Source of the DNA: Thermoanaerobaculia bacterium
GTDB taxonomy: Bacteria; Acidobacteriota; Thermoanaerobaculia; UBA5066
DNA length: 64,000 bases
Reading direction: 5' to 3'
Assembly (NCBI GenBank): GCA_022071945.1
Contig: JAJVIN010000014.1
Span: forward strand, 62,001-126,000
Positions 1 through 64,000 of this stretch are shown here, piece after piece. Position numbers and translations under genes: made by a program. The notes under the pieces are model-generated. The model saw only the letters and a list, made by a program, of their open reading frames with translations. It did not search any database and was not told where the DNA came from. How positions within the stretch are numbered: position 1 is the first letter of the stretch; each line of letters opens with the position of its first letter.

Positions 1-509
1 CCGCAGACCGACCCGGTCGTGCCGCCGATCACGACGAGGTGGCGGCACGGCGACTTCAACCGGACTTTCGGCGAAGGCGGGGTGAGGGGGACGCGGCGGA
101 GCCGCTCGCTGCGGATGTTGTGCGCGTTGCGAACCAGGTAGATCAGGTGGCGCGCCTGTTCCTGCAGGTCGCCGGCCTGCGTCGACGGCTTCGGGAAGAA
201 GTCGATGACCCCGAGTCTGAGGGTCTCGAAGGGGACGTTCTCGCGTCCCGTCAGGCTCGAGACGATGATGACCGGAGTGGGCCGGCGCGTCATGATGTAC
301 TTGAGCGCCGTCAGGCCGTCCATCGAGGGCATGTCGAGATCGAGACAGATGACGCTCGGCCTGACGACCTCGAACTGCTCGATCGCCTCGCGGCCGTTGG
401 ACGCTTCGCCCGCGATCTCGATCGTGGGGTCGGAGCTGAGGAGCTTGATGAGCGAGCGGCGCATGAAGGCGGCGTCGTCGACGACGAGGACCCTGACGAT
501 CTTGTTCAT
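1..509 (-). CDS. cheB: CheB-like response regulator/methylesterase, 5' part only
   Basis: Runs off the left edge; the visible 169 residues hold a full receiver domain and the first strand of the CheB esterase domain. The receiver has the acidic pair DD at 11-12, the phospho-acceptor Asp57 in CLDLDMP and a conserved Lys in FFPKP. CheB demethylates chemoreceptors to reset adaptation. The esterase nucleophile motif, normally GASTGG, reads GGTTGS here, so the serine is a threonine at residue 164. The ATG overlaps the stop of the upstream parA-like gene by 4 bp (ATGA), and cheW is also in the operon. The fold call is secure; whether the esterase works cannot be judged because the rest lies outside the window. 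Confidence 0.85.
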   Translation of the reverse strand, partial: MNKIVRVLVVDDAAFMRRSLIKLLSSDPTIEIAGEASNGREAIEQFEVVRPSVICLDLDMPSMDGLTALKYIMTRRPTPVIIVSSLTGRENVPFETLRLGVIDFFPKPSTQAGDLQEQARHLIYLVRNAHNIRSERLRRVPLTPPSPKVRLKSPCRHLVVIGGTTGSVC

Positions 510-1297
510 GCCACGAGCCTCCTTCCTTCGGCCCGGCGGGAGAGAAGCTCGCTCGCCAGGCGGAGGTAGCACTGGGCCCCGCGGCTGACGGCGGAGGTGA
601 AGACGAGCGGCTCTCCACGAGCGGCGACCCGCGAGAGGTCGTCGTGACGCTCGATCATTGTGGAGAGGAGGTACTTGCCGAAGTTCTTCCTCATGATCTG
701 GATGCTCTCGGCCGACAGGGAGGTCCGCCGGTCGGTCATCGTCAGGAGGATCCCGTCGAGCTCGAGGCGGGGGTTTCTCGTCGCCTTGATCTCCCGCGCG
801 GTTCGGAGGAGCTTGCCGATCGTCATCACCGACATTTCCTCGCACTGGGCGGGGATGAGCATGGAGTCCGCGGCGCCCATCGAGGCGGCGGCGACGGTTC
901 CGATCGTCGGAGGGTTGTCGATGAGGATGTAGTCGTAGTGCGCGCGGAACGGTTCGATCGCCCGGCGGAGGATCTCGGGGCGGATGGCGAAGAGGTAGGC
1001 CTCTTCCTCAGCCGCTCCGGAGACGTTGGCGGGAACGATGTGGACGGGGACCCTGCCGGCGGCCAGGACGAACTTCGACATCGGCTCGCCCTTGACGAAG
1101 ACGTCGTGGGTGCCGCCCCTCACATCCGTGCGTTTCAGACCGAAGCAGAGGGCGACCCCCCCCTGCGGGTCGAGATCGATCAGGAGCACTCGCTGCTCGA
1201 GGACGACGAGGCTCGCGGCGAGATTGACGGCCGTGGTCGTCTTCCCGACGCCCCCCTTCTGGTTGACGATGGCGATCGAACGCGCGCCCTGGCCCAC
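506..1297 (-). CDS. ParA/Soj-family ATPase of a chemotaxis operon
   Basis: A 263-residue ParA-type P-loop ATPase. The deviant Walker A motif KGGVGKTTT lies at residues 14-22, followed by the DLDPQGG switch and the DNPPTIG Walker B region. ParA proteins position cargo on the nucleoid or cell pole. This one lies between cheW (9 bp upstream) and cheB (4 bp overlap), so it more probably distributes chemotaxis arrays, like the ParC/PpfA-type proteins of Vibrio and Rhodobacter, than segregates a chromosome. No parB gene or parS site is seen nearby. The family call is firm; the chemotaxis role is inferred from context. Confidence 0.88.
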   Translation of the reverse strand: MGQGARSIAIVNQKGGVGKTTTAVNLAASLVVLEQRVLLIDLDPQGGVALCFGLKRTDVRGGTHDVFVKGEPMSKFVLAAGRVPVHIVPANVSGAAEEEAYLFAIRPEILRRAIEPFRAHYDYILIDNPPTIGTVAAASMGAADSMLIPAQCEEMSVMTIGKLLRTAREIKATRNPRLELDGILLTMTDRRTSLSAESIQIMRKNFGKYLLSTMIERHDDLSRVAARGEPLVFTSAVSRGAQCYLRLASELLSRRAEGRRLVA

Positions 1298-1305
1298 GTT
1301 TCGCC

Positions 1306-1839
1306 TCAGACGAGAACGGCGGCGCGGCGCTCCGCGTCCGCCATGGAGGACTGCAGCTGTCTCGTCTCGTGCTCGAAGAGGATCTCGAACGGATTGAGGA
1401 GGATGGTCATCGCGCCGTCCCCGCGGACGACGCCCTTGACGAAGCGGCTCCCCTCGGTGAGGGCGAGCGGCGGCGCCGGCTCGATCTGCCCCTTCGTGAC
1501 CCGGCGAACGGACTGGACGGAGTCGACGATGAAGCCGACCGTCTCCTCTCCGATCTCCACCACCACGACGCGCTGCCGGGTGGACCGCTCCGCCTCGGAC
1601 AAACCGAATCGCGTCCTGAGCTTCACCAGCGCGACGATCTCGTCACGGATCCGCATGACGCCCTCGACGAACTTCGGCATCTTGGGCAGCTGGAGCACGT
1701 TGTCCAGGCGCTCGATGCTGACGATCTCGAGGATGTCGAAGGCGAAATCCTCATCTCCGAGCTTGAATCCGACGATCTGGAGGCCTTCGTCGCGCACGGC
1801 CGCCTCCATGCCAGCTGGCTGCGCGTGGTTCTCAGCCAT
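1306..1839 (-). CDS. cheW: CheW chemotaxis coupling protein
   Basis: A 177-residue CheW-domain protein of normal length for the family. CheW couples receptors to the CheA kinase in cytoplasmic arrays. The two-lobed SH3-like fold is recognisable from VGFKLGDEDFAFDI near the N-terminus, the PKFVEGVMRIRDEIVALV segment around residues 55-75 and the VGFIVDSVQSV segment around 105-115. The start overlaps the end of the upstream EAL-like gene by 8 bp, and parA begins 9 bp downstream, so the genes form one tight operon. No cheA is visible; it may lie past the left edge. Confidence 0.92.
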   Translation of the reverse strand: MAENHAQPAGMEAAVRDEGLQIVGFKLGDEDFAFDILEIVSIERLDNVLQLPKMPKFVEGVMRIRDEIVALVKLRTRFGLSEAERSTRQRVVVVEIGEETVGFIVDSVQSVRRVTKGQIEPAPPLALTEGSRFVKGVVRGDGAMTILLNPFEILFEHETRQLQSSMADAERRAAVLV

Positions 1840-2677
1840 GCTTCCTCCCGCTCCTGTCTTCGAACGATGGTTCGGAACTCATGTGGGTTCGTGCCTGTGG
1901 ACGAGAGATGAAACCGGCTGGATTCGCCAGGTCCTCCCACTTGAGAGCGGCTCCGGAGAGCCGGCCCTTCATCAAGACGACTCCGGCTTCCAAGAGAGTG
2001 GCCCGATCACCGGGCTCGTCGGCTCCGCCCGCGATCAGGAGCGCGCCGAACCGCCAGGCAAGCTCCGAGAACGAGTCCAGGATCGCTCGCCGGTAGTAGT
2101 CGATCGAGGACCCCCTCACGAAGTCGGCGCCGAGCCGGATGTAGTCCGGGCGGAGATCGAGGAGCATCCGGAGTCCCTCCTCGGACAGCCCGGAGTCGGA
2201 GAGGGAAACCCTGAACCCGAGGGCGCGGACCTCGTCGAGAGTGTCGAGCGCGGGGTGGAGAGCCCCGGGAGCCGGCGCCACCTCCAGAACGATCCGTCCG
2301 GAATCGAGCCCGGCGTTTCCGGCGGCGAGGTCGATCATCGTCAACGTCCCGGAATCCTCCCCAAAGGCCTTTGCCGAGACTCCGAAAACCAGAACTGGTG
2401 CTCCGGGGAACTCCCTCACCCTGGAGAAGAGCGCCGTGAGGAGTGCCCCTGCCGCCTGCCCGGAGGCGGCGTCATCGTCCAGGACGAAGGGAGAGGGCAG
2501 AAAGCCCGGTATCTCCTCCATGACATCGAGGGCGAAGAGCATTCCGTCGCGCGTGGAAACCACTCTCTCGAAGTGAAGAACCTCCGGTCTCACCGGCCGG
2601 GTGATGACCTCCCCGGACCCGCCGTCCTGGTCCCTGGAGGTGTCGGCCGCGATCGCGGCCCGGCCCGCTGCTTCCAT
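1832..2677 (-). CDS. Degenerate EAL-domain protein (probable inactive c-di-GMP phosphodiesterase relative)
   Basis: A 281-residue protein that reads as a diverged EAL domain. The end of the domain is clearest: RPDYIRLGADFVRG corresponds to the DYIKLD motif, and AGGADEPGDRATLLEAGVVLMKGRLSG to the EGVE...GxxxxQGY segment. Catalytic signatures are mostly lost: EAL reads ALD, the DDFG motif reads SDSG, and the Lys and Asp of KLD are absent. Such domains usually bind c-di-GMP or a protein rather than hydrolyse c-di-GMP (family knowledge). It is the first gene of the cheW-parA-cheB operon and overlaps cheW by 8 bp, which suggests a signal input to the array. The fold call is by motif reading only. 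Confidence 0.7.
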   Translation of the reverse strand: MEAAGRAAIAADTSRDQDGGSGEVITRPVRPEVLHFERVVSTRDGMLFALDVMEEIPGFLPSPFVLDDDAASGQAAGALLTALFSRVREFPGAPVLVFGVSAKAFGEDSGTLTMIDLAAGNAGLDSGRIVLEVAPAPGALHPALDTLDEVRALGFRVSLSDSGLSEEGLRMLLDLRPDYIRLGADFVRGSSIDYYRRAILDSFSELAWRFGALLIAGGADEPGDRATLLEAGVVLMKGRLSGAALKWEDLANPAGFISRPQARTHMSSEPSFEDRSGRKHG

Positions 2678-2777
2678 GACAACAAAGTCTGGGAACAGAG
2701 GGTCCCGGGAACAATCGGAGGATCTCCGATTCTCGTGTAGGAGTTTTCCGACAGGAGGTCGGAACGCCGTCCCGGAC

Positions 2778-3413
2778 TCAGGAGATCAAGCCGTGCTTGA
2801 CCGCGTACTGGACGAGCTCCGCGTTGTTCTTCAGGCCCATCTTCTGGAGGATCCTGGCGCGGTGCGTGCTCACCGTCTTGATGCTCACGCAGAGGTGCTG
2901 CCCGATCTCGGTGAGGCTCTTGCCAGAGACCATGAGGGTCAGGACCTCGAACTCCCTGTCCGAGAGGGTCTCGTGCGGTGCCTGCTCCGAGAAGCCCGAG
3001 CCGATGTAGGCGGCGAGCCTCTCGGCCAAGGACGGGCTCAGGTACTTGCCCCCCGCAAGCACTTTCTTGACGGCAACAACGAGCTGCTCGGGGGCGCCCT
3101 CCTTCGTGAGGAAGCCGGAGGCTCCGTTCTTCAGCGCTCTCACGGCGTACTGGTCTTCCGAGTGCATGGTCAGGACGAGCACGGGCAAGCCGGGGAACTC
3201 TCCCTTGAGCTGCTTGAGGATTTCCATGCCGCTGCGGTCCGGCAGCGACAGGTCGAGGATGATGAGGTCCCACCGAGCCCCGTGAGCCTTTCGCAGGGCT
3301 TCCTCGCCCGTGCCGGCCTCCTCGACCGCGGGGGCCTCACAACCTCTCTCCAGGATGTGCCGGATGCCTTGCCTCACGGCCGCGTGATCATCGACGACGA
3401 GAACGCGAAACAC
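2778..3413 (-). CDS. NarL/FixJ-type two-component response regulator
   Basis: A 211-residue regulator. The N-terminal receiver has DD at 8-9, phospho-Asp54 in LIILDLSLP, and a Lys in GFLTKEG. The C-terminal LuxR-type HTH (about 145-205) carries LSDREFEVLTLMVSGKS and VSIKTVSTHRARI. It binds DNA when phosphorylated. It starts 3 bp after the upstream histidine-kinase gene ends, so the two form a cognate pair. Targets are unknown; the adjoining EAL-cheW operon begins 100 bp downstream on the same strand and may simply be read through. Confidence 0.93.
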   Translation of the reverse strand: MFRVLVVDDHAAVRQGIRHILERGCEAPAVEEAGTGEEALRKAHGARWDLIILDLSLPDRSGMEILKQLKGEFPGLPVLVLTMHSEDQYAVRALKNGASGFLTKEGAPEQLVVAVKKVLAGGKYLSPSLAERLAAYIGSGFSEQAPHETLSDREFEVLTLMVSGKSLTEIGQHLCVSIKTVSTHRARILQKMGLKNNAELVQYAVKHGLIS

Positions 3414-3415
3414 CG

Positions 3416-4744
3416 TCAGGCCTCCTGGCCCGCGGAGGCCGGAACTTCGACACGCACCGAGGTTCCTCCAGCCGCCCGCGGCTCGATCGTGAAGTTCCCC
3501 TGCAGAGCCAGAGCTCGCTCCCGCATGCCGAGCAGACCCTGGGAATGGGGGTCAAAGACCCTTGCGGGGTCGATCCCTCTTCCGTCGTCCTCCACCGTCA
3601 ATCTGAGGCCCTCGGGGCCATGGTCCAACGTCACTGTAACCCGTGCGGCTCCGGAATGCGCCTCGACGTTGGCCAGCGCCTCCTGGGCGATCCTGAACAG
3701 CGCCGACCGGGCCGCCGTGGAGAGGGTGCAGCGATGCTCCGGCGCAAGGACATCACACGCGACCCGGGTCCGCTCCGAGAAGCGTCGCGCCTCGACGCGC
3801 AGGGCGTCCGCCAGCCCGAGATCGTCCAGGATCCCCGGTCTCAGACGCCAGGCGAGAGCTCTTGCGGCCGAGATCGTGGACTCGAGCAGCGTGTTGATCT
3901 CCTGGAGCTCGCCTCTGGCTTCCTCCGCGGCGGCGCCAAGGGACTCCTTGAGAAACGCGATCTGGAACGCGAGGGCGGTCAGGCTCTGGCAGAGCCCGTC
4001 GTGGATCTCCTTGGCCACGAGTCGGCGCTCCTCCTCCTGAAGAGCGAAGAGTCGGTGCGCCAGGTCCCGAAGCTCCGCGCGGGACTCGGAAATCTGGTCC
4101 TGGATCTCTCGAATTGCAGTGGTGTCGCTGCCTACCGACTGGATCTCCGCCACCTCCCTGTCCGGCCCGAGGATGGCGCGGTGCGTCCATGTCTGCCAGC
4201 GGACCCCGTGTGACGTCTCCACCCTGTGCCACACCTTCACGACGGGTGCCGAGGCTCCGAGTTGCCGGAGCTTCTCCTCCACGATCGGCCGGTCCTCCGG
4301 ATGAGGCTCGAAGAGGAGCGGCCGTCCCAGGACGTCTGCCCCTTCGAGGCCAAAGGTCTCCAGAAACGCCGGGTTGACGAACGTGACCTTCCCGTCCACG
4401 TCGCGCCGGACGACCATCTCCGTCAGGTCCTCCACTATGGAGCGGTAGCGGGTCTCGCTCGACTGGATCTCGTGGCGGTAGCGAGTCTCCACCTCGAGCC
4501 GCTCGTTCATCGCCCCGACGATCCGGCTGGAGCTTTCCGCGAGCTCGCGCTCGACCGGTCTGATGACGAGGACGAAAAGCAGGAGCCCGATGACGGGGAC
4601 CGAAATGGCCGCCTCGAGAAAGAAGTTTCCCCTGGCGAAATCCAGAAAGTGCGCGAGACCCGCCATCACGACCTGCGCCGCGGCGACGGCAACGAGAGTG
4701 AGGATCCAGTGCTTCCGTCCCTCGATCTGGACTTTCTGGTGCAC
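3416..4744 (-). CDS. Membrane PAS sensor histidine kinase, NarX/HisKA_3 type
   Basis: A 442-residue kinase. Two hydrophobic segments (about 13-32 and 43-62) leave almost no periplasmic loop, so sensing is probably within the membrane or through the cytoplasmic PAS domain (about 97-215). The HisKA_3 phospho-acceptor is His248 in KEIHDGLCQSL, and the C-terminal HATPase_c has VEDDGRGID (N/G1-type box) and GLLGMRERA. It partners with the NarL-type regulator whose gene starts 3 bp after this one ends. The signal is unknown. Confidence 0.92.
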   Translation of the reverse strand: MHQKVQIEGRKHWILTLVAVAAAQVVMAGLAHFLDFARGNFFLEAAISVPVIGLLLFVLVIRPVERELAESSSRIVGAMNERLEVETRYRHEIQSSETRYRSIVEDLTEMVVRRDVDGKVTFVNPAFLETFGLEGADVLGRPLLFEPHPEDRPIVEEKLRQLGASAPVVKVWHRVETSHGVRWQTWTHRAILGPDREVAEIQSVGSDTTAIREIQDQISESRAELRDLAHRLFALQEEERRLVAKEIHDGLCQSLTALAFQIAFLKESLGAAAEEARGELQEINTLLESTISAARALAWRLRPGILDDLGLADALRVEARRFSERTRVACDVLAPEHRCTLSTAARSALFRIAQEALANVEAHSGAARVTVTLDHGPEGLRLTVEDDGRGIDPARVFDPHSQGLLGMRERALALQGNFTIEPRAAGGTSVRVEVPASAGQEA

Positions 4745-4795
4745 GCTGCTTCTCCCTCTGCTCTCGATCGGGTGATGGAATTCTCCCTCAGGACC

Positions 4796-6487
4796 TCACG
4801 GCCTGGACGGCTCCGGGTCGACGGAATAGACGATCCACCCCGGAAACCCTGGCAGGGCGCCTCCCTGAGCGATCGCCCGGGCCCCCAGGCGATGGGCGAG
4901 GGGAGCTCGCGACTCCTCTGCCGAGAGGACGAGAAGGACCTGCCGGGCCGAGGTTCGGCCAGCCGAGGTTCGGCCGACGGGGTCGGGAGCGGAGACGTCG
5001 ATCAGCCGGACCGCGGGAGACGGACTCTCGGGATTCCGCAAGAGCGCGTCGACGACGTGGTGATTGCGGACCGCGGCAGGATCGAGGAGAACGGGAGCGG
5101 CGTCTGGCTTTCTGACGGCGGAGATCGCGCCGGCCAGGGCCCGCTCGGGCCCTCCGAACGCGCCCTTCAAGCGGTCGGAATCCGCCCAGCCGATGAAGAC
5201 GAAGACACCGGACGAGGCGGCCAGAATCCCCGCGAGAACGAGCGTGGCGCGGCCTGGTCCCTGCAAGCGCCGGGGAGTCCTCTCGAGGAGAACGAGGGCG
5301 CCGTACCCCGAGAGCACCAGAAGGAACGGGGCCGAGAGAGAGATCCGGTACGAATTGGCCTCGCCGCCCTGGTAACTGAGGAGGCCGCCACTGATGAGGA
5401 GTCCTGCCGAGAGCAGGAGGAGGAGAGCCTCTCCGGGACGCCTCGCGCTCGCCCACGCCCCGGCCAGGGCGATGAGGGTGACCAGGGGCGGCAGGACCGG
5501 AGCGGCCGGGTCCCCGTGGCGCTCGTTGGGGTCTCCTCCCGAGACGAACAGCCTGCCGTAGCTCGAGACGTTCTCGAGAAGGAGCCGCGGGGTTGAGGCG
5601 AGGGGTTGGCGAAAGATGAGGAGCTCTCCCGTGCGGGCCGTCGCCCTCCCGGGTGAGACCAGAAGGTGGAGAGCGTAGGGCGCCGCCACGAAAGACGACA
5701 CCGCCGCGGCGGTGAAGAGGATCCGCGCTGTTCTTTTCTGGCCGCGAACCCAGAAGGAGGCGCCCGCGAGGAAGGGCAGGGGAAAGACGAGCCAGGCGGC
5801 GACGTAGCCGTACTGGGCGAGACCGAGGAAGAGCCCGGCCAGGGCCGGCTCGAGGGCAGGGAGCCGTGCGATTCCTCCACGCGAAGGAGGAACCGGCTCG
5901 ATGCGCCGGGGGGGGGCGCCCGGGTTCGAGCCGTCGGCGGCGTGCGCGGCGCCAGGAGGAGAAGACCGCGCTTCTCGCTTGAGGGCCCGCACCAGGAGCC
6001 AGACGGCCATGACGATGAGCCAGCTGGTGGAGACGGCATTCCAGCCCCAGCGCGCCGTCGTCAGAAGCCACGACGAGGTCGCCAGGAGGGAGGCGGCGAA
6101 ACCGAAGGCCCAGAGAGATGCGCCGAGAAGCTCTCCGGCCAGGAGCAGAGCGGCTGCGAGGAGCAAGATGGAGGGACCGATCGAGAGAACGCGGAAGGAG
6201 AAGAGCCCGCCACCCGCCAGGCGGTCGATCAGACCGGTTGCGTAGAGGTAGAGATTCGACGAGTACGAGTTGACAAAACCGGCGTCCGGAGGAGTCAGCG
6301 GGGAGGAGCCGAAGAGCGGATGTCCCGGTTCCGAGAGGACGATCCGGGCCGATCGGATGGCGTAGGCCTCGTCGATCCAGGGACCGGGCGGCCACGAGTC
6401 CCAGTGAACGACGCGAAGGGCGACACCGAGAAAGAAGAGGGGGAGCGCGACGAGGAGGAGCCCGGCTCGGCGGCCTTCCTCCCTCAC
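4796..6487 (-). CDS. GT-C fold polyprenol-linked glycosyltransferase (ArnT/PMT-like)
   Basis: A 563-residue polytopic membrane protein with about 11-13 hydrophobic segments. The first extracytoplasmic loop carries PWIDEAYAIRSARIVL, the acidic D-E motif typical of dolichyl- or undecaprenyl-phosphate-sugar transferases of the ArnT/PMT class. Such enzymes move a sugar from a lipid carrier to a protein or glycan outside the inner membrane. Its ATG overlaps the stop of the upstream phosphodiesterase-like gene by 4 bp, so the two are translationally coupled and may act on one glycoconjugate. Donor and acceptor cannot be told from sequence. A small in-frame duplication (GRTSA twice) lies near the C-terminus. 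Confidence 0.8.
   Translation of the reverse strand: MREEGRRAGLLLVALPLFFLGVALRVVHWDSWPPGPWIDEAYAIRSARIVLSEPGHPLFGSSPLTPPDAGFVNSYSSNLYLYATGLIDRLAGGGLFSFRVLSIGPSILLLAAALLLAGELLGASLWAFGFAASLLATSSWLLTTARWGWNAVSTSWLIVMAVWLLVRALKREARSSPPGAAHAADGSNPGAPPRRIEPVPPSRGGIARLPALEPALAGLFLGLAQYGYVAAWLVFPLPFLAGASFWVRGQKRTARILFTAAAVSSFVAAPYALHLLVSPGRATARTGELLIFRQPLASTPRLLLENVSSYGRLFVSGGDPNERHGDPAAPVLPPLVTLIALAGAWASARRPGEALLLLLSAGLLISGGLLSYQGGEANSYRISLSAPFLLVLSGYGALVLLERTPRRLQGPGRATLVLAGILAASSGVFVFIGWADSDRLKGAFGGPERALAGAISAVRKPDAAPVLLDPAAVRNHHVVDALLRNPESPSPAVRLIDVSAPDPVGRTSAGRTSARQVLLVLSAEESRAPLAHRLGARAIAQGGALPGFPGWIVYSVDPEPSRP
4947..4976. repeat. 15-bp tandem repeat inside the glycosyltransferase gene
   Basis: Two adjacent copies of GCCGAGGTTCGGCCA (the second differs at its last base) encode GRTSA-GRTSA on the minus strand. 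In-frame, so it only lengthens a loop by five residues; probably a slippage product. Confidence 0.85.
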
Positions 6488-8151
6488 TGGGGGCCGCCCG
6501 GTTCGAACGAGATGACGACGGGAAAACTCGTCCTTTCCGCGTACTTCTCGTCGAAGATCTCGCCGAGAACGCGGCCGTCGAGGTCACGGGCGATCGGCTC
6601 CCCGGCGAGGACGAGGACCGTCGGAGCGAGGTCGTAGACGGAGGCCGAGGTCAAGCGAGCGCCCGAGCGGATCCCGGGCCCGTTGATCACGATGAATCCC
6701 GGGTCGGATCGTTCAGGCGACGCCGCGGGTTCCCGGCCGAGCAGGAACTCCACCGCCGCGGGGAGAGAGGGGGCCGGGCCGAAGCTGACGGGAGAAAAGA
6801 CGACGACGGTCCGGTCCGGGCCTTCTCGCTCGACGAGGTCGCCGATCAAGTCGTCGAGGAGCTTGTAGTAGGCGGTCACGGCGCTCGACCGCTCGTCGGG
6901 ATGCCGAAGCTGCCGGCCGGGGTACGGGGACGAGGCCACCGAGGGTCCGAAAACCCTGGAGACGGGGGCGAGTCCCGAGAAGACGACGGCGGCGACGCTG
7001 GCGGGCCCGGTCGGGAGTGTCGCGAGGGTCAGACCCGCGACGGAGAGGTCGCGAGCGGCCATGCCGAGCGGGTCCGTCCGGGCGATGTCGGCCTCGGGAA
7101 GACCGCTCGGCAGAAGAGAGGCCGAGAGGCGCCGTTCGAGGTGCTCGGGTCCCGTCCGGAAGAGCCGGACCCTCTCTTCCATCCCGGGGGGGAGCGTGTG
7201 TCCTCCCTGCTGGGGCTGTTCGAAGGCTCGCTCCGAGGCCCACAGGACGAGCCCGTCCCGAGGGGGATCGGCCGCGGGCCAGTTTGCCAGGACGCTCTGG
7301 TGTCCTCTCTGGGCGAGGATCTCCCAGAACGCGAGGCTGGCACGTGCGGGAGGCGAGCCTGTACTGGGGAGTCTGAAAAGCCTGAGTCCGGCGGGCCTGG
7401 GGAGGAGCCGGAGCGCTCCCGCCGGGGTGGTCCACGACTCGGAGGAGAGCACCCGGTGTTTCATGGGCCGCTTGCCCGTGGCGGCCGTTGTCCAGAGGGC
7501 GGACCGGTCGTAAGGGCGAAGAGATTCGAGAGGGCCCGAGACACCCGTCTGGATCAGGCTCTTGAGGACGGGGAGGGTGCCGTCGGAGGCCGCTGCCGAG
7601 ACAAACTCCCACGACGCTCCCTCGATGCCGATGACGAGGACGCTCCGCGGAGTGGTCTTGGGGATTTCGGGAACCGAGGAGAGCTGGACGGGATCGGGAG
7701 TCTTCTTGATGGAAAGGGGGGCCAGGCCGAAAAGAACGCACAGGCAGAGGAGGAGCCGTCCTGCTCGCCTGGCCGTGATCCCCAGGGCGAACGCCCAGAA
7801 GCCGGCGAGGGCCGACAGGGCGAGGAGGAGAGCCGAGGTCACGAGGAGGCGCCTGATGCTGTTCGGAAGGAAGGCGTGGAAGAGCTCCCTTTGAGACTCG
7901 ACGAGCCAGCCGAGAAGTCCGCATGCGGCGGCGAAGGTCCCCCAGAAGAAGCGTTGGGGTTCGGCCATCTTCGAGAGGACCTGGAAGGGGAGGGCGAGGA
8001 GGAGACCGGCGAGCGCGAATACGAGGAGAAACGGGAAGACGGCGAGAGACGATGCCACCTCGAGATTCAGGCCCGCGACGAGGTTCCCCGCCGAAAGCCC
8101 GAAAAGGACTCCCGCAAGAAGGGGGTGGAAGCTCCGGGGGGTGTCGCTCAT
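6484..8151 (-). CDS. Membrane-anchored alkaline-phosphatase-superfamily protein with lost metal ligands
   Basis: A 555-residue protein. About five hydrophobic segments occupy residues 10-150, followed by an extracytoplasmic type-I phosphodiesterase/nucleotide-pyrophosphatase-like domain. RSVLVIGIEGASW and ALWTTAATGKRPMKH match the start of that family, with the nucleophile Thr kept. However the first metal Asp (GIDG) is Glu, and the hallmark DHG (normally SDHGF) reads SPVSFG, so the two-metal site looks broken. I place the start at the ATG at 8151, just before the first membrane segment, because the frame upstream is antisense to pyrK. It is coupled to the downstream glycosyltransferase gene by an ATGA overlap. 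Confidence 0.75.
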   Translation of the reverse strand: MSDTPRSFHPLLAGVLFGLSAGNLVAGLNLEVASSLAVFPFLLVFALAGLLLALPFQVLSKMAEPQRFFWGTFAAACGLLGWLVESQRELFHAFLPNSIRRLLVTSALLLALSALAGFWAFALGITARRAGRLLLCLCVLFGLAPLSIKKTPDPVQLSSVPEIPKTTPRSVLVIGIEGASWEFVSAAASDGTLPVLKSLIQTGVSGPLESLRPYDRSALWTTAATGKRPMKHRVLSSESWTTPAGALRLLPRPAGLRLFRLPSTGSPPARASLAFWEILAQRGHQSVLANWPAADPPRDGLVLWASERAFEQPQQGGHTLPPGMEERVRLFRTGPEHLERRLSASLLPSGLPEADIARTDPLGMAARDLSVAGLTLATLPTGPASVAAVVFSGLAPVSRVFGPSVASSPYPGRQLRHPDERSSAVTAYYKLLDDLIGDLVEREGPDRTVVVFSPVSFGPAPSLPAAVEFLLGREPAASPERSDPGFIVINGPGIRSGARLTSASVYDLAPTVLVLAGEPIARDLDGRVLGEIFDEKYAERTSFPVVISFEPGGPQ

Positions 8152-8184
8152 AATCGCGCCCAGCGAGTCTCGCTTCAGAGCCTT

Positions 8185-8991
8185 ATGGCGGTCAACGAAT
8201 CCCTTCGCGTCATCAAGACGGTCCGCTACGACGCCCTTCACTACTCCGTCTTCCTGCAGGCCGGGAGGATTGGTGAGAAGGCCCAGCCGGGTCACTTCGC
8301 CATGATCCAGACGGGGGAGGGATCCCGTCCCTTCCTCAGACGGGCGTTCTCCATTGCCGACGTCAATTCCGTCTCCGGTGTTCCCTGCATCGAGTTCGTC
8401 GTCAAGGTCGTGGGGCTGGGCACGCGGCTGCTCGGTCAGTTCTCCGAGGGGGCGCAGGTTCCCGTTCTCGGGCCTCTCGGGGTGCCGTTTCCGCTCAAGG
8501 ACTTGAGCCGTCACGACCGGGTGGCCCTGGTGGCCGGAGGGATCGGCCTGGCGCCGCTTCTCTTCTTGGCGCACCGGCTCTCGGAGAAGCACATCCAGGC
8601 GGACCTCTTCTACGGGGGCCGCAACGAGGTCGACATCCTGAAGCGACCGGAGTTCGAAAGGCTCCTCGGGGCTCCCCGGTGCCGGTACGCGACGGACGAT
8701 GGCTCGCTCGGCCGCAAGGGGCGCGTGACGGATCTTCTGGAGAAGTCGATCGAGTCGGGCGTCGTCTACCGCCGCGTCTATGCCTGTGGGCCCGTCCCGA
8801 TGTTCAAGACCCTTTCGGCCCTTCTCGACGCGGCGCGGCTGGAAGGGATCTTCGCGCTCGAGTCCGAGATGGCGTGCGGGTTCGGTGTTTGCCTCGGGTG
8901 CGTCGCCCCGACCATCGACGGACGCTTCGCCACCGTCTGTTCCGAGGGACCGTGCCTGCCCCACACCGTGATCGACTGGGAGAAGATGTGA
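8185..8991 (+). CDS. pyrK: Dihydroorotate dehydrogenase electron-transfer subunit (PyrK)
   Basis: A 268-residue ferredoxin-reductase-like subunit that carries FAD and a [2Fe-2S] cluster and passes electrons from dihydroorotate via PyrD to NAD+. Visible are the FAD-binding RRAFSIADV, the NAD-binding VAGGIGLAPLLFLA, and the C-terminal cluster motif CGFGVCLGC followed by a fourth Cys in ATVCSEG (C-x4-C-x2-C-x12-C). The ATG at 8185 is chosen because it gives the family's usual N-terminus. The stop overlaps the pyrD GTG start (GTGA). It heads a pyrK-pyrD-pyrF operon, divergent from the phosphodiesterase-like gene 33 bp away. Confidence 0.95.
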   Translation: MAVNESLRVIKTVRYDALHYSVFLQAGRIGEKAQPGHFAMIQTGEGSRPFLRRAFSIADVNSVSGVPCIEFVVKVVGLGTRLLGQFSEGAQVPVLGPLGVPFPLKDLSRHDRVALVAGGIGLAPLLFLAHRLSEKHIQADLFYGGRNEVDILKRPEFERLLGAPRCRYATDDGSLGRKGRVTDLLEKSIESGVVYRRVYACGPVPMFKTLSALLDAARLEGIFALESEMACGFGVCLGCVAPTIDGRFATVCSEGPCLPHTVIDWEKM

Positions 8992-9932
8992 GCGTCGATC
9001 TCGCCGTCAAGCTCGGATCCCTCAAGCTCAGGAACCCGATCGCCACGGCCTCGGGGACCTTCGGCTACGGTCTGGAATTCGCCAGCTTCGTGAATCTGAA
9101 GTCGCTCGGAGCCATCTCGGTGAAGGGGCTTTCGCTGAGGCCCTGCCTCGGCAACCCGCCTCCGCGCATCTGCGAGACCGACGCGGGGATGCTCAACGCG
9201 ATCGGGTTGCAGAACGTGGGCGTCGAGGCCTTTCTTTCCGAGAAGCTCCCCGAGCTTCACCGACTCGGCGCCACCGTGATCGCCAACGTCTGGGGCGACA
9301 CGGAAGAGGACTACGAGGCCGTGATCACGCGCCTCGGCGACGATCCGCGCCTCGCCGCCATCGAGCTCAACGTCTCCTGTCCGAACGTGGTGAAGGGCGG
9401 AATGGTCTTCGGAAACGACCCGCAAGCCCTCGCCCTTCTCGTGAAGCGCGTCCGGGCGTGCACCCGCCTGCCCCTGATCGTGAAGCTCTCGCCGAATGCC
9501 GGTGACGTCGTCGCGACCGCGGCGGCCGCGGTGGAGGCCGGTGCGGACATCCTCTCGATGATCAACACGATCGTGGGCCTTTCGATCGACCTGGAAAAGC
9601 GAGAGCCGAAGATCGGGTTCACGACGGGTGGCCTCTCCGGGCCCGCGATCCGGCCCATCGCGCTCCGGATGGTCTGGGAGGTCAGACGCGCGCTGCCCGG
9701 GGTCCCCATTTTCGGGATGGGCGGGATCGAGACCGTCGAGAACGTCCTGGAGTTCCTGATCGCCGGCGCGGACGCCATCCAGGTCGGAACGGCCAACTTC
9801 CGCGATCCCACCGTTTCCGGCCGGCTCGTCAGGGACCTCGAGAAGTGGTGCGACAGAAACGGCGTCGAGAAGGTCACGGAGCTCACGGCCACCCTCAAAA
9901 CGCGTCCCCGTCCGGAGCACCGGTATGCCTGA
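8988..9932 (+). CDS. pyrD: Dihydroorotate dehydrogenase catalytic subunit, class 1B (PyrD)
   Basis: A 314-residue FMN-containing TIM barrel that oxidises dihydroorotate to orotate in pyrimidine synthesis. The class-1 active-site Cys lies in LNVSCPNV, and NPIATASGTFGYG and GMGGIETVENVLEFLIAGAD are family signatures. The start is a GTG overlapping the pyrK stop, which restores the normal N-terminus (SVDLAVKLGSLKLRNP). Pairing with PyrK marks it as class 1B (NAD-linked). It overlaps pyrF by 8 bp. Confidence 0.96.
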   Translation: MSVDLAVKLGSLKLRNPIATASGTFGYGLEFASFVNLKSLGAISVKGLSLRPCLGNPPPRICETDAGMLNAIGLQNVGVEAFLSEKLPELHRLGATVIANVWGDTEEDYEAVITRLGDDPRLAAIELNVSCPNVVKGGMVFGNDPQALALLVKRVRACTRLPLIVKLSPNAGDVVATAAAAVEAGADILSMINTIVGLSIDLEKREPKIGFTTGGLSGPAIRPIALRMVWEVRRALPGVPIFGMGGIETVENVLEFLIAGADAIQVGTANFRDPTVSGRLVRDLEKWCDRNGVEKVTELTATLKTRPRPEHRYA

Positions 9933-10644
9933 TGCCCGCTCGCGAATCGCGCTCGCCCTCGACCTCTCGAGTCACCGCGAAATCCTGGAAACGGCCCGCT
10001 ACCTGGCCCCCGCCGCCGGATACCTCAAGGTGGGGCTCGAGGCCTTCATCTCCGAGGGGCCGGGCCTCGTGCCCGCCGTGACGGCTCTCGGGCTTCCGGT
10101 CTTTCTGGATCTGAAGCTCCACGACATCCCCAACACGGTTCGCAAGGCGGCCGCGGCCGCGGCCCGGACCGGGGCGTCGATCATCAACGTCCACGCCTCC
10201 GGCGGGATGGACATGATGCGCGCCGCGCTCGAGGGGGCGGCGGAAGGGGCGAGCGGACAGAGGCCCAAGGTCATCGCCGTCACCGTTCTCACGTCTCTCT
10301 CGGCGCTCCATCTCGCGGCCGCGGGGTACGCGAAGGGGCCGCGCGAGACGGCCCTGAGACTTGCGGCCTTGACGAAGGAGGCGGGGCTCGACGGAGTCGT
10401 CTGCTCTCCGGAGGAGATCGAGGCGATCCGCAAGGGCTGCGGAGAAGACTTCTTCCTCGTCGTTCCGGGGATCCGCCCGGCCGGGAGCGACAAGGGGGAC
10501 CAGAGCCGCGTCGCGACGCCGGGCGCCGCCATCAGGGCCGGAGCGGATCTCCTCGTGATCGGACGGCCCATAACCGAGGCGCCCGACCCGCTGCTGGCAG
10601 CCCGCGCGATCGCGCAAGAGATCGAGGCGGCACTGGAAGCCTAG
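9925..10644 (+). CDS. pyrF: Orotidine 5'-phosphate decarboxylase (PyrF)
   Basis: A 239-residue enzyme that makes UMP from OMP, the last step of de novo pyrimidine synthesis. The catalytic Lys-Asp array is in FLDLKLHDIPNTV. The C-terminal phosphate-binding part, LVIGRPITEAPDP, is intact. Length and motifs are those of the short bacterial PyrF group I. It overlaps pyrD by 8 bp and closes the operon; the convergent kinase gene ends 23 bp downstream. Confidence 0.97.
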   Translation: MPDARSRIALALDLSSHREILETARYLAPAAGYLKVGLEAFISEGPGLVPAVTALGLPVFLDLKLHDIPNTVRKAAAAAARTGASIINVHASGGMDMMRAALEGAAEGASGQRPKVIAVTVLTSLSALHLAAAGYAKGPRETALRLAALTKEAGLDGVVCSPEEIEAIRKGCGEDFFLVVPGIRPAGSDKGDQSRVATPGAAIRAGADLLVIGRPITEAPDPLLAARAIAQEIEAALEA

Positions 10645-10667
10645 GCCAAGGGATTCTCCGGGAACGT

Positions 10668-12602
10668 TCACCGGCATCGGGCCTCGATGTACCGGAGCGG
10701 GTGGAGGCGCTCTGCCCAGGAGGGGAGGCTTCCGATCATCTGCAGGTCTTCCTGGAGTTCCGTGGCCAGAGACTCGGTGAGTCCCATCTCGGTGGCGATC
10801 CGCAGCAGATCCTGGAACGTCCTGTCGAATGGCCCCCGCTGGGCGAGCGGGGTGACGCCGGCCATGTTCATCAGCTCCTGGTGATAGGGCCTTGCGGCCC
10901 GGACGTCGAAAAACGCCCGCTGCTCGAACGGCAGGGTCCAGCCGTCCTCGGCGAAGACGTAGGGGACGAAGAAGATGGAGCGCGGGGTGACGGAAGGGTG
11001 CCCGTAGCCCGCTTCCTCGAGAGCGGCCAGGGCCTCCGCGACCCGGCGCAGGATCGCCACCCGCTCCGATACCGGCAGGTTGGGTTCCTTCCGCAGGAAC
11101 TCACGCAGGTCCACTCCTTCTGGCAGGAGAGGCCGGACGAACCAGACGGAGTAGGGCCCGGCTGGCGACGCTTCTGTCCGGACGAGGTCGGAGAACGTCC
11201 CCCAGAAGAGCGCCGGATGAGCGCGGCGCACGCGATTGAGATCCACGAGAAGACGCCGGCGGTCTTCGTAGAACGCCTGGGCGCCCGCTTGATCCGCGAA
11301 GGTGAAGGCGATGGCCAGGAGGCGCCGCCCGTGAGCGTCCTCGATCTCCATGATCCGGCCCGGCTCGCCGTCGCCCGCGTCGCGAATCGCATATTCGGGA
11401 TTCACGACCAGGTAGGGTCCGAGGGCCGGACCGCGCGCGAGGACCTCCTCGAACCGCGGGATCATCTGGCGTGAACTGGGCGCGACGACCTGACCCTCGG
11501 CCGCCTTTCTGTCGAGCCGGCGTCTGAGGGACCTGAGCGTGGAGGAGACCTCCCAGATGGCCGGCCGCCGGCGCCAGTCGTCTCTCGACATCGAGGCCAG
11601 CAGGTCGCGGAACTCGGCCGGCAGGCTGGCGGGGAGCCGCGAGACCCTCGGCGCGCGGCGGCCCGGCCAGGGTTCACTCTTGGTCCGCTGGCTGCTCGGC
11701 AACTCGGGGACCTCGCCGCTGATGATCTGCGACAGGCTGACCCCGAGCGCGTAAACGTCCTTCGAGAGCGCCATCCGTTCCTGGTCGCCCGGGTCGTCCG
11801 GCACGGTCAGGAGGAAGGTCTCGGGAGGCATGTACCCGGGCGTCCCGGAGAACGTGCCGAGGGCGATCTGCTCGATCAAGTCCGCCGGGGTCGTGACGGT
11901 GTCGAAATCGATGATCCAGACGCAGACACCGGTCCGTCCCGATGCCAGCTGCCGTTCCTCGACGCAGAAATTCTCCGGTTTCAGGTCCGCGTGGATGAGT
12001 CCGTTGGAGTGGAGATGGCAGAGCCCCCTGGCGGCGCTCCAGGCGATGTCGAGGATGGCACCGTACGTCAGGCCCCGGGTGGCGACGTAGGACCGGAGAT
12101 TGATGCCCGGGGCGTACTCGTAGACCTCGCATGAGTCGTCGCCCGCGCGCATCCGCCCGAAGCAGGACGGGATGACCGGGTGCCACGGGAGACGGCACAT
12201 CCGCTCCTCGATGATCTGCTCGTGCCGCAGGAAGAACTCCAGTTCCGCTGCGCTTCGCGCCTGGCGCGGACGCCGCACCACGAACGGGAGCCTGAGGATC
12301 CGGTCTCGTGTGCGGTAGACGGTGTTGAGTCCTCCCGAGCCGATCTTCTCGAGTTCCTCGACCGGCAATGCCGGCCGCCCCTCGATCGAGAGGGCCACGA
12401 GGAAGCCCGCGGGCTCCTCCGGAAGGTCGGTCGCCGGCCCTTTTCCGAACGCGCGCCGTGTCGAGAGTGCAATCTCTCTCCACCGGTCGGGAGCAGAGGC
12501 GATCGCACAGGCCGCGAGTTCGAGCGTTTCCCTGACCTTCCGTCGTGAGTGACGCAGGCGAGGCGCGACGAGGGCCCTTCCGGGAACGGATTTGTCGTCC
12601 AT
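10668..12602 (-). CDS. Atypical Ser/Thr kinase-like protein with a second kinase-like half
   Basis: A 644-residue soluble protein starting at the ATG at 12602 (the frame upstream is non-homologous). Residues about 60-350 form a protein-kinase fold: KIGSGGLNTVY is the glycine loop, GLIHADLKPENF the catalytic loop, WIIDFD the metal loop and SGTPGYMPPE the activation segment. Key residues are altered: HRD is HAD, DFG is DFD, and the VAIK lysine position reads VVRR. Residues about 390-644 resemble another, more eroded kinase lobe, with VDLREFLRKEPNLP and a regular alpha-helical segment ending in GYGHPSVTPRSIFFV in place of a catalytic loop. It probably works as a binding or scaffold kinase, perhaps with weak activity. 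It stands alone, convergent with pyrF. Confidence 0.75.
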   Translation of the reverse strand: MDDKSVPGRALVAPRLRHSRRKVRETLELAACAIASAPDRWREIALSTRRAFGKGPATDLPEEPAGFLVALSIEGRPALPVEELEKIGSGGLNTVYRTRDRILRLPFVVRRPRQARSAAELEFFLRHEQIIEERMCRLPWHPVIPSCFGRMRAGDDSCEVYEYAPGINLRSYVATRGLTYGAILDIAWSAARGLCHLHSNGLIHADLKPENFCVEERQLASGRTGVCVWIIDFDTVTTPADLIEQIALGTFSGTPGYMPPETFLLTVPDDPGDQERMALSKDVYALGVSLSQIISGEVPELPSSQRTKSEPWPGRRAPRVSRLPASLPAEFRDLLASMSRDDWRRRPAIWEVSSTLRSLRRRLDRKAAEGQVVAPSSRQMIPRFEEVLARGPALGPYLVVNPEYAIRDAGDGEPGRIMEIEDAHGRRLLAIAFTFADQAGAQAFYEDRRRLLVDLNRVRRAHPALFWGTFSDLVRTEASPAGPYSVWFVRPLLPEGVDLREFLRKEPNLPVSERVAILRRVAEALAALEEAGYGHPSVTPRSIFFVPYVFAEDGWTLPFEQRAFFDVRAARPYHQELMNMAGVTPLAQRGPFDRTFQDLLRIATEMGLTESLATELQEDLQMIGSLPSWAERLHPLRYIEARCR

Positions 12603-12675
12603 GGTCTGACGCGAGTTCCGCTCTCTGGAGTATGGCTTTGGGGGAGGCGTGGCGAGAAGACCTTTGTTCGGCCCT

Positions 12676-12978
12676 TCAGAGCCACCCGCGAATCCGGTAG
12701 TAGAGGAGCCCCGCCAGCTCGTGCAGGGCCGCCTCGCTCCCCTCGAGGGACGAAGTGTCCGGCCAGAACCCGAGAACCCAGGGTTTCGGTCTTCCGTCCA
12801 GGGCGTTGTGATCGGTCGGCGCCGGGATGATCTCGAGACCGGTCCTGGCAAACACGGCCCGGGCGCGCGTCATGTGCGAAGCGGACGTCACGAGGAGGAG
12901 CTTGCGGATCCCCTTCTCCCGGCAAGGAGCCGCGGTGAACTCCGCTTTCTGGCGCCTGGAGACGGAACGGCCTTCCAG
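12676..12978 (-). pseudogene. C-terminal remnant of a DUF218/YdcF-family gene
   Basis: An open frame whose last ~100 codons match the end of DUF218 (YdcF/SanA-like) proteins. KLLLVTSASHMTRARAVF corresponds to the family's LLVTSxxHMxRA motif, and the stretch ending ALHELAGLLYYRIRGWL is the usual C-terminal helix. The N-terminal half with the VLGG motif is missing: the esterase gene ends 17 bp upstream of the point where similarity begins. This is therefore a truncated leftover, possibly replaced by the esterase gene. No ribosome-binding site or start fits it. Confidence 0.65.
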
Positions 12979-12994
12979 CTGCGGCCCCGTGCCG

Positions 12995-15403
12995 TCAAGG
13001 TTTTCGGTGTGTCTTGAAGAAATCCAGCATGAGGTCGCTCGCGGAGAAGCCGGCGGGACCGGGGACTCCGTTGCGCCCCGGCCACTCGTGTCCGCCATGA
13101 ACGACGGAGTAGAGAATCACGTCGGCCCCGTTGCGGCATCCCGGGTAGACGTCTCTGTAGACCTCTCCCCCGTACAGGACCGTCCTTAGCGCGGTGCCGC
13201 CGCATCCGTTCGCACTCGTCCAGAACGCCATCGTCTCCGCGGCCGAGAGATCCCATCGGCTTCCGTTGGAGCCGCCGTTGTAGAGGACGGCCGTGTCCTC
13301 GAGCCCCTTGAAGGCCATGACGCCTACGGGAACCGCCGGGGCGGGCGGGATGAGGATCGGCTCGCCCGATGCGGTCGGTGAGCCCCCGTGGCTCGCCGCG
13401 ACCGGTGCGATCGCGGCGATGATGTCCGATAGCTCCGCCCCCGCCCGGTGCGACAGGAAGCCTCCATTCGACATCCCGGTCAAGTAGACGCGCTTCGGGT
13501 CGATTCGGAACTGGGTGGAGATGTGATTCACGAGAAACCGGATGTATGCCGTGTCGGGCACCTGCTGGTCGAGGGCGGTCGCGCAGCAGTTCATTCCATG
13601 GAAGGAGGCCGAGCCGGCATCGCCCAGGGTGCCGTTCGGGTAGATGGAGATGAAGCCGGCGGCGTCGGCGGCCTGTCTCAAGCCTGTGCCGTTCAGCAGG
13701 TCCTCATAGTCGTGCCCACCTCCGTGAAATCCCATGAGGAGAGGGACGTCCGCCTTGCCGTCGTAGGTTGGAGGGACGCTGAGGAGAAAGCCCCGTGCCC
13801 ACCCGCGGTAATCGACCCACTGCCGGGTCAGACCGGCGGTGGCCGGGAGGGCCGGAGACGGGGTCGGGACCGGATGCGCGACCACGTGGGCTCCATCGCT
13901 CGTCCCCTGCCCCGGTGTGGCCCCGTCGTTCACGACGCCGTAGCAGAAGTAGGCATTTGTGCCGGCGACTCGCCGGATTCGCAAGTAGGCGTTCGAGACC
14001 CCGGGAGCGTGGGTCGTGAGGATCTGGTTGAGTTGCGTCCTCTGGCGCTCCGCCAGGGCGATCGGATCGAGTGTCTTCACGGGCTTGCCAGTCGATCCGT
14101 CGAAGATGGTGAGTTCAAGGCCCACGTCCGTCACGTCGCCATGGCCGGGGTTGAGGAGCGCTACATTCGATCGGCTCGAGGAATCCTGCAGAAGCGCATG
14201 GATCCACGTGTCTCCCTTTGAGGCTTCGACGACGGACAGGGCGGGGGCGAAGACCCCGTAGCGACCTCCTCCGCCTTCGCTTCCGACTCGAACCCCCGCG
14301 AACACATCGGTGACCCCGCTCGCGGCGGCCCCATCGACGCGGATGAAGAGCGTGCCGTCGATCGTCGCCGTGCCCTTCGCCGGGATCCCGGGTGCTCCGG
14401 CCAGCCTTAAGTACTCCACGAAGTCCGGGATGATGCGCTGCTCCCTGGGTTCCAGGGCGAGGATCAGACCCGTCGCGCCCCCCTGGAGCCCGGTGGCGGA
14501 AAGAATGAGGCGGAGCGTCTTCGGCGAAGAGGAGAGATTCGCCAGCGTCACCTCCGAACTGTATGTGGAGGTCTCCACCAGGGCTGGCACCGTCAGTTCT
14601 CCCAGGACGTCCTCGAACCCTCTCGGCCGGGCCGGGATGAAGGACCCATCTCCGTTCGCCTGATCGTTGATCACTCCGTACGCGTACCACGGGGCTGTCC
14701 CGGCGACCCTCTCGATCAGGGCAAAGCCGCTCGAAAAGCCCGCCAGGTTCAGGACCTCGGTGAATTGATGGAAGCCACCAGGAGCCAGAGTCACGTCCTG
14801 AGCCACGAAGGGGGTTCCCAGAGAGGTTCCGGGGAAGAGGGTGGTCCTGAGTGTGACGGATCCGGAGCCCTTGGATCCGGCGTGTTGGAAGGCAAGGTTG
14901 GAGCGATCGAGACCATTCTGACGAAGCCCCGCCACGTGAGCGGCATCGGCGAGCAACCGATCCGCGCGAACACCGGCGTAGGCGAGCCCCGAGCGTGGTC
15001 CGTTGACGTTCAGAGTCCTGGCGGTTGCGGCTGCGTCGCCCTCGGAGAGAAGGCCGGAGAACGTGATCCGGAGGGTTCCTCCCCGGTTTCCGCTTTCGGG
15101 GACCATCGATGGGTTGAGCGACCTCAGATAGGCGATCGCGTCAGCGTGGGTGACCTGGCGGCCGGCGGGCAAGCGGTCCTGGGCCGTTCCTCCACCGCCT
15201 CCCAGATTGGGAGCCGGCGTGTACTCGAAGCTCAGCGTCACATCGCTCGCCCCTCGATTCGTCAGGGTCAGCTCGGTCGAAAAGAAGGAACTCATCAGTC
15301 CCGATGACGACAGGACAACCGGGACAAAGAGCGTCGTCTCGGCGGCAAACAGGCTCGATCCGAGGAGCAGAAAGGTGACTCCCAAGACCGCACGCAGTCG
15401 CAT
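12995..15403 (-). CDS. Secreted esterase of the PHB-depolymerase/feruloyl-esterase (LpqC, CE1) type with large N-terminal extension
   Basis: An 802-residue exported protein. The start at 15403 follows a clear AGGAGG and gives a signal peptide (MRLRAVLG...LFAAET). Residues about 20-540 are two or three beta-rich modules with repeated phrases (TELTLTNRGASDVTL, SEVTLANLSSSPKTL, SNVALLNPGHGDVTD; AYGVINDQA, CYGVVNDGA), likely an adhesive or carbohydrate-binding stalk. The C-terminal ~250 residues are an alpha/beta hydrolase: oxyanion region GFHGGGHDY, nucleophile GMSNGG, acid in GLEDTAV, histidine in HGGHEWPG. Two Cys pairs (NCC, GCGG/GCRN) suggest extracytoplasmic disulfides. The substrate is unknown. 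It lies just upstream of the DUF218 remnant. Confidence 0.82.
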   Translation of the reverse strand: MRLRAVLGVTFLLLGSSLFAAETTLFVPVVLSSSGLMSSFFSTELTLTNRGASDVTLSFEYTPAPNLGGGGGTAQDRLPAGRQVTHADAIAYLRSLNPSMVPESGNRGGTLRITFSGLLSEGDAAATARTLNVNGPRSGLAYAGVRADRLLADAAHVAGLRQNGLDRSNLAFQHAGSKGSGSVTLRTTLFPGTSLGTPFVAQDVTLAPGGFHQFTEVLNLAGFSSGFALIERVAGTAPWYAYGVINDQANGDGSFIPARPRGFEDVLGELTVPALVETSTYSSEVTLANLSSSPKTLRLILSATGLQGGATGLILALEPREQRIIPDFVEYLRLAGAPGIPAKGTATIDGTLFIRVDGAAASGVTDVFAGVRVGSEGGGGRYGVFAPALSVVEASKGDTWIHALLQDSSSRSNVALLNPGHGDVTDVGLELTIFDGSTGKPVKTLDPIALAERQRTQLNQILTTHAPGVSNAYLRIRRVAGTNAYFCYGVVNDGATPGQGTSDGAHVVAHPVPTPSPALPATAGLTRQWVDYRGWARGFLLSVPPTYDGKADVPLLMGFHGGGHDYEDLLNGTGLRQAADAAGFISIYPNGTLGDAGSASFHGMNCCATALDQQVPDTAYIRFLVNHISTQFRIDPKRVYLTGMSNGGFLSHRAGAELSDIIAAIAPVAASHGGSPTASGEPILIPPAPAVPVGVMAFKGLEDTAVLYNGGSNGSRWDLSAAETMAFWTSANGCGGTALRTVLYGGEVYRDVYPGCRNGADVILYSVVHGGHEWPGRNGVPGPAGFSASDLMLDFFKTHRKP

Positions 15404-15623
15404 GGCACGATCCTCCTCAGGGCGTGATTCGCAGGTTGGAAAATCCCTTAGTTTACACTCGAGTGACACGTAGCGCGAGCTTTGCGGCATTCGGCGATCG
15501 CGGCCGCCGGAGGTCCCTCCGCTGGTGCCGCGCACCGCCTCTGCGGGAAGCACTTCGGCCCCGCCTCGAGGTGATCGCCTTTCCCCGTGGTCAGCACCGT
15601 CTGCCGGCCTCGGCCGGACGGTG
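15404..15623 (-). promoter_or_regulatory. Intergenic region, probable esterase promoter
   Basis: This 220-bp gap lies between two minus-strand genes. It contains an AT-richer patch around 15445-15460 and a perfect 10-bp palindrome, CACTCGAGTG, at 15456-15465. On the minus strand these sit about 55 bp upstream of the esterase start, a reasonable operator/promoter distance. I cannot assign convincing -35/-10 boxes, and see no gene in the gap. Confidence 0.35.
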
Positions 15624-18600
15624 TCAGGGAGCCGATGCCTCCACGAACGCGCGGAACATCTCGTGCCTCTCCTCGATCGACTCGAGCCGGGCGGCGAACG
15701 AGGGGAGACCGTGAAGACGGGAAAGGGCCCGGTCTCTCTTGATCCAGGGCGCGTTCCAGTACCCGAGGGCCTCGGCTTTCCCGACCCAGCTGACCGCGCC
15801 CTCCAGGTCCCCGAGGGCGGCCCTCACCTTGGCGATCCAGTACGTGAACGTCCCGTCGGCCTGGGCTCCGGGTTCCGCCTGAGCGAGAAGCCGTTCCGCC
15901 TCGCCGCGATCCCCCGAGTGGGCCAGGCTGAACGCCAGGACGCCCCGCGCAATGGCGTTGTCGGGGTCGAGCTCGTATCCGCGACGGATCCACTCGCGTG
16001 ATTCCGCCCGCTTCCCCTCGTAGTAGTGGACGATGCCCTTCCAGTAGTTGAAGTGGCTGTAGCGCGGGCGCGAGGCCAGAAGCGCGTCGATCTCCGCGTG
16101 AGCGTCCTCGAAGCGGTCCTGGTAGATGAGAACCGACAGGCGCGGGATGGAGTGGGTGAAGGCCGCATCGGCCTTTCCGGCCTCGGCCTGTTCCTCCAGG
16201 CACTTCTCCCACAGACCGGTGTTCTTGTAGAGGTAGGCCAGGCCCGAATGCGCGGGAGCGTGGGCGGGATGCGCTTTCAGAACGGCGCGAAACGCGGCCA
16301 GGGCCCGCAGGTTCTCGCCGCGTTCGAGCCGGATGAGACCGAGCGTCGTTTGCGCTTCGGGTACGTGCGCTCCGCCCGGATCGAGTTCGAGAGCCTCGGA
16401 GGCGGCCTTTTCTCCCTGCTCGTAGAGGCCGGCGTCTCCGATGATCTCGGCGGCCTCGCTGAGGTGCCGGGCCAGCCGGGTCAAGAGCCGCGTCCTCTCG
16501 CGCAGCTGGCTCTCGGCGGAGAGACGGGGCGCGAGCTGGACCGCGCGCAGGAGCAACGGGCCGGTCTCTCGCGGGCTCTTGCCGGCGGCTGCATCGGCCG
16601 CGCGCTCGAGGGCCTCGATCGCCCTCGGCCAGTCTCGCGATCTCTCGAAGTGGACGGCGAGAGTCGCCGCGACCGTTTCCGCCGCCCGGGCGTGCCGGCT
16701 GCTGAGGAGAAGGCCGATCGCCTGGTGCCAGGCCGCCTTTCGCTTCGGCGGGATCGAGTCGTACAGGGCGTCCTGGTAGAAGGCATGGACGAATCGGAAT
16801 GCCGACGTGGCCGTCCCGTCGGGGAGCTCGAGCTCGCCCGCGGGCTCGACGAGCTGATGGATGCGGCAGAGGCGGTCGATCCTGTCTTCGACCTCGAGCT
16901 CGTCGAGCGAGAGGGCCGCGGCGACGAGGTTCGAATCAAACGACTCCCCCTGCACGCTCGCGACGGAGAGAAGCCTCTGGTCCGCCTCGTCGAGCCTCTC
17001 CAGCCGGGAGAGGATGACGCCGTTGATCCCGTCCGGGACCTCCTCGGAAAGCTCGGAGAGCGGGCGAGCGGGCCGGGCGAGCCATCCATCCGTCAGGATC
17101 GCTCCGAGCGATCGGAGATGTCTCAGAACGTTCAGGACGAAAAGAGGGTTGCCCTCTGTCCGCTTGTGGACGAACCGGACGATCTCCGGATCGACGACCG
17201 TGACTCCGAGCTCGCGCGCGACGAACCTCTCGACCTCGCTTTGCGAGAAGGGCTGAGGGGAGATCTCGGCGCTGATGGAGCCCGACGCCGAGAATCCCCT
17301 CAGGATCTGCCGCAGCGGGTGCCGCGCCACCTCGACGTCGGAGCGCCGGTAGGTTGCCAGGACGAGGAGGCGCATCTCCCCGATCCGCCGGGCCAGGTAC
17401 GCCAGGAGGTCCACGCTCGAGGCGTCGGCCCAGTGGAGATCCTCGAGCACCAGGATCAACGGCCGGATCGTCGACAGGACGGCCAGGAAGTCGGTCATCT
17501 CGCGCGGCATCCGCTCCTGGGCGACGAAGCCCGGCGCCTCGTTTCTCGACTCTCCGGCGAGCGCGGGCAGGTGGCGGCACCAGGTGGGCGCGAGCGTCCG
17601 GAGGAATCCGGAGACGCGCCCCTCCTCCAGCTTGTTGAGGAGCCGGCCCGCGATCTCGAGGAACGGCAGGTAGGCCTCGCCCCCTCCGAAATGCTCCGAG
17701 CAGCGGCCGACGGCGGTCAGGAGCTCGGGCCTCGTGGCCGTTTCCCGGGCGAGGAACGCCTCGATCAGCGTCGTCTTGCCGGAGCCGGGCTCCCCCGAGA
17801 TCAGGACATAGCCGCCGCGCCCCCCGAGGGCGTCCTCGAACCGGGTCCGGATCGCGGAGAGCTGCCGCTCGCGTCCGATCGGCTCTGACCCTCCCGGTTC
17901 GGGTAGAGAAGCTTTTTGCCCGATCAGCGTCAGGGCCGGAGTCGGCCTTGTCTGGACTTCGGTTCCCGCCCGGGGACCGATCAGCGCCGACGACAGGGCC
18001 CGGGCGAACTCACTGGCGGACTCGTAGCGGTTCGCCGGGTTCTTTTCCAGGCAGCGCAGGATCGCGTTGGAGGCGGCCTCGGGGATCTCCGGAGCGATCG
18101 ACCTGGGGGACGGGGCCGGTTCCCCGACGTGCTTCATGAGCACCTGCAAGACGCCCGGTGCATCGAAAGGGAGAGCGCCGGTCAGCATCTGAAAAGCGAT
18201 CACGCCGAGGCTGTAGATGTCGCTCTTGCCGTCGACCGAAAGCCCCGAGGCCTGCTCGGGGCTCATGAAATGTGGTGTTCCAACGGCGTGGTCCCCCGTC
18301 AGGCCCGGAGCCGATTCCTCGTCAGAAGAGAGGCTTGCGAGGCCGAAGTCCGCGACCTTCACCACGTCCCCGTGCAAGAGAACGTTGGCGGGTTTCAGAT
18401 CCCGGTGGACGATCCCCACGTCGTGGGCGGCGGTGAGGGCCGAACTCACGGCTCCCACCACCTGGACCGTCCGCCTGAAGCTCGCCTTGCCCGTTCTCGA
18501 AAGCTCGTCCGCCAGGCTCCCGCCGTCGCAGAGCTCCATGACGAGGTACGGCTCGCATCCGGCGTGGCGGACGAAATCGTGGACGACGACGACGTTCGGG

Positions 18601-18821
18601 TGGTTCAGCCGTCCGGCCGCCCTCGCTTCGCGGCGGAATCTCTCGAACGAGACCGGATCCGAGATCCCCTCCAGGAGGAACTTGATGGCCACGAGACGCC
18701 CCATCTCCTCGTGGCGGGCTTCGAAGACGGCGCCTCTCCCACCCACTCCGATCCTGCGGAGGAGCCGGTACCGGCCGTCCAGAAGGTCGCCGGCCTTGCG
18801 TCTCAGTTCCGAGCCTTCCAT
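15624..18821 (-). CDS. Ser/Thr protein kinase fused to AAA-type ATPase and TPR domains
   Basis: A 1065-residue cytoplasmic chimera. Residues about 15-275 are an intact PknB-type kinase: glycine loop RIGVGGRGAVFEA, Lys in VAIKFL, HRDLKPANVLL, DFGLASL and VGTPHFMSPEQ. Residues about 315-600 are a STAND/AAA ATPase with Walker A GEPGSGKTTL and Walker B LILVLEDLHWAD. The rest is alpha-helical with TPR-like repeats. Proteins of this layout act as signal-responsive regulators, often of secondary metabolism or stress in Myxococcota, Acidobacteriota and Actinobacteria (family knowledge). It is monocistronic, with about 200 bp upstream. Targets are unknown. Confidence 0.9.
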   Translation of the reverse strand: MEGSELRRKAGDLLDGRYRLLRRIGVGGRGAVFEARHEEMGRLVAIKFLLEGISDPVSFERFRREARAAGRLNHPNVVVVHDFVRHAGCEPYLVMELCDGGSLADELSRTGKASFRRTVQVVGAVSSALTAAHDVGIVHRDLKPANVLLHGDVVKVADFGLASLSSDEESAPGLTGDHAVGTPHFMSPEQASGLSVDGKSDIYSLGVIAFQMLTGALPFDAPGVLQVLMKHVGEPAPSPRSIAPEIPEAASNAILRCLEKNPANRYESASEFARALSSALIGPRAGTEVQTRPTPALTLIGQKASLPEPGGSEPIGRERQLSAIRTRFEDALGGRGGYVLISGEPGSGKTTLIEAFLARETATRPELLTAVGRCSEHFGGGEAYLPFLEIAGRLLNKLEEGRVSGFLRTLAPTWCRHLPALAGESRNEAPGFVAQERMPREMTDFLAVLSTIRPLILVLEDLHWADASSVDLLAYLARRIGEMRLLVLATYRRSDVEVARHPLRQILRGFSASGSISAEISPQPFSQSEVERFVARELGVTVVDPEIVRFVHKRTEGNPLFVLNVLRHLRSLGAILTDGWLARPARPLSELSEEVPDGINGVILSRLERLDEADQRLLSVASVQGESFDSNLVAAALSLDELEVEDRIDRLCRIHQLVEPAGELELPDGTATSAFRFVHAFYQDALYDSIPPKRKAAWHQAIGLLLSSRHARAAETVAATLAVHFERSRDWPRAIEALERAADAAAGKSPRETGPLLLRAVQLAPRLSAESQLRERTRLLTRLARHLSEAAEIIGDAGLYEQGEKAASEALELDPGGAHVPEAQTTLGLIRLERGENLRALAAFRAVLKAHPAHAPAHSGLAYLYKNTGLWEKCLEEQAEAGKADAAFTHSIPRLSVLIYQDRFEDAHAEIDALLASRPRYSHFNYWKGIVHYYEGKRAESREWIRRGYELDPDNAIARGVLAFSLAHSGDRGEAERLLAQAEPGAQADGTFTYWIAKVRAALGDLEGAVSWVGKAEALGYWNAPWIKRDRALSRLHGLPSFAARLESIEERHEMFRAFVEASAP

Positions 18822-19003
18822 CGCCTGCGTGCTCTCCCCGGCCCCGTGTCACGCGGGGAGCAGGCAGGGCCGCAGGGCCCGACCGCGCTCGCGTGCCTTG
18901 GGGGCGGGAATCGCCAGGCAACTATAGCCGTGCCCGCGAAAGACGAGCAGGTTCGAGCCGCGGCCGGAAGAGCGAGGGGGAAGACGCCCGGGACGAAAGG
19001 CCC

Positions 19004-19022
19004 GGCGGGGACCTGCCCCGCC
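19004..19022 (-). terminator. GC-rich hairpin after the GAF/winged-helix gene
   Basis: A perfect 7-bp stem, GGCGGGG/CCCCGCC, around a 5-nt loop, one base past the stop codon of the minus-strand gene ending at 19024. A short CTTT follows rather than a real U-tract, so termination efficiency is uncertain. Confidence 0.45.
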
Positions 19023-19023
19023 C

Positions 19024-20400
19024 TCAGGTATCCCGCTCCTCGAGCACGATCTCGGAAGCGAGTTCCAGCCGGAAGCGTCCTCTCTTGACGGGGACGAGGG
19101 TCACATCCGGACAGCGGTCCTCGAGCCGCTTGCGCAAGAGGACGAGCCGGCTCTCGAGGTTGTCCTTGTAAGCCGGGAGGCCGAGCGAGGGATCCATCCG
19201 CAGCTCCATGTTTCCGAACTCGGATCGCCCCTCTTTCTGATGGGCTGAAAGGAGGCGCCAGAGAATCCTCGCGGGAACGTTCCTGACGAGGTACTCGCCG
19301 TCGATGAAGACGCAGTCCTCTCCCCTGTAGTAGACGAAGGTCCGTCTCGGGCGTGCCGCGGGGGCCACGTGTCGAGGCGTGGCCTCGGGAACCTCGGCCT
19401 CGGATTCCGGCGAGTCCGAGAACCGGTCGATGCCGATCGCGACCTGGTTCGCGATGACCTCCAGATAAGGTTCGTGCCAGTCGGAGAAGGCGAGGGGCTC
19501 TCGGCTCTCGACGGCCAGGACTCCCAGCAACCGGTCCCCGACCACGAGCGGGAGGGCGAGCTGGCTCTCGGCATCGGGCAGTCCCGGAAGAGGCACCTCC
19601 GGCCGCAGGGACGAGGCGTCCCCGGTCTCGGCGACACGCCCCCGGATGGCTCGGCCATAACGGAGGAGGGTGTCGACTCCCGTCAGACGGAGAGGCGCGC
19701 GCCGCTCTGCCACGGTTCCGATCAACCCGGCCCCCAGGGGGACTTCCGCCCCGATGCCGCTGGTCCCGTAGCCGTGGCTCGCGATCGTCACGAGGGTCTT
19801 CGTGCCCTCCTCGAAAAGGAGGATCATCGAGTGCCGGAACCGGAAGAGCTCGTCGAGGGCGGCCAGAACGTCCTGCAAGAGCGCCTCGAGGTCGGGCGAC
19901 CGGTTGAGGCGGCAGGACACGAGCGAGAGCGCGCGCAGCTCGCTCAAGGGACCCGCGGCCACGGGCTCGGCGCAGGCCTCGCCGGCGGGTCTCTCGTCGA
20001 GGAATCCCTCTTCCTTGCGAGCCCAGAGGACTTCACAGATGTCGGCGGAGCGGAGCTTGAAGACTCCCGCCATCCCGCTGTGAGACGCAATCACCTGGAT
20101 CCGCGCCGCCATGGCGTCGAAGAGAGGCCCCTCGGTCTCGGAGCGGACGTACTTGAGGCCGAGGTGATAGGCCTCGTAGGTGACCGGATCCCAGAGCTCG
20201 ACGCGCGCGAAGGGGTTCTCGTCGAAGTTCCGCCGCGTCTTGTTGAAGAACTGGCACGAGATGGCAACGTGCCGGGAGTCCACGTAGTGGACCTGGCTGA
20301 GGAAGGTGACGTTGGGCGTGCCGTCCCTGGCGCAGGTCGCGATGACACAGGGGATGATCCCCTGCAGGCAGCGGCGGATCTCCTCGAGGCGCAGGCTCAT
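19024..20400 (-). CDS. FMN-binding split-barrel (PNPOx-like) + GAF + winged-helix regulator
   Basis: A 458-residue three-domain protein. Residues about 1-135 are a pyridoxamine-oxidase-like FMN split barrel (VIATCARDGTPNVTFLSQVHYVD, FFNKTRRNF). Residues about 155-315 are a GAF domain (LEALLQDVLAALDELF, PLGAGLIGTVAERRAPLRL, LALPLVVGDRLLGVLAV). Residues about 355-450 resemble an OmpR/PhoB-type winged helix: RILWRLLSAHQ, then DNLESRLVLLRKRLED, then VKRGRFRLEL as the wing. The ATG at 20400 overlaps the stop of the preceding PNPOx gene (ATGA), so both are made together. I infer a one-component flavin/redox sensor that binds DNA; the 11-bp repeats upstream of the operon are the obvious candidate site. 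DNA binding is not proven from sequence. Confidence 0.72.
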   Translation of the reverse strand: MSLRLEEIRRCLQGIIPCVIATCARDGTPNVTFLSQVHYVDSRHVAISCQFFNKTRRNFDENPFARVELWDPVTYEAYHLGLKYVRSETEGPLFDAMAARIQVIASHSGMAGVFKLRSADICEVLWARKEEGFLDERPAGEACAEPVAAGPLSELRALSLVSCRLNRSPDLEALLQDVLAALDELFRFRHSMILLFEEGTKTLVTIASHGYGTSGIGAEVPLGAGLIGTVAERRAPLRLTGVDTLLRYGRAIRGRVAETGDASSLRPEVPLPGLPDAESQLALPLVVGDRLLGVLAVESREPLAFSDWHEPYLEVIANQVAIGIDRFSDSPESEAEVPEATPRHVAPAARPRRTFVYYRGEDCVFIDGEYLVRNVPARILWRLLSAHQKEGRSEFGNMELRMDPSLGLPAYKDNLESRLVLLRKRLEDRCPDVTLVPVKRGRFRLELASEIVLEERDT

Positions 20401-20894
20401 GCCCCCCTCGAACCGGCGAATCGGGCGCCGGCCTCGGGTCCGGGAGTCTGCTCGAAGACTTCCCTGATCTCGATGATGAGCGCCCGGCAGGGCCAGCGGT
20501 TCTTCCGGCGGATCGCCTCGCGGGCCATCCCGACCGACTCCACCTGGTAGAAGAAGCCGTTCATGCACGACTCGACGGTCTCCTTCTCGGCCGCCGTGGC
20601 GCTCCGCATCTCGACGCAGCGGCCCTTCAGCTGGACGGCGCGGTGCATCAGGACTTCCTCCATGACGACGGCGATGGCGGAGTTGCCGGCGATGTTCTCG
20701 AAGGTCTCCTTCCCGGTGGCCTCGGGGACGAAGACGGTGAGGAGGTGCGTGAGAGGGTCGTACGAGAAGCCGACGCCCGTCGCGCAGGCGGGGAAAAGAC
20801 TTTCATCCCGCGTCCCGACGGCGATGGCGACCAGGCCGCGGAGGACGCGCGTGAGGGCGGGAGGACCTCCGAGCACGGCGCGGGAGTATGACAC
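20397..20894 (-). CDS. Pyridoxamine 5'-phosphate oxidase-like FMN-binding protein
   Basis: A 165-residue single-domain split-barrel protein with a GTG start. Recognisable elements are the N-terminal strand pair, LTHLLTVFVPEATGKETFENIAGNS (FMN-site region) and LKGRCVEMRSAT. Such proteins bind FMN, F420 or heme and often act as general stress or redox proteins; lack of the full PdxH motif set argues against a true PNPOx. It is the first gene of a two-gene operon with the PNPOx-GAF-winged-helix protein, and divergent from the MBL gene at 21027. The tandem half-sites at 20906-20949 lie directly upstream of its start. Confidence 0.75.
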   Translation of the reverse strand: MSYSRAVLGGPPALTRVLRGLVAIAVGTRDESLFPACATGVGFSYDPLTHLLTVFVPEATGKETFENIAGNSAIAVVMEEVLMHRAVQLKGRCVEMRSATAAEKETVESCMNGFFYQVESVGMAREAIRRKNRWPCRALIIEIREVFEQTPGPEAGARFAGSRGA

Positions 20895-20905
20895 GCCGCA
20901 CAGAC

Positions 20906-20949
20906 CTTAAGAAACTCTTAGGGTTTCGCTAAGAACTACTTAGGTGGCG
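20906..20949. promoter_or_regulatory. Four tandem half-sites with 11-bp period (candidate operator)
   Basis: Four consecutive 11-mers begin CTTAAG, CTTAGG, GCTAAG and CTTAGG at 20906, 20917, 20928 and 20939. The core yTTArG/CTAAG recurs at exactly 11-bp spacing, one helical turn, in an AT-rich island within otherwise GC-rich DNA. Direct repeats of this spacing are the hallmark of OmpR/PhoB-family sites. They lie 12 bp from the GTG of the PNPOx gene and about 80 bp from the MBL start, in a position to control both. Confidence 0.6.
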
Positions 20950-20972
20950 TCCGAGCGCGCGCGGCCGCACCT

Positions 20973-21023
20973 TTTCTCCTGTCAGGCGGCGAGCCGCCCG
21001 AGACGAGAAAGAGACAGGAGAAA
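20973..21023 (+). promoter_or_regulatory. Stem-loop masking the Shine-Dalgarno of the MBL gene
   Basis: TTTCTCCTGTC at 20973-20983 is perfectly complementary to GACAGGAGAAA at 21013-21023, which contains the AGGAG ribosome-binding site of the ATG at 21027. A second hairpin, GGCGGC/GCCGCC (20985-20998), sits inside the loop. The 11-bp pairing would hide the site in the mRNA leader, so translation is probably controlled by a protein, ligand, temperature or processing. The pairing is directly visible; the regulatory use is inferred. Confidence 0.65.
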
Positions 21024-21026
21024 GCC

Positions 21027-21833
21027 ATGACGGCCATCAACACGACCCTTCGCCTCCACGACGACATCACCCTGATCCAGCAGGCGGAACCGGTGCCCGG
21101 GAAGGGGTTCCTTCCCGTCCACTCGTACCTGATCTCGGGCGCTCAGCCGGTCTTGATCGACACCGGGGTCATCCGGGAGAAGGACGCCTTCATGGCGGCG
21201 CTGGAGTCGGTCATCGACCCGGCCGATCTCGCCTGGATCATCCTCACTCACCCCGACTCCGACCACGTCGGCGCTCTTCCCGAGCTCCTCGAGCGCGCGC
21301 CCAACGCCCGGCTGGTCCTTAACTGGATTTCGACCGGGAAGCTCTCGGCCATGATGCCGCCGCCGATGCCGCGGGTCACCTGGGTGAATCACGACGAGTC
21401 CCTGGCTGCCGGAGACAGGGTCCTTCACTTCGTGAGGCCGCCCATGTACGACTGTCCCTCGACCGTGGCCGTCTTCGATTCGAAGACCCGGACCCTCTTC
21501 AGTTCCGATGCGTTCGGAGCGTTCGTGCCCGTCCTGACGACGCACTTCGCCGACCAGGTGGCCGAGTTCGCCCTCGAGGGGATGTCCACGTTCTGTCGCG
21601 CCAACTCGCCCTGGATCTCGGAAACGCAGCCGGACCGCTACCTCGCGACGCTCAAGTCCCTTGACTCTCTCGAGCCCTCGTGGGTTCTCTCCGGTCATTT
21701 TCCGGCCGTTTCCCGGCGCGAGGCCAAGACGCTCTTCGCTCGCGCCGCCCGGCTGCCGGAGGAAGGCCGGGTCCCCGCGCCGACCCACCAGGCCCTGACG
21801 GCCATGCTCGCGTCCCTCGCCAGGGCCGCCTGA
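21027..21833 (+). CDS. Flavodiiron/ODP-like metallo-beta-lactamase-fold protein
   Basis: A 268-residue MBL-fold protein resembling the diiron domain of flavodiiron proteins and the oxygen-binding ODP proteins, without a flavodoxin domain. The first metal motif is THPDSDHVG (HxDxDH), the bridging Asp region LFSSDAFGAF is typical of flavodiiron proteins, and SGHFPAV supplies the last His. At the position of the second conserved His (usually in MLHWPD) it has MYDCPS, so one ligand is Asp or absent. A likely role is O2, NO or peroxide binding or reduction with an external flavin partner, and the divergent FMN proteins are candidates. Translation looks controlled by the leader hairpin. Confidence 0.78.
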   Translation: MTAINTTLRLHDDITLIQQAEPVPGKGFLPVHSYLISGAQPVLIDTGVIREKDAFMAALESVIDPADLAWIILTHPDSDHVGALPELLERAPNARLVLNWISTGKLSAMMPPPMPRVTWVNHDESLAAGDRVLHFVRPPMYDCPSTVAVFDSKTRTLFSSDAFGAFVPVLTTHFADQVAEFALEGMSTFCRANSPWISETQPDRYLATLKSLDSLEPSWVLSGHFPAVSRREAKTLFARAARLPEEGRVPAPTHQALTAMLASLARAA

Positions 21834-21845
21834 GCGAGGGAAGCG

Positions 21846-21926
21846 ATGAACGCCCTGCCCGCCTTCTCGCTCTTGGTCCTGCTCCCGGTCTGTCTGTCTT
21901 CCCTCGTCGCGTGTTCCCCGCGCTGA
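21846..21926 (+). CDS. 26-residue lipoprotein-like peptide
   Basis: A short frame begins 12 bp after the MBL stop, preceded by GAGGGA at a good distance from the ATG. The product is one hydrophobic segment (FSLLVLLPVCLSSL) ending in a lipobox, LVAC, with only SPR after the acylated Cys. It would be a minimal lipoprotein of entericidin-like size, or a decoy/leader peptide. It shares the transcript with the MBL gene, ahead of the hairpin at 21967. Its length makes the call tentative. Confidence 0.5.
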   Translation: MNALPAFSLLVLLPVCLSSLVACSPR

Positions 21927-21966
21927 CGGTTGTCCCTGCCGCGATGCGGACTCCTACCTCGATGAC

Positions 21967-21999
21967 CCCTCGCCTCCGTCCCGGGACGAGGGGCGAGGG
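21967..21999. terminator. Bidirectional-type hairpin between convergent genes
   Basis: CCCTCGCC and GGCGAGGG enclose an inner palindrome CGTCCC/GGGACG, giving a long interrupted stem between the plus-strand MBL/lipoprotein genes and the convergent histidine-kinase gene. There is no strong U-tract on either side. Confidence 0.5.
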
Positions 22000-22024
22000 A
22001 AGGGGCTTTCGGGAGGGCCTTGCG

Positions 22025-24115
22025 TCAGCGGGTCTCGGCGGCAAGGACCCGCGCGGTTTCGAGGACCTCGCGAACCTTCGTGGCCAGCTCCATCACGCTG
22101 AAGGGCTTCTGCACGAACTGGATCCCGTCATCGGCCAGTCCGCGCCGGGCGATGACCTCCGCGGGATAGCCCGAGATGTAGAGAGATCTGATCCCCGGCT
22201 GAAGGGACTGGATTCTCGCGGTGAGGTCGCGGCCGTTCATCTCGGGGATGACCACGTCCGTGATGAGAAGGTCGATCTTGTCCGAATGTTCCCTGGCGAT
22301 CTGGATGGCCTCACCGGGGCGCGATGCGGCGAGAACCGTGTACCCGAGCTTCTCGAGCAGGGCGCGCTCGAGTTTGAGAATGGCGACCTCATCCTCGACG
22401 AGGAGCACCGTCTCGCGCCCCGTCGGAACGTCTCCCACGCGGTTCTTCGGGGCAACCGGGAACTCCCTGCCCAGGTAGCGAGGAAAGTAGATGGAAAAGG
22501 CGGTTCCCTTCCCGGGTTCGCTCGTGACATCGATGAATCCCTCGTTCTGGCGGACGATGCCGTAGACAGTCGCCAGCCCAAGGCCGGTGCCCGAGCCCTT
22601 CGTCGAGAAGAAGGGTTCGAAGACGTGTTCCAGCGTGTGGCGGTCCATGCCACAGCCGTCATCCGCGACGCGGAGGACGACGTGATCCCGGTCTTTCAGG
22701 TCGCAGGGAACCACTGCCGGGACTTCGCCGCGAGGGACTCTGGCGGTCTCAATCTGGATGTGTCCGGGCCCTTCGATGGCGTCTCGCGCGTTCACGCACA
22801 GATTCGCGAGGATCTGGTCGACCTGTGTCGGGTCGAGCTTGACGGGCCACAGGCCCGGGTCTGGACGCCAGGAAAGCTCGATCTCCTCGCCGATGAGGCG
22901 GTCGAGCATCCGGAGCATCCGCTCGATGGCGGCGTTGAGGTCGAGGACCTTGGGAACCACGGTTTGCCTTCGCGCAAAGGCAAGGAGCTGCTGTGTCAGC
23001 GCGGCTGAGCGCTCGGCGGCGGCCCGGATCTCGAGGAGGCCGGCGTGGAGCGCGCTTTCTGTGTCGACGAGGGGCAGCGCCTCCTCCGCGTGGCCGAGGA
23101 TGACGGACAGCATGTTGTTGAAGTCATGGGCGACGCCGCCGGCGAGCCGCCCTATCGACTCCATCCGCTCCGCCGTCACCACCCGGTCCTGAAGTTTCAG
23201 CTTCTCCTCGTTGGCGCGTTTTCGCTCCGCGACATCCCACGCGAGGTCGGCGAGGGACGTGGCCGTCTCGATGTCGTCCTCGCGGTAGGGGGCCGGCTTG
23301 TTGCCGACTCCCAGCACGGCCGTGATCTTGCCGTGCCGGAAGACGGGCACCACGAGCTCCCGGATGACGGGGGCGTGGCCTTCGGGGAGCCCCTTGCGGT
23401 TTTTCGCCGTGGCGTAGTCGTTGTGGACGACCGCCCTGCGCTCCCGGATGCACTCCGCCCAGATTCCAGCCTTCTCGACGGCGTAGTGCAGGCCGGCTCC
23501 TTCGGCCGTGCACATCTTTTCGATGGTGTTCGTCGACCACGCCTGGAGCCACAGGGTGTTCTCGTCGGGCTCCACGAAGTGATAGAAGCCGACCTGGCTT
23601 CCCGTCAGGCTTTCGGCCTCGTCCAGAGTCCGGCGCAGGAGCTCGGCGAGCGTGCTGGTTTCGGCGAAGGCCATCAGCCGTAACCGGGCAGCCAGAACCT
23701 CCTCGGACTGCTTCCGCTTCGAGATATCCCGGATGAAGGCCGCGACACGGCCTCCGGCGGGGTCGACGGAAGTGCTCACCTCGACATCGTAGACGTGGCC
23801 GGATTTTGCACGATGACGGGACTCGAAGCGGTCCGCCCCCGTCTCCAGGAGCCTGCGCAGGTGTGCCCGTGTCTCCTCGGGGGATTCGACGGCCTCGAGA
23901 TCGGCGATGGAGAGGCAGAGCAACTCCTGCCGGGTGTATCCGCTCATCTGGCAATAAGCGTCGTTGACGTCCAGAAGCCGGCCGTCTTCTCCGATGAGCC
24001 AGAAGCCATCGAGCGACGTACGCAGGAGATGGGCATAAAGTCCGGCGCCCCGGGGCTCCTCGAGTGCCGCCCCCGCATCGCATCCAGGGGATGAAGAGCC
24101 ACCCTCGCAGCGCAT
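22025..24115 (-). CDS. Soluble hybrid histidine kinase (PAS-GAF-HisKA-HATPase-receiver)
   Basis: A 696-residue cytoplasmic kinase with no membrane segment. The start at 24115 has a GGAGG 8 bp upstream. Order of domains: PAS (about 35-140, LLRTSLDGFWLIGEDGRLLDVNDAY), GAF (about 150-315), HisKA with the His in GVAHDFNNMLS, HATPase_c (DDGCGMD, GTGLGLATVYGIV) and a C-terminal receiver with its Asp in LLITDVVIPEMNG. Such hybrids relay phosphate to a separate phosphotransfer protein or regulator; none is adjacent. It is convergent with the MBL locus. The signal is unknown. Confidence 0.92.
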   Translation of the reverse strand: MRCEGGSSSPGCDAGAALEEPRGAGLYAHLLRTSLDGFWLIGEDGRLLDVNDAYCQMSGYTRQELLCLSIADLEAVESPEETRAHLRRLLETGADRFESRHRAKSGHVYDVEVSTSVDPAGGRVAAFIRDISKRKQSEEVLAARLRLMAFAETSTLAELLRRTLDEAESLTGSQVGFYHFVEPDENTLWLQAWSTNTIEKMCTAEGAGLHYAVEKAGIWAECIRERRAVVHNDYATAKNRKGLPEGHAPVIRELVVPVFRHGKITAVLGVGNKPAPYREDDIETATSLADLAWDVAERKRANEEKLKLQDRVVTAERMESIGRLAGGVAHDFNNMLSVILGHAEEALPLVDTESALHAGLLEIRAAAERSAALTQQLLAFARRQTVVPKVLDLNAAIERMLRMLDRLIGEEIELSWRPDPGLWPVKLDPTQVDQILANLCVNARDAIEGPGHIQIETARVPRGEVPAVVPCDLKDRDHVVLRVADDGCGMDRHTLEHVFEPFFSTKGSGTGLGLATVYGIVRQNEGFIDVTSEPGKGTAFSIYFPRYLGREFPVAPKNRVGDVPTGRETVLLVEDEVAILKLERALLEKLGYTVLAASRPGEAIQIAREHSDKIDLLITDVVIPEMNGRDLTARIQSLQPGIRSLYISGYPAEVIARRGLADDGIQFVQKPFSVMELATKVREVLETARVLAAETR

Positions 24116-24288
24116 CGAGGTCCCTCCGTGCTCGAGAGGTGATCCTGAGATCGATCGCACCGGCCTGCCTTCGAACGGATCGCCGGTGAAATCCGGCCGG
24201 AAAATGTTATCAGACGGCCCTTTTCCGGCCGGCGGCGCCCCTCCGGTCCTCGGGGCCGCGAGCCCTTTGTCGCAAGGCCCCCGGAATG

Positions 24289-24328
24289 GTCCGCGGGGAG
24301 GCTGCACCGGGGCCGGCCTCCCGCGGAC
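24289..24328 (-). terminator. Strong GC hairpin after the alcohol dehydrogenase gene
   Basis: GTCCGCGGGGAGGC (24289-24302) pairs with GCCTCCCGCGGAC (24316-24328) with a single bulge, just beyond the minus-strand stop at 24337. No U-tract is present, so it may stabilise a 3' end rather than terminate by itself. Confidence 0.5.
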
Positions 24329-24336
24329 TACCCCCG

Positions 24337-25386
24337 CTACTTCAGCGAGGCCATGTCAATCGAGAAGCGGTACTTCACGTCACTCTTGAGCATCCGTTCA
24401 TAGGCTTCGTTGATCTTCTGCATCGGGATCACCTCGACGTCGGAGACGATGCCGTGCTCGGCGCAGAAGTCGAGCATCTCCTGCGTCTCGCGGATGCCGC
24501 CGATGAGGGACCCGGCCAGGCTCCGGCGCTTGAAGATCAGCTGGAAGACGGCGGGAGACGGGTGCGGGTGCTCGGGAGCCCCGACGAGGCACATCGTGCC
24601 GTCCCGCCTGAGCAGGCCCAGAAACGGGTCGAGGTCGTGAGAGGCGGCGACCGTGTTGAGGATGAAGTCGAAGCTCCCGAAGTGCCGGGCCATCTCGTTG
24701 GGGTTCTTCGAGATCACGACGGAATCCGCTCCGAGCCGCCTGGCGTCTTCGGCCTTGCCCGGGCTCGTCGTGAACAGGACCGTCTCGGCGCCGAGGGCGT
24801 GAGAGAACTTCACTCCCATGTGACCGAGGCCCCCGAGCCCGACGATGCCGGCTTTCTTCCCCTTACCCACGTTCCAGTGCCTGAGGGGGGAGTAGGTCGT
24901 GATGCCGGCGCACAGGAGCGGCGCGGCCCCCGCCGGATCGAGATTCGACGCGACCTTCAAGACGAAGTCCTCGTCCACGACGATCGCGTTCGAGTAGCCC
25001 CCGTAGGTCATCTTCCCCGTGTGCTTGTCTGTGCTGTTGTAGGTGAAGACCATCTCGGTCTGGCAGTACTGCTCCAGTCCCTCGCGGCAATCGGGGCAGG
25101 TCCGGCACGAGTCGACGAGGCAGCCGACGGCGGCCGTGTCTCCGGCGGCGAACTTCGTGACCGAGCTGCCGACGCGGCGGACGCGTCCGAGGATCTCGTG
25201 TCCGGGGACGACCGGGTAGACGGTCCCCTTCCATTCGTTGCGGGCGGTGTGCAAGTCCGAGTGGCAGACGCCGCAGTAGAGGATCTCGATCTCGACGTCC
25301 CTTGGACCCGGTTCGCGGCGTTCGAAGTGGAACGGCTCGAGGGGAGCCGTTGCGGAATGGGCGGCGTAGCCGACGGCCTTGGTCAT
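24337..25386 (-). CDS. Zinc-dependent NAD(P) alcohol dehydrogenase (YahK/cinnamyl-ADH type)
   Basis: A 349-residue medium-chain dehydrogenase. Catalytic zinc ligands are in CGVCHSD and GHEILGRV, structural zinc cysteines in CRTCPDCREGLEQYC, and the dinucleotide site in GIVGLGGLGHMGVKF. It interconverts aldehydes and alcohols. I start it at the ATG at 25386, which follows AAGGAG, rather than six codons upstream. It lies on the same strand as the Rieske oxygenase gene 145 bp upstream and could detoxify an aldehyde product of it; that link is only positional. Confidence 0.93.
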   Translation of the reverse strand: MTKAVGYAAHSATAPLEPFHFERREPGPRDVEIEILYCGVCHSDLHTARNEWKGTVYPVVPGHEILGRVRRVGSSVTKFAAGDTAAVGCLVDSCRTCPDCREGLEQYCQTEMVFTYNSTDKHTGKMTYGGYSNAIVVDEDFVLKVASNLDPAGAAPLLCAGITTYSPLRHWNVGKGKKAGIVGLGGLGHMGVKFSHALGAETVLFTTSPGKAEDARRLGADSVVISKNPNEMARHFGSFDFILNTVAASHDLDPFLGLLRRDGTMCLVGAPEHPHPSPAVFQLIFKRRSLAGSLIGGIRETQEMLDFCAEHGIVSDVEVIPMQKINEAYERMLKSDVKYRFSIDMASLK

Positions 25387-25531
25387 GGAGGGGACTCCTT
25401 TCAACCTGCGGGAATGAAGAGGCGGCGCCTGGCCGCTCCCAGGTCTCTCTACTGACGAGAGGCCTCTGACGGATTCTCCACCCGAAGAGTGACGGGAGAG
25501 GCTTCGCGCGATCCCTCTGCGAGACCGCCCT

Positions 25532-26665
25532 TCAGCTTCCTGTCAGGAATCTCAGCAGCAGCCGGTGGAATTGGTGCACCCCGGTCTCGCGTTCTGGACT
25601 GTACCGGGCCCGGCGGGCCAGCCGGGAACGGACTCCCTTCTGCACGCTCTCCACGACGGCCTCGTCTTCCATCTCCACCTCGTCGAGGCCGCTTCCCGCT
25701 CCCCGGTCCAGCCGGCTTTCGTTCCACACGTAACTCCGGAAGAGAACCCGCGTCCTCGCGGGACCCAGAGGCTGGATGACGTTCAGCGAGATCCCCCATG
25801 GATAGACGTTCACCATGGTCGCCGGGAAGAGCCAGAAGTAGTACGCCGCGACCCGCGTCCCGTGGTCCGGTGAGGCGGGGGGCAGATCGAAACAGTCTTC
25901 CTCGTCCCGGCCATGCCCCACCTGCAGGGTCGAAAGCGTCAGGAGCTCCGTCCGATAGGAGCCGTAGTCGATCGCCCCGGCCAGCTTCTGGTGCACGAAA
26001 GGAATGTGGAAGCCCTCGAGGTAGTTGTCACAGTAGAGGGCCCAGTTGGCATCGACGAGGTAGTCACGAGACCGCTCCGGATCGAGCCGGGCGTCACCGA
26101 GGGGAAGGAAGCCGATCCGCGCGTCCATTTCGGCCGTCAACTCGGCAAGGGAATGCGAAGGATCGATCGAGGCGAACAGGAAAGGTCCCCACGAACCGAG
26201 GGGGACCCGCGCCAGGTCATCCGCGGCGGAGGGGAAGCCCTCGACGCCTCCGAACTCGGGCATGGAGAGAAAGCCGCCATCCAGGCCGAACCGTCTTCCA
26301 TGGTAGGGACACCGCAGCGCCGTCATCTGTCCGGCCTTCTCGCAAACGAGTGCCCCGCGATGCGTGCAGACGTTGGAGATCCCATGCAGGAGGCCTCTCT
26401 GATCTCGGGTCACGAGGATCGGCTCTTCGAGGGAGCCCGGGAGAAGCGTGACGGGAGAGACAAGCCCGGCCCCCTCGACCTCGCGAGCATCTCCCACGAC
26501 ATGCCAGGTTTTCGCGAGGACCTGTGCCGTGATCCGTTCGAAGATCTCCGGGCTCGAGTAGAAGTCGAGCGGGAGCCCCCATGCCTTGCGGATGTCGGGA
26601 TCGATCAGGTCCGGCGTGAGGCTCATGACCCGAGAGTGCGCGCGCTTCTCTTCGCAGCTGTCCAT
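25532..26665 (-). CDS. Rieske-type ring-hydroxylating/quaternary-amine oxygenase, alpha subunit
   Basis: A 377-residue oxygenase of the GbcA/CntA/ring-hydroxylating class. The [2Fe-2S] Rieske motif is CTHRG (Cys, His) with CPYHGRRFG (Cys, His) about 17 residues later. The catalytic iron ligands are in CDNYLEGFHIPFVHQ, with the bridging acidic residue immediately before. It would hydroxylate or demethylate a small substrate using electrons from a reductase; none is adjacent. It starts 111 bp after the bufferin-operon gene bufC on the same strand, without an obvious terminator between them. The substrate cannot be told from sequence. Confidence 0.88.
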   Translation of the reverse strand: MDSCEEKRAHSRVMSLTPDLIDPDIRKAWGLPLDFYSSPEIFERITAQVLAKTWHVVGDAREVEGAGLVSPVTLLPGSLEEPILVTRDQRGLLHGISNVCTHRGALVCEKAGQMTALRCPYHGRRFGLDGGFLSMPEFGGVEGFPSAADDLARVPLGSWGPFLFASIDPSHSLAELTAEMDARIGFLPLGDARLDPERSRDYLVDANWALYCDNYLEGFHIPFVHQKLAGAIDYGSYRTELLTLSTLQVGHGRDEEDCFDLPPASPDHGTRVAAYYFWLFPATMVNVYPWGISLNVIQPLGPARTRVLFRSYVWNESRLDRGAGSGLDEVEMEDEAVVESVQKGVRSRLARRARYSPERETGVHQFHRLLLRFLTGS

Positions 26666-26776
26666 TCCCGCGAGTCTATGACCTATCGGCGCCGGCTCCA
26701 GGAGCCATTGGTCGCGGCGGCCCGCGGAAGAGATCTTCGCGCGGCTCGGCTCCGGGAGCGGTGACAGAGCACTTTG

Positions 26777-27631
26777 TCACGGGTCCGGGTCGAGCGAGGC
26801 CGCCGAAAAGACTCCTTCCTCGACCCACTCGCGAAACCAGCTCTCGACCTCGCAAGGCCGCGTTGTCCGATGCCGCCTTCCCAGGCGCGTGAGCGCCCGC
26901 CCCAGCGGGATACCGGATGTCAGCGCCTCAAGGAGATGGCCCTCTGCCCCTTCCAGGGTTCTGCGGCTGACCTGGCCGCCCTTTCGCACGAACAAGACGT
27001 GGACGTGCCGTGAACCCGGCACCGCTTCCCGCGGCACCACCTCCCGTTCCGGGGAGTCGAGAAGGCGGAGTGAGGCCGAACGGACCCTCTCGAGGGCGAA
27101 CGCCGCGACGGGCGAAAGCCTGAGCTCCGTGCTCGCCTCGGGCGTGAGTCTCGCGAGAGCCTCGGGCGAGACCGGCGGGTCCTCGGGTGCGTCGAAAACT
27201 CGCGTCAGGGCGAGCTCGAGCCGCGAAAGATCCGAGATGAGGCCGCGCTCCTTCCGCTTTCCCCACGTGGCGGCGAACGCCGGGACGTGATCTCCGAGGC
27301 GGTTCAGCGTGTAGCTTCTCGAGGGATGGGCCTCGACGTAGTCGCTCACGAAGTGCCAGAAACGGTGGGGACCGAGGTGGCGCGCCAGGTTCGGATAGTC
27401 CGACTCGAGCGCGTCGCGCATCCGCAAGAGGTACATCTCCTGATAGATACCGAGCCGCTCGGCCACGGTCAGGTGTCCGGAAGCGAGGACAACTTCCGAA
27501 ACCCTCCCGGGATCGATCAGGGCACGTGCAGGAGAAGACTGAATTCCCGCTTCGGCGCTTTCGGGATGAACGAGGACCGTCTGCATCCAGCGCTCGACGA
27601 GATCGAGAGTGAGGGGTTCAGGCAACGGCAA
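26777..27631 (-). CDS. bufC: DUF2063 protein, BufC/HvfC-type partner of the MNIO enzyme
   Basis: A 284-residue protein with the DUF2063 signature at the N-terminus (RLGIYQEMYLLRMRDALESDYP, then LGPHRFWHFVSDYVEAHPSRSYTLNRLG). In characterised bufferin and methanobactin-like systems the partner binds the precursor leader and presents it to the MNIO (DUF692) enzyme. Its ATG overlaps the end of that enzyme's gene by 14 bp, the normal operon arrangement. A C-terminal half (about 190-284) contains basic, possibly DNA- or peptide-binding sequence. Confidence in family is high; the role is inferred from the operon. Confidence 0.88.
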   Translation of the reverse strand: MPLPEPLTLDLVERWMQTVLVHPESAEAGIQSSPARALIDPGRVSEVVLASGHLTVAERLGIYQEMYLLRMRDALESDYPNLARHLGPHRFWHFVSDYVEAHPSRSYTLNRLGDHVPAFAATWGKRKERGLISDLSRLELALTRVFDAPEDPPVSPEALARLTPEASTELRLSPVAAFALERVRSASLRLLDSPEREVVPREAVPGSRHVHVLFVRKGGQVSRRTLEGAEGHLLEALTSGIPLGRALTRLGRRHRTTRPCEVESWFREWVEEGVFSAASLDPDP

Positions 27632-28475
27632 CCTCCTCGCGGTGAATCCCGGCGGCCAGACCCCGAGCCTTCAGCGCCTCGGCATGGACCGTCGCGAAGT
27701 CCGGAATGTCCTCGTCCCACTCGTAGAGCGTTGCCGCCTCCCCGAGCCGTTCGACTGCGTGCGCGTAGAGATCCCAGACTTCGTCCCTGGGCCGCGTCGA
27801 GTGCGTGTCGAGGACGTGAGTCCCCTTGTCCGTGTGTCCGGCGAGGTGGTACTGGACGACGCGGCCGCGGGGAAGGGCATCGATGTAGGAAACCGGATCG
27901 AAACCGTGATTGACGGCCGACACATACACGTTGTTCACATCGAGGAGGAGGCCCGTACCCGCTCGCTCACACAGCTCTGACAGGAACTCGGGCTCCGTCA
28001 TGGTCGACTGCGTGAACTGCAAGTAGGTCGATGGGTTCTCCAGAAAGACGGGCCGTTCTAGGAAATCCATGACCGTTCTCAGGCGCCTCGCGACGTGCGC
28101 CAGAACGCCTTCGGTGTAGGGCAGCGGTAAGAGGTCGTGGACGTTCTTGCCCGCGACGCCTGTCCAGCAGAGGTGGTCGGTCACCCAGCGCGCCTTCACG
28201 CGGCGCGCCAGGCGATTCACCTTCGCGAGGTAGTCGAGATCGAGTGGATCCGTCGATCCGATGGAGAGGGAGACTCCATGGAGAACGACGGGATAGCGCT
28301 CCGCGACCCTGTCGAGGATGTGCAGGGGGCGGCCGCCCGTGTCGAGGAAGTTCTCGGTGATGGCTTCGAAGAAGTCGACGGCGGGCCACCTGGAGAGGAT
28401 CTCGGCATAGTGGACAGTTCGGAGCCCGACGCCGTATCCGAGGTGGGGGAGTCCCCAGCGATTCGTCATCGTCAT
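27618..28475 (-). CDS. bufB: MNIO (DUF692) multinuclear iron oxidase, BufB type
   Basis: A 285-residue TIM-barrel enzyme of the DUF692/MNIO family, which oxidises cysteines of a peptide substrate to oxazolone- or thiooxazole-type groups. Family landmarks in order are LGYGVGLRTVHYAEIL, FFEAITENF, HGVSLSIG, VTDHLCWTG, FLENPSTYLQF, LLLDVNNVYV, YHLAGH and YEWDEDIP; these carry the His, Asp, Glu and Asn iron ligands. The ATG at 28475 is chosen; the Met two codons later is possible. The precursor gene ends 52 bp upstream and bufC overlaps downstream. The substrate is evidently the adjacent Cys-rich peptide. Confidence 0.93.
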   Translation of the reverse strand: MTMTNRWGLPHLGYGVGLRTVHYAEILSRWPAVDFFEAITENFLDTGGRPLHILDRVAERYPVVLHGVSLSIGSTDPLDLDYLAKVNRLARRVKARWVTDHLCWTGVAGKNVHDLLPLPYTEGVLAHVARRLRTVMDFLERPVFLENPSTYLQFTQSTMTEPEFLSELCERAGTGLLLDVNNVYVSAVNHGFDPVSYIDALPRGRVVQYHLAGHTDKGTHVLDTHSTRPRDEVWDLYAHAVERLGEAATLYEWDEDIPDFATVHAEALKARGLAAGIHREEVAVA

Positions 28476-28527
28476 CTCGCGGTCAAGACCGGGGTCTGGG
28501 GGTTCACGGGCCAGACCCCGGCTCCTC

Positions 28528-29004
28528 TCACTTGGCCTTCTTCTCCTGGACCGGGACGGCGCAGCCGCCCTTGCCCTTGCACGAGTTCTTTCCGGCGCAG
28601 CCGTTGTCGCCGGCGGCACAGCCGCCCATTCCCTTGCAGGCGTTGTGGCCCTTGCACTCGTGCTTGGCGGCGGCCGCGGCGCAGCCGCCCTTGCCCTTGC
28701 ACGAGTTCTTTCCGGCGCAGCCATTGTCGCCGGACGCGCACGTGCCCTTGCCCTTGCAGGCGTTGTGACCCTTGCAGATGTGCTTGTCGGCTGCCTTCTT
28801 GTCCGAAGCGGTGTCGGTGCTCTTGCTTCCGCATCCGCCGGGGCCCTTGCACGAGTTCTTGTCGGAGCTCTTCCCGGCCGCCGGTGATTTCGGCGCGGCC
28901 GTGTTCTTCTCCTGGGCAAAAGCCGCGCCCGCGAGGAGAGCAGATCCAGCCAAGAGGCCCGCCACGGCGGCGGAGAGGTAGCGATTGGGACGGTTCTTCT
29001 TCAT
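28528..29004 (-). CDS. bufA2: Cys-rich bufferin-type RiPP precursor (BufA2-like) with tandem duplication
   Basis: A 158-residue precursor. The signal peptide (KKNRPNRYLSAAVAGLLAG...AFA) directs it to the periplasm. The mature part is nearly all short Cys motifs: CKGHNACKGKG, CAGKNSCKGKGGC and NSCKGPGGC, 14 cysteines in all. A 40-residue block with six Cys occurs twice in tandem (residues about 69-108 and 109-148), and the DNA repeats too. In known bufferins, MNIO-modified cysteines bind copper in the periplasm and blunt metal toxicity. Pairing with DUF692, DUF2063 and DoxX genes makes the assignment firm; the metal and the exact modification are not visible. Confidence 0.9.
   Translation of the reverse strand: MKKNRPNRYLSAAVAGLLAGSALLAGAAFAQEKNTAAPKSPAAGKSSDKNSCKGPGGCGSKSTDTASDKKAADKHICKGHNACKGKGTCASGDNGCAGKNSCKGKGGCAAAAAKHECKGHNACKGMGGCAAGDNGCAGKNSCKGKGGCAVPVQEKKAK
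28561..28800. repeat. 120-bp tandem duplication in the bufferin precursor gene
   Basis: Two units, 28561-28680 and 28681-28800, align without gaps. Their first 42 bases are identical (28561-28602 and 28681-28722) and the rest differ mainly at silent or conservative positions. Each unit codes for the same six-Cys block, so the copy number of metal-binding sites can change by recombination. Confidence 0.9.
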
Positions 29005-29165
29005 GTCGATCTCCTTTTCGATCGTTCTGTTCGTGGGCCTGGCGGCTCTTTTGGCCGCGTGCCCGTTCCTGTCGCGTTGGGTTGTGTGATGCCGCGCCCT
29101 GGTCCGCCGTTACACGTCCCCTGGAGAAACCAGGCCGGGCTGTCGAGAGCCGACGTGCCTCCGGT

Positions 29166-29672
29166 TCAGGACCTCGCGGAGAGAAGGGATTCCGCCGTCT
29201 CCGTCTCCTTCTCGTTCGACTCCGTGAACCAGGAGATGAGGCGGTCCAGGGAGAGCGGTCCCGCGCCAAAGGCCGCGAGCATTCCGAGCAGGATGATGTA
29301 GAGGAACTCCGAGAGGGCGAAGAGATCCGACAGCGCCGTGATCTCGGATCGCTTTGCCGCCAGGATCGCCACGGTCATCGTCACGGCGAGCGGGACGGCC
29401 GCGATGCGTGTGAGAAGCCCGGCGAGAAGGAGGAGCCCGCAAACGAGCTCCGTTGCCGCCGCTAGGGGAGCCTGGATCCCGGGGGCCGGAATGCCGAGGC
29501 TCGCGAAGAAGTCGATCACCCTGGGCAGGTTGTGGAGCTTGCCCCAGCCCGACTCGACGAAGATCCAGCCGAGCGTCACGCGGGCCAAGAGCAGGGGGAG
29601 CCACTCCATGGCGCGTGAGACTTTGAGTACAAAATTCCTGGCGGCGGCGACACGCGTGGCGAGTCCAGACAT
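29166..29672 (-). CDS. DoxX-family membrane protein (BufD/HvfX-like)
   Basis: A 168-residue integral membrane protein with four hydrophobic segments. The DoxX motif ARVTLGWIFVESGWGKL is in the first, and TELVCGLLLLAGLLTRIAAVPLA in the second and third. DoxX proteins are regular members of bufferin/MNIO operons, with an unresolved role in quinone-linked redox. A GAGGAA lies ahead of the ATG. It is the first gene of the set DoxX-bufA2-bufB-bufC, but a 161-bp gap separates it from the precursor gene, which may have its own promoter. Confidence 0.85.
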   Translation of the reverse strand: MSGLATRVAAARNFVLKVSRAMEWLPLLLARVTLGWIFVESGWGKLHNLPRVIDFFASLGIPAPGIQAPLAAATELVCGLLLLAGLLTRIAAVPLAVTMTVAILAAKRSEITALSDLFALSEFLYIILLGMLAAFGAGPLSLDRLISWFTESNEKETETAESLLSARS

Positions 29673-29972
29673 CGGCAGATTCCTCTTCTCGTTCGCCTCC
29701 TGGTCAAACGGGACCGGGGCGAGGCTTTCTCTTGCGCAAGAGAAGATGCCCTCCGGAGCTCTCGGGTTTCACGGCTCTTCGAAGAATCTCCTGTTGAAGG
29801 TGGCCCGGGAGATTTCTATTCTCCGGATCATTCAATGAGGACGGGGACGACTGACGGGTGAGAGAGCCGGGCACGAAGATCCTCGCGAAGGGGCAGGTGG
29901 GGCCCCACGGAATCAATCACGACCTGGAAGTCCGGGATCCTGAGTTCGACACCAAGGTGGCCCGAGGAGAGC
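29673..29972. other. Divergent 300-bp control region, no gene recognised
   Basis: The gap between doxX and the DHFR-like gene holds no convincing gene. It contains a perfect 18-bp palindrome (see 29727-29744), a 10-bp palindrome TCTTCGAAGA at 29776-29785 with similar arms, an AT-rich stretch around 29810-29835 and a GAGGAG site before 29973. Confidence 0.5.
29727..29744. promoter_or_regulatory. 18-bp perfect palindrome upstream of the bufferin operon
   Basis: TTCTCTTGCGCAAGAGAA is its own reverse complement. It lies 55-72 bp before the doxX start, where an operator would be expected, and shares TCTT/AAGA arms with the smaller palindrome 32 bp further upstream. No regulator gene is adjacent, so the binding protein is unknown. 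Confidence 0.55.
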
Positions 29973-30653
29973 ATGAAAATGACACGCGTCCGAGTTGAGG
30001 GCTTTTCCATCTCGCTGGACGGATACGGAGCAGGTCCAAATCAGGATATCCGGAATCCGCTCGGCGTGGGAGGGACGAACTTGCACAGTTGGTTGCTCCC
30101 CACACGCACGCTCCAGCGGACTCTCTTTGGTGCCGAAGGTGGCGCCACGGGGATCGATGACGACTTCGCCGCGCGGGGCTTCGAGAATGTCGGCGCCTGG
30201 GTTCTCGGAAGGAACATGTTCGGACCGATTCGCGGTCCATGGCCCGACATGAACTGGAAAGGCTGGTGGGGGAACAGCCCGCCCTATCACGTTCCCACTT
30301 TCATCCTGACTCATCACGCGCGCCCGCCCATCCAGATGGAAGGCGGAACGGTCTTCTACTTCGTCACGGGCGGCATTCACGAAGCGCTCGAACGGGCGCG
30401 CGACGCGGCCAGCGGCAGGGACGTGCGCATTGGCGGCGGACCCAGCACAATCCAGCAATATCTTCGCGAGGGCCTCGTCGACGAGATGCACGTCGCCATC
30501 TCGCCGGTCCTCCTGGGCGGAGGAGAGCGACTGTTCGAGGGGATTGACATGCGCGCCCTGGGATACGAATGCGTTCGGTTCGTCCCGTCGGAGAAGGCCA
30601 CCCACGTCGTACTCCGGCGAATTGGGGACGAAGTCGACGCCGCCCTTGCCTGA
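29973..30653 (+). CDS. RibD/DHFR-fold reductase-like protein
   Basis: A 226-residue single-domain protein of the RibD C-terminal/dihydrofolate-reductase family. Landmarks are the N-terminal FSISLDGYGAGPNQ, AWVLGRNMFGP, the FILTHHARPPI strand, IGGGPSTIQQYLREGLVDE and a terminal strand pair. The family binds NADPH and reduces pterin-, flavin-precursor- or drug-like substrates; paralogues of this stand-alone type are mostly uncharacterised. The ATG at 29973 follows GAGGAG. It is divergent from the bufferin operon but shows no link to it. Confidence 0.85.
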   Translation: MKMTRVRVEGFSISLDGYGAGPNQDIRNPLGVGGTNLHSWLLPTRTLQRTLFGAEGGATGIDDDFAARGFENVGAWVLGRNMFGPIRGPWPDMNWKGWWGNSPPYHVPTFILTHHARPPIQMEGGTVFYFVTGGIHEALERARDAASGRDVRIGGGPSTIQQYLREGLVDEMHVAISPVLLGGGERLFEGIDMRALGYECVRFVPSEKATHVVLRRIGDEVDAALA

Positions 30654-30679
30654 AGCGTTGCCATGTTACTCAGGAACAG

Positions 30680-31177
30680 ATGACCAGAGGACACGAAGGG
30701 AAACGCCGGAGGCGCGGTTCGGGCGAGCCGGGCCGTCCGCTCCTGGGGATGGCCGGGATCGGCGTCCTCATCGGCACGGCGATGCTGGCCGCCGCCAGCA
30801 TCGCGCCGGCCTACAGGTGGTTCCACCGCTCCGACTACGTTCGGACCGCGGTCGAAGTGATGTCGAGGCCGTCCGGTCCGAAGCACTCCATTCGAGTCCG
30901 GGTGGTCTCCGACGGCCAGGAGTACCTCGTCCCGGCTCTGGACTTTCCGGAGCTTCACTCGGGCGGTGTCGTCGTGACGGCCAGGGCCACGCCCGGTGAC
31001 CGGTTCGATGCCTGGTACAACCCCGATGCCCCGAGACTCCTCGACAAAAGGCTGGTCTCCGCCAAGTGGCACCCCTCGCTCGTGACGGGGACGGAGGCCC
31101 TCCTTCGTCTCCTGGCGTTGCTCGCCTTCCTCGGTCTCGGGGTCTTCCTCCTCAGGGCTTCTGGCGGAAAGCCGTGA
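30680..31177 (+). CDS. Small membrane protein, DUF3592-like
   Basis: A 165-residue protein with an N-terminal membrane segment (about 20-42), an extracytoplasmic beta-rich middle (SIRVRVVSDGQEYLVPALDF, then DAWYNPDAPRLLDKRL) and a C-terminal membrane segment. The DGxxY...FDAWYNPDxP pattern is that of DUF3592 proteins, whose function is unknown. The start at 30680 is chosen for its AGGAA and membrane topology. It lies 27 bp after the DHFR-like gene. Confidence 0.6.
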   Translation: MTRGHEGKRRRRGSGEPGRPLLGMAGIGVLIGTAMLAAASIAPAYRWFHRSDYVRTAVEVMSRPSGPKHSIRVRVVSDGQEYLVPALDFPELHSGGVVVTARATPGDRFDAWYNPDAPRLLDKRLVSAKWHPSLVTGTEALLRLLALLAFLGLGVFLLRASGGKP

Positions 31178-31201
31178 GGCCGGGCGGGTCTCCTCCGCCC
31201 G

Positions 31202-32308
31202 TCACGAAGCCGCCGGCCGCGAGTGGCCGCCGGGGGGCTTGACGAGCGAGACGATGACGCCTGCGGCGAGGATCATGACGACGACGCCGAGGAGATAGAG
31301 ATTGAAGTTCTCGCCGAGCTGCTCCTTCAGCCACTTGTGGGCCATCATCTTCACGCCCACGAGCATCAGGATGAACGCCAGGGAGATCTTCAGGTAGTGG
31401 AACTTGTCGATCATTCCGGCCAGGGCGAAGTAAAGACTCCTGAGCCCGAGGATCGCGAAGACGTTACTCGTGAAGACGAGAAACGGGTCGGCCGTGATGG
31501 CGAAGATGGCCGGGATCGAGTCCACGGCGAAGATCAGGTCGGTGAACTCGACCATCACAAGGGCGAGAAACAGTGGAGTCGCGAGCAGAACTCCATCCTT
31601 GGCCGAATCGACGACACGGTCGGGAAGGACCGCGGCGCCCGGCGTCTCCGCCTCGTGCGAGGCGGACGAGCCCGCCCGGACGAAGAAATGCTCGCCGTGG
31701 AAGCGCTCCGTCACGGGGAAGAGCCTCCGGGTGGCCCGGACGACGATGTTCTTGTTGGGGTCGGTCTCGCCTTCCTTCATCAGGAGCATCTTGATCCCCG
31801 TCAAGATGAGGAACCCGCCGAAAACGTAGATGATCCAGGCGAACTCCTGGATCATCTTCGCGCCGACCGCGATCATCGCGCCCCTCATGACGAGGGCTCC
31901 CAGGATGCCCCAGAACAGGACCCTGTGCTGGTAGAGGGCGGGCACCGCAAAGAAGGTGAAGAGCATGCTGATGACGAAGATGTTGTCGACGGCGAGGGAC
32001 TTCTCGACGAGGTAGCCCGTCACGTACTTGACCAGGGCGGACGTTCCGTCGTTGTAGACGGTGCCGAGTCCCTCGACCTGGACGGGGTTCACCGTCATCA
32101 TGTCTCTGGTGAGTCCGAGGCCCATCCAGTGGTTCTCGTACCCGTAGTAGATGAAGCCGCTGAATGCCAAACCCAGGGCGATCCAGAAGACCGACCAGCC
32201 GAGGGCCTCCTTCACGCTCACGACGTGAGCCTTGCGGTGGAAGACCCCGAGATCGAGCGCCAGAAGCGCCACGACCAAAAGAACGAATCCGGTGTACATC
32301 CAAAACAC
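31202..32308 (-). CDS. TerC/Alx-family membrane protein
   Basis: A 368-residue protein with about nine membrane helices. Family landmarks are LVVALLALDLGVFHRKAH, the acidic helix KSLAVDNIFVISMLF and FTDLIFAVDSIPAIFAIT, whose Asp residues are the metal-path ligands in TerC/Alx. Alx/TerC members export manganese or load it onto exported enzymes and are linked to alkaline and tellurite stress. The 84-bp upstream gap shows no yybP-ykoY riboswitch, so manganese control, if present, is by other means. Confidence 0.92.
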   Translation of the reverse strand: MFWMYTGFVLLVVALLALDLGVFHRKAHVVSVKEALGWSVFWIALGLAFSGFIYYGYENHWMGLGLTRDMMTVNPVQVEGLGTVYNDGTSALVKYVTGYLVEKSLAVDNIFVISMLFTFFAVPALYQHRVLFWGILGALVMRGAMIAVGAKMIQEFAWIIYVFGGFLILTGIKMLLMKEGETDPNKNIVVRATRRLFPVTERFHGEHFFVRAGSSASHEAETPGAAVLPDRVVDSAKDGVLLATPLFLALVMVEFTDLIFAVDSIPAIFAITADPFLVFTSNVFAILGLRSLYFALAGMIDKFHYLKISLAFILMLVGVKMMAHKWLKEQLGENFNLYLLGVVVMILAAGVIVSLVKPPGGHSRPAAS

Positions 32309-32392
32309 GTCTCGACCCCTCCAGCGGTAGTCAACGCATATTTCGCCGGCGCGCGCCTTGCGGATTGCGCTCGCGCGGGCGGGGCGGGGAGA

Positions 32393-32803
32393 TCACCGGC
32401 TCCGGGCGGTGCCGACGACCATCAAGAGGAGGAAAACCACGGCCGGGAGGATGTAGGGCAGAACCGCCAGGCCGCCGAGCTCGAACTTTTTCCAGCCGAT
32501 CAGGAACTCGAAGGCTGCCACCGAGCCGGCGACGAGGAAGGCTCCGAGGGCCTCGGGCCAGTCGGCCTCGACCTTCAGACCGATCCAGAAGACGACCGCG
32601 CCGATGATGGCGGTCAAGCCCGGGTACGCCCAGGACGGGAGCCCGAGGAAGACGTCGACTCCCTTCTCGGCCAGCTCTGGTTTGGAAAGGAAGAAGTTCC
32701 CGGCCAGAACGGCCACCACGAGAGCGAAGCCCAGAAAGATGTAGGTCCACATCCGGGACTTGTAGGAACGGGAGCTGACGATGTACTCGGGGTCGTCGGC
32801 CAT
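32393..32803 (-). CDS. Polytopic membrane protein of unknown function in the ArsA operon
   Basis: A 136-residue protein with four predicted membrane helices (about 17-37, 50-68, 72-98, 108-130) and a short charged N-terminus ending SSRSYKSRMWTY. I recognise no family. The start at 32803 is 20 bp after the end of the Cys-containing protein gene, itself coupled to ArsA. It could be a client or partner of that ATPase; this is positional inference only. Confidence 0.6.
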   Translation of the reverse strand: MADDPEYIVSSRSYKSRMWTYIFLGFALVVAVLAGNFFLSKPELAEKGVDVFLGLPSWAYPGLTAIIGAVVFWIGLKVEADWPEALGAFLVAGSVAAFEFLIGWKKFELGGLAVLPYILPAVVFLLLMVVGTARSR

Positions 32804-32823
32804 GATCTCGCTCTCTTGTTCGA

Positions 32824-33261
32824 TCAGTCGATGTGGATCTTGTGGAACCGCTGGCCGCCCTGCGCGGCCCGAACCCGCTCCGCCAGGGCGATCTCTTCGT
32901 CGAGGAACTCCCGCGCCGCCTTCATGAGCTCGATTGCAGAAACGGACGCGTGCCGAAGCGAGCCCGGGTGGTTCTGGGAGAGGTGGACAAAGACCGTCTG
33001 AACGAGCGATGCGAGCGGCCTCAGAAAGCAGCCCTCGCCGCCGCACGGGACGCCCGGGATCGGCCCGCTCGCGCAGGTCCCGTTTCCGAAGCCCGAGCAC
33101 GACGGCTGGGGCCCGGGGTCGGGACCGAAATCCCGCTCGGTGGGATCTGTGCCGGGTTCCTGTGCCGATTCTTCCGGGGCTGGCTCCTCCGGTCCGGCGG
33201 GGGCCTCCTCGCCCCTCTCCGGTCCGGCGGCGTCCGGGAAATCCTCGTCGTCGATCTTCAC
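32824..33261 (-). CDS. Hypothetical acidic protein coupled to ArsA, four-Cys segment
   Basis: A 145-residue protein with a GTG start that overlaps the arsA stop (GTGA). The N-terminal half is acidic and Glu/Pro-rich, likely disordered. A central segment carries four cysteines (CSGFGNGTCASG, then PCGGEGC) that could bind a metal or iron-sulfur cluster. The C-terminal 60 residues are helical (SLVQTVFVHLSQNHPG, ELMKAAREFLDEEIALAERV). No family is recognised. Tight coupling implies it works with the ATPase. Confidence 0.65.
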   Translation of the reverse strand: MKIDDEDFPDAAGPERGEEAPAGPEEPAPEESAQEPGTDPTERDFGPDPGPQPSCSGFGNGTCASGPIPGVPCGGEGCFLRPLASLVQTVFVHLSQNHPGSLRHASVSAIELMKAAREFLDEEIALAERVRAAQGGQRFHKIHID

Positions 33262-34469
33262 TCGACACCCCCGGCGACGGCGCCGCGGGCCGGCTCGAAC
33301 TGGACAGTCAAGGAGCCTCTCTCCGCCCGGGCCCGGGATGGCGAGTAGCCCGAGAGGGTCCGCGGGAGGGGAACGTGATGCCGGAAGTTCCCGATCCTGA
33401 CGATCAAATCCGCGCCGGCGACCGCGAGGTCGATCTCGTCCTTCTCCACGAACGGAAGATCCATGGTGAGCGTGTAGGCGCTGCCCCTCTTCTGGAAGCG
33501 ATACGGCGCCTGCGACCGGTAAGAGGAGACAGGATCGCTCTCCCCGTACAGAAGGCGGCCGAGCTCGTCGAGGCCGGGGCGCCCCACGACCTGGTCGGGC
33601 TGCAGCGGAAGGGTCCAGATCGGTACGGGATCGAAGTACCTCTTCGCCTCTTCCAGGAACTTCTCCTGGGTCTTCCTCCACTGGTCGAAGAACGGGTCGT
33701 TCACGTCCTCGGGAAGGATCCGGTTGATGATGACGGCGTCCACGGTGAAGCCGTACAGGCCGAAGTACATGAAGGCCCGCTGGGTCTCACGAAAGACGAT
33801 CTTCTCGGGGTTGGTGACGAGCCGGACCGTGGTGGTGCGGGGATCCTTCAGGAGCGCGTCCACCCCCTCGAGCTTTCCGGCGAGGGCCTCGATGTTCTCG
33901 AAGGTGCGATCCGTCGGAAGCGGAAGGTTCGTGACGGTCTGGGCCACGGGCCGCGCGACCTTCAGGATGGACCGCTGGAGCCGGTAGAGCTTCTTCATGT
34001 ACCAGTCGAGGGTGGGCGGGATCGAGATGAACCGCAGGGATTCTCCCGTCGGGGCGCAGTCGAGGATGAGAACGTCGAAGGCCTTCTCCCGGGCGTACCG
34101 GTTGACGTAGAGAAGGGCCGAGACTTCTTCCATGCCCGGGAAGATGGCCAGCTCCTCGGCCAGCACCTCCTCGACGCCGGTGACGGCCAGAAGCGCCGTC
34201 ACGTAGCCCGAGATGTCGGGCCAGTGCCGCTGGATCTCCTCGGTCACGTCGACTTCCTGGATCCAGAGGTTGGGAGCGACTGGCAAAGGGTTGCCCCGGT
34301 TCATGTCCGTGAGCTTCAGGTCCAGGTCGAAGGCGTCGAAGAGCGAGTGCGCGGCATCCACGGACATGACGAGGGTCTTCAACCCCCGGGAGGCGAGAAG
34401 CATCCCGGTGGCGGCGGCCACCGTCGTCTTTCCGACCCCTCCCTTGCCCGTGTACAGAAGGATTCTCAT
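33258..34469 (-). CDS. ArsA/Get3-family ATPase with C-terminal HSP20-like domain
   Basis: A 403-residue single-module ArsA-like ATPase. The deviant Walker A is YTGKGGVGKTTVA at the N-terminus, switch I is VDAAHSLFDAFD, and LILDCAPTGESLRF gives the Walker B/switch II region. Residues about 305-400 look like the HSP20/alpha-crystallin-type domain found in bacterial ArsA fusions (YTLTMDLPFVEKDEIDLAV). No ArsB pump or ArsR gene is near, so arsenite export is unlikely; a chaperone or membrane-protein-targeting role like Get3 is more plausible. It is followed by two coupled unknown genes. Confidence 0.85.
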   Translation of the reverse strand: MRILLYTGKGGVGKTTVAAATGMLLASRGLKTLVMSVDAAHSLFDAFDLDLKLTDMNRGNPLPVAPNLWIQEVDVTEEIQRHWPDISGYVTALLAVTGVEEVLAEELAIFPGMEEVSALLYVNRYAREKAFDVLILDCAPTGESLRFISIPPTLDWYMKKLYRLQRSILKVARPVAQTVTNLPLPTDRTFENIEALAGKLEGVDALLKDPRTTTVRLVTNPEKIVFRETQRAFMYFGLYGFTVDAVIINRILPEDVNDPFFDQWRKTQEKFLEEAKRYFDPVPIWTLPLQPDQVVGRPGLDELGRLLYGESDPVSSYRSQAPYRFQKRGSAYTLTMDLPFVEKDEIDLAVAGADLIVRIGNFRHHVPLPRTLSGYSPSRARAERGSLTVQFEPARGAVAGGVE

Positions 34470-34509
34470 GGCGGGACGCCGATGTTACGACGAGGCGGCC
34501 CCGTGGACG

Positions 34510-34935
34510 TCATCGGCCGCGCAGCCGGTCCCGTTCCCGGCGCTCGCGGTGGGAGAGCTTCCCGTCGCCGGCCGCCTGTCTCGGAGCGAACAGCCGTTCG
34601 AGTCTTTTGGCCTCGAGGACCTCCGGGGAGGGCGGTGGTGTCACGTCTTCGAAGAGCGCCCGGGCCTCCTGCTTCTTGATGTGCTTCTCCGCAAGCCCCC
34701 TGATCACGAACTGCCTCCGGCCGTGTTCGAAGGTGATCGAGAGGGCGTCGCCGATCTTCACGATCTTGTGGGGCCGCGCCGCGGAGCCGTTCACGTCGAC
34801 CTTGCCGCCGTCGCAGGCCGCCTGGGCCCTGGAGCGCGTGGGGAAAAGGCAGGCGACGTCGAGGAAGACATCGAGCCTCACACCCGAAAGAACGCCGGGA
34901 TCCGCCTCTTTTTCCTCTTCCTTCCTCTTCTTCAT
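34510..34935 (-). CDS. Hsp15-like S4-domain RNA-binding protein
   Basis: A 141-residue protein with an S4 domain (RLDVFLDVACLFPTRSRAQAACDGGKVDVNG) and a basic tail, the layout of Hsp15/HslR. Hsp15 binds free 50S subunits that carry stalled nascent chains (family knowledge). RLDVFL replaces the commoner RLDKWL but spacing is right. A Lys/Glu-rich N-terminus precedes the domain. It lies 40 bp upstream of the arsA-like gene on the same strand. Confidence 0.82.
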   Translation of the reverse strand: MKKRKEEEKEADPGVLSGVRLDVFLDVACLFPTRSRAQAACDGGKVDVNGSAARPHKIVKIGDALSITFEHGRRQFVIRGLAEKHIKKQEARALFEDVTPPPSPEVLEAKRLERLFAPRQAAGDGKLSHRERRERDRLRGR

Positions 34936-35010
34936 CGCTGGGGATGATAGAGGCTGGAGCGCGGACGAGGACGGGAGGGGTGAAGGGGAGGGACCCGGCG
35001 GCCCCTCCAG

Positions 35011-35048
35011 AAAACGACAAAGGCAGGATCACGAGATCCCGCCTTTGT
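35011..35048 (-). terminator. Rho-independent terminator of the lepA-lepB operon
   Basis: ACAAAGGC at 35017 pairs with GCCTTTGT ending at 35048, extended by GGATC/GATCC with single mismatches around the loop. On the minus strand the stem is followed by CGTTTTC. It lies 21 bp beyond the stop codon at 35070. Confidence 0.8.
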
Positions 35049-35069
35049 GCTGGGGACCGCGTGTCCGCC

Positions 35070-35438
35070 CTAGAAGATGGGCTTCTCGACGACCTTGTCG
35101 AATTCGTACACGTACTCGTAGCCGAGGACCTTCACGGACGTCCGGTACTTCGCCTCGATCTTGATGTTGGCCCCCATCTTGCTGATCTTGATCTCGTTGA
35201 GCGGCAGAGGCACGCCATTCTCCTGCGCGACCTGGTAGATGTCGTACTGGATCTTCTCGAAGCGCTTGACGGTGCCGAAGTTCGCCTGCTCTTGCATGGC
35301 GTCGTAGACGTTGTTTCCCTTCACGTGAAGCGGCACGATCTTCACGAGAGCGATCGACACCAAAACCAGGAGGACGAGGCCGACGATCGTTCCGAAGCCC
35401 CCTTCTCCCCTCATCCTGACGAGTCTTGTCCGGTTCAT
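35070..35438 (-). CDS. DUF4845-like membrane-anchored protein
   Basis: A 122-residue protein with one membrane segment (GFGTIVGLVLLVLVSIALVKIVPL) and a small periplasmic alpha/beta domain (YDAMQEQANFGTVKRFEKIQYDIYQVAQENG, then a beta-pair ending YVYEFDKVVEKPIF). It resembles the DUF4845 pilus-assembly-like proteins that often lie next to lepB. The ATG at 35438 is chosen because a GGAGG sits 8 bp before it. Function is unknown. Confidence 0.7.
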   Translation of the reverse strand: MNRTRLVRMRGEGGFGTIVGLVLLVLVSIALVKIVPLHVKGNNVYDAMQEQANFGTVKRFEKIQYDIYQVAQENGVPLPLNEIKISKMGANIKIEAKYRTSVKVLGYEYVYEFDKVVEKPIF

Positions 35439-35472
35439 ACGGAACACCTCCTCCATTACACCCCGGGCGTGG

Positions 35473-36156
35473 TCACCGGACTCGTGTGAAGGTCCGTTGC
35501 CACCGGATTCGATCGAAAAAGTCTACAACACGCGGCCCCGTTCTCCCTCCCTTTCCGCTCTTGGCGAGGACTTCCTCGGCGGTGCGCGGCCGGAGTGACC
35601 AGAGGACGGCCACCGCCTGCCCCCTGAGGTTCGCCGCGGGCGCCGGGCCCCAGTACCGGGAATCCCGGGAGAAGTCCCGGTTGTCGCCCAGCGCGAAGAA
35701 GTGGCCGGCGGGGACCCGAAAGGGCGGCATGTTGTCGCGAGGACGGACGGAGCTGGGGGTCGAGGGAAGGGCCGGGAAGACGTGGGGATCCCTCAGGGAC
35801 CGGTACGGTTCCTCCACCCGGGCGCCGTTCACGAAGAGGTCCTTGTCGCGGATCGCCAGCTCGTCTCCCCCTGCTGCCGCGATCCGCTTGATGAGGTCCT
35901 TGTCGGGCTCCTCCGTCGACCGGAAAACCACGACGCTGCCGGGGACCGGATCCCGGTAGGGCAAGAGGCGCGCCCAGGGGCCCATGTGCTGTCCGTGGGC
36001 GAACTTGTTCACCAAGACGTGGTCGCCGATCAGAAGCGTCGTCTCCATCGAACCGCTCGGGATCTCGAAGACCTGAAAGACGAAGGCCTTGGCGAACAGG
36101 GCGAGAAGAACGGCAACGAGAATGGCCTCGGCGTACTCGCACGCCGAGATGGCCAA
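35473..36156 (-). CDS. lepB: Signal peptidase I (LepB)
   Basis: A 227-residue enzyme that removes signal peptides from exported proteins at the outer face of the inner membrane. A single N-terminal membrane helix (EYAEAILVAVLLALFAKAF) leads to the catalytic Ser in PSGSMETTL, and the catalytic Lys is in LIKRIAAAGGDE; GDNRDFSRDSRYWG is the conserved box E. It lies 40 bp after lepA in the same operon. An upstream AGGAGG is 20 bp from this ATG, so a non-ATG start a few codons earlier is possible. Confidence 0.96.
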   Translation of the reverse strand: MAISACEYAEAILVAVLLALFAKAFVFQVFEIPSGSMETTLLIGDHVLVNKFAHGQHMGPWARLLPYRDPVPGSVVVFRSTEEPDKDLIKRIAAAGGDELAIRDKDLFVNGARVEEPYRSLRDPHVFPALPSTPSSVRPRDNMPPFRVPAGHFFALGDNRDFSRDSRYWGPAPAANLRGQAVAVLWSLRPRTAEEVLAKSGKGGRTGPRVVDFFDRIRWQRTFTRVR

Positions 36157-36196
36157 CGCCGAAAGCCGGGACCTCCTCGTCTCGTTCCTCCCGTCC

Positions 36197-37999
36197 CTAA
36201 TCGTCGACGCGCAGTACGGCCAGGAAGGCTTCCTGCGGGAGGTCGACCCTGCCGACCTTCTTCATCCGCTTCTTGCCTTCCTTCTGTTTCTCGAGGAGCT
36301 TCTTCTTGCGCGTGATGTCGCCGCCGTAGCACTTGGCGAGGACGTTCTTTCGGAGGGCCCGGACCGTGGAGCGAGCCAGGATCTTCGAGCCGATCGCCGC
36401 CTGGATGATCACCTCGAACATCTGCTGCGGGATCATCTCCTTCATCTTCTCCACGAGGGCCCGGCCCTTCGTCGCCGACTTGGCACGGTGAACGATGAAG
36501 GCGAGAGCGTCCACGGCGTCACCGTTGATGAGGATGTCGAGCTTGACGAGATCGCCGGGACGGTAGCCGATCAGCTGGTAGTCAAACGAGGCATAGCCGC
36601 GGGAGATCGACTTCAGCTTGTCGTAGAAGTCGAGGACCACCTCGTTGAGCGGGAACTCGTACTTCAGGACGGCGCGCTGCGTCCCGGCGTACTCGAGGGA
36701 GACCTGCTTGCCGCGGCGTTCCTCGGCCAGGGCGAGGAGCCCCCCGAGGAACTCGTCCTTCGTGATGATCGTCGCCAGGATGTATGGCTCCTCGATCTCG
36801 TCGATGTACTGGGGCTCGGGGAGCTTGACGGGGTTGGAGATCTCGAGGAGTTCCCCTCGGGTCGTCTTGACGCGGTAGGGGACGGACGGCGCCGTCGTCA
36901 CGAGGGAGAGATTGAACTCCCGCTCGAGCCTCTCCTGCACGATTTCCATGTGCAGAAGGCCGAGGTACCCGCACCGGAAACCGAAGCCCAGGGCCGTCGA
37001 GGACTCCGGCTCGAACGTGAAGGAAGCGTCGTTTAACCGCAGCTTCTCCATCGCGTCCCTGAGGTTCTCGTATTCGTCCGACTCGGTCGGGAAGATCGAG
37101 GCGAAGACCATCGGCTTGACGTCCTGGAAGCCCGGGAGCGGCTCCTGGCACGGGCGTTCCGCCTCGGTCACCGTGTCGCCGACCTTCGTCGCGTGCAGGT
37201 CCTTGATCCCGGCGATGAGGTATCCGACCTCACCGACCGAGAGCTCGGAGACGACCTGCTGCTTGGGCGTGTAGATCCCGACTTCCTGGACTTCGGCAGC
37301 GACGCCCGTCCCCATCAGCCGGATCTTCGTGCCGGGCCGGATCGAACCGTCCTTCACCCGGACGAGACACGTGACCCCGCGGTAGACGTCGAACCACGAA
37401 TCGAAAAGCAAGGCGCGAAGGGGAGCACCGGGATCCCCGGCCGGCGGGGGGATGTCGTGGACGATGTGCTCGAGGAGGTCCTTCACCCCCGTGCCGACCT
37501 TTCCCGACGTCAGGGGCGCGTGCTGGGCCGGGATCCCGATCACCTCCTCGATCTGCTCGCGCGCCATCGCGGGGACCGCCGACGGGAGATCGATCTTGTT
37601 GATGCACGGCACGATCGTCAGGTCGTTGTGGATCGCGAGGTAGGCGTTGGCCAGCGTCTGCGCCTCGACTCCCTGGGTCGCGTCGACGACGAGGACCGCT
37701 CCCTCGCAGGCGGCCAGCGACCGGGAGACCTCGTAGGTGAAGTCGACGTGCCCGGGCGTGTCGATCAGGTTGAAGAGGTACGTGTGGCCGTCCTCGGAGC
37801 GGTAGTTCAGCGTGACCGACCTGGCCTTGATCGTGATGCCGCGCTCTCGCTCGATCGGGTTGTCGTCGAGCACCTGTTCGGTCATCTCGCGGGCGGAGAG
37901 CGCCCCGGTGATCTCCAGGATCCTGTCGGAGAGCGTGGTCTTGCCGTGGTCGATATGGGCAACGATGGAGAAGTTCCGGATGTATGTGGGATCTGTCAT
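36197..37999 (-). CDS. lepA: Elongation factor 4 (LepA)
   Basis: A 600-residue ribosomal GTPase that back-translocates or remodels stalled ribosomes. G1 is [11 protein letters not shown]2 lies in [14 protein letters not shown]3 is DTPGHVDF and G4 is NKIDLPSA. The EF4-specific C-terminal domain ends in a basic tail ([19 protein letters not shown]). Full length, with no anomalies. It lies between tsaD and lepB in a conserved housekeeping run. Confidence 0.98.
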
Positions 38000-38036
38000 A
38001 GGGGCGGCTGAGTGCGTGCGCCTCTGGCCGAACCCC

Positions 38037-39119
38037 TTATGGTATCAGGGGGGGAAGGGTCTCCAGTCCCCAGCGGGACCGGGCCGGGGCGCCGAGGCCC
38101 TCGTGCGCCCCCGCCGTCCGCGATCTCAAGAGCCCGGCGAAGGCGATCATCGCCGCGTTGTCGATCGTCAAGGCGCGCTCGGGAAGGAGGACCTCGACAC
38201 CCGACTTCCTTCCCCACTCCGAGAATCTCTCCCGCAGAAGCGAGTTGGCCGCAACACCTCCCGATACGGAAAGGAGCGTCAAGGGCGCCTGTTGATGCAG
38301 CGCGCCGATCCGGTCGAGGAGCTGCGCCGTGACGGCCTCCTGAAAGTCGGCGAGAAGGTTCCGCAGACTCTCTGGAGCGTCCTCCTCCAGTAGCGTCCTC
38401 GGGGCATCGGGAACGCCCGTCATGGGCGTGAAGCCGAGCTCCAAGAGGCGGGCCTTCACCGCCGTCTTCAGGCCCGAGAAGCTGAAGTCGGAGGAGCCGT
38501 CCTTGAAGTGCGGCACGGGAAAGGGGTTCCTGGCCTGGCCCGACCGGGCGAGGCGGTCCACGACCGGGCCGCCGGGGTACCCGAGGCCCGCCATCTTCGC
38601 GACCTTGTCGTAGGCCTCTCCCGCGGCGTCGTCCCGCGTCCGGGCCACCCGGGTGATCGAGCCGGGGCGGAACTCGAAGACGTGGGTGTGCCCGCCGCTG
38701 ACGACGAGGGCCGTCCACTCGGGGGGCACCTCGCGGGCGGGCTGGCCGCTCAAGGTCAAGAAGGGCGAAACGCAGTGCCCCTCGATGTGATGGACCGGTA
38801 CGAACGGGCAACGCAGGCCGAAGGCGATTCCCTTGGCCTCGTTGAGTCCGACGAGAAGAGCCCCGACGAGTCCGGGCCCGGCCGTGGCCGCCACGAGACC
38901 GATGTCGGAGAGGGAGGCCTTGCCGTCGGAGAGGACCGTGTCGATGAGGAACGGGAGGTTGTCCAGGTGCGCGCGGGCGGCGATCTCGGGAACGACGCCC
39001 CCGTAGCGGCGGTGCGCGGCGATCTGAGAGGAGACGGATGACGCCAGGACTCGCCCATCTCCGTCGAGCAGGGCGACGGAAGTCTCGTCGCACGAAGATT
39101 CGATTCCCAAAACGAGCAT
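38037..39119 (-). CDS. tsaD: tRNA N6-adenosine threonylcarbamoyltransferase (TsaD)
   Basis: A 360-residue Kae1/TsaD ASKHA-fold enzyme that, with TsaB and TsaE, installs t6A37 on ANN-reading tRNAs. [17 protein letters not shown] is the N-terminal signature, HIEGH gives two metal-binding histidines, and [11 protein letters not shown] and [14 protein letters not shown] are nucleotide-site motifs. Starts 9 bp after mtnA ends. Confidence 0.98.
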
Positions 39120-39128
39120 CTGGACCCT

Positions 39129-40232
39129 CTAGCGGCCGCCGGAAAAAAGTCCGAGGTCCCGGGCAAACGGCGGACGCGCCACCCCTCTTTCCGTCACGAT
39201 CCCGGTGATCAGATCGTTGGGCGTCACGTCGAAGGCAGGGTAGACGGCCTTTGCCCCGTCTGGAGCGATGGCGATGCGGCCCGCGCCGGGAGCGTCCACG
39301 AAGAGGACTTCCGAGCTCTCCCGGAATTCGATCGGGATCTCCCGTCCGGACGGGGTTCTTAGGTCCAGGGTCGAAACGGGCGCCGCGACGAGGAACGGGA
39401 TCTCGTGGCGGTGACAGGCCAGGGCCACCGGGTAGGTCCCTACCTTGTTGGCCGTGTCTCCGTTCGCGGCGATCCGGTCGGCACCCACGATGACGGCCGT
39501 GATCCTGCCCCCCCCGATCAGCGAGGCAGCCGCGACGTCGGGAACGACGGTCACCGAGAGCCCGTCCTCGAGAAGCTCCCACGCCGTCAGCCGGGCTCCC
39601 TGCCAGAAGGGGCGGGTCTCGTCCGCGTAGACCGCCACGTCACGCCTTGCGGCCAGGGCCCGGATGACGCCAAGAGCCGTCCCGATCCCGGCCGTGGCGA
39701 GGGCCCCCGCGTTGCAATGGGTCAAGACACTCCAGGGGGACGGGCGGTCCCCGAGGAGGGCCTCGAGGAAGTCCGCGCCGTTCTCTCCGATGGCCGAGCA
39801 GGCCGCCTCGTCCTCGGAGGCCAGCGTGAGGGCTTCCGATTCGAGGGCCTCGACCCGGGCTGGCCCGGGGAGGCCCTGCGAGGACTCCCAGACCGACTTC
39901 ATCCGCGCCATGGCCCACGGCAGGTTGACGGCGGTCGGCCGCGCCTGACCGATCAGGGCGATCCCGGCCAGGACCCCTCCGTCGAGGCTGGATCCCGCCG
40001 AGGCGAGGAGGGAACGGGCGTGGGCGGCCAAACCGAGGGCCGCGGCGACGCCGATCAGCGGGGCCCCCCTCACCGCCAGGGACCGGATCGCTTCCGCGGT
40101 CTCTTCGGCCGTCCGGCAGGAGAGCCACGACCTCTCGTGCGGGAGCCTGCGCTGGTCGAGAAGGTGGAGAGTGGAGCCGGAGTAGCGATAGGGCCGGACT
40201 CTCGTCGAGACGGCGGCGTCGGACTTCTTCAC
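39129..40232 (-). CDS. mtnA: Methylthioribose-1-phosphate isomerase (MtnA)
   Basis: A 367-residue isomerase of the methionine salvage pathway, converting MTR-1-P to MTRu-1-P. Active-site Cys is in LTHCNAGALATAG and Asp in VGADRIAANGDTANKVGTY; VRGAPLIGVAAALGLA is the substrate-binding loop. I take the GTG at 40232 as start, giving the normal family N-terminus; the region before it contains the pgk promoter. Other salvage genes are not in the window, so it could also act on related 5-deoxyribose phosphates. Confidence 0.93.
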   Translation of the reverse strand: MKKSDAAVSTRVRPYRYSGSTLHLLDQRRLPHERSWLSCRTAEETAEAIRSLAVRGAPLIGVAAALGLAAHARSLLASAGSSLDGGVLAGIALIGQARPTAVNLPWAMARMKSVWESSQGLPGPARVEALESEALTLASEDEAACSAIGENGADFLEALLGDRPSPWSVLTHCNAGALATAGIGTALGVIRALAARRDVAVYADETRPFWQGARLTAWELLEDGLSVTVVPDVAAASLIGGGRITAVIVGADRIAANGDTANKVGTYPVALACHRHEIPFLVAAPVSTLDLRTPSGREIPIEFRESSEVLFVDAPGAGRIAIAPDGAKAVYPAFDVTPNDLITGIVTERGVARPPFARDLGLFSGGR

Positions 40233-40240
40233 TCGCCGAC

Positions 40241-40272
40241 TATAAAATGACACGTTGGCCCGAGGGGCCAAC
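40241..40272 (+). promoter_or_regulatory. pgk -10-like box and adjacent inverted repeat
   Basis: TATAAAAT at 40241-40248 is a good -10 for rightward transcription. Six bases on, GTTGGCCC (40254-40261) and GGGCCAAC (40265-40272) form a perfect 8-bp inverted repeat with a 3-nt spacer, at about the expected transcription start. It may be an operator or a protective 5' hairpin for pgk mRNA. Confidence 0.55.
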
Positions 40273-40298
40273 AGCAAGAAAGGAGCAAGGAGCACGTC

Positions 40299-41489
40299 AT
40301 GCCCCGCCTCCCACAGTCCATCCGTTCCCTACCGATCTCGGGCAAGCGCGTTTTCATGCGCGTCGACTTCAACGTCCCGATCAAGGACGGAGTCGTCAAG
40401 GATGAGACCCGGATCGTCGAAGCTCTCCCCACGATTCGTTTTGCCATCGAAGCCGGAGCCCGTCTCATCCTCGCCTCGCATCTGGGCAAGGCCAAGGGGA
40501 CTCCGGATCCCAAGTACACCCTCGCTCCGGTCGCGGCGAAGCTGGCCGAGCACATCGGCAAGCCCGTTGCGTTCGCCGGGGACTGCGTGGGAGAGAAGGC
40601 CGAGGCGGCCGTTGCCGCCCTTGCCGACGGCGGCGTTTTGCTGCTCGAGAACGTCCGCTTCCACGCCGGGGAAGAAAAGAACGATGCGGCGTTCGCCAAG
40701 AGTCTGGCCGCTCTGGCCGAGGTCTACGTGAATGACGCGTTCGGAACCGCTCACCGGGCGCACGCCTCCACGGCCGGGATGGCCGTTCACTTCGCGCCTT
40801 CGGCGCGCGGGATCGGGTTTCTGATGGAAAAGGAGCTCACCGCGCTCGGGAAGGTCATGGACGAGATCGACCGCCCGTTCGCCGCGATCCTCGGCGGAGC
40901 CAAGATCATGGGCAAGATCGCGGCGCTCGAAGCCCTCGTCGAGCGGGCGGACACGGTCTTGATCGGCGGCGGCATGGCGAATCACTTCGTCGTGGCTCTC
41001 GGTCTGGGAGTCGGCAAGTCTCTCCTGGAGCCCGAGGGCGTTCCCATCGCCCGAAAGGTCATCGACCGTTGCAAGGAGCGGGGTGTGAATCTCGTCCTGC
41101 CCTCCGACTTCGTGGTCGCCCCTTCCCTGGAAGAGGCCGGCAAGGCGCGGACCGTCGCGATGAACGCCATTCCCGCAAACGAGGCGGCCTTCGACGTCGG
41201 TCCGAAGACCCTCGAGATGTTCGCCCGCATGACGGGCGAGGCGAAGACGATCTTCTGGAACGGTCCGATGGGGGTCTTCGAGACGAAGCCCTTCGGAGAG
41301 GGAACCGTGGCCGTCGCGAAGCTCCTGGCGGAATCCAAGGGCTTCACGGTCGTCGGGGGCGGCGAGAGCGTCGAGGCCATCAACGAGGCCGGCGCGGGCG
41401 CGAAGATCTCCCACGTGTCGACGGGAGGAGGAGCCTCCCTCGACTTCATCTCGGGCAAGAAGCTCCCTGGTGTCGAGGCGCTCCTGTAG
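40299..41489 (+). CDS. pgk: Phosphoglycerate kinase (Pgk)
   Basis: A 396-residue glycolytic kinase that makes ATP from 1,3-bisphosphoglycerate. [12 protein letters not shown] and the substrate-site His in [10 protein letters not shown] are N-terminal landmarks, [17 protein letters not shown] the substrate loop, and [10 protein letters not shown] and [10 protein letters not shown] the nucleotide-binding part. It follows an AAGGAGCAAGGAG ribosome-binding region. tpiA begins on the next base after the stop. Confidence 0.98.
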
Positions 41490-42254
41490 ATGAACGCCAA
41501 GAGAGCTCCCCTGGCCATCGCCAACTGGAAGATGAACAAGTCGCCGAGAGAAGCGGCGGCGTTTCTCGATGAGTTCCTCCCGCGCCGGTCCGGCTTCCCG
41601 GAGGGTGTCCAGGTCGCCATCGCGCCCGCCTTCCCGGCGCTGGAAAGAGTGGGGCGGCTTCTGTTGCACTCGGGTGTCCTTCTGGGCGCGCAAGACGTCC
41701 ACACCGAGGCCAAGGGCGCCCACACCGGCGAGGTGTCCGCTCCGATGCTGAAGGACCTCGAGGTGCAGCTGGCGCTCGTGGGGCACAGCGAGAGGCGCCG
41801 GGATCGCAAGGAAGGCGAGTCCGAGTGCGGGAAGAAGATAACGCGTCTGCTCGAGGCGGGGATCCCGGCGGTCTACTGCGTGGGCGAGACGCTCGAGGAG
41901 CGGGAAAAGGGAGAGACCGATGCGGTCTTGACCCGTCAGATGACGTGCTTCGACGCGTTTCCGGACGGGCCTCCCCCGGGGATCGTCTTGGCGTACGAGC
42001 CGGTCTGGGCGATCGGCACGGGCCGCGCCGCCACGCCGCAGATGGCGCAGGATGCGCACCGTGTCCTGCGGGGACTTCTGGAGAAGCGATACGGGGCGGC
42101 GCACGCGGAGGCGATCCGGATCCTGTACGGGGGCTCGGTGACGCCCGCCAATGCCAGGGAACTGTTTTCTCAACCGGACATCGACGGCGGGCTCGTGGGC
42201 GGGGCCTCGCTCGTGCCCAAGGACTTCGAGGCGATCGTCCTCGCCGCGGGGTGA
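41490..42254 (+). CDS. tpiA: Triosephosphate isomerase (TpiA)
   Basis: A 254-residue TIM barrel interconverting dihydroxyacetone phosphate and glyceraldehyde 3-phosphate. Catalytic residues are Lys in ANWKMNK, His in VGHSERR and Glu in AYEPVWAIGTG; the phosphate loop is ILYGGSVTP. It starts directly at the pgk stop codon, so translation is coupled, and secG follows after 92 bp. Confidence 0.98.
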   Translation: MNAKRAPLAIANWKMNKSPREAAAFLDEFLPRRSGFPEGVQVAIAPAFPALERVGRLLLHSGVLLGAQDVHTEAKGAHTGEVSAPMLKDLEVQLALVGHSERRRDRKEGESECGKKITRLLEAGIPAVYCVGETLEEREKGETDAVLTRQMTCFDAFPDGPPPGIVLAYEPVWAIGTGRAATPQMAQDAHRVLRGLLEKRYGAAHAEAIRILYGGSVTPANARELFSQPDIDGGLVGGASLVPKDFEAIVLAAG

Positions 42255-42346
42255 TCTGAAAGGAAGACGGCCCCGGGGGTAGCCATCAGAACGATTCTGG
42301 GCTATCCTTCGGGGCTCTCCGGCCCGCCGGGCTGGGCGGTGATTCC

Positions 42347-42733
42347 ATGCTTTACGTACTGATACCCCTCTACGTCATCATTTGTCTGTTCTTGATCCTC
42401 GTCGTCCTGCTCCAGCAGGGCAAGGGTGCCGACATAGCCGGTGCCTTTGGCGCCTCCTCTTCGCAGACGACGTTTGGCCCGCGCGGCGCTACCACGGTCT
42501 TCGAGAGAATCACGACCTGGGCGTTCGTCGGGTTTGCCGTGCTGGCGATCTCGATCTCCATCTTGCAGCAGCGCAGCGCCAAGACTTCGGTCATGAAGGG
42601 CGTGGAGTCGAAGAAGTCTGCTCCGGCGGCACCGGCACCGGCCAAGTCCGCCCCGGCCCCCGCCGCCCCGAAGGCTCCGGCCGCCGAGGCGCCCGCACCG
42701 GCGGCACCCGCGGCACCGGCACCGGCCAAGTGA
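42347..42733 (+). CDS. secG: SecG translocase subunit with Ala/Pro-rich tail
   Basis: A 128-residue inner-membrane subunit of SecYEG that assists protein export. Two membrane helices (about 4-22 and 52-72) flank the conserved VVLLQQGKGADIAGAFGASSSQTTFGPRG. After residue 80 the protein is a low-complexity Ala/Pro/Lys tail, common in high-GC SecG. The order pgk-tpiA-secG-tRNA-Leu is widespread in bacteria. Confidence 0.95.
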   Translation: MLYVLIPLYVIICLFLILVVLLQQGKGADIAGAFGASSSQTTFGPRGATTVFERITTWAFVGFAVLAISISILQQRSAKTSVMKGVESKKSAPAAPAPAKSAPAPAAPKAPAAEAPAPAAPAAPAPAK

Positions 42734-42790
42734 CCTCGGGAGGCTTGATTCTCCTTCTGTCTCGGGTATCATCCGCAGACCACCAGACGT

Positions 42791-42875
<85 letters not shown>

Positions 42876-42892
42876 AGTTTTCCCCGAATGCG

Positions 42893-42918
42893 AAGAGGCC
42901 GGAGATCCGGCCTCTTTT
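42893..42918 (+). terminator. Intrinsic terminator after tRNA-Leu
   Basis: AAGAGGCCGG and CCGGCCTCTT form a perfect 10-bp stem with an AGAT loop, followed by further T residues. It should end the pgk-tpiA-secG-tRNA-Leu transcript. Confidence 0.9.
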
Positions 42919-42966
42919 CGTTCTGCGGTCCGGGATGCGTGGTAGATTGTGAAGTCCGGGAACCTC

Positions 42967-43039
42967 GGGTCCGTAGCTCAGCGGTTAGAGCCACCGGCTC
43001 ATAACCGGCAGGTCCTCGGTTCGAATCCGAGCGGACCCA
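42967..43039 (+). tRNA. tRNA with CAT anticodon (elongator Met, or Ile2 read by lysidine)
   Basis: A 73-nt cloverleaf. The acceptor stem GGGTCCG pairs with CGGACCC, the D arm is AGCTCAGCGGTTAGAGC, the anticodon loop is CTCATAA and the T stem CTCGG/CCGAG. CCA is not encoded. The CAT anticodon in a non-initiator body fits elongator Met or tRNA-Ile2; GGCTCATAACC recalls the Bacillus Ile2 gene, so I leave this open. The top anticodon-stem pair is A-C. Confidence 0.9.
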
Positions 43040-43123
43040 CCGGGAGGAGACTGCTTCTTCGCGTGCGACGAAAATTTTGTCCCCCGAAACTTTCCAGGGT
43101 TCTCACGGGGATTGACTATTTTG

Positions 43124-43152
43124 AAAAGGGGCGCGGATCTGCGCCCCTTTTT
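43124..43152 (+). terminator. Intrinsic terminator after the CAT tRNA gene
   Basis: AAAAGGGGCGC and GCGCCCCTTTT form an 11-bp stem around GGATCT, with T residues continuing. It isolates the tRNA from the zinc-ribbon gene that starts 18 bp later. Confidence 0.92.
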
Positions 43153-43169
43153 CGTTGAGGGGAGGAACA

Positions 43170-43916
43170 TTGGCTGACCCGTTTTCGGCTTCTCTGGACC
43201 GGTTGTTCAAGCTCCAGGAACTGCAGATCGAGATTCTCTCGAAGGCGGACCTGAGATCGCGGACTCCCGAGCACCTCATTCACGTCGAGGCCGCCTATCA
43301 GGACTTCCAGCGCGGGGTCAACGAGCTTCTCGATAAAGTCGCGCGCTCGGAGGCGCGGCGCAAGGCGGTTAACGACGAAATCGCGGCCCTTTCTCAGAGG
43401 CAAAACAAGTATCAGACCCAGGTGGCCGCGGGAATGAAGGGCGGCAGCGCCTTCTACGAGATCGTCGACGAGATCGAGAACATCAAGAAAATGGTTCGCG
43501 AAAAGGAGGACGAGGTCCTCGCGATCGAGGAGACGCTCGCGGCCGACCGGGCCCAGCTCGACGGTCTGCGGGAAAAGCAGCCGGCTGAGACGGCCAACTA
43601 CGAAGAGCAGATGACGGGCTGGCGGCAGGAACAGGCGACGATGGGCGATCAGATCCAGCGCGCCCGCTCCGAGGCCGACGAGATCCGCAAGACCATCGAC
43701 AAGAGGCTGCTCGCCATGTTCGATCGGATCGCCAAGAACCGCAACGGCATCGGAATGGCCAAGGTCGTCAGGGTCAGGACGCAGACGGCGGCCTGTTCGG
43801 CCTGCAACGTCCTCCTGCGTCCGCAGCTCCTTTCCGATCTCAAGCTCGCGCGCGAGACCATCAGCTGCGAGAGCTGCCGGCGGATCCTCTACTGGGACAA
43901 GCGCGAAGATCTGTGA
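43170..43916 (+). CDS. Coiled-coil protein with C4 zinc ribbon
   Basis: A 248-residue protein made of a long two-stranded coiled coil (about 10-185) and a C-terminal zinc ribbon with CSACN and CESCR cysteine pairs. It belongs to the conserved C4-type zinc-ribbon family (CT398/HP0958-like); members link to flagellar or secretion chaperoning, or have unknown roles. A TTG at 43170 is the likely start because GGGGAGG lies 7 bp before it. The stop overlaps the next GTG start. Confidence 0.85.
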   Translation: MADPFSASLDRLFKLQELQIEILSKADLRSRTPEHLIHVEAAYQDFQRGVNELLDKVARSEARRKAVNDEIAALSQRQNKYQTQVAAGMKGGSAFYEIVDEIENIKKMVREKEDEVLAIEETLAADRAQLDGLREKQPAETANYEEQMTGWRQEQATMGDQIQRARSEADEIRKTIDKRLLAMFDRIAKNRNGIGMAKVVRVRTQTAACSACNVLLRPQLLSDLKLARETISCESCRRILYWDKREDL

Positions 43917-44386
43917 CGAGCGGACCCGCGCACCGGCCTCCGGCGGCCGCAAACCATCAGGAACGAGACGCGGCGGCTCGAAAGCCCCCGCGCGGCCAGC
44001 GCCTCGTCCTGAACGTCGATGGAGCCTCCCGGGGCAACCCGGGCCCCGCTGCCTTCGGCGTCGCCTCCGAGGATGGCTCGGTTGCCCTCTCCGTGGCCAT
44101 CGGGAAAGCGACGAACAACGAGGCCGAGTGGCAGGGCTTCCTCGCCGCCCTCAGGCACGCCGTCGAGAAGGCCGCAATCGAGCTCGTCATAAGAGCCGAT
44201 AGCGAGCTCGTCATCAAGCAGTTCAATGGCCAATACAAGGTCAAGGCCGAGCACCTGAAGGCCTACCTCAGTGAGGCACGGGAACTCGCCGCGAAGATCC
44301 CGAAGGTCGTCGCCCAGCACGTCCCCCGGGAGCAAAACCGGAAGGCGGATGCCCTGGCCAACGCCGCCCTCGACGCCTTGAAGTGA
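43913..44386 (+). CDS. RNase HI-like protein
   Basis: A 157-residue protein with a ~30-residue basic N-terminal extension and one RNase H domain of the short RVT_3 type. The catalytic acids are seen in NVDGASRGNPGP, NNEAEWQGF, RADSELVIKQ and RKADALAN. It should cut RNA in RNA-DNA hybrids. The GTG start overlaps the previous stop (GTGA) and the stop overlaps the yggS-like ATG (TGATG), so the three genes are coupled. Confidence 0.88.
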   Translation: MTSGPAHRPPAAANHQERDAAARKPPRGQRLVLNVDGASRGNPGPAAFGVASEDGSVALSVAIGKATNNEAEWQGFLAALRHAVEKAAIELVIRADSELVIKQFNGQYKVKAEHLKAYLSEARELAAKIPKVVAQHVPREQNRKADALANAALDALK

Positions 44387-45045
44387 TGCGCCGCGGCGAC
44401 GAGATCAGGGAACGGCTGTTGGGGATCCAGGCGAGGATCGAGGCGGCCTGCAACAGAGTCCAGAGGTCCGCCGGCTCCGTCGTGCTCGTCGGGGTCACCA
44501 AGACAAAGCCCCTCGAGGACGTCCTGGCCGCGTACGAGGCCGGGCTCCGCCACTTTGGCGAGAACCGGGTCCAGGAGGCCGAGGAGAAGTTCCCGCACCT
44601 GCCCGGCGACGCCACGAGGCATCTGATCGGCCCCCTGCAGTCGAACAAGGTGAACCGGGCTGTCAAGCTCTTCAGGGTCGTGGAGACGGTCGATTCACAA
44701 AAGCTTGGAGAGAAGCTCTCGCGCGCCGCCGAGGCCATCGGGATCTCACTCGCGGTCTATGTCGAGGTGAACACCGGCGGAGAAGAAAGCAAGGCGGGCG
44801 TTTCTCCCGAGGAAACGCCGGCCCTCGTGGCGGCCCTTTCGGGCCTGCCGGGGTTGACGGTTGAAGGGTTGATGACGATCCCGCCTCCCGGGGACACGCG
44901 GCCGTACTTCGTGAGGCTGAGGGCGCTCTCGGAATCCCTTGGTCTCCCTGGCCTCTCGATGGGAATGAGCGACGACTTCGAGATCGCGATCGAGGAAGGG
45001 GCGACGATCGTGAGGGTCGGAACGGCCATCTTCGGTCACCGGTGA
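44386..45045 (+). CDS. PLP-homeostasis protein, YggS/PROSC family
   Basis: A 219-residue alanine-racemase-like barrel that binds PLP and buffers vitamin B6 and amino-acid pools. The PLP lysine is in LVGVTKTKP; FGENRVQEAEEKF, HLIGPLQSNKVN, EVNTGGEESKAG and GMSDDFEIAIEEGAT are family motifs. The ATG at 44386 shares its A with the preceding stop. YggS genes often sit near divIVA-like genes, as here. Confidence 0.95.
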   Translation: MRRGDEIRERLLGIQARIEAACNRVQRSAGSVVLVGVTKTKPLEDVLAAYEAGLRHFGENRVQEAEEKFPHLPGDATRHLIGPLQSNKVNRAVKLFRVVETVDSQKLGEKLSRAAEAIGISLAVYVEVNTGGEESKAGVSPEETPALVAALSGLPGLTVEGLMTIPPPGDTRPYFVRLRALSESLGLPGLSMGMSDDFEIAIEEGATIVRVGTAIFGHR

Positions 45046-45075
45046 GGAGCGGCGGCCAGTGCTAGGCTCTTCCTG

Positions 45076-45765
45076 ATGCGTGGCGCGTACGCCCAGGTTC
45101 AGTGGGTGGGGCCTCCGGGATGGCGCCGGGTCCCGCTCGTCACCAAGATCCTCCTGGTGCTCTCGGGCTCCGCCTATCTCGCCGGAGTCCTCTTCCCGGT
45201 CTTTGCGGGGGCTCTCGCCGCCGACACGGCCAGGATCCTCGGCGGCCTCGAACTCTGGAGGCTTCTGACCTGGCCTTTCGCCATCGTGGGCGTCTGGAAC
45301 ATCCTCTTCGGGCTCCTCTTGATCTGGAGTTTCGGAAGCGAGCTCGAGCCCGAGTGGGGCTCCAGGAAATTCGGCCTCTTCTCCGTTCTCGTGCCCCTCA
45401 TCGCCGGGATCCTCGGAACGGCCGTCACGCTCGTCCCGAAGGTCGGACCGGCCCTCGCCTTCGGCCTGTCCGGCTTTCTCGTCGCCCTGATCATGGCCTG
45501 GATGCTCAGGGGACCGAGCCTCCCCGTTCACTTCTTCGGCGTCCTGCCGATGAACCGGAAGATCTTCGCGCTCCTGACCCTCGTGATCGTCATCCTCAGC
45601 GAGCTCGAGGCCGCGCGCTCCTTCCCCCGCCTCATCTTCGCTCTCGGGGGGATTCCGGTGGCGTACCTGTTTTCCAGGCCTCCCGGCTGGCTCCGCGGGA
45701 ACCCTTTCAGGCGCAACCGCTTTCGCGTCATCCAGGGGGACCGCGACCGGTATCACTACCACTGA
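45076..45765 (+). CDS. Rhomboid-like membrane protein lacking the catalytic His
   Basis: A 229-residue protein with about six membrane helices and rhomboid-like landmarks: ELWRLLTWPFAIVGVWNILFG, then LLIWSFGSELEPEWGS. The serine motif GxSG is kept in AFGLSGFLVAL, but the dyad His region (HxGG) reads FALGG, so the usual proteolytic dyad is incomplete. It may be an iRhom/derlin-like binding protein, or a rhomboid with an unusual base. It sits between yggS and a DivIVA-domain gene, suggesting envelope or division context. Confidence 0.7.
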   Translation: MRGAYAQVQWVGPPGWRRVPLVTKILLVLSGSAYLAGVLFPVFAGALAADTARILGGLELWRLLTWPFAIVGVWNILFGLLLIWSFGSELEPEWGSRKFGLFSVLVPLIAGILGTAVTLVPKVGPALAFGLSGFLVALIMAWMLRGPSLPVHFFGVLPMNRKIFALLTLVIVILSELEAARSFPRLIFALGGIPVAYLFSRPPGWLRGNPFRRNRFRVIQGDRDRYHYH

Positions 45766-45788
45766 CGGACGCTTGCTAAGATGATGTC

Positions 45789-46301
45789 ATGCGTTCCGGA
45801 CTGTCTCCTCTCGACCTCCGCAAGCGGACGTTCAGCAAGCGTCTGAACGGTTTCGACCAGACAGAGGTCACCCAGTTCCTCGAGAGCCTCGCCGAGGACC
45901 TCGAGGACCTCTATCGCAAGATCGACGAGCAGGAGCGGGAAATCTCCCGCATGAGAGACGAGATCGCGCGTCACCGGGAGAACGAGGCGACCCTCAGGGA
46001 GACGCTCGTTTCGGCACAGAGGTCCGCGGATTCGCTCCGCGATCACGCCGACCGCGAGGCGAGGGCCATCATCACCGAGGCCGAGAGGCAGTCGGAGCGC
46101 TTGATGCAGCAGGCCATGGAACGGGCGGCGGACATCGACCGGAAGATCCGTGAGCTCAGAATCGAGAGACGTAACTTCCAGATCAAACTCCAGGGGATGA
46201 TCGATCTCTTCCAGCAGGTCTTGAACTTCGACCGCGAGGACGACGAGCTCGAGGCGTCCTTGACGACCATGCGGGCGAAGAAATCCGATTCAGCCTCGTG
46301 A
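45789..46301 (+). CDS. DivIVA-domain coiled-coil protein
   Basis: A 170-residue protein. The first 60 residues match the DivIVA lipid-binding N-terminus (SPLDLRKRTFSKRLNGFDQTEV, then FLESLAEDLEDLY), followed by a continuous coiled coil. DivIVA/GpsB proteins recognise curved membranes and recruit division or wall-growth proteins. Outside Gram-positives such genes also occur in several diderm phyla. It begins 23 bp after the rhomboid-like gene. Confidence 0.9.
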   Translation: MRSGLSPLDLRKRTFSKRLNGFDQTEVTQFLESLAEDLEDLYRKIDEQEREISRMRDEIARHRENEATLRETLVSAQRSADSLRDHADREARAIITEAERQSERLMQQAMERAADIDRKIRELRIERRNFQIKLQGMIDLFQQVLNFDREDDELEASLTTMRAKKSDSAS

Positions 46302-46322
46302 CTTTTGGCGGGAGGCCAGGAA

Positions 46323-47615
46323 ATGGAAAAGCGCCACGACGTCCTCTCCATCAGAAATCTCTCGTCGCTGGCGACCCCGGAGGGCTTTGAGCCGCGATCC
46401 GGAGTGGCGCAGGGGCGCATCCGGCGGGTGTCGGGCGCGGCCATCCGGATCGAGGCGGGACACATCACGTTCGCCGGAACCGAGGAAGAGTTCGTCCGGC
46501 AGTTCGGCGAGGCTCCCCACCCTGGTGAGACCGTCGTGTCCGGCCTCGGCAAAACGGCTCTCCCGGGCTTCGTCGACGCCCACACTCACATCCCCTGGTC
46601 CGGGTTTCGGGAAGGCGAGTTCAACGACCGCCTGAAAGGCCAGACCTACGCCGAGATCGCCGCGTCGGGGGGCGGAATCGTCTCGACCGTCGCGGCCACC
46701 CGCGCAGCCACGCTCGCTCACCTGACCGCCAGCGTGAAATCCCGGCTCGACCTCATGCTCCTTCACGGCACGACGTGCTGCGAGGCCAAGACCGGCTACG
46801 GCCTCCAGAAGGAAGCCGAACTCAAGCAGCTGCGCGCGCTCGTTCACGGCTCCGAGGGACACCCCGTCACGGTCGAGATGACGGCTCTGCCGGGACATGA
46901 GGTTCCCCTGGAATGCCGCGGCGACGCCCAGCAGAAGGCCGCGTACATCGACGAGTGCTGCAACGAGATCCTGCCGGCCCTCGCCGCCGAGGGCGCCCGA
47001 TTCGTGGATGTCTTCTGCGAAACCGGCGTTTTCGACCTGGCGGAGTCTCGCCGGATCCTCTCGGCCGGGAAGTCCTGCGGCCTCGTCCCCCGTCTGCACG
47101 CGGACGAGTTAACCCCCCTCGGGGGCGCCGAACTGGCCGCCGAGATCGGCGCCATCTCGGCGGATCACCTCCTCTTCATCACACGGGCCGGAATCGAGGC
47201 GATGGCGAGGTCCGGCGTCATCGCCACCCTCCTGCCGGGAACCTCGGTCTTTCTCCGGATGAACCGCTACGCGCCCGCGCGCGACCTGATCGCCGCGGGC
47301 ATTCCCGTCGCGGTCGCAACCGACTGCAACCCCGGGTCCTCCTACACCGAGTCCCTCCCCGCCGTCGCCTTCTTCGCCACGATCGGGATGGGGCTCACGG
47401 TCGAGGAGACCCTCACCGCCATCACCCTCAACGCGGCCGCCTCGCTCGGGATGGCCGACGAGAGAGGCTCGATCGAACCGCACAAGGCGGGCGACGTCGT
47501 CTTGATCGACGCCCCGTCCCTCGAGCACCTCGTCTACCACTACGGCGTCAATCCCGTCTCCGACGTCGTCGTGAACGGACGCCTCGTCGTCTCCTCAGGC
47601 CGGCGCCTCCTGTAG
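46323..47615 (+). CDS. hutI: Imidazolonepropionase (HutI)
   Basis: A 430-residue amidohydrolase of histidine degradation that opens imidazolonepropionate to formiminoglutamate. Metal ligands are in DAHTHIPWSG, PRLHADEL and ATDCNPGS; CEAKTGYGL and AISADHLLFI are HutI landmarks. I choose the ATG at 46323, preceded by GGGAGG. The cyclodeaminase gene follows 12 bp later, so the products act in sequence via formiminotransfer to folate. Confidence 0.95.
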   Translation: MEKRHDVLSIRNLSSLATPEGFEPRSGVAQGRIRRVSGAAIRIEAGHITFAGTEEEFVRQFGEAPHPGETVVSGLGKTALPGFVDAHTHIPWSGFREGEFNDRLKGQTYAEIAASGGGIVSTVAATRAATLAHLTASVKSRLDLMLLHGTTCCEAKTGYGLQKEAELKQLRALVHGSEGHPVTVEMTALPGHEVPLECRGDAQQKAAYIDECCNEILPALAAEGARFVDVFCETGVFDLAESRRILSAGKSCGLVPRLHADELTPLGGAELAAEIGAISADHLLFITRAGIEAMARSGVIATLLPGTSVFLRMNRYAPARDLIAAGIPVAVATDCNPGSSYTESLPAVAFFATIGMGLTVEETLTAITLNAAASLGMADERGSIEPHKAGDVVLIDAPSLEHLVYHYGVNPVSDVVVNGRLVVSSGRRLL

Positions 47616-47627
47616 AAAGAAGACCCC

Positions 47628-48266
47628 ATGCCGGAACTCGTGAATCTCTCCGTGAAGGACTTTTCCGCATCCCTGGCCTCCCAGGAACCCGCTCCCGGCG
47701 GGGGCTCCGCCTCGGCCGCCGCCGGGGCCTGCGGCGCGGCTCTCCTCGAGATGGTCCTCAGGCTGACCGAGGGCAAGGAGAAGTACGCCGCCGTCTGGCC
47801 AGAGCTCGAGCCGTTCCGCCCCAGGCTCGAGGAGTCGCGTTCCCGCCTCCTCGAGCTCGTCGACGAGGACACCCGCGCCTACGACGCCATCGTCGCGGCG
47901 AGAAAGCTCCCGAAGGCGACCCCGGAAGAGAAGGAAGCCCGCCAGAAGGCCATCGACGGCGCCACCGTCGTCGCCACGAGCGTCCCCATGCAGACCGCGT
48001 TCTTCGCTCACCAGGCGCTCGCCGCGGCGCCCGCCATCCTCGAAAAAGGGAATCCGAACACCGCCTCCGACGCCTTCGTCGCCGGACTCCTGCTCTCAGC
48101 GGCCGTGGAGGGCGCCCTGGCGAACGTGCGCATCAACGTGCCCGGAATCAAGGACCCCGACCTCGCCCGCGGCTTTCGCGAGGACGCCTCGGACCTGCAG
48201 AAGAAGACCACGGCCCTTCTGGAGACGGTCCGCGAGCTCGCCCGCAAGAAGGAGCTCCTGACGTAA
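47628..48266 (+). CDS. fchA: Formiminotetrahydrofolate cyclodeaminase (FchA-like)
   Basis: A 212-residue helical protein of the cyclodeaminase/cyclohydrolase family. The folate site is marked by APGGGSASAAAGACGAALLEMV and NPNTASDAFVAGLLLSAAVEGALANVRIN. It converts 5-formimino-THF to methenyl-THF plus ammonia, feeding the one-carbon pool. Its place 12 bp after hutI indicates histidine use as a carbon and nitrogen source. Confidence 0.92.
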   Translation: MPELVNLSVKDFSASLASQEPAPGGGSASAAAGACGAALLEMVLRLTEGKEKYAAVWPELEPFRPRLEESRSRLLELVDEDTRAYDAIVAARKLPKATPEEKEARQKAIDGATVVATSVPMQTAFFAHQALAAAPAILEKGNPNTASDAFVAGLLLSAAVEGALANVRINVPGIKDPDLARGFREDASDLQKKTTALLETVRELARKKELLT

Positions 48267-48458
48267 CCGCCCCTGACTGATGACGCGAGCCTTGACCCCC
48301 AGGAATCGATGCATCGCGCCGGCGTACCCGCGTTCCATCTCCATCTGCTGTTTCAGGATGTCGCCCAGGAGCCGCGCGACGCTGGTGTCGAGCTCGGCAG
48401 TCTTCATCCTGGCCCAGCGCAGGGTTTCCTCGTCAGCGGTTACGGTCATGTTGGGCAT
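48267..48458 (-). pseudogene. VapB-like antitoxin remnant without toxin
   Basis: A minus-strand frame starting at 48458 begins MPNMTVTADEETLRWARM, then ELDTSVARLLGDILKQQ, the typical N-terminus of a VapB-type ribbon-helix-helix antitoxin, and continues YAGAMHRFLGVKAR. From 48266 on the frame (open to 48096) is only antisense to the cyclodeaminase gene. No PIN toxin follows. It looks like a truncated toxin-antitoxin leftover; a short functional antitoxin cannot be excluded. Confidence 0.5.
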
Positions 48459-48567
48459 GCCGACCCCGAAAGCCATGTTCCACGAAAATTGTGCGGCACG
48501 GGAATCGTGGCCATGGGAATTCTGTCGCGTTTGACGAATCCCATGTCGAGAGCCGGTCCCTGACAGA

Positions 48568-50832
48568 TCATCCCGGACGGCCTTTCTCTCGCGCGAAGAG
48601 GAGGAGGCCGGACAGCAGGAAGGCCGCCGCCGACCCAAGCCAGCTCCAGAGGACGGCGGGAGCCTCGTAAACGAGCGACACGGAGTGCCGCCCGGGAGGA
48701 ACCTCGAGCGCCATGAGACTGATGTCGGCGCGAAGGATCGGTACCGCAACGCCCCCGGCTTCGGCTCGCCATCCGCGATCCCAGGTCTGATTGACCGCCA
48801 GGACACCGGAGGCGCTCCCTTCCACGTTCACGGCCATCTCGAGGAGTCCGGGACGCGACTTCAAGATCGTCGCCGTTCCCCGGCCGGGCGGACGGGCGAG
48901 CCGGGGCGGGGCCTCGCCCATCAGGCACACCGTCCCGGCGGCGGCGCCGCCGAGAGTCCTCGTGAGCTCGCTCCAGGTCCTTGCATCCGGGGTGAGCTCG
49001 ACCCGCTCCGCGAGAAACGCGAGAGGCCGGCTCACGCTCGGCTTGACGATTCCGGCGACCACCTGTCCGTCGCTCCCCGTCCGGGGCGCGATCACCGCTC
49101 CGATCCCCCGGCGGGCCAGAACAGGCGCGAGGAGACGCGGCGACCCACTCGCGATCTTCCAGACCGCAATCGAAGCCTCCGTGCTCCATCGGAGCTGGGT
49201 GAGGTCGAAGTCCTCCTCGAGTGCGAGTGGGATGCCCCACTGCGCCGGAACCGGCGTGGCCGCGATCTCCATGGGCGGCAGTGCTGGCTTGCGAGAAATC
49301 GCCGACAGGTGGTAGAGGGGCTTTTCCCGGAGCTCCTCGATCGCCGGGGCGAGGAAGGCGGGGGCCCTCCACACCTCCGATTCGGGCCGGGTCCCGACGA
49401 GCCGGTTCCCGTGGATCGCGAGCTCCAGGACCGTCAGGCCGAGGATCAGAGGACGGCGATCGAATCGCCTCTGCACGAGCACCGCGGTCAAAAGCAATCC
49501 GGTCACGGCGGATTCGAGGAGACCCTCTCGCAGGAAAGACGCCGGGCCAGTCAGCGCCAGCGGTCCCAGAGCCATCACGATCCCGCCGAGCGCTGCGAGA
49601 CCCGCGAGTGTGAAAGAGATCCCCAGGGCGGCCCTCCAGGCCCGGCCGCGCACCCTCGCGAGATCGAGGCCGTGGGCGGCCAGAACGACGAGCGGGAAGA
49701 CGGAAAGAGCGACGAATTTCTCCGGATACCGGATTCCGGAGACGACGGGCAACGCCCGCAAGAGTGGCCAGAGCGGCAGGGCGGGGCCCATCGCCAGAAT
49801 CCAACCGGCCGCGCTCGCGGCGAGCCAGGGCCACACTCGAAAACACCTGTTCCCTCGCCCGGTCCACAAAAGCGCCCCGACGAGGACGGGAACGGCGAGG
49901 CCCGCGTAGATTCCGAAGATCAGCGGGAATCCCTCGCTCCCGTAAACGCGGGATCCCCAGAAGGCCGGCGAGTCCGGAGCCTCGACGTGGCCGAGGATGT
50001 AGGGAAAGACGATCTCGGAGATGCGGCCGGGAGGGAATGCGGCGACGGAGGCCTGAGAGTCCGGCAAGCCCGAGGCTCTGAGGGTATCCCGCGCGTGGAG
50101 AAGACCCGGGAAGAGCGACGCGCCCCCGCAGAGGACCCCGAGAGCGAGGCCGGCCAGGGGGAAGAGGGCTCCCCGCGTCCCTTGCTCTCGCTTCGTCTCG
50201 GAGAGGAGCGCCGCCAGGACGAGGAGCGTCGAGAGAGCGAGCGAGGCGGCCTCGCCTCCGAGACACTGCATGCCGAACGAGAGGGCGAGGCCCGCGATGT
50301 TTCGCGCTCCCCTTCGCCTAGAGGCGCGGATCGCGAACGCCAGCGTGAACGGCAAGGGAGAGAGGGTGAAGAGGATCGGGATGAGGTTCGTCGTGGAGAG
50401 AAGGAGCCCGCCGAACCCCCACGCGGCGCCTCCGAACAGCGAGGCCACGTGGCTCCGGCCCAGGGTTCGCAGGAAGACGTACATGCCGGCAGCCGTGAGG
50501 ACGGGCGGAAGCAGGATCTGCAGCCGGAAGGCCCACTCGAAGGGGAGGAGAGCGAACAGAAGCGTCAGGGGATGAAGAACGGCGTGATGGGGGTTGGCCG
50601 AAAACGGCTGTCCTTCCGCGAAGTAGGGATTCCACAAGGGCGGAAAGGAGGGAGCCTCGGCGAGGAGGCGGACGAGGACCGCGCGAGCCGGACGCCAGAA
50701 GACGGAGAGATCGCGGTCGGTGAAGGTCTCGCCGAAAAACAGGGCGCGCCAAAAGACAGCGACGGTGGCGGCGAAAAACAGCGAGGCTGCTCCCAGGACC
50801 GCTCGACTCCGGGCGCGGGCCCGGGGGGTCAC
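48568..50832 (-). CDS. YfhO-family polytopic membrane protein
   Basis: A 754-residue protein with about 12-14 membrane helices and a C-terminal periplasmic beta domain. The first loop carries ETFTDRDLSVFWRPAR and the loop after helix 2 PLWNPYFAEGQPFSANP, typical of YfhO/GT-C-like glycosyltransferases that decorate teichoic acids or other envelope glycans (acidic motif plus aromatic-rich loop). The terminal domain (about 600-730) ends with the VNQTWDRGWRAEAGG and PPGRHSVSLVYEAP motifs. It starts with a GTG that overlaps the stop of the PHP gene (GTGA). Confidence 0.85.
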   Translation of the reverse strand: MTPRARARSRAVLGAASLFFAATVAVFWRALFFGETFTDRDLSVFWRPARAVLVRLLAEAPSFPPLWNPYFAEGQPFSANPHHAVLHPLTLLFALLPFEWAFRLQILLPPVLTAAGMYVFLRTLGRSHVASLFGGAAWGFGGLLLSTTNLIPILFTLSPLPFTLAFAIRASRRRGARNIAGLALSFGMQCLGGEAASLALSTLLVLAALLSETKREQGTRGALFPLAGLALGVLCGGASLFPGLLHARDTLRASGLPDSQASVAAFPPGRISEIVFPYILGHVEAPDSPAFWGSRVYGSEGFPLIFGIYAGLAVPVLVGALLWTGRGNRCFRVWPWLAASAAGWILAMGPALPLWPLLRALPVVSGIRYPEKFVALSVFPLVVLAAHGLDLARVRGRAWRAALGISFTLAGLAALGGIVMALGPLALTGPASFLREGLLESAVTGLLLTAVLVQRRFDRRPLILGLTVLELAIHGNRLVGTRPESEVWRAPAFLAPAIEELREKPLYHLSAISRKPALPPMEIAATPVPAQWGIPLALEEDFDLTQLRWSTEASIAVWKIASGSPRLLAPVLARRGIGAVIAPRTGSDGQVVAGIVKPSVSRPLAFLAERVELTPDARTWSELTRTLGGAAAGTVCLMGEAPPRLARPPGRGTATILKSRPGLLEMAVNVEGSASGVLAVNQTWDRGWRAEAGGVAVPILRADISLMALEVPPGRHSVSLVYEAPAVLWSWLGSAAAFLLSGLLLFAREKGRPG

Positions 50833-51947
50833 ACGCAACCGCTCCTTCTTTCCTCGAGCCACTCGGAGAACCGCTCGAACGACCACGTGTTGACGACCTG
50901 TCCGGCCGGGATCCGGGCGAGGCGGGCCACCGCGAGGGAGTATCTGACGAACTCGAGGTGACGGTGGGCGTGAGCGTCGCTCGCCACCGAGAAGAGACAC
51001 CCGGCGTCCGCCGCCAGCCTTGCGAGGGCGGGGGGCAGGTCGAGCCGTTCGGGGCAGCCGTTCAATTCGATCGCCACGCCACGCTCGGCCGCCGTCTCGA
51101 AGATCCGGGGCCAATCGGCGCGGATTCCCTGCCGGAGGTCGTAGAGCCGGCCTCTGGGGTGGCCCAGGATGGCGACACCGGGTGTCTCGATGGCCCTGAC
51201 GAGCCGGGCCGTCTGGTCCCTCGGGCTGCGCAATTCCGTGTGGATGGAGGCGACGACGGCCGAGAGCTCGGGCACCCGCGCCGGCGTGATGTCGATCGTG
51301 CCGTCCTCTGCGATGTTGGCCTCTGCGCCCAGGAACATCCGGAAGGTGCCCCCGGCCCGGTCGTTGAGGATGTCGAGCTGACTTTTCTGCGCGCGGAAGT
51401 CCTCGGCGAAGAGTCCGCCGGCAACGGCGCAGTCGCGGGCGTGGTCCGTCAGGAACGCGTAGGTGTCCCCTCGTTCAGAGAGCGCGCGAAAGAGGGCCGG
51501 AAGGGCCATCTTTCCATCCGAGCGATCGGTGTGCAGGTGCAAGTCTCCCCGGAAGTCCTTCATCGAGAGACCCGCGTCCTCCCCGGCCGCGGCGAGGATC
51601 CGGTCGACGTCTGCGCGGGAGAGAAAGTCTCTCTTCAGTTCTTTCCGCGGGTCTTCCCGGTCGAGAAGGGCGGTCAAGCGGTCCGTGATCCCCTCGTCCG
51701 AGTGACACGCGAGGAATCCCTCGATGAGGTCCGCGGCCCTCAGGGAGACACCCGGAAGGGCCGCGAGCCTGACGCGCCTGCCGAAGAGCTCGTCGGGGAG
51801 CTGCCGCAGGGTCCAGGCTGCCGAGCGGTATTCCGACGCCGGCCTGCTGCCCGGCGTCTCGGCGGCCGACAGGGCGAGGAGGGCCGAGGCGATCGCGCCG
51901 TTGGTGACCGGCGGGGCCGGGCGGGAAGCTGGAGGATGAGAGGACAT
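50829..51947 (-). CDS. HhH-PHP protein, PolX-like without the polymerase domain
   Basis: A 372-residue protein. Residues about 14-100 resemble the N-terminal HhH (8-kDa) domain of family X DNA polymerases (EYRSAAWTLRQLPDELFG, then LAALPGVSLRAADLIEGFL). The nucleotidyltransferase palm is absent; the protein passes straight to a complete PHP domain (about 135-365). The metal-binding motifs are DLHLHTDRSDG, LTDHA, LGAEANI, ASIHTE, LGHPRGR and SDAHAH. In bacterial PolX this domain is a 3'-5' exonuclease or phosphatase. It is divergent from polA across 54 bp. Confidence 0.85.
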   Translation of the reverse strand: MSSHPPASRPAPPVTNGAIASALLALSAAETPGSRPASEYRSAAWTLRQLPDELFGRRVRLAALPGVSLRAADLIEGFLACHSDEGITDRLTALLDREDPRKELKRDFLSRADVDRILAAAGEDAGLSMKDFRGDLHLHTDRSDGKMALPALFRALSERGDTYAFLTDHARDCAVAGGLFAEDFRAQKSQLDILNDRAGGTFRMFLGAEANIAEDGTIDITPARVPELSAVVASIHTELRSPRDQTARLVRAIETPGVAILGHPRGRLYDLRQGIRADWPRIFETAAERGVAIELNGCPERLDLPPALARLAADAGCLFSVASDAHAHRHLEFVRYSLAVARLARIPAGQVVNTWSFERFSEWLEERRSGCV

Positions 51948-52001
51948 CGAATGGGCCCGTGGGAATTCTACGAACGCGTCCGTGCCGATAGACTCCGGGA
52001 G

Positions 52002-54674
52002 ATGTCCGCAACTCTCGCGTTGATCGATGCCTCTGGATACCTGTATCGGGCCTTTCACGCCGTCAGGGGGCTTTCGGCACCGGACGGACGGCCAACGAAT
52101 GCGACGTTCGGCTTCGCGACGATGCTGAGGAAGTTCCTCGAGACGCGCAAGCCCGAAGCCTGCGCCGTCGCGTTCGACCGCAAGGAGAAGACCTTCCGGC
52201 ACGAGATGGACGAGAACTACAAGGCCCAGCGAGCCCCGATGCCGGAGGATCTGGTTCCGCAGATCGAGGATGCCAAGCGCCTCTGCCGCGCCATGGGCCT
52301 GGCCGTCGTCGAGGAGCCCGGCTTCGAGGCGGATGACCTGATTGGCACCCTCGCCCACAAGGCCGCGTCGGCCGGGCTGAGAGTCGAGATCGCCTCGTCG
52401 GACAAGGATCTCTTCCAGCTCGTCTCGGGAGACCAAGTCGTGGTCTGGCACCCGAAAGAGGAGCGGATTCTCGACGCTTCGGGGGTGAAGGAGTTTTTCG
52501 GCGCTCCGCCCGAGCGCGTCATCGACGTCCTGGCCCTGATGGGGGATGCGAGCGACAACATTCCGGGTGTGGCCGGGATCGGGGAAAAGGGGGCGCGCGA
52601 GCTCGTCTCCTCGCTCGGGGCTCTGGAGGGGATCTTCGCGAACCTCGACCAGGTCAAGGGGAAAAAGCGCGACAGCCTGGAGCGCGGACGGGAAGCCGCG
52701 TTTCGCTCCAGAGAGCTCGCCACCGTGCGGCGGGACGTCCCGATTCCCGTGGGCGAAACGGCCCAGGACATCCTGAAGACCTTCGGGCTGAGCGGCGGGG
52801 AGCCGGAGAAGCGCCGTGAGCTCGCCGTCTTCTTCGACGAGCTCGGGTTCTACAGGCTGAAGAAGGAGATGGGGCTCGAAGGGATCGTCGCGGTCGCTTC
52901 CTCCGAGGCGGTCGTGAGCCATCCCGCCGAATGGGTCCCGGAGGGACTCGTCGCGCGCGCCCGGGCCGCGGGCCGGGTGGGAATCCACCTCGAGCTCGCC
53001 CCCGGTGTTCCGTTCCCTCCGAAGCCCGTCGCGGCCTGCCTCGCTTTTCCCTCAGGAGGGGCGGTCGCCTTTCCGGTCAGCCGAGAGCTCCTCGCCTCGC
53101 TTCTCGAAGAGGAGGGGATCGAGTTCGTCGCCCACGACATCAAGCGTCTCTTTGCGGCCGCTCTGCAGATGGGGACCCGGCCGCCGAAGCGGTCCTGGGA
53201 CACGATGCTCGCGAGCTACGTCGAGGCGGCCGGGGTCGTGGCGCACGACCTCGAGGGTGACTGCCGCCACTTTCTTGGCGTCAACCCGGAGATCCTCGTC
53301 TCGCAGAAGGACGTGCTCGGTCCGTCAGGTGTTCCGTCGCTGGACCTTCTGGCGAGCGAGCGCGGACGGCTGTATCTGGCCCAGCGGGCCTCGCTGCCGC
53401 TGAGATTGCAGGACTCCGTCCTGCCCAAGCTGACGGAATCCCGGCGTCGCATCCTCGACGAGTTCGAGCTTCCCCTCGTGCCCGTTCTCGCACGGATGGA
53501 AGCGACGGGAATCGCGGTGGACCCAGAAGTTCTCGAGCGCCTCTCCCGCGATTTCGACGAGAGATTGCAGAGGCTCGAGGCCGAGATCCACTCGGCCGCC
53601 GGCGAGCGGTTCAATGTCGGGTCCCCGCAGCAGCTCGGACGGATCCTCTTCGAGAAGCTGAAGTACCCCGCCCTCAAGAAGACGGAGAAGACGAAGTCGT
53701 TCGCCACCGGTTCCGAGGTTCTCGAGGAGCTCGCCGCGCGCGGGTTCCGCCCCCTCCCCGCGCTCGTCCTGTCGTGGCGGGAGATCTCCAAGCTCAAGGG
53801 GACGTACGTCGATCCGCTCCCGGCGAGGATCGCGAAAGACGGGCGCGTTCACACACGGTTTGACCAGGCCGTAGCGGCGACCGGGCGGCTCTCCTCCAAC
53901 GACCCGAACATGCAGAACATCCCGGTCCGTTCGGCCGAGGGCCGGGCGATCCGGTCGGCATTCGTCGCGCCTCCCGGCCGGATCCTCGTCGCGGCCGATT
54001 ACTCGCAGATCGAGCTCCGTCTTCTCGCACATCTCTCGGGCGACGAGGCTCTCCTCGAGGTTTTCAGGAAGGGCGAGGACATCCACCGGGCCACGGCCGC
54101 GCGGATCTTCGGGATCGACCCGGCTCTCGTCTCCTCCGAGCAGCGTCGCGGGGCCAAGGCGATCAACTTCGGGATCCTCTACGGCATGGGGCCGTTCGCT
54201 CTCGGGGCCCAGCTGGGCGTGCCTCAGTCGGATGCGAAGATCTTCATCCGCTCCTACTTCGAGAGATTCCCGAAGATCAAGGGGTGCCTCGAATCGATCG
54301 TCGAGGAGGCTCGCAGAAAAGGGGGGACCGAGACGATCTTCGGCCGGTTCCGCCCGATCCCTGGGTTGAAGGACCGTAACTTCAACATCCGGTCGAACGC
54401 GGAACGGATGGCCCTGAACGCGCCTTTCCAGGGCTCCGCGGCCGATCTCATCAAGAAAGCGATGATCGAGCTTCACGCCGCGCTCCTGGGGACCTTCCCG
54501 TCCGCGAATCTCCTCCTGCAGGTTCACGACGAGCTCCTCGTCGAGTGTGACGAGAAGGATGCCGTTCCCATCACGGAGCTCGTGAAGTCGACGATGGAGG
54601 CCGTCGCGGCCCTGAGGGTTCCGCTCGTGGCCGATACCGGAACCGGCCGGAATTGGGCCGAGGTGAAGTCGTGA
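52002..54674 (+). CDS. polA: DNA polymerase I (PolA), proofreading residues lost
   Basis: An 890-residue repair and Okazaki-processing polymerase starting at the ATG at 52002. The 5'-3' exonuclease domain (about 1-290) is intact (ALIDASGYLYRAFHAV, GFEADDLIGTLA, GDASDNIPGVAGIG). The polymerase domain keeps motif A (VAADYSQIELRLLAHLSGD), motif B (RRGAKAINFGILYGMG) and motif C (QVHDELL). In the 3'-5' exonuclease domain the metal acids are missing: exo I reads GIHLE rather than DxE, exo II ends HDIKRLF without the KYD Asp, and exo III has no D. It should lack editing, as in Taq and some Bacillus enzymes. Confidence 0.97.
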   Translation: MSATLALIDASGYLYRAFHAVRGLSAPDGRPTNATFGFATMLRKFLETRKPEACAVAFDRKEKTFRHEMDENYKAQRAPMPEDLVPQIEDAKRLCRAMGLAVVEEPGFEADDLIGTLAHKAASAGLRVEIASSDKDLFQLVSGDQVVVWHPKEERILDASGVKEFFGAPPERVIDVLALMGDASDNIPGVAGIGEKGARELVSSLGALEGIFANLDQVKGKKRDSLERGREAAFRSRELATVRRDVPIPVGETAQDILKTFGLSGGEPEKRRELAVFFDELGFYRLKKEMGLEGIVAVASSEAVVSHPAEWVPEGLVARARAAGRVGIHLELAPGVPFPPKPVAACLAFPSGGAVAFPVSRELLASLLEEEGIEFVAHDIKRLFAAALQMGTRPPKRSWDTMLASYVEAAGVVAHDLEGDCRHFLGVNPEILVSQKDVLGPSGVPSLDLLASERGRLYLAQRASLPLRLQDSVLPKLTESRRRILDEFELPLVPVLARMEATGIAVDPEVLERLSRDFDERLQRLEAEIHSAAGERFNVGSPQQLGRILFEKLKYPALKKTEKTKSFATGSEVLEELAARGFRPLPALVLSWREISKLKGTYVDPLPARIAKDGRVHTRFDQAVAATGRLSSNDPNMQNIPVRSAEGRAIRSAFVAPPGRILVAADYSQIELRLLAHLSGDEALLEVFRKGEDIHRATAARIFGIDPALVSSEQRRGAKAINFGILYGMGPFALGAQLGVPQSDAKIFIRSYFERFPKIKGCLESIVEEARRKGGTETIFGRFRPIPGLKDRNFNIRSNAERMALNAPFQGSAADLIKKAMIELHAALLGTFPSANLLLQVHDELLVECDEKDAVPITELVKSTMEAVAALRVPLVADTGTGRNWAEVKS

Positions 54675-54727
54675 TCGCCGTGATCGGCTCGTCGCCCGTG
54701 ATGTGACCGGGAAAGGGAATCGTTAGA

Positions 54728-55633
54728 ATGAACCGGATGTATGGTCCCTCCCGCGCGAGCCGGGTCTATCTGCTTCTGGCCTCGCTGCTTCTCCCTCTGC
54801 CGTCGGCCGGGCAGGAAGCGCCGAAAGGAACGCTGGAGCCGATCCCAGATGCGGGACGGCCAGCTCCGGCCGAGCTCGGATACGCGCACCCGCTCTATCG
54901 GCCCTACGAACAGCCTCCGAAGCTTCTACAGACGGCGCAGGCCGAGAACTTCGAAATGAGAGCTCAGCTCACGCTGGCCGTCAGAGTCGATGAGACCGGG
55001 AAGGTGACCGAGATCCTGCCCGTCGAGCCGCCCCTGAGGGGTCTCGGGGCCGCGGCCAGCGTCCTTTCCCCGCGCTGGACCTTCGAGCCGGCGAAAAAGG
55101 ACGGCCTTCCCGTCCGGACGTGGGGCAGCGTCGTCCTCGATCTCGACATCGCGATGGAACGCGCTTCGTTCACCTCGTTCACGTTCCGCGCGGTGGAAAA
55201 GAACGATCCCACCCTGAGGATCGTTCGCGAGTACGAGGGCGACCTCTGGATCCTGAGATACCCGAGGGAGATTCAGCCGAAGGACGGGAACGCGATCTCG
55301 GTCGAGGACGTCGACTTCCTGCCCCAGCCGAAAAAGACTCCGTGGAAGTTCGACGCGACGCGGCTTCGCTCCCGTTTCTACGCGCTCGTGAAGGTCACGC
55401 CCGAGGGAACCGTCGCCCGCGTCGTTCCCGTCGGCGATTCCGTGGAGTCAGCGATCGTCAAGTGGGTGAGAGTGCTCGCTGCCAAGTGGAAGGTCTCGCC
55501 CGCCGTCTCGGCGGGCACGCCGGTCGAGAGCTGGATGTACCTCGAAACGGCCATCGAGTTCGATCTGACGCGGGCCAAGGAACGCGGAATCCGGACCCTT
55601 CAAAAGAACCTCAAGGCGATTCCAGAGGGATGA
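54728..55633 (+). CDS. Exported protein with two TonB-C-like domains
   Basis: A 301-residue protein with a signal peptide (YLLLASLLLPLPSAGQ). Two regions, about 70-140 and 210-285, read as TonB C-terminal-like folds: LTLAVRVDETGKVTEILPV with RWTFEPAKKDGLPV, and YALVKVTPEGTVARVVPV with KWKVSPAVSAGTPVESW. There is no N-terminal membrane anchor or proline stalk, so it is a periplasmic protein rather than a normal TonB. The next gene starts inside its stop codon (ATGA). Function is unknown. Confidence 0.72.
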   Translation: MNRMYGPSRASRVYLLLASLLLPLPSAGQEAPKGTLEPIPDAGRPAPAELGYAHPLYRPYEQPPKLLQTAQAENFEMRAQLTLAVRVDETGKVTEILPVEPPLRGLGAAASVLSPRWTFEPAKKDGLPVRTWGSVVLDLDIAMERASFTSFTFRAVEKNDPTLRIVREYEGDLWILRYPREIQPKDGNAISVEDVDFLPQPKKTPWKFDATRLRSRFYALVKVTPEGTVARVVPVGDSVESAIVKWVRVLAAKWKVSPAVSAGTPVESWMYLETAIEFDLTRAKERGIRTLQKNLKAIPEG

Positions 55634-55959
55634 GCACGACCCGCGTTATCTGCGATGAGACGGGGATCTTTGTGACCCGGTGGAATGGCCAGGTCGAATC
55701 AGTGACCTGGGCTGATCTCGAGACCGTATTGATCGAGACGAACGACACCGGCCCGATCGGCGACGATGTGATATGGATTCTCGCCGGGAGAACCTCCGGA
55801 TGCCTGGTCCCGTCGGGCGCCGAGGGAGAACAGGCACTGCTCGCGAGGCTCCAGGAGCTTCCGGGATTCGACAACCAGGCCGTGATCGACGCGATGGGAT
55901 CCGTCGAGAACGCCCGCTTCGTTTGCTGGAGGAAGCCGGGGTCCGAAGGACCGCGGTGA
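55630..55959 (+). CDS. Small conserved protein of unknown function
   Basis: A 109-residue soluble protein with the pattern GQVESVTWADLETVLIETNDTGPIGDDV, then IWILAG, GCLVPSGAEGEQALLARLQ and LPGFDNQAVIDAM, ending FVCWRK. I recall similar small proteins in many proteobacteria, but no function is established. Its ATG overlaps the previous stop, so it is coupled to the TonB-C-like gene. dabA starts 30 bp downstream. Confidence 0.75.
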   Translation: MSTTRVICDETGIFVTRWNGQVESVTWADLETVLIETNDTGPIGDDVIWILAGRTSGCLVPSGAEGEQALLARLQELPGFDNQAVIDAMGSVENARFVCWRKPGSEGPR

Positions 55960-55989
55960 ACGCGACGAAGCCACTCTTGGGGTTTCCTT

Positions 55990-58900
55990 ATGGATTCTGA
56001 CCACGGCTCCTCCGAGCCCTGGAGTCCCGCGGGGGCAGGACGGCGTAGGCTCCTCTCGATTCTCGAGCACGCCGCTCACCTGCTCCCGGCTCAGGGCCCC
56101 ATCTCGGTTTTCGTTCACCACAACACCCTCCACGCCTTCGAGGACCAACCCTTCGAGTCGGCGGTGGTTGCGGCTGGAAGGCTCTTCGGGTGTGAACCCT
56201 TTCTCACCGAGGAGCGGTATCGCGCTGAGATCGACCGGGGCCGAATCCTCGAGCACGACATAAGAGAGGTGCTCGAGCGGGATCTCGGCGCCCAGGCCCG
56301 CGAGCGCGTCGGCCCCTGGTCGACTCGGTTCGAGATCCGGCTGGCCGTCCTAAGGAAAGGGATCCCCGCCCGGGCGGGCAGCGAACTCGACTGGATGCTC
56401 GCCGAGACCGGCGCTCTCGAACACTTGAGGTCCGATCTCGACCCCGAGCCCAGACGGCTGCTCCTGCAGCGCATGCGCACGACACTCGGGCGCGACGTCC
56501 CGATTCGGAGGCTGGAGCGCATCCTGGCCCGGGAACTCTGGGCTTCCTGCATTGCGGCAGTCGAGGCGATGCCCCCCTCCGCGGCGGTGCGGGAGCCTTC
56601 GGCCAAGACGCTGCCCCGGCACCGGGATCTCGTTCTCGCCGTCACGGGAGAAGACACGGACGATCTCGTCCACCCGGTCCTGATCCGGATGTGCGGGGCG
56701 TTCCTCGACCAGGGTGTCGCCTACTGGCCCATGCCCGGCAGGGATCTCGGTTTCTTTCAGGCGATCCTCGCCCTCTACGCGCAGCCGGGCGGACCGCCAG
56801 ATCCGTGGTTGGCCCGCTTCAGGGACCTCGCGTCCCGGGCACAACGCACCGGACTCTCCGAGGTCGAAACCGTCGAGGAAAGCCTCGAGGCCTTAGGTGT
56901 CGGCCAAGACCAGTGGGAGCCCTTCCTGACCGCCACGCTCCTCGCCTTGCGGGGTTGGGCCGGAATGGTGAGGCAGATGGAGATCCGGCCAGACCGCGTC
57001 CCCGTCCACCCGCCGAAGGTCTCGCTCCTCGGATTCCTGGCAGTCCGTCTCCTGCTCGAGCGCGCCGCCCTGGAAGAGACGGCGCGCCGGTCACTCGCCT
57101 ATTCGGGGCCGCTGACAGAACTCCGGCAGGCGCTTCAGAGCCGTCTTCCGGCTCCCGATCCCCCGTCGGTTCCCGAGCGGGCCTTTCTGCTCTTCAACCT
57201 GGCCCAGCTCCTCGGGCGAGGCCCCGCCGAGATCCGGCGCCTGTCGCCGTCTTCCACCGCGGCTCTCCTGCGAGAACTTGCGGCGTTCCCTTCGGACGAC
57301 CGGCGCAAGCTTCTCCACCAGGCCTACGAGCGCCGGCACGCATCCGAGGTCCTGGATGCGATCGGCGTCCACGCCCGCTCCGTGGAGGAACGAAAGGGCA
57401 CCCCCGCCTTCCAGGCGATCTTCTGCATCGACGACCGGGAGGAGTCGCTCCGCCGCCATCTGGAGGAGGCCGACCCTGGCGTTGCGACTTTCGGCATAGC
57501 CGGCTTCTTCGGGGTGGCGATGTACTACCGGGGAGCCGGCGACGCTCATTCCAGGCCTCTCTGTCCGGTCGCCATAAGGCCCGTCAACGAGGTCGTCGAG
57601 ATCGTGGATCCCGAGCGGCGGGCGGAGGCCGAACTCAGGGCCCGGTCCCGCCGATTCTTCGGCCGGCTTCTGCGAGGGATCACCATCAGCAGCCGGAGCT
57701 TCGCCCGGGGGACGATCCTGACGGCGGTGCTCGGGTCGCTCGCGGCGATTCCTCTGATCGTGCGAGTCCTCCTTCCGCGCGTGGCGGGCCGGGTCCGAAA
57801 GCACACGCGACGCCTGATCGCGCCGCCGAGGGACACGTCCCTCGCGGTTACGCGCGATGCGGACCGGTCCCCGTCGCTGGGCCAGCACGCGGGCTTCTCG
57901 AAGCAGGAGATGGCGGCGATCGTGAGAACGCAACTCGAGGACATCGGACTGACGCGGGATTTCGCTCCTCTCGTCCTCCTCGTGGGTCACGGCTCGTCGA
58001 GCCTGAACAACCCGCACGAGTCCGCCTACGACTGCGGGGCCTGCGGCGGCGGCGCCGGCGGTCCCTCCGCCCGCGCCTTCACCCTCATGGCGAACGATCC
58101 GGAGGTCCGGGCGCTTCTGGCCGAGTCCGGATTCGTGATCCCGCCGTCGACCCGGTTCGCGGGTGCTTTCCACAACACCTGTGACGACACGATTCGATAC
58201 TTCGAGGCCGAGGACGTTCCCGAGGACGTCCGGGGCCTCTTCGACCGGGCGTCCTCGGCACTCTCCGAAGCCTGCCAGAGAAACGCGCACGAGCGCTGCC
58301 GCCGGTTCGAATCCGCCCCTCCCTGGATCAACGAGGCGATGGCCATGGCACACGTCGAAAGGCGGTCGCACGACCTCGCCCAGCCTCGCCCCGAGTGCGG
58401 CCACGCCACGAATGCCGTCGCCATCGTCGGCCGCCGCTCCCGGACGCGGGGGCTCTTTCTCGACCGCCGGGCCTTCCTCGTCTCGTACGACCCGTCGCAG
58501 GATGACGAGGCCGGCAGCATTCTCGGCAGGCTCCTGGCCGCCGTCGCGCCCGTCGGAGCCGGGATCAGCCTCGAGTACTACTTCTCGTACGTCGACTCGC
58601 AGGGGTACGGGTGCGGGTCGAAGCTCCCGCACAACCTCACCGGCCTCATCGGCGTCATGGACGGCTTTCAGAGCGACCTGCGCACGGGACTGCCGTGGCA
58701 GATGGTCGAGATCCACGAGCCCGTCCGTTTGCTGATGATCCTCGAGACCCGGCCGGAGGTCCTCCTGCGGGCCGCCGCCCGGAATCCCGGCTTCGGGAAG
58801 CTCGTCCGCAACGGATGGGTCCGGCTCGCCCTCCTGGATCCCGACACGGATGAGATCCGGGTCCTCTCGAACGGGGAACTCAGGCGGTACGAGCCGGAGT

Positions 58901-59004
58901 CAGACGACCTGGCGGTCGTCCGCTCCTCGATGGAGTGGTACCGCGGCCGGCGCGCGCACCTCCCGTGCGCCCGCATCGTCCCGGCCACGGAGGCCCGGGC
59001 ATGA
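55990..59004 (+). CDS. dabA: DabA-family inorganic-carbon transporter subunit (DUF2309)
   Basis: A 1004-residue beta-carbonic-anhydrase-like subunit that, with DabB, hydrates CO2 vectorially to accumulate bicarbonate. Zinc and catalytic motifs are present: FCIDDREESLRRHLE (Cys and Asp) and VGHGSSSLNNPHESAYDCGACGG (His and Cys). The N-terminal signature PISVFVHHNTLHAFEDQPF is also typical. Two hydrophobic stretches near 575-605 may associate with the membrane. The stop overlaps dabB (ATGA). No RuBisCO or carboxysome genes are in the window, so anaplerotic supply is as likely as autotrophy. Confidence 0.93.
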   Translation: MDSDHGSSEPWSPAGAGRRRLLSILEHAAHLLPAQGPISVFVHHNTLHAFEDQPFESAVVAAGRLFGCEPFLTEERYRAEIDRGRILEHDIREVLERDLGAQARERVGPWSTRFEIRLAVLRKGIPARAGSELDWMLAETGALEHLRSDLDPEPRRLLLQRMRTTLGRDVPIRRLERILARELWASCIAAVEAMPPSAAVREPSAKTLPRHRDLVLAVTGEDTDDLVHPVLIRMCGAFLDQGVAYWPMPGRDLGFFQAILALYAQPGGPPDPWLARFRDLASRAQRTGLSEVETVEESLEALGVGQDQWEPFLTATLLALRGWAGMVRQMEIRPDRVPVHPPKVSLLGFLAVRLLLERAALEETARRSLAYSGPLTELRQALQSRLPAPDPPSVPERAFLLFNLAQLLGRGPAEIRRLSPSSTAALLRELAAFPSDDRRKLLHQAYERRHASEVLDAIGVHARSVEERKGTPAFQAIFCIDDREESLRRHLEEADPGVATFGIAGFFGVAMYYRGAGDAHSRPLCPVAIRPVNEVVEIVDPERRAEAELRARSRRFFGRLLRGITISSRSFARGTILTAVLGSLAAIPLIVRVLLPRVAGRVRKHTRRLIAPPRDTSLAVTRDADRSPSLGQHAGFSKQEMAAIVRTQLEDIGLTRDFAPLVLLVGHGSSSLNNPHESAYDCGACGGGAGGPSARAFTLMANDPEVRALLAESGFVIPPSTRFAGAFHNTCDDTIRYFEAEDVPEDVRGLFDRASSALSEACQRNAHERCRRFESAPPWINEAMAMAHVERRSHDLAQPRPECGHATNAVAIVGRRSRTRGLFLDRRAFLVSYDPSQDDEAGSILGRLLAAVAPVGAGISLEYYFSYVDSQGYGCGSKLPHNLTGLIGVMDGFQSDLRTGLPWQMVEIHEPVRLLMILETRPEVLLRAAARNPGFGKLVRNGWVRLALLDPDTDEIRVLSNGELRRYEPESDDLAVVRSSMEWYRGRRAHLPCARIVPATEARA

Positions 59005-60362
59005 CCGGACTCTCGGCGATCCAGGTGCTGATCCTCGTCGCCACGGCGGCCCCGCTGGGTTTGCTCGCCCTGCTCGGGGCGAGTTCCCTTCTGGGCCGGC
59101 CCCTGCCAGAGCGGGTCACCGGCATCCTGGCGCCGGTCTCGTTCTTCCTCTGCCTGGGGTCCCTGGGCATGGCGGGCGCCTTGATGTATTCGCAGGGCAT
59201 CGAGAGGGAGACCTTGGCGCTGGGCAAGCTCCTGGCAGTGGGCGAGCAGGAGTTTCAACTCAGGCTCCTCGTCGATCCCCTGTCCGTTACCTTCGCGATC
59301 TTCGCGGAGACTCTCTGTGGCGTCGTCGCCGCCTTCGCGCACCGGTACCTGCACCGCGAGAACGGCTACAACCGGTTCTTCCTCCTGCTCGCCACGTTCT
59401 CCGCCGGGATGATGTTCATCATCCTCGCGGGCAGCCTCGAGGTCCTCTTCGCGGGCTGGGAGTTCGTCGGCGTCAGCTCCGCCCTCCTCATCGCGTTCTT
59501 CCACGACCGGCCGACGCCCGCGAGGAATGGGCTCTGGACCTTCATCGTCTACCGGGTGACCGACATCGGGATGCTCGGCGCGGCCGTCCTGATCCACCAC
59601 AGCGCGGGCAGCGGGCTCTTCGACGACTTCCTGGGCACGGCATGGCCGGGTGGCGTGACGAGCCTGACGGGTGCCCAGGCGACCGGGGCCTGTTTCTTTC
59701 TGCTGTCCTCGGCGATGGGGAAGTGCGCCCTCTTGCCGTTCTCGGGCTGGTTGCCGCGTGCGATGGAAGGGCCGACCCCGTCGAGCGCGATCTTCTACGG
59801 GGCGCTCTCCGTCCACGCCGGAGCGTACCTGCTGCTGCGAATGTCCCCGCTCTTCGACCGGTCTCCCCTGGCGTCTTCGGCCGTCGTCCTCACCGGAATG
59901 CTGACCGCGATCTTCGCCACTCTCGTCGGCCGGGTGCAGTCGGATGTCAAGACCGCGCTGGCCTACGCGTCGATGACCCAGGTTGGAATCATCATTGCCG
60001 AGATCGGGCTCGGGTTCCGTTGGCTTGCGCTCTTGCACATGGTGGGACACGCCTCGCTCCGTTCCCTCCAGCTCCTCCGCTCGCCCTCGCTCCTGCACGA
60101 TTTCCACGACGCCGAGGCGGCGGTCGGGGGGCATCTCGCGCACACCGGGATGCACCTGGAGAGGATGTTCCCGGAGCGGGCGAAGTGGCGGCTCTACCGC
60201 TTCGCCCTGGAGAAGGGCTATATCGACTCCATCCTTGACCGGTTCGTCGTCGTCCCGTTTGTCCGCGCGGTCAGGACTCTGGACGGATTCGAGGAGCGGT
60301 GGTGCCGTCTCCTGGGTGGCGCGAAGAAGAGGGCCCGCGCAGAGAGCGAGGCTTCGTCATGA
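59001..60362 (+). CDS. dabB: DabB-type NuoL/MrpA-like proton channel subunit
   Basis: A 453-residue, about 12-helix protein of the proton-translocating NADH:quinone oxidoreductase subunit 5 family. AGWEFVGVSSALLIAFFHDRP carries the functional Glu, LPFSGWLPRAMEGPTPSSAIFYGAL the conserved Pro/Lys-helix region, and HMVGHASLRSLQLLRSPS the terminal conserved part. It couples proton flow to DabA. The ATG overlaps the dabA stop, and the stop overlaps the next gene's ATG. Confidence 0.9.
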   Translation: MTGLSAIQVLILVATAAPLGLLALLGASSLLGRPLPERVTGILAPVSFFLCLGSLGMAGALMYSQGIERETLALGKLLAVGEQEFQLRLLVDPLSVTFAIFAETLCGVVAAFAHRYLHRENGYNRFFLLLATFSAGMMFIILAGSLEVLFAGWEFVGVSSALLIAFFHDRPTPARNGLWTFIVYRVTDIGMLGAAVLIHHSAGSGLFDDFLGTAWPGGVTSLTGAQATGACFFLLSSAMGKCALLPFSGWLPRAMEGPTPSSAIFYGALSVHAGAYLLLRMSPLFDRSPLASSAVVLTGMLTAIFATLVGRVQSDVKTALAYASMTQVGIIIAEIGLGFRWLALLHMVGHASLRSLQLLRSPSLLHDFHDAEAAVGGHLAHTGMHLERMFPERAKWRLYRFALEKGYIDSILDRFVVVPFVRAVRTLDGFEERWCRLLGGAKKRARAESEASS

Positions 60363-61819
60363 CCGCGATGAGTTTCTCGTGGCTTCTCGTCCTGGTGGTG
60401 ACGCCGCTCCTGGGGGCCCTTCTTCTCTTCGGCTCTGGAACCTATGACCGGAAGAGACGGCTGGCGATTGCCGCCGCGCTCCTGAACCTCCTCCTGACCG
60501 TCGCGGCGTTCGTGGAGTTCCGGGGGGCGGGGAAGCCGAGGCTGGTGGACCCATTCGATCCCCTTCTCCGGGTCCTGGGAGAGCCGCTGTTCGTTCTCGA
60601 CGAACTCGGCGTCTTTCTCCTTCCCTTCGCGGCGCTGATCTGCGTGGCTGCGCTCCTCGTTGCGCCCCGGGGTGGGAAAGACCCGGGCACGCTGCGCCGG
60701 ATGCTCGTCGCGGCCTCGCTGACGCAGTCCGCCTTCCTGGTGCCGGATGCGATCGCCCTGGCGGTGCTCATGGCGGCCGGGATGGTCCCCGCGATCGGCG
60801 AGCTTCGCCGGCAGGGGCCGGAGTACCGCTCCTCGGTCCGGATCTTCTCGATCTACATGGGACTCTCCACGGCCCTCTTCTTCGCCGGAGGCGTGGCCCT
60901 GCGGATCGAGGGGATCCTCGGGGCCGAGGCCCGGCCGTGGGGAACGTGGCTGATGCTCGGGGCGGTCCTGATCCGCAAGGGGATCTTCCCGTTCCACTCC
61001 TGGATGCCCGACTTCTTCGAGCGCGTGCCGCTGGGTGTCGCGATTGTCTTTGCCGCCCCTCAGGTCGGGGCCTACGCGGCGGCGCGCTTCGTCGTTCCGT
61101 ACGCGCCGGAAGCGGTCCTGAAGGTGATCGGCTACTCGGCCCTCTTCACGGCGGTGTACGGGGCGTGCCTCGCCCTGGGGCAGAAGAATGCGCGGAGGGC
61201 GTTCGCCTACATCTTCATGAGCCAGTCGGCCCTGGTGATGGCGGGCCTGGAGTCGACCTCCATCGAGGGACTCACGGGAGGGCTCTGCCTCTGGGTCTCC
61301 TGCGGGCTTTCGCTCGCGGGGTTCGGAATGGCCCTCTGGGTGCTGGAAGCCAGACGCGGATTCTTGAGGCTCGACACCTTCCACGGCGGGTACGACCGGA
61401 TGCCGCTGCTGGCCTCGAGCTTTCTTCTTCTGGGGCTGGCGAGCATCGGGTTTCCCGGGACCCTGGGGTTTCTGGGTGAGGAACTCCTGATCGAAGGGGC
61501 GGTCACGCAGTACCCGCGGGTCGGATTCGTGACGCTGCTCGCGACGGCCGTGAACGGGATCAGCATTCTGGCGATGTACCTGTCCCTGTTCTGCGGCGCC
61601 AAGGACCGCACTCCGCCGTCTCAGTCTTTGAGAAGGCGAGAACTGACTGGTTTTGTCGCTCTCGCCCTCCTCGTCATCCTCGGCGGGGTGTTTCCCCGGG
61701 AGTTCGTCTCGTCGAGGCGTGCGTCCGCCGTGGAGATCCTCGAGCAGAGGAAGTCGATCCCGATCGCGAGAGAAGCCGAGCCGGCGGAACGCCCGCATCA
61801 TTCACCCGCGAAGAAGTAG
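60359..61819 (+). CDS. Second NuoM/ND4-like antiporter subunit of the dab operon
   Basis: A 486-residue protein with about 13-14 membrane helices of the complex I antiporter family. LIRKGIFPFHSWMPDFFERVPLGVAIVFAAPQVGAYAAARF matches the NuoM conserved core, and FAYIFMSQSALVMAGL the following helix. The usual acid in the first conserved helix (WE motif) is not obvious. It is coupled to dabB by ATGA, so the three products likely form one complex. Most described DAB operons have only dabA and dabB. Confidence 0.85.
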   Translation: MTAMSFSWLLVLVVTPLLGALLLFGSGTYDRKRRLAIAAALLNLLLTVAAFVEFRGAGKPRLVDPFDPLLRVLGEPLFVLDELGVFLLPFAALICVAALLVAPRGGKDPGTLRRMLVAASLTQSAFLVPDAIALAVLMAAGMVPAIGELRRQGPEYRSSVRIFSIYMGLSTALFFAGGVALRIEGILGAEARPWGTWLMLGAVLIRKGIFPFHSWMPDFFERVPLGVAIVFAAPQVGAYAAARFVVPYAPEAVLKVIGYSALFTAVYGACLALGQKNARRAFAYIFMSQSALVMAGLESTSIEGLTGGLCLWVSCGLSLAGFGMALWVLEARRGFLRLDTFHGGYDRMPLLASSFLLLGLASIGFPGTLGFLGEELLIEGAVTQYPRVGFVTLLATAVNGISILAMYLSLFCGAKDRTPPSQSLRRRELTGFVALALLVILGGVFPREFVSSRRASAVEILEQRKSIPIAREAEPAERPHHSPAKK

Positions 61820-61837
61820 GGACAGAGCCGGGGGCCC

Positions 61838-61927
61838 TCAGAGGAACGGATTCACGACGCGCACGTCCCCGTAACGGCGGCCATCGTTCGCGTACTGCAG
61901 GATGTTCGTGTCGACGAAGGAGTTCAC
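61838..61927 (-). pseudogene. VapC/PIN toxin collapsed to 29 residues by internal deletion
   Basis: A 30-codon frame with a GTG start overlapping the antitoxin stop (GTGA) reads VNSFVDTNILQYANDGRR and then YGDVRVVNPFL. The first 15 residues are the PIN active-site strand with Asp in VDTNILQYA; the last ten match the C-terminal VVNPF end of the same family. The ~100 residues between are missing, in frame. The toxin cannot be active. Confidence 0.7.
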
Positions 61928-62157
61928 CGGGTCCTCTCGGCGTACGTCTCTTCCCGGCGAAACCAGTGACCTCCCGAGTGGCCCGAGGATGCCGCCCAGA
62001 GCTCTTCGATTGCGCGAACCCGCTCCTCTCCGGCCCTCTGGGCCGTCTCGCTCTCGAGGAGGTCCGTGATGAGCTGATTGAGGCTCTTGCCGCGCCCGGC
62101 CGCCAGAGCGCGGGCTTCCTCGACCAACCGCTCATCGATGGAAAGGGTGATCTTCAC
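61924..62157 (-). CDS. VapB-type ribbon-helix-helix antitoxin
   Basis: A 77-residue protein starting VKITLSIDERLVEEARALAAG and continuing KSLNQLITDLLE, the usual DNA-binding N-terminus of VapB antitoxins, with a tail (WFRREETYAERT) that would have bound the toxin. I prefer the GTG at 62157; another GTG lies two codons upstream. The toxin frame that follows is deleted, so this is an orphan that could still repress its own or other loci. Confidence 0.8.
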   Translation of the reverse strand: MKITLSIDERLVEEARALAAGRGKSLNQLITDLLESETAQRAGEERVRAIEELWAASSGHSGGHWFRREETYAERTR

Positions 62158-62375
62158 GCACACATGATCCTAGAAGAGGCAGCTGAACAACAGAACCGCG
62201 TGGCAAACCGTCTCCTGCAGGAACTCATGCGAAGAAGCAGCGTCACTGGAAAGGTGACTCCCTCCGACCCGAGGCAAGGAAGGGCCACGGACGGGGTGCC
62301 GGAGCGTGTCAACAAGAATGAGACAGTTGGTTGACGGAAAACAGAGGAGAACGGGGGAAGGGAACCGCCCATCTC

Positions 62376-63521
62376 CTACTGAAGAGTGGCCGAGTGCTCG
62401 CCGGCGTCAAGGCGAGGCGAAGTGGTAGGCGGAGGCGAAGGGCTGGGCCTTGACTCCGGCTGCGCGCTCGGCCCGCCGTTAGGAGTAGGCGATGGGCGGA
62501 CGGGGGCGACCAAGGCTCCGGACTCCGGGGTAGAAGAAGAAGGCCGAGCGAGATAGACCCGATCAGGAAGAGGCCGAAGGGCGGGTCTTCCGTTTGGGTA
62601 GCGTTCTGGATGACAGCGGAAGGCTTCGTCGAGGACGGCCTGGCGTTTCTGCAGGATCTGCTCGGCGCGTCCGGAGTGAACGACCTCCGGTGTCAAGAAG
62701 CGGATGCCACTGTGAGCGTGGCGCGTGTTGTACCAGGAGATGAAGCGTCCGACGAAGAGGCGAGCGTCATCGAGGCTGAGGAACGTGTCCGGGAACTCGG
62801 GCTGGTACTTGAGGGTCTTGAAGTGCGCCTCGGCAAAGGCGTTGTCGTCGGAGACGTTGGGACGGGAGAGGCTCTTGGAGACACCGAGGTCGGCCAGGAG
62901 CTGGGAGACCTCCTTGGAGGTCATCGAGGAGCCGCGATCGGAGTGGAGAACCAGGGTGCCGGCAGAGACGCCATGGCGATCACAGGCTTCCGCGATGAAG
63001 CGTTTGGCAAGCTTGGCGTCCTCGCGTTCAGCGACAAGCCATCCGACGACGTAGCGGCTGAAGATGTCGAGGATCAGGTAGAGGTGGTAGTAGACCCACT
63101 TCACCGAGGACTTCAGCTTGGTGATGTCCCACGCCCAGACCTCATTCGGAGCGGTTGCAAAGGCCACCGGGGGATGGGCTTTCGGATGTCTGACGACGTC
63201 GCGCCGTTCACGGGTCTCGCCAGATTCCGAAAGCAGCCGGTACATCGTGCGAACGGAGCAGAGACGGATGCCCTGGTCGAGCAACTGGGCATGGATCTCC
63301 GCAGGAGGCTGGTCGGCGAACTCCGGCGAGTTCAGGACCCTGAGGATCTCGGTCCGCTCCTCGTCACCCAGCGCCCGGGCGGACGATCTCTTTCGTTGGG
63401 CGACCGCCGCCCTGGCAGCTGGTTGTCGCCTTCTGTAAACGGTTGCCCGGGGCATCCCCATGGCGATGCACGACATCCCCGTTGAGATGCCTCCGGCCTC
63501 GAGGGAAGTGATGGCCGTCAT
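62376..63521 (-). CDS. IS3-family transposase OrfB (DDE integrase core)
   Basis: A 381-residue frame with a helix-turn-helix start (GISTGMSCIAMGMPRATVYRR), an HTH_21 region and the rve core. The DDE triad is in VWAWDITKL, LHSDRGSSMTS and DNAFAEAHFKTLKYQPE. The ATG at 63521 overlaps the OrfA stop (ATGA), but the main product is expected to be the OrfAB fusion made by -1 slippage at the A8 run. A Pro/Ser-rich tail of about 60 residues follows the core. All key residues are present, so it may be active. Confidence 0.92.
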   Translation of the reverse strand: MTAITSLEAGGISTGMSCIAMGMPRATVYRRRQPAARAAVAQRKRSSARALGDEERTEILRVLNSPEFADQPPAEIHAQLLDQGIRLCSVRTMYRLLSESGETRERRDVVRHPKAHPPVAFATAPNEVWAWDITKLKSSVKWVYYHLYLILDIFSRYVVGWLVAEREDAKLAKRFIAEACDRHGVSAGTLVLHSDRGSSMTSKEVSQLLADLGVSKSLSRPNVSDDNAFAEAHFKTLKYQPEFPDTFLSLDDARLFVGRFISWYNTRHAHSGIRFLTPEVVHSGRAEQILQKRQAVLDEAFRCHPERYPNGRPALRPLPDRVYLARPSSSTPESGALVAPVRPSPTPNGGPSAQPESRPSPSPPPTTSPRLDAGEHSATLQ

Positions 63522-63967
63522 GAGCCGCTCTCGTCGTCCAGGGTCTCCTCCGCCGTCGGCAGGCCCAGGATCGTGCAGAGTTTTTTTTGGACGTCGATGA
63601 TCAGCTCGGCCTGCGCAAGCCGCTTCTGAAGCCGCGCTTTCTCCCGAACCAGCTTCTCGAACTCCTTCCGGCTTGGACCTTCGCTCTTGGGCCGTCCAAC
63701 GGTCCTCTGCGTCAGCATCCCCTCCTCGCCGTGCCTGGCCAGGGCTTCCCGCCACTTCCCAAGGTGCGACGAGTAAAGTCCCTCTCGCCGCAGCAGAGCC
63801 CCGATCTCACCGCTTTCCGTGCAACTCTCTGCTTCACGGACAATCCGCAGCTTGAAAGCGGCGCTGAACCGCCTCCTCTGTCCACGTCTTGTCACCTCAG
63901 CGTTTCCCGACTCAGGCTGATCCGCGGGGCTCGTTGCTCCTCGTGTCCTCGATGGCATTGGCATCAT
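63518..63967 (-). CDS. IS3-family OrfA (DNA-binding)
   Basis: A 149-residue protein with a helix-turn-helix (RRFSAAFKLRIVREAESC, then GEIGALLRREGLYSSHLGKWRE) and a leucine-zipper segment (KEFEKLVREKARLQKRLAQAELIID). It recognises the element's ends and gives the N-terminus of the OrfAB transposase. The 30 residues before the HTH may be an over-long start. Confidence 0.88.
   Translation of the reverse strand: MMPMPSRTRGATSPADQPESGNAEVTRRGQRRRFSAAFKLRIVREAESCTESGEIGALLRREGLYSSHLGKWREALARHGEEGMLTQRTVGRPKSEGPSRKEFEKLVREKARLQKRLAQAELIIDVQKKLCTILGLPTAEETLDDESGS
63581..63588 (-). other. A8 slippery run for programmed -1 frameshift
   Basis: On the coding strand the OrfA codons read CAA AAA AAA CTC. 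A -1 shift here leads exactly into the OrfB frame, which is open from 63755 through to 62376, giving a fusion of roughly 530 residues, as expected in IS3-family elements. Confidence 0.75.
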
Positions 63968-64000
63968 CGTTCCTCCCCGCCCTCTTCCCTAATTTCGGCT

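Follow-up and report, generated by a model that had tools for sequence, protein, structure and literature searches.

A split-barrel and GAF protein pair as a probable, so far undescribed one-component activator of genes in several phyla

Regulators of the OmpR/PhoB family, such as PhoB, M. tuberculosis PhoP, BaeR and SaeR, share a winged-helix fold with the one-component OmpR-fold activators. Operators of this family are direct repeats with an 11-bp pitch, in a fixed orientation next to the core promoter. For M. tuberculosis PhoP they consist of 7-bp motifs and 4-bp spacers, i. e. the same 11-bp pitch, and binding extends up to tetramers (PMC4832192). A second group of described systems, the NsrR and NorR regulons of nitrosative stress, has the hemerythrin-like proteins YtfE, Ric and NorA as targets. 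The protein pair described here, P1 and P2, resembles the OmpR/PhoB family in the predicted winged-helix fold of P2 and in the form of its putative operator, and resembles the NsrR/NorR regulons in that a linked hemerythrin has the YtfE-type diiron pattern. Unlike an OmpR/PhoB response regulator, P2 has no receiver domain, but a split barrel and a GAF domain as input and a near-constant separate split-barrel protein as partner; and unlike in NsrR/NorR systems, the regulator belongs to the P1-P2 family, with a different operator and different companion genes. Split-barrel proteins often bind FMN or F420, and GAF domains usually bind small molecules. PNPOx_N, found in P2 and again in the P1 portion of a fusion homologue, is shared with the PNPOx-like split barrels that bind FMN, F420 or heme. 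The split barrels of P1 and P2 differ in that they appear to work as a pair at the N-terminal end of a transcription regulator, a use for which the literature searched gave no description.

P2 is encoded on the reverse strand at positions 19024..20400 of the window, i. e. the whole stretch of 64,000 nucleotides that was analysed. Its 458 residues comprise PNPOx_N (6-95), GAF (170-325) and a predicted OmpR/PhoB-type winged helix (about 348-458). Just ahead of it, also on the reverse strand, lies P1 (20397..20876), a small PNPOx-like split-barrel protein of 159 aa if read from the GTG at 20876 and of 165 aa if read from the GTG at 20894; its stop codon and the start of P2 share the sequence ATGA. 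Divergent from the pair is the gene of a 268-aa ODP/flavodiiron-like MBL protein (21027..21833, forward strand), the predicted local target. Open reading frames, Pfam matches and structure comparison agree with the initial annotation on the coupled pair, as do the reading frame and the ODP match on the divergent gene. Three of the four genes proposed are real and well formed; the span assigned to the locus at that time (20397-21926) omits the 458-aa gene itself. For the fourth, a 26-aa reading frame (21846..21926, forward strand) then counted as a micro-lipoprotein of the system, nothing comparable follows the MBL gene in the two nearest relatives; it is not conserved and probably stands outside the system. 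A gene for a PAS-GAF histidine kinase adjoins the MBL gene.

A scan of the P2 alignment against 84,980 genomes yielded 80 named loci, mostly from MAGs and a few with record labels that look doubtful. They belong to Acidobacteriota, Planctomycetota, Myxococcota, Pseudomonadota and Chloroflexota, plus one actinomycete record. All 80 loci have a P1 homologue ahead of P2 and reading in the same direction. The four-base ATGA overlap is present in 68 of them, whereas in two the genes are about 1-1.5 kb apart; in two further cases (L087, L117) P1 and P2 are fused in one open frame, with the domains of both confirmed. P2 is also carried by 19 plasmid records, including those of Rhizobium etli CFN 42 and Azospirillum lipoferum 4B, which together with Anaeromyxobacter are cultivable hosts of the module. 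Where annotation is given, P2 is a "GAF domain-containing protein" and P1 a "pyridoxamine 5'-phosphate oxidase family protein" or hypothetical. An MBL gene next to the pair was seen in three genomes only (this one, G003 and G005), and a sample of 396 genomes from the phylum had the gene in just 4; it was therefore ruled out as a core component. Thus the conserved unit is the two-gene P1-P2 module and not the four-gene layout initially proposed. Kinship among the 80 loci inflates counts from this set; more weight belongs to the range of phyla and to the switch in target gene than to the totals.

The two input domains of P2 are recognizable by sequence: PNPOx_N matched with 35.1 bits (E 1.9e-8; cut-off 28.1), and GAF, also above its cut-off, with 56.6 bits (E 4e-15). 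The GAF fold was supported by structure comparison (Z 22 to 3ci6). P1 alone gave a weak PNPOx_N match below the cut-off; in the fused homologue L087 the domain reached 51.4 bits, with its best stretch (1.8e-13) in the P1 part. In place of a receiver domain (Response_reg), which was absent from P2 in the Pfam search, the protein has PNPOx_N and GAF. Its C-terminus (348-458) had no sequence match in Pfam or PDB, and the Pfam domain of the OmpR type was not among the hits, a further difference from the OmpR/PhoB family.

Since a structure search with the whole P2 model was swamped by GAF domains, the C-terminal domain was folded separately. With 65 homologues its model reached a pLDDT of 93.4, compared with a modest 71.5 for full-length P2. 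The best structural match in VIA-align was BaeR (Z 10.9 over 96 residues, rmsd 2.4 Å), and SaeR (Z 10.0), PhoB (Z 8.9), GlnR and AdeR were also among the top matches; Foldseek E-values for a winged helix were weak (0.03). The model contains the N-terminal beta sheet, alpha1, a beta element, alpha2-alpha3 and the C-terminal hairpin wing, and the domain (19027..19359, reverse strand) is the best-conserved portion of P2. The C-terminus of P2 is thus predicted to be an OmpR/PhoB-type winged helix. The initial annotation had placed a winged helix here, and the structure prediction, with OmpR/PhoB domains ranking on top, bears this out.

Upstream of P1 in its own clade we found four direct repeats with an 11-bp pitch, CTAAG-N6-CTAAC-N6-CTAAG-N6-CTA. 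The consensus of this putative operator is CTAAR-N6-CTAAS-N6-CTAAR-N6-CTAAS. In the window it is present as CTAAG/TTAGC/CTAAG/TTAAG (20906..20943, reverse strand), identified by comparison with relatives, and this is the sole site in the 6.17 Mb genome that matches CTAAG-N17-CTAAG without mismatch. An inverted repeat, CTAAG-N5-CTTAG, that was first seen in the window was dropped, as the relatives show direct repeats with the 11-bp pitch. A second site in the same genome (C3:112059, three mismatches) was judged to be due to chance: it has no matching -10 box, and a control with the reversed pattern also gave hits.

When 56 sequences were aligned on the operator, a T was found at column 34 in 48 of them. 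This T ends a -10-like hexamer that is located about 24 bp beyond the last repeat, or stands one base before its end. In the window it falls into CACCTT (20968-20973, forward strand), which by this constant distance is the candidate -10 box of the MBL promoter. An operator next to the -35 region and in fixed orientation would correspond to the geometry of a class II activator. For the P1-P2 promoter the candidate -10 box is CATACT (20885..20890, reverse strand), 8 nt before the GTG at 20876 in a leaderless-like arrangement. TANNNT occurs 6-9 nt ahead of the P1 start in 28 of 80 relatives compared with 7% in shuffles. Both observations make the GTG at 20876 the more likely start of P1.

The operator was then scored across loci with a unit model trained on Acidobacteriota sites only, for which position and orientation were not used. 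In 48 of the 80 loci, from five phyla, the best site exceeded the maximum of 240 shuffled loci (16.2): 14 of 16 in Planctomycetota, 11 of 17 in Myxococcota/delta, 13 of 25 in Pseudomonadota, 7 of 16 in Acidobacteriota and 2 of 3 in Chloroflexota. Second-best sites typically scored 0-8. Within the locus DNA scanned, 32 of the 80 loci had no site above 16.2 and 28 had none above 13. In each of the 41 cases where a hemerythrin, cytochrome or MBL gene begins nearby, the site lay just upstream of this target and had the same orientation to it. Judged by sequence, the operator is thus conserved at the predicted targets across phyla. The initial annotation had assigned a regulatory role to the 458-aa protein; the predicted winged helix agrees with this, as does an operator at the MBL gene with the same orientation and position as at other targets.

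To identify the companion genes, those within 5 kb of the pair were clustered (BLAST all-against-all on selected ORFs); the ORFs were chosen by codon GC, a heuristic, and the resulting counts are approximate. Of the 80 loci, 40 have a hemerythrin-like protein near the pair, 29 a c-type cytochrome, 13 an SO2930-type diheme cytochrome and 7 a 2-oxoacid dehydrogenase E1; at least one of hemerythrin, cytochromes, E1 or MBL was found in 71. The place divergent from P1 is taken by the MBL gene here, by a cytochrome c gene in some relatives and by a hemerythrin gene in others. The linked hemerythrins have the motif H, H-x3-E, H, H-x3-E, with five of six positions invariant and E75 conserved at 0.97, a pattern that matches the diiron ligands of YtfE (PMC9052748). 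The Hemerythrin domain of Pfam was above its cut-off in two of three members scanned. In phmmer, hemerythrin had no match in PDB. Unlike in Ric/YtfE, no ScdA_N domain was matched in the members scanned.

Targets are not confined to the neighbourhood of the pair. A genome-wide pattern search found sites before an E1 dehydrogenase operon in four genomes (G003, G005, G009 and G013) and, in G003, also before a cytochrome c pair; both belong to families that adjoin the regulator in other lineages. E1 orthologues in G003, G005 and G013 had an upstream score of 18, whereas E1 paralogues scored 11.5-13.5 (random 95% level, 13.5). In the genome studied here no operator precedes the E1 orthologue, and the start of the cytochrome gene falls on a contig edge. 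Thus only one target can be demonstrated here, the MBL gene, possibly in addition to P1-P2 itself.

The MBL protein resembles ODP/flavodiiron proteins in its Pfam match (ODP, E 4.8e-16, 59.7 bits, cut-off 27.2; Lactamase_B also matched) and in five ligand positions (H75, D79, H80, D161 and H224). In contrast to the flavodiiron protein (FDP) of E. coli, whose diiron ligands are His79, Glu81, Asp83, His84, His147, Asp166 and His227, it has D77 in place of Glu81 and D142 in place of His147, both conserved in five homologues. It also differs in lacking a flavodoxin domain and in its narrow distribution. With Asp at these two ligand positions, iron binding should not be assumed.

Taken together, these results suggest that P1-P2 is a one-component activator, not described before, whose regulon spans phyla. 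We consider it quite probable that the pair is a one-component sensor-regulator with a conserved operator and activator-like action, a confidence that does not include the identity of the signal. The split barrel of P1 would pair with the N-terminal split barrel of P2, probably in a hetero-oligomer, and the split barrels would hold a cofactor, FMN or heme, at their interface. The GAF domain of P2 may relay this input or add a small-molecule or redox input of its own. The winged helix would bind tandemly to the four 11-bp repeats and activate from an operator that abuts the -35 region and has the -10 box some 24 bp downstream. In this genome the divergent MBL gene would be switched on, and perhaps the pair's own operon too; in other genomes the same operator precedes putative targets encoding hemerythrin-like diiron proteins, c-type cytochromes and 2-oxoacid dehydrogenase E1.

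The signal is the weakest step. From the nature of the target genes, a diatomic gas or redox stress (NO, O2 or reactive species) appears likely. Tentatively, and with somewhat less than even confidence, we propose that a heteromeric split barrel of P1 and the P2 N-terminus with FMN or heme senses NO, O2 or reactive species directly. The system would then be a widespread and hitherto unseen counterpart of NsrR/NorR in which, under one conserved operator, diiron or heme proteins with no relation to one another (hemerythrin, MBL, cytochrome c) occupy the effector slot in different phyla. The O2/NO/redox system initially proposed for this locus is partly supported in its link to diiron and redox proteins, since the operator occurs elsewhere before hemerythrin-like proteins and cytochromes c; it is not self-contained, as targets are located elsewhere in some genomes.

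E1 as a target does not obviously fit a gas or redox signal and could point to a metabolite instead. Possible, though rather unlikely, is a regulator as proposed whose signal is a metabolite at the GAF domain, e. g. a 2-oxoacid or aldehyde tied to E1, with the diiron and cytochrome genes serving its oxidation. The ligand preference of GAF domains, the recurrence of the E1 alpha/beta pair as a metabolic target and aldehyde-dehydrogenase-like genes near four loci would agree with this. However, E1 is targeted in some lineages only, and the target list is dominated by hemerythrin and cytochromes.

OmpR-type operators have a generic form, and the pair carries the operator itself only in some lineages (its own clade and Chloroflexota). 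Hence the sites could belong to another conserved regulator, e. g. a classical OmpR/PhoB response regulator, with P1-P2 as a co-regulated neighbour; the histidine kinase gene beside the MBL gene would suit such an arrangement. We regard this as improbable. Sites follow the presence of P2, being found in 12 of 20 genomes with P2 and 2 of 19 without it, two of the twelve (G038 and G239) holding doubtful sites. The targets next to P2 switch between phyla while the operator and the P2 winged helix stay conserved, and among the gene clusters that recur near the pair no response regulator was conspicuous.

A redox chain, in which the two proteins as FMN- or F420-binding flavoproteins give electrons to a diiron MBL protein without a flavodoxin domain of its own and regulation is secondary, as the initial annotation had supposed for the electron supply, is very improbable, as nearly all genomes have the pair without MBL, P2 bears a winged helix and no enzyme partner domain, and the MBL ligands are altered at two places. 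That the pair is conserved without MBL and occasionally fused fits a joint sensor better.

A literature search, with subscription journals outside its coverage, found no paper that joins PNPOx or pyridoxamine and GAF with hemerythrin or a winged helix. With P1-P2 as an activator, an uncharacterised regulator family gains a predicted DNA target together with a putative regulon that extends over Acidobacteriota, Planctomycetota, Myxococcota, Pseudomonadota and Chloroflexota. A gene-specific operator that can be read across phyla is unusual, and it makes the stimulus of the hemerythrins and cytochromes directly testable. It would be a clear example of functional substitution if unrelated diiron proteins had replaced each other under this operator. 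One short motif would thereby reveal a stress or redox response that had gone unseen, in which the regulator appears to switch on iron and heme proteins.

P1, the small PNPOx-like split-barrel protein, and P2, the PNPOx_N-GAF-winged-helix protein, which together form the proposed regulator, are fused in a single frame in two MAGs, one from Acidobacteriota (L087:7128-9386) and one from Planctomycetota (L117:7389-9362). In several lineages the regulator or its operator is linked with a 2-oxoacid dehydrogenase E1 alpha/beta pair (P1-P2 loci L053, L081, L092 and L105; genome positions G003:C15:348474 and G000:C9:58676). Neither an E2 nor an E3 gene was seen adjoining the pair.

In the window, the P1-P2/MBL locus is flanked on the minus strand by genes for a Ser/Thr kinase-AAA-TPR protein (15624-18821) and a PAS-GAF-histidine kinase-receiver hybrid (22025-24307), neither of which is prominent among the recurrent P1-P2 neighbours. 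The genes at 26777-29672 (minus strand) are likely a copper-binding, bufferin-like RiPP cluster; they encode a Cys-rich precursor with repeats (about 28500-29000; MKKNRPNRYLSAAVAG...CKGHNACKGKGTC...), an MNIO enzyme of the MbnB/TglH/ChrH type, a DUF2063 protein and a DoxX protein.

The spacing from TANNNT box to P1 start was examined at 20876-20890 of the window and in the P1 upstream regions of L045-L124. A box lies 6-9 nt before the start in 28 of the 80 loci (7% in shuffles). Because many P1 starts are this close to TANNNT, the sequences suggest that regulator operon transcripts may be leaderless in several phyla.
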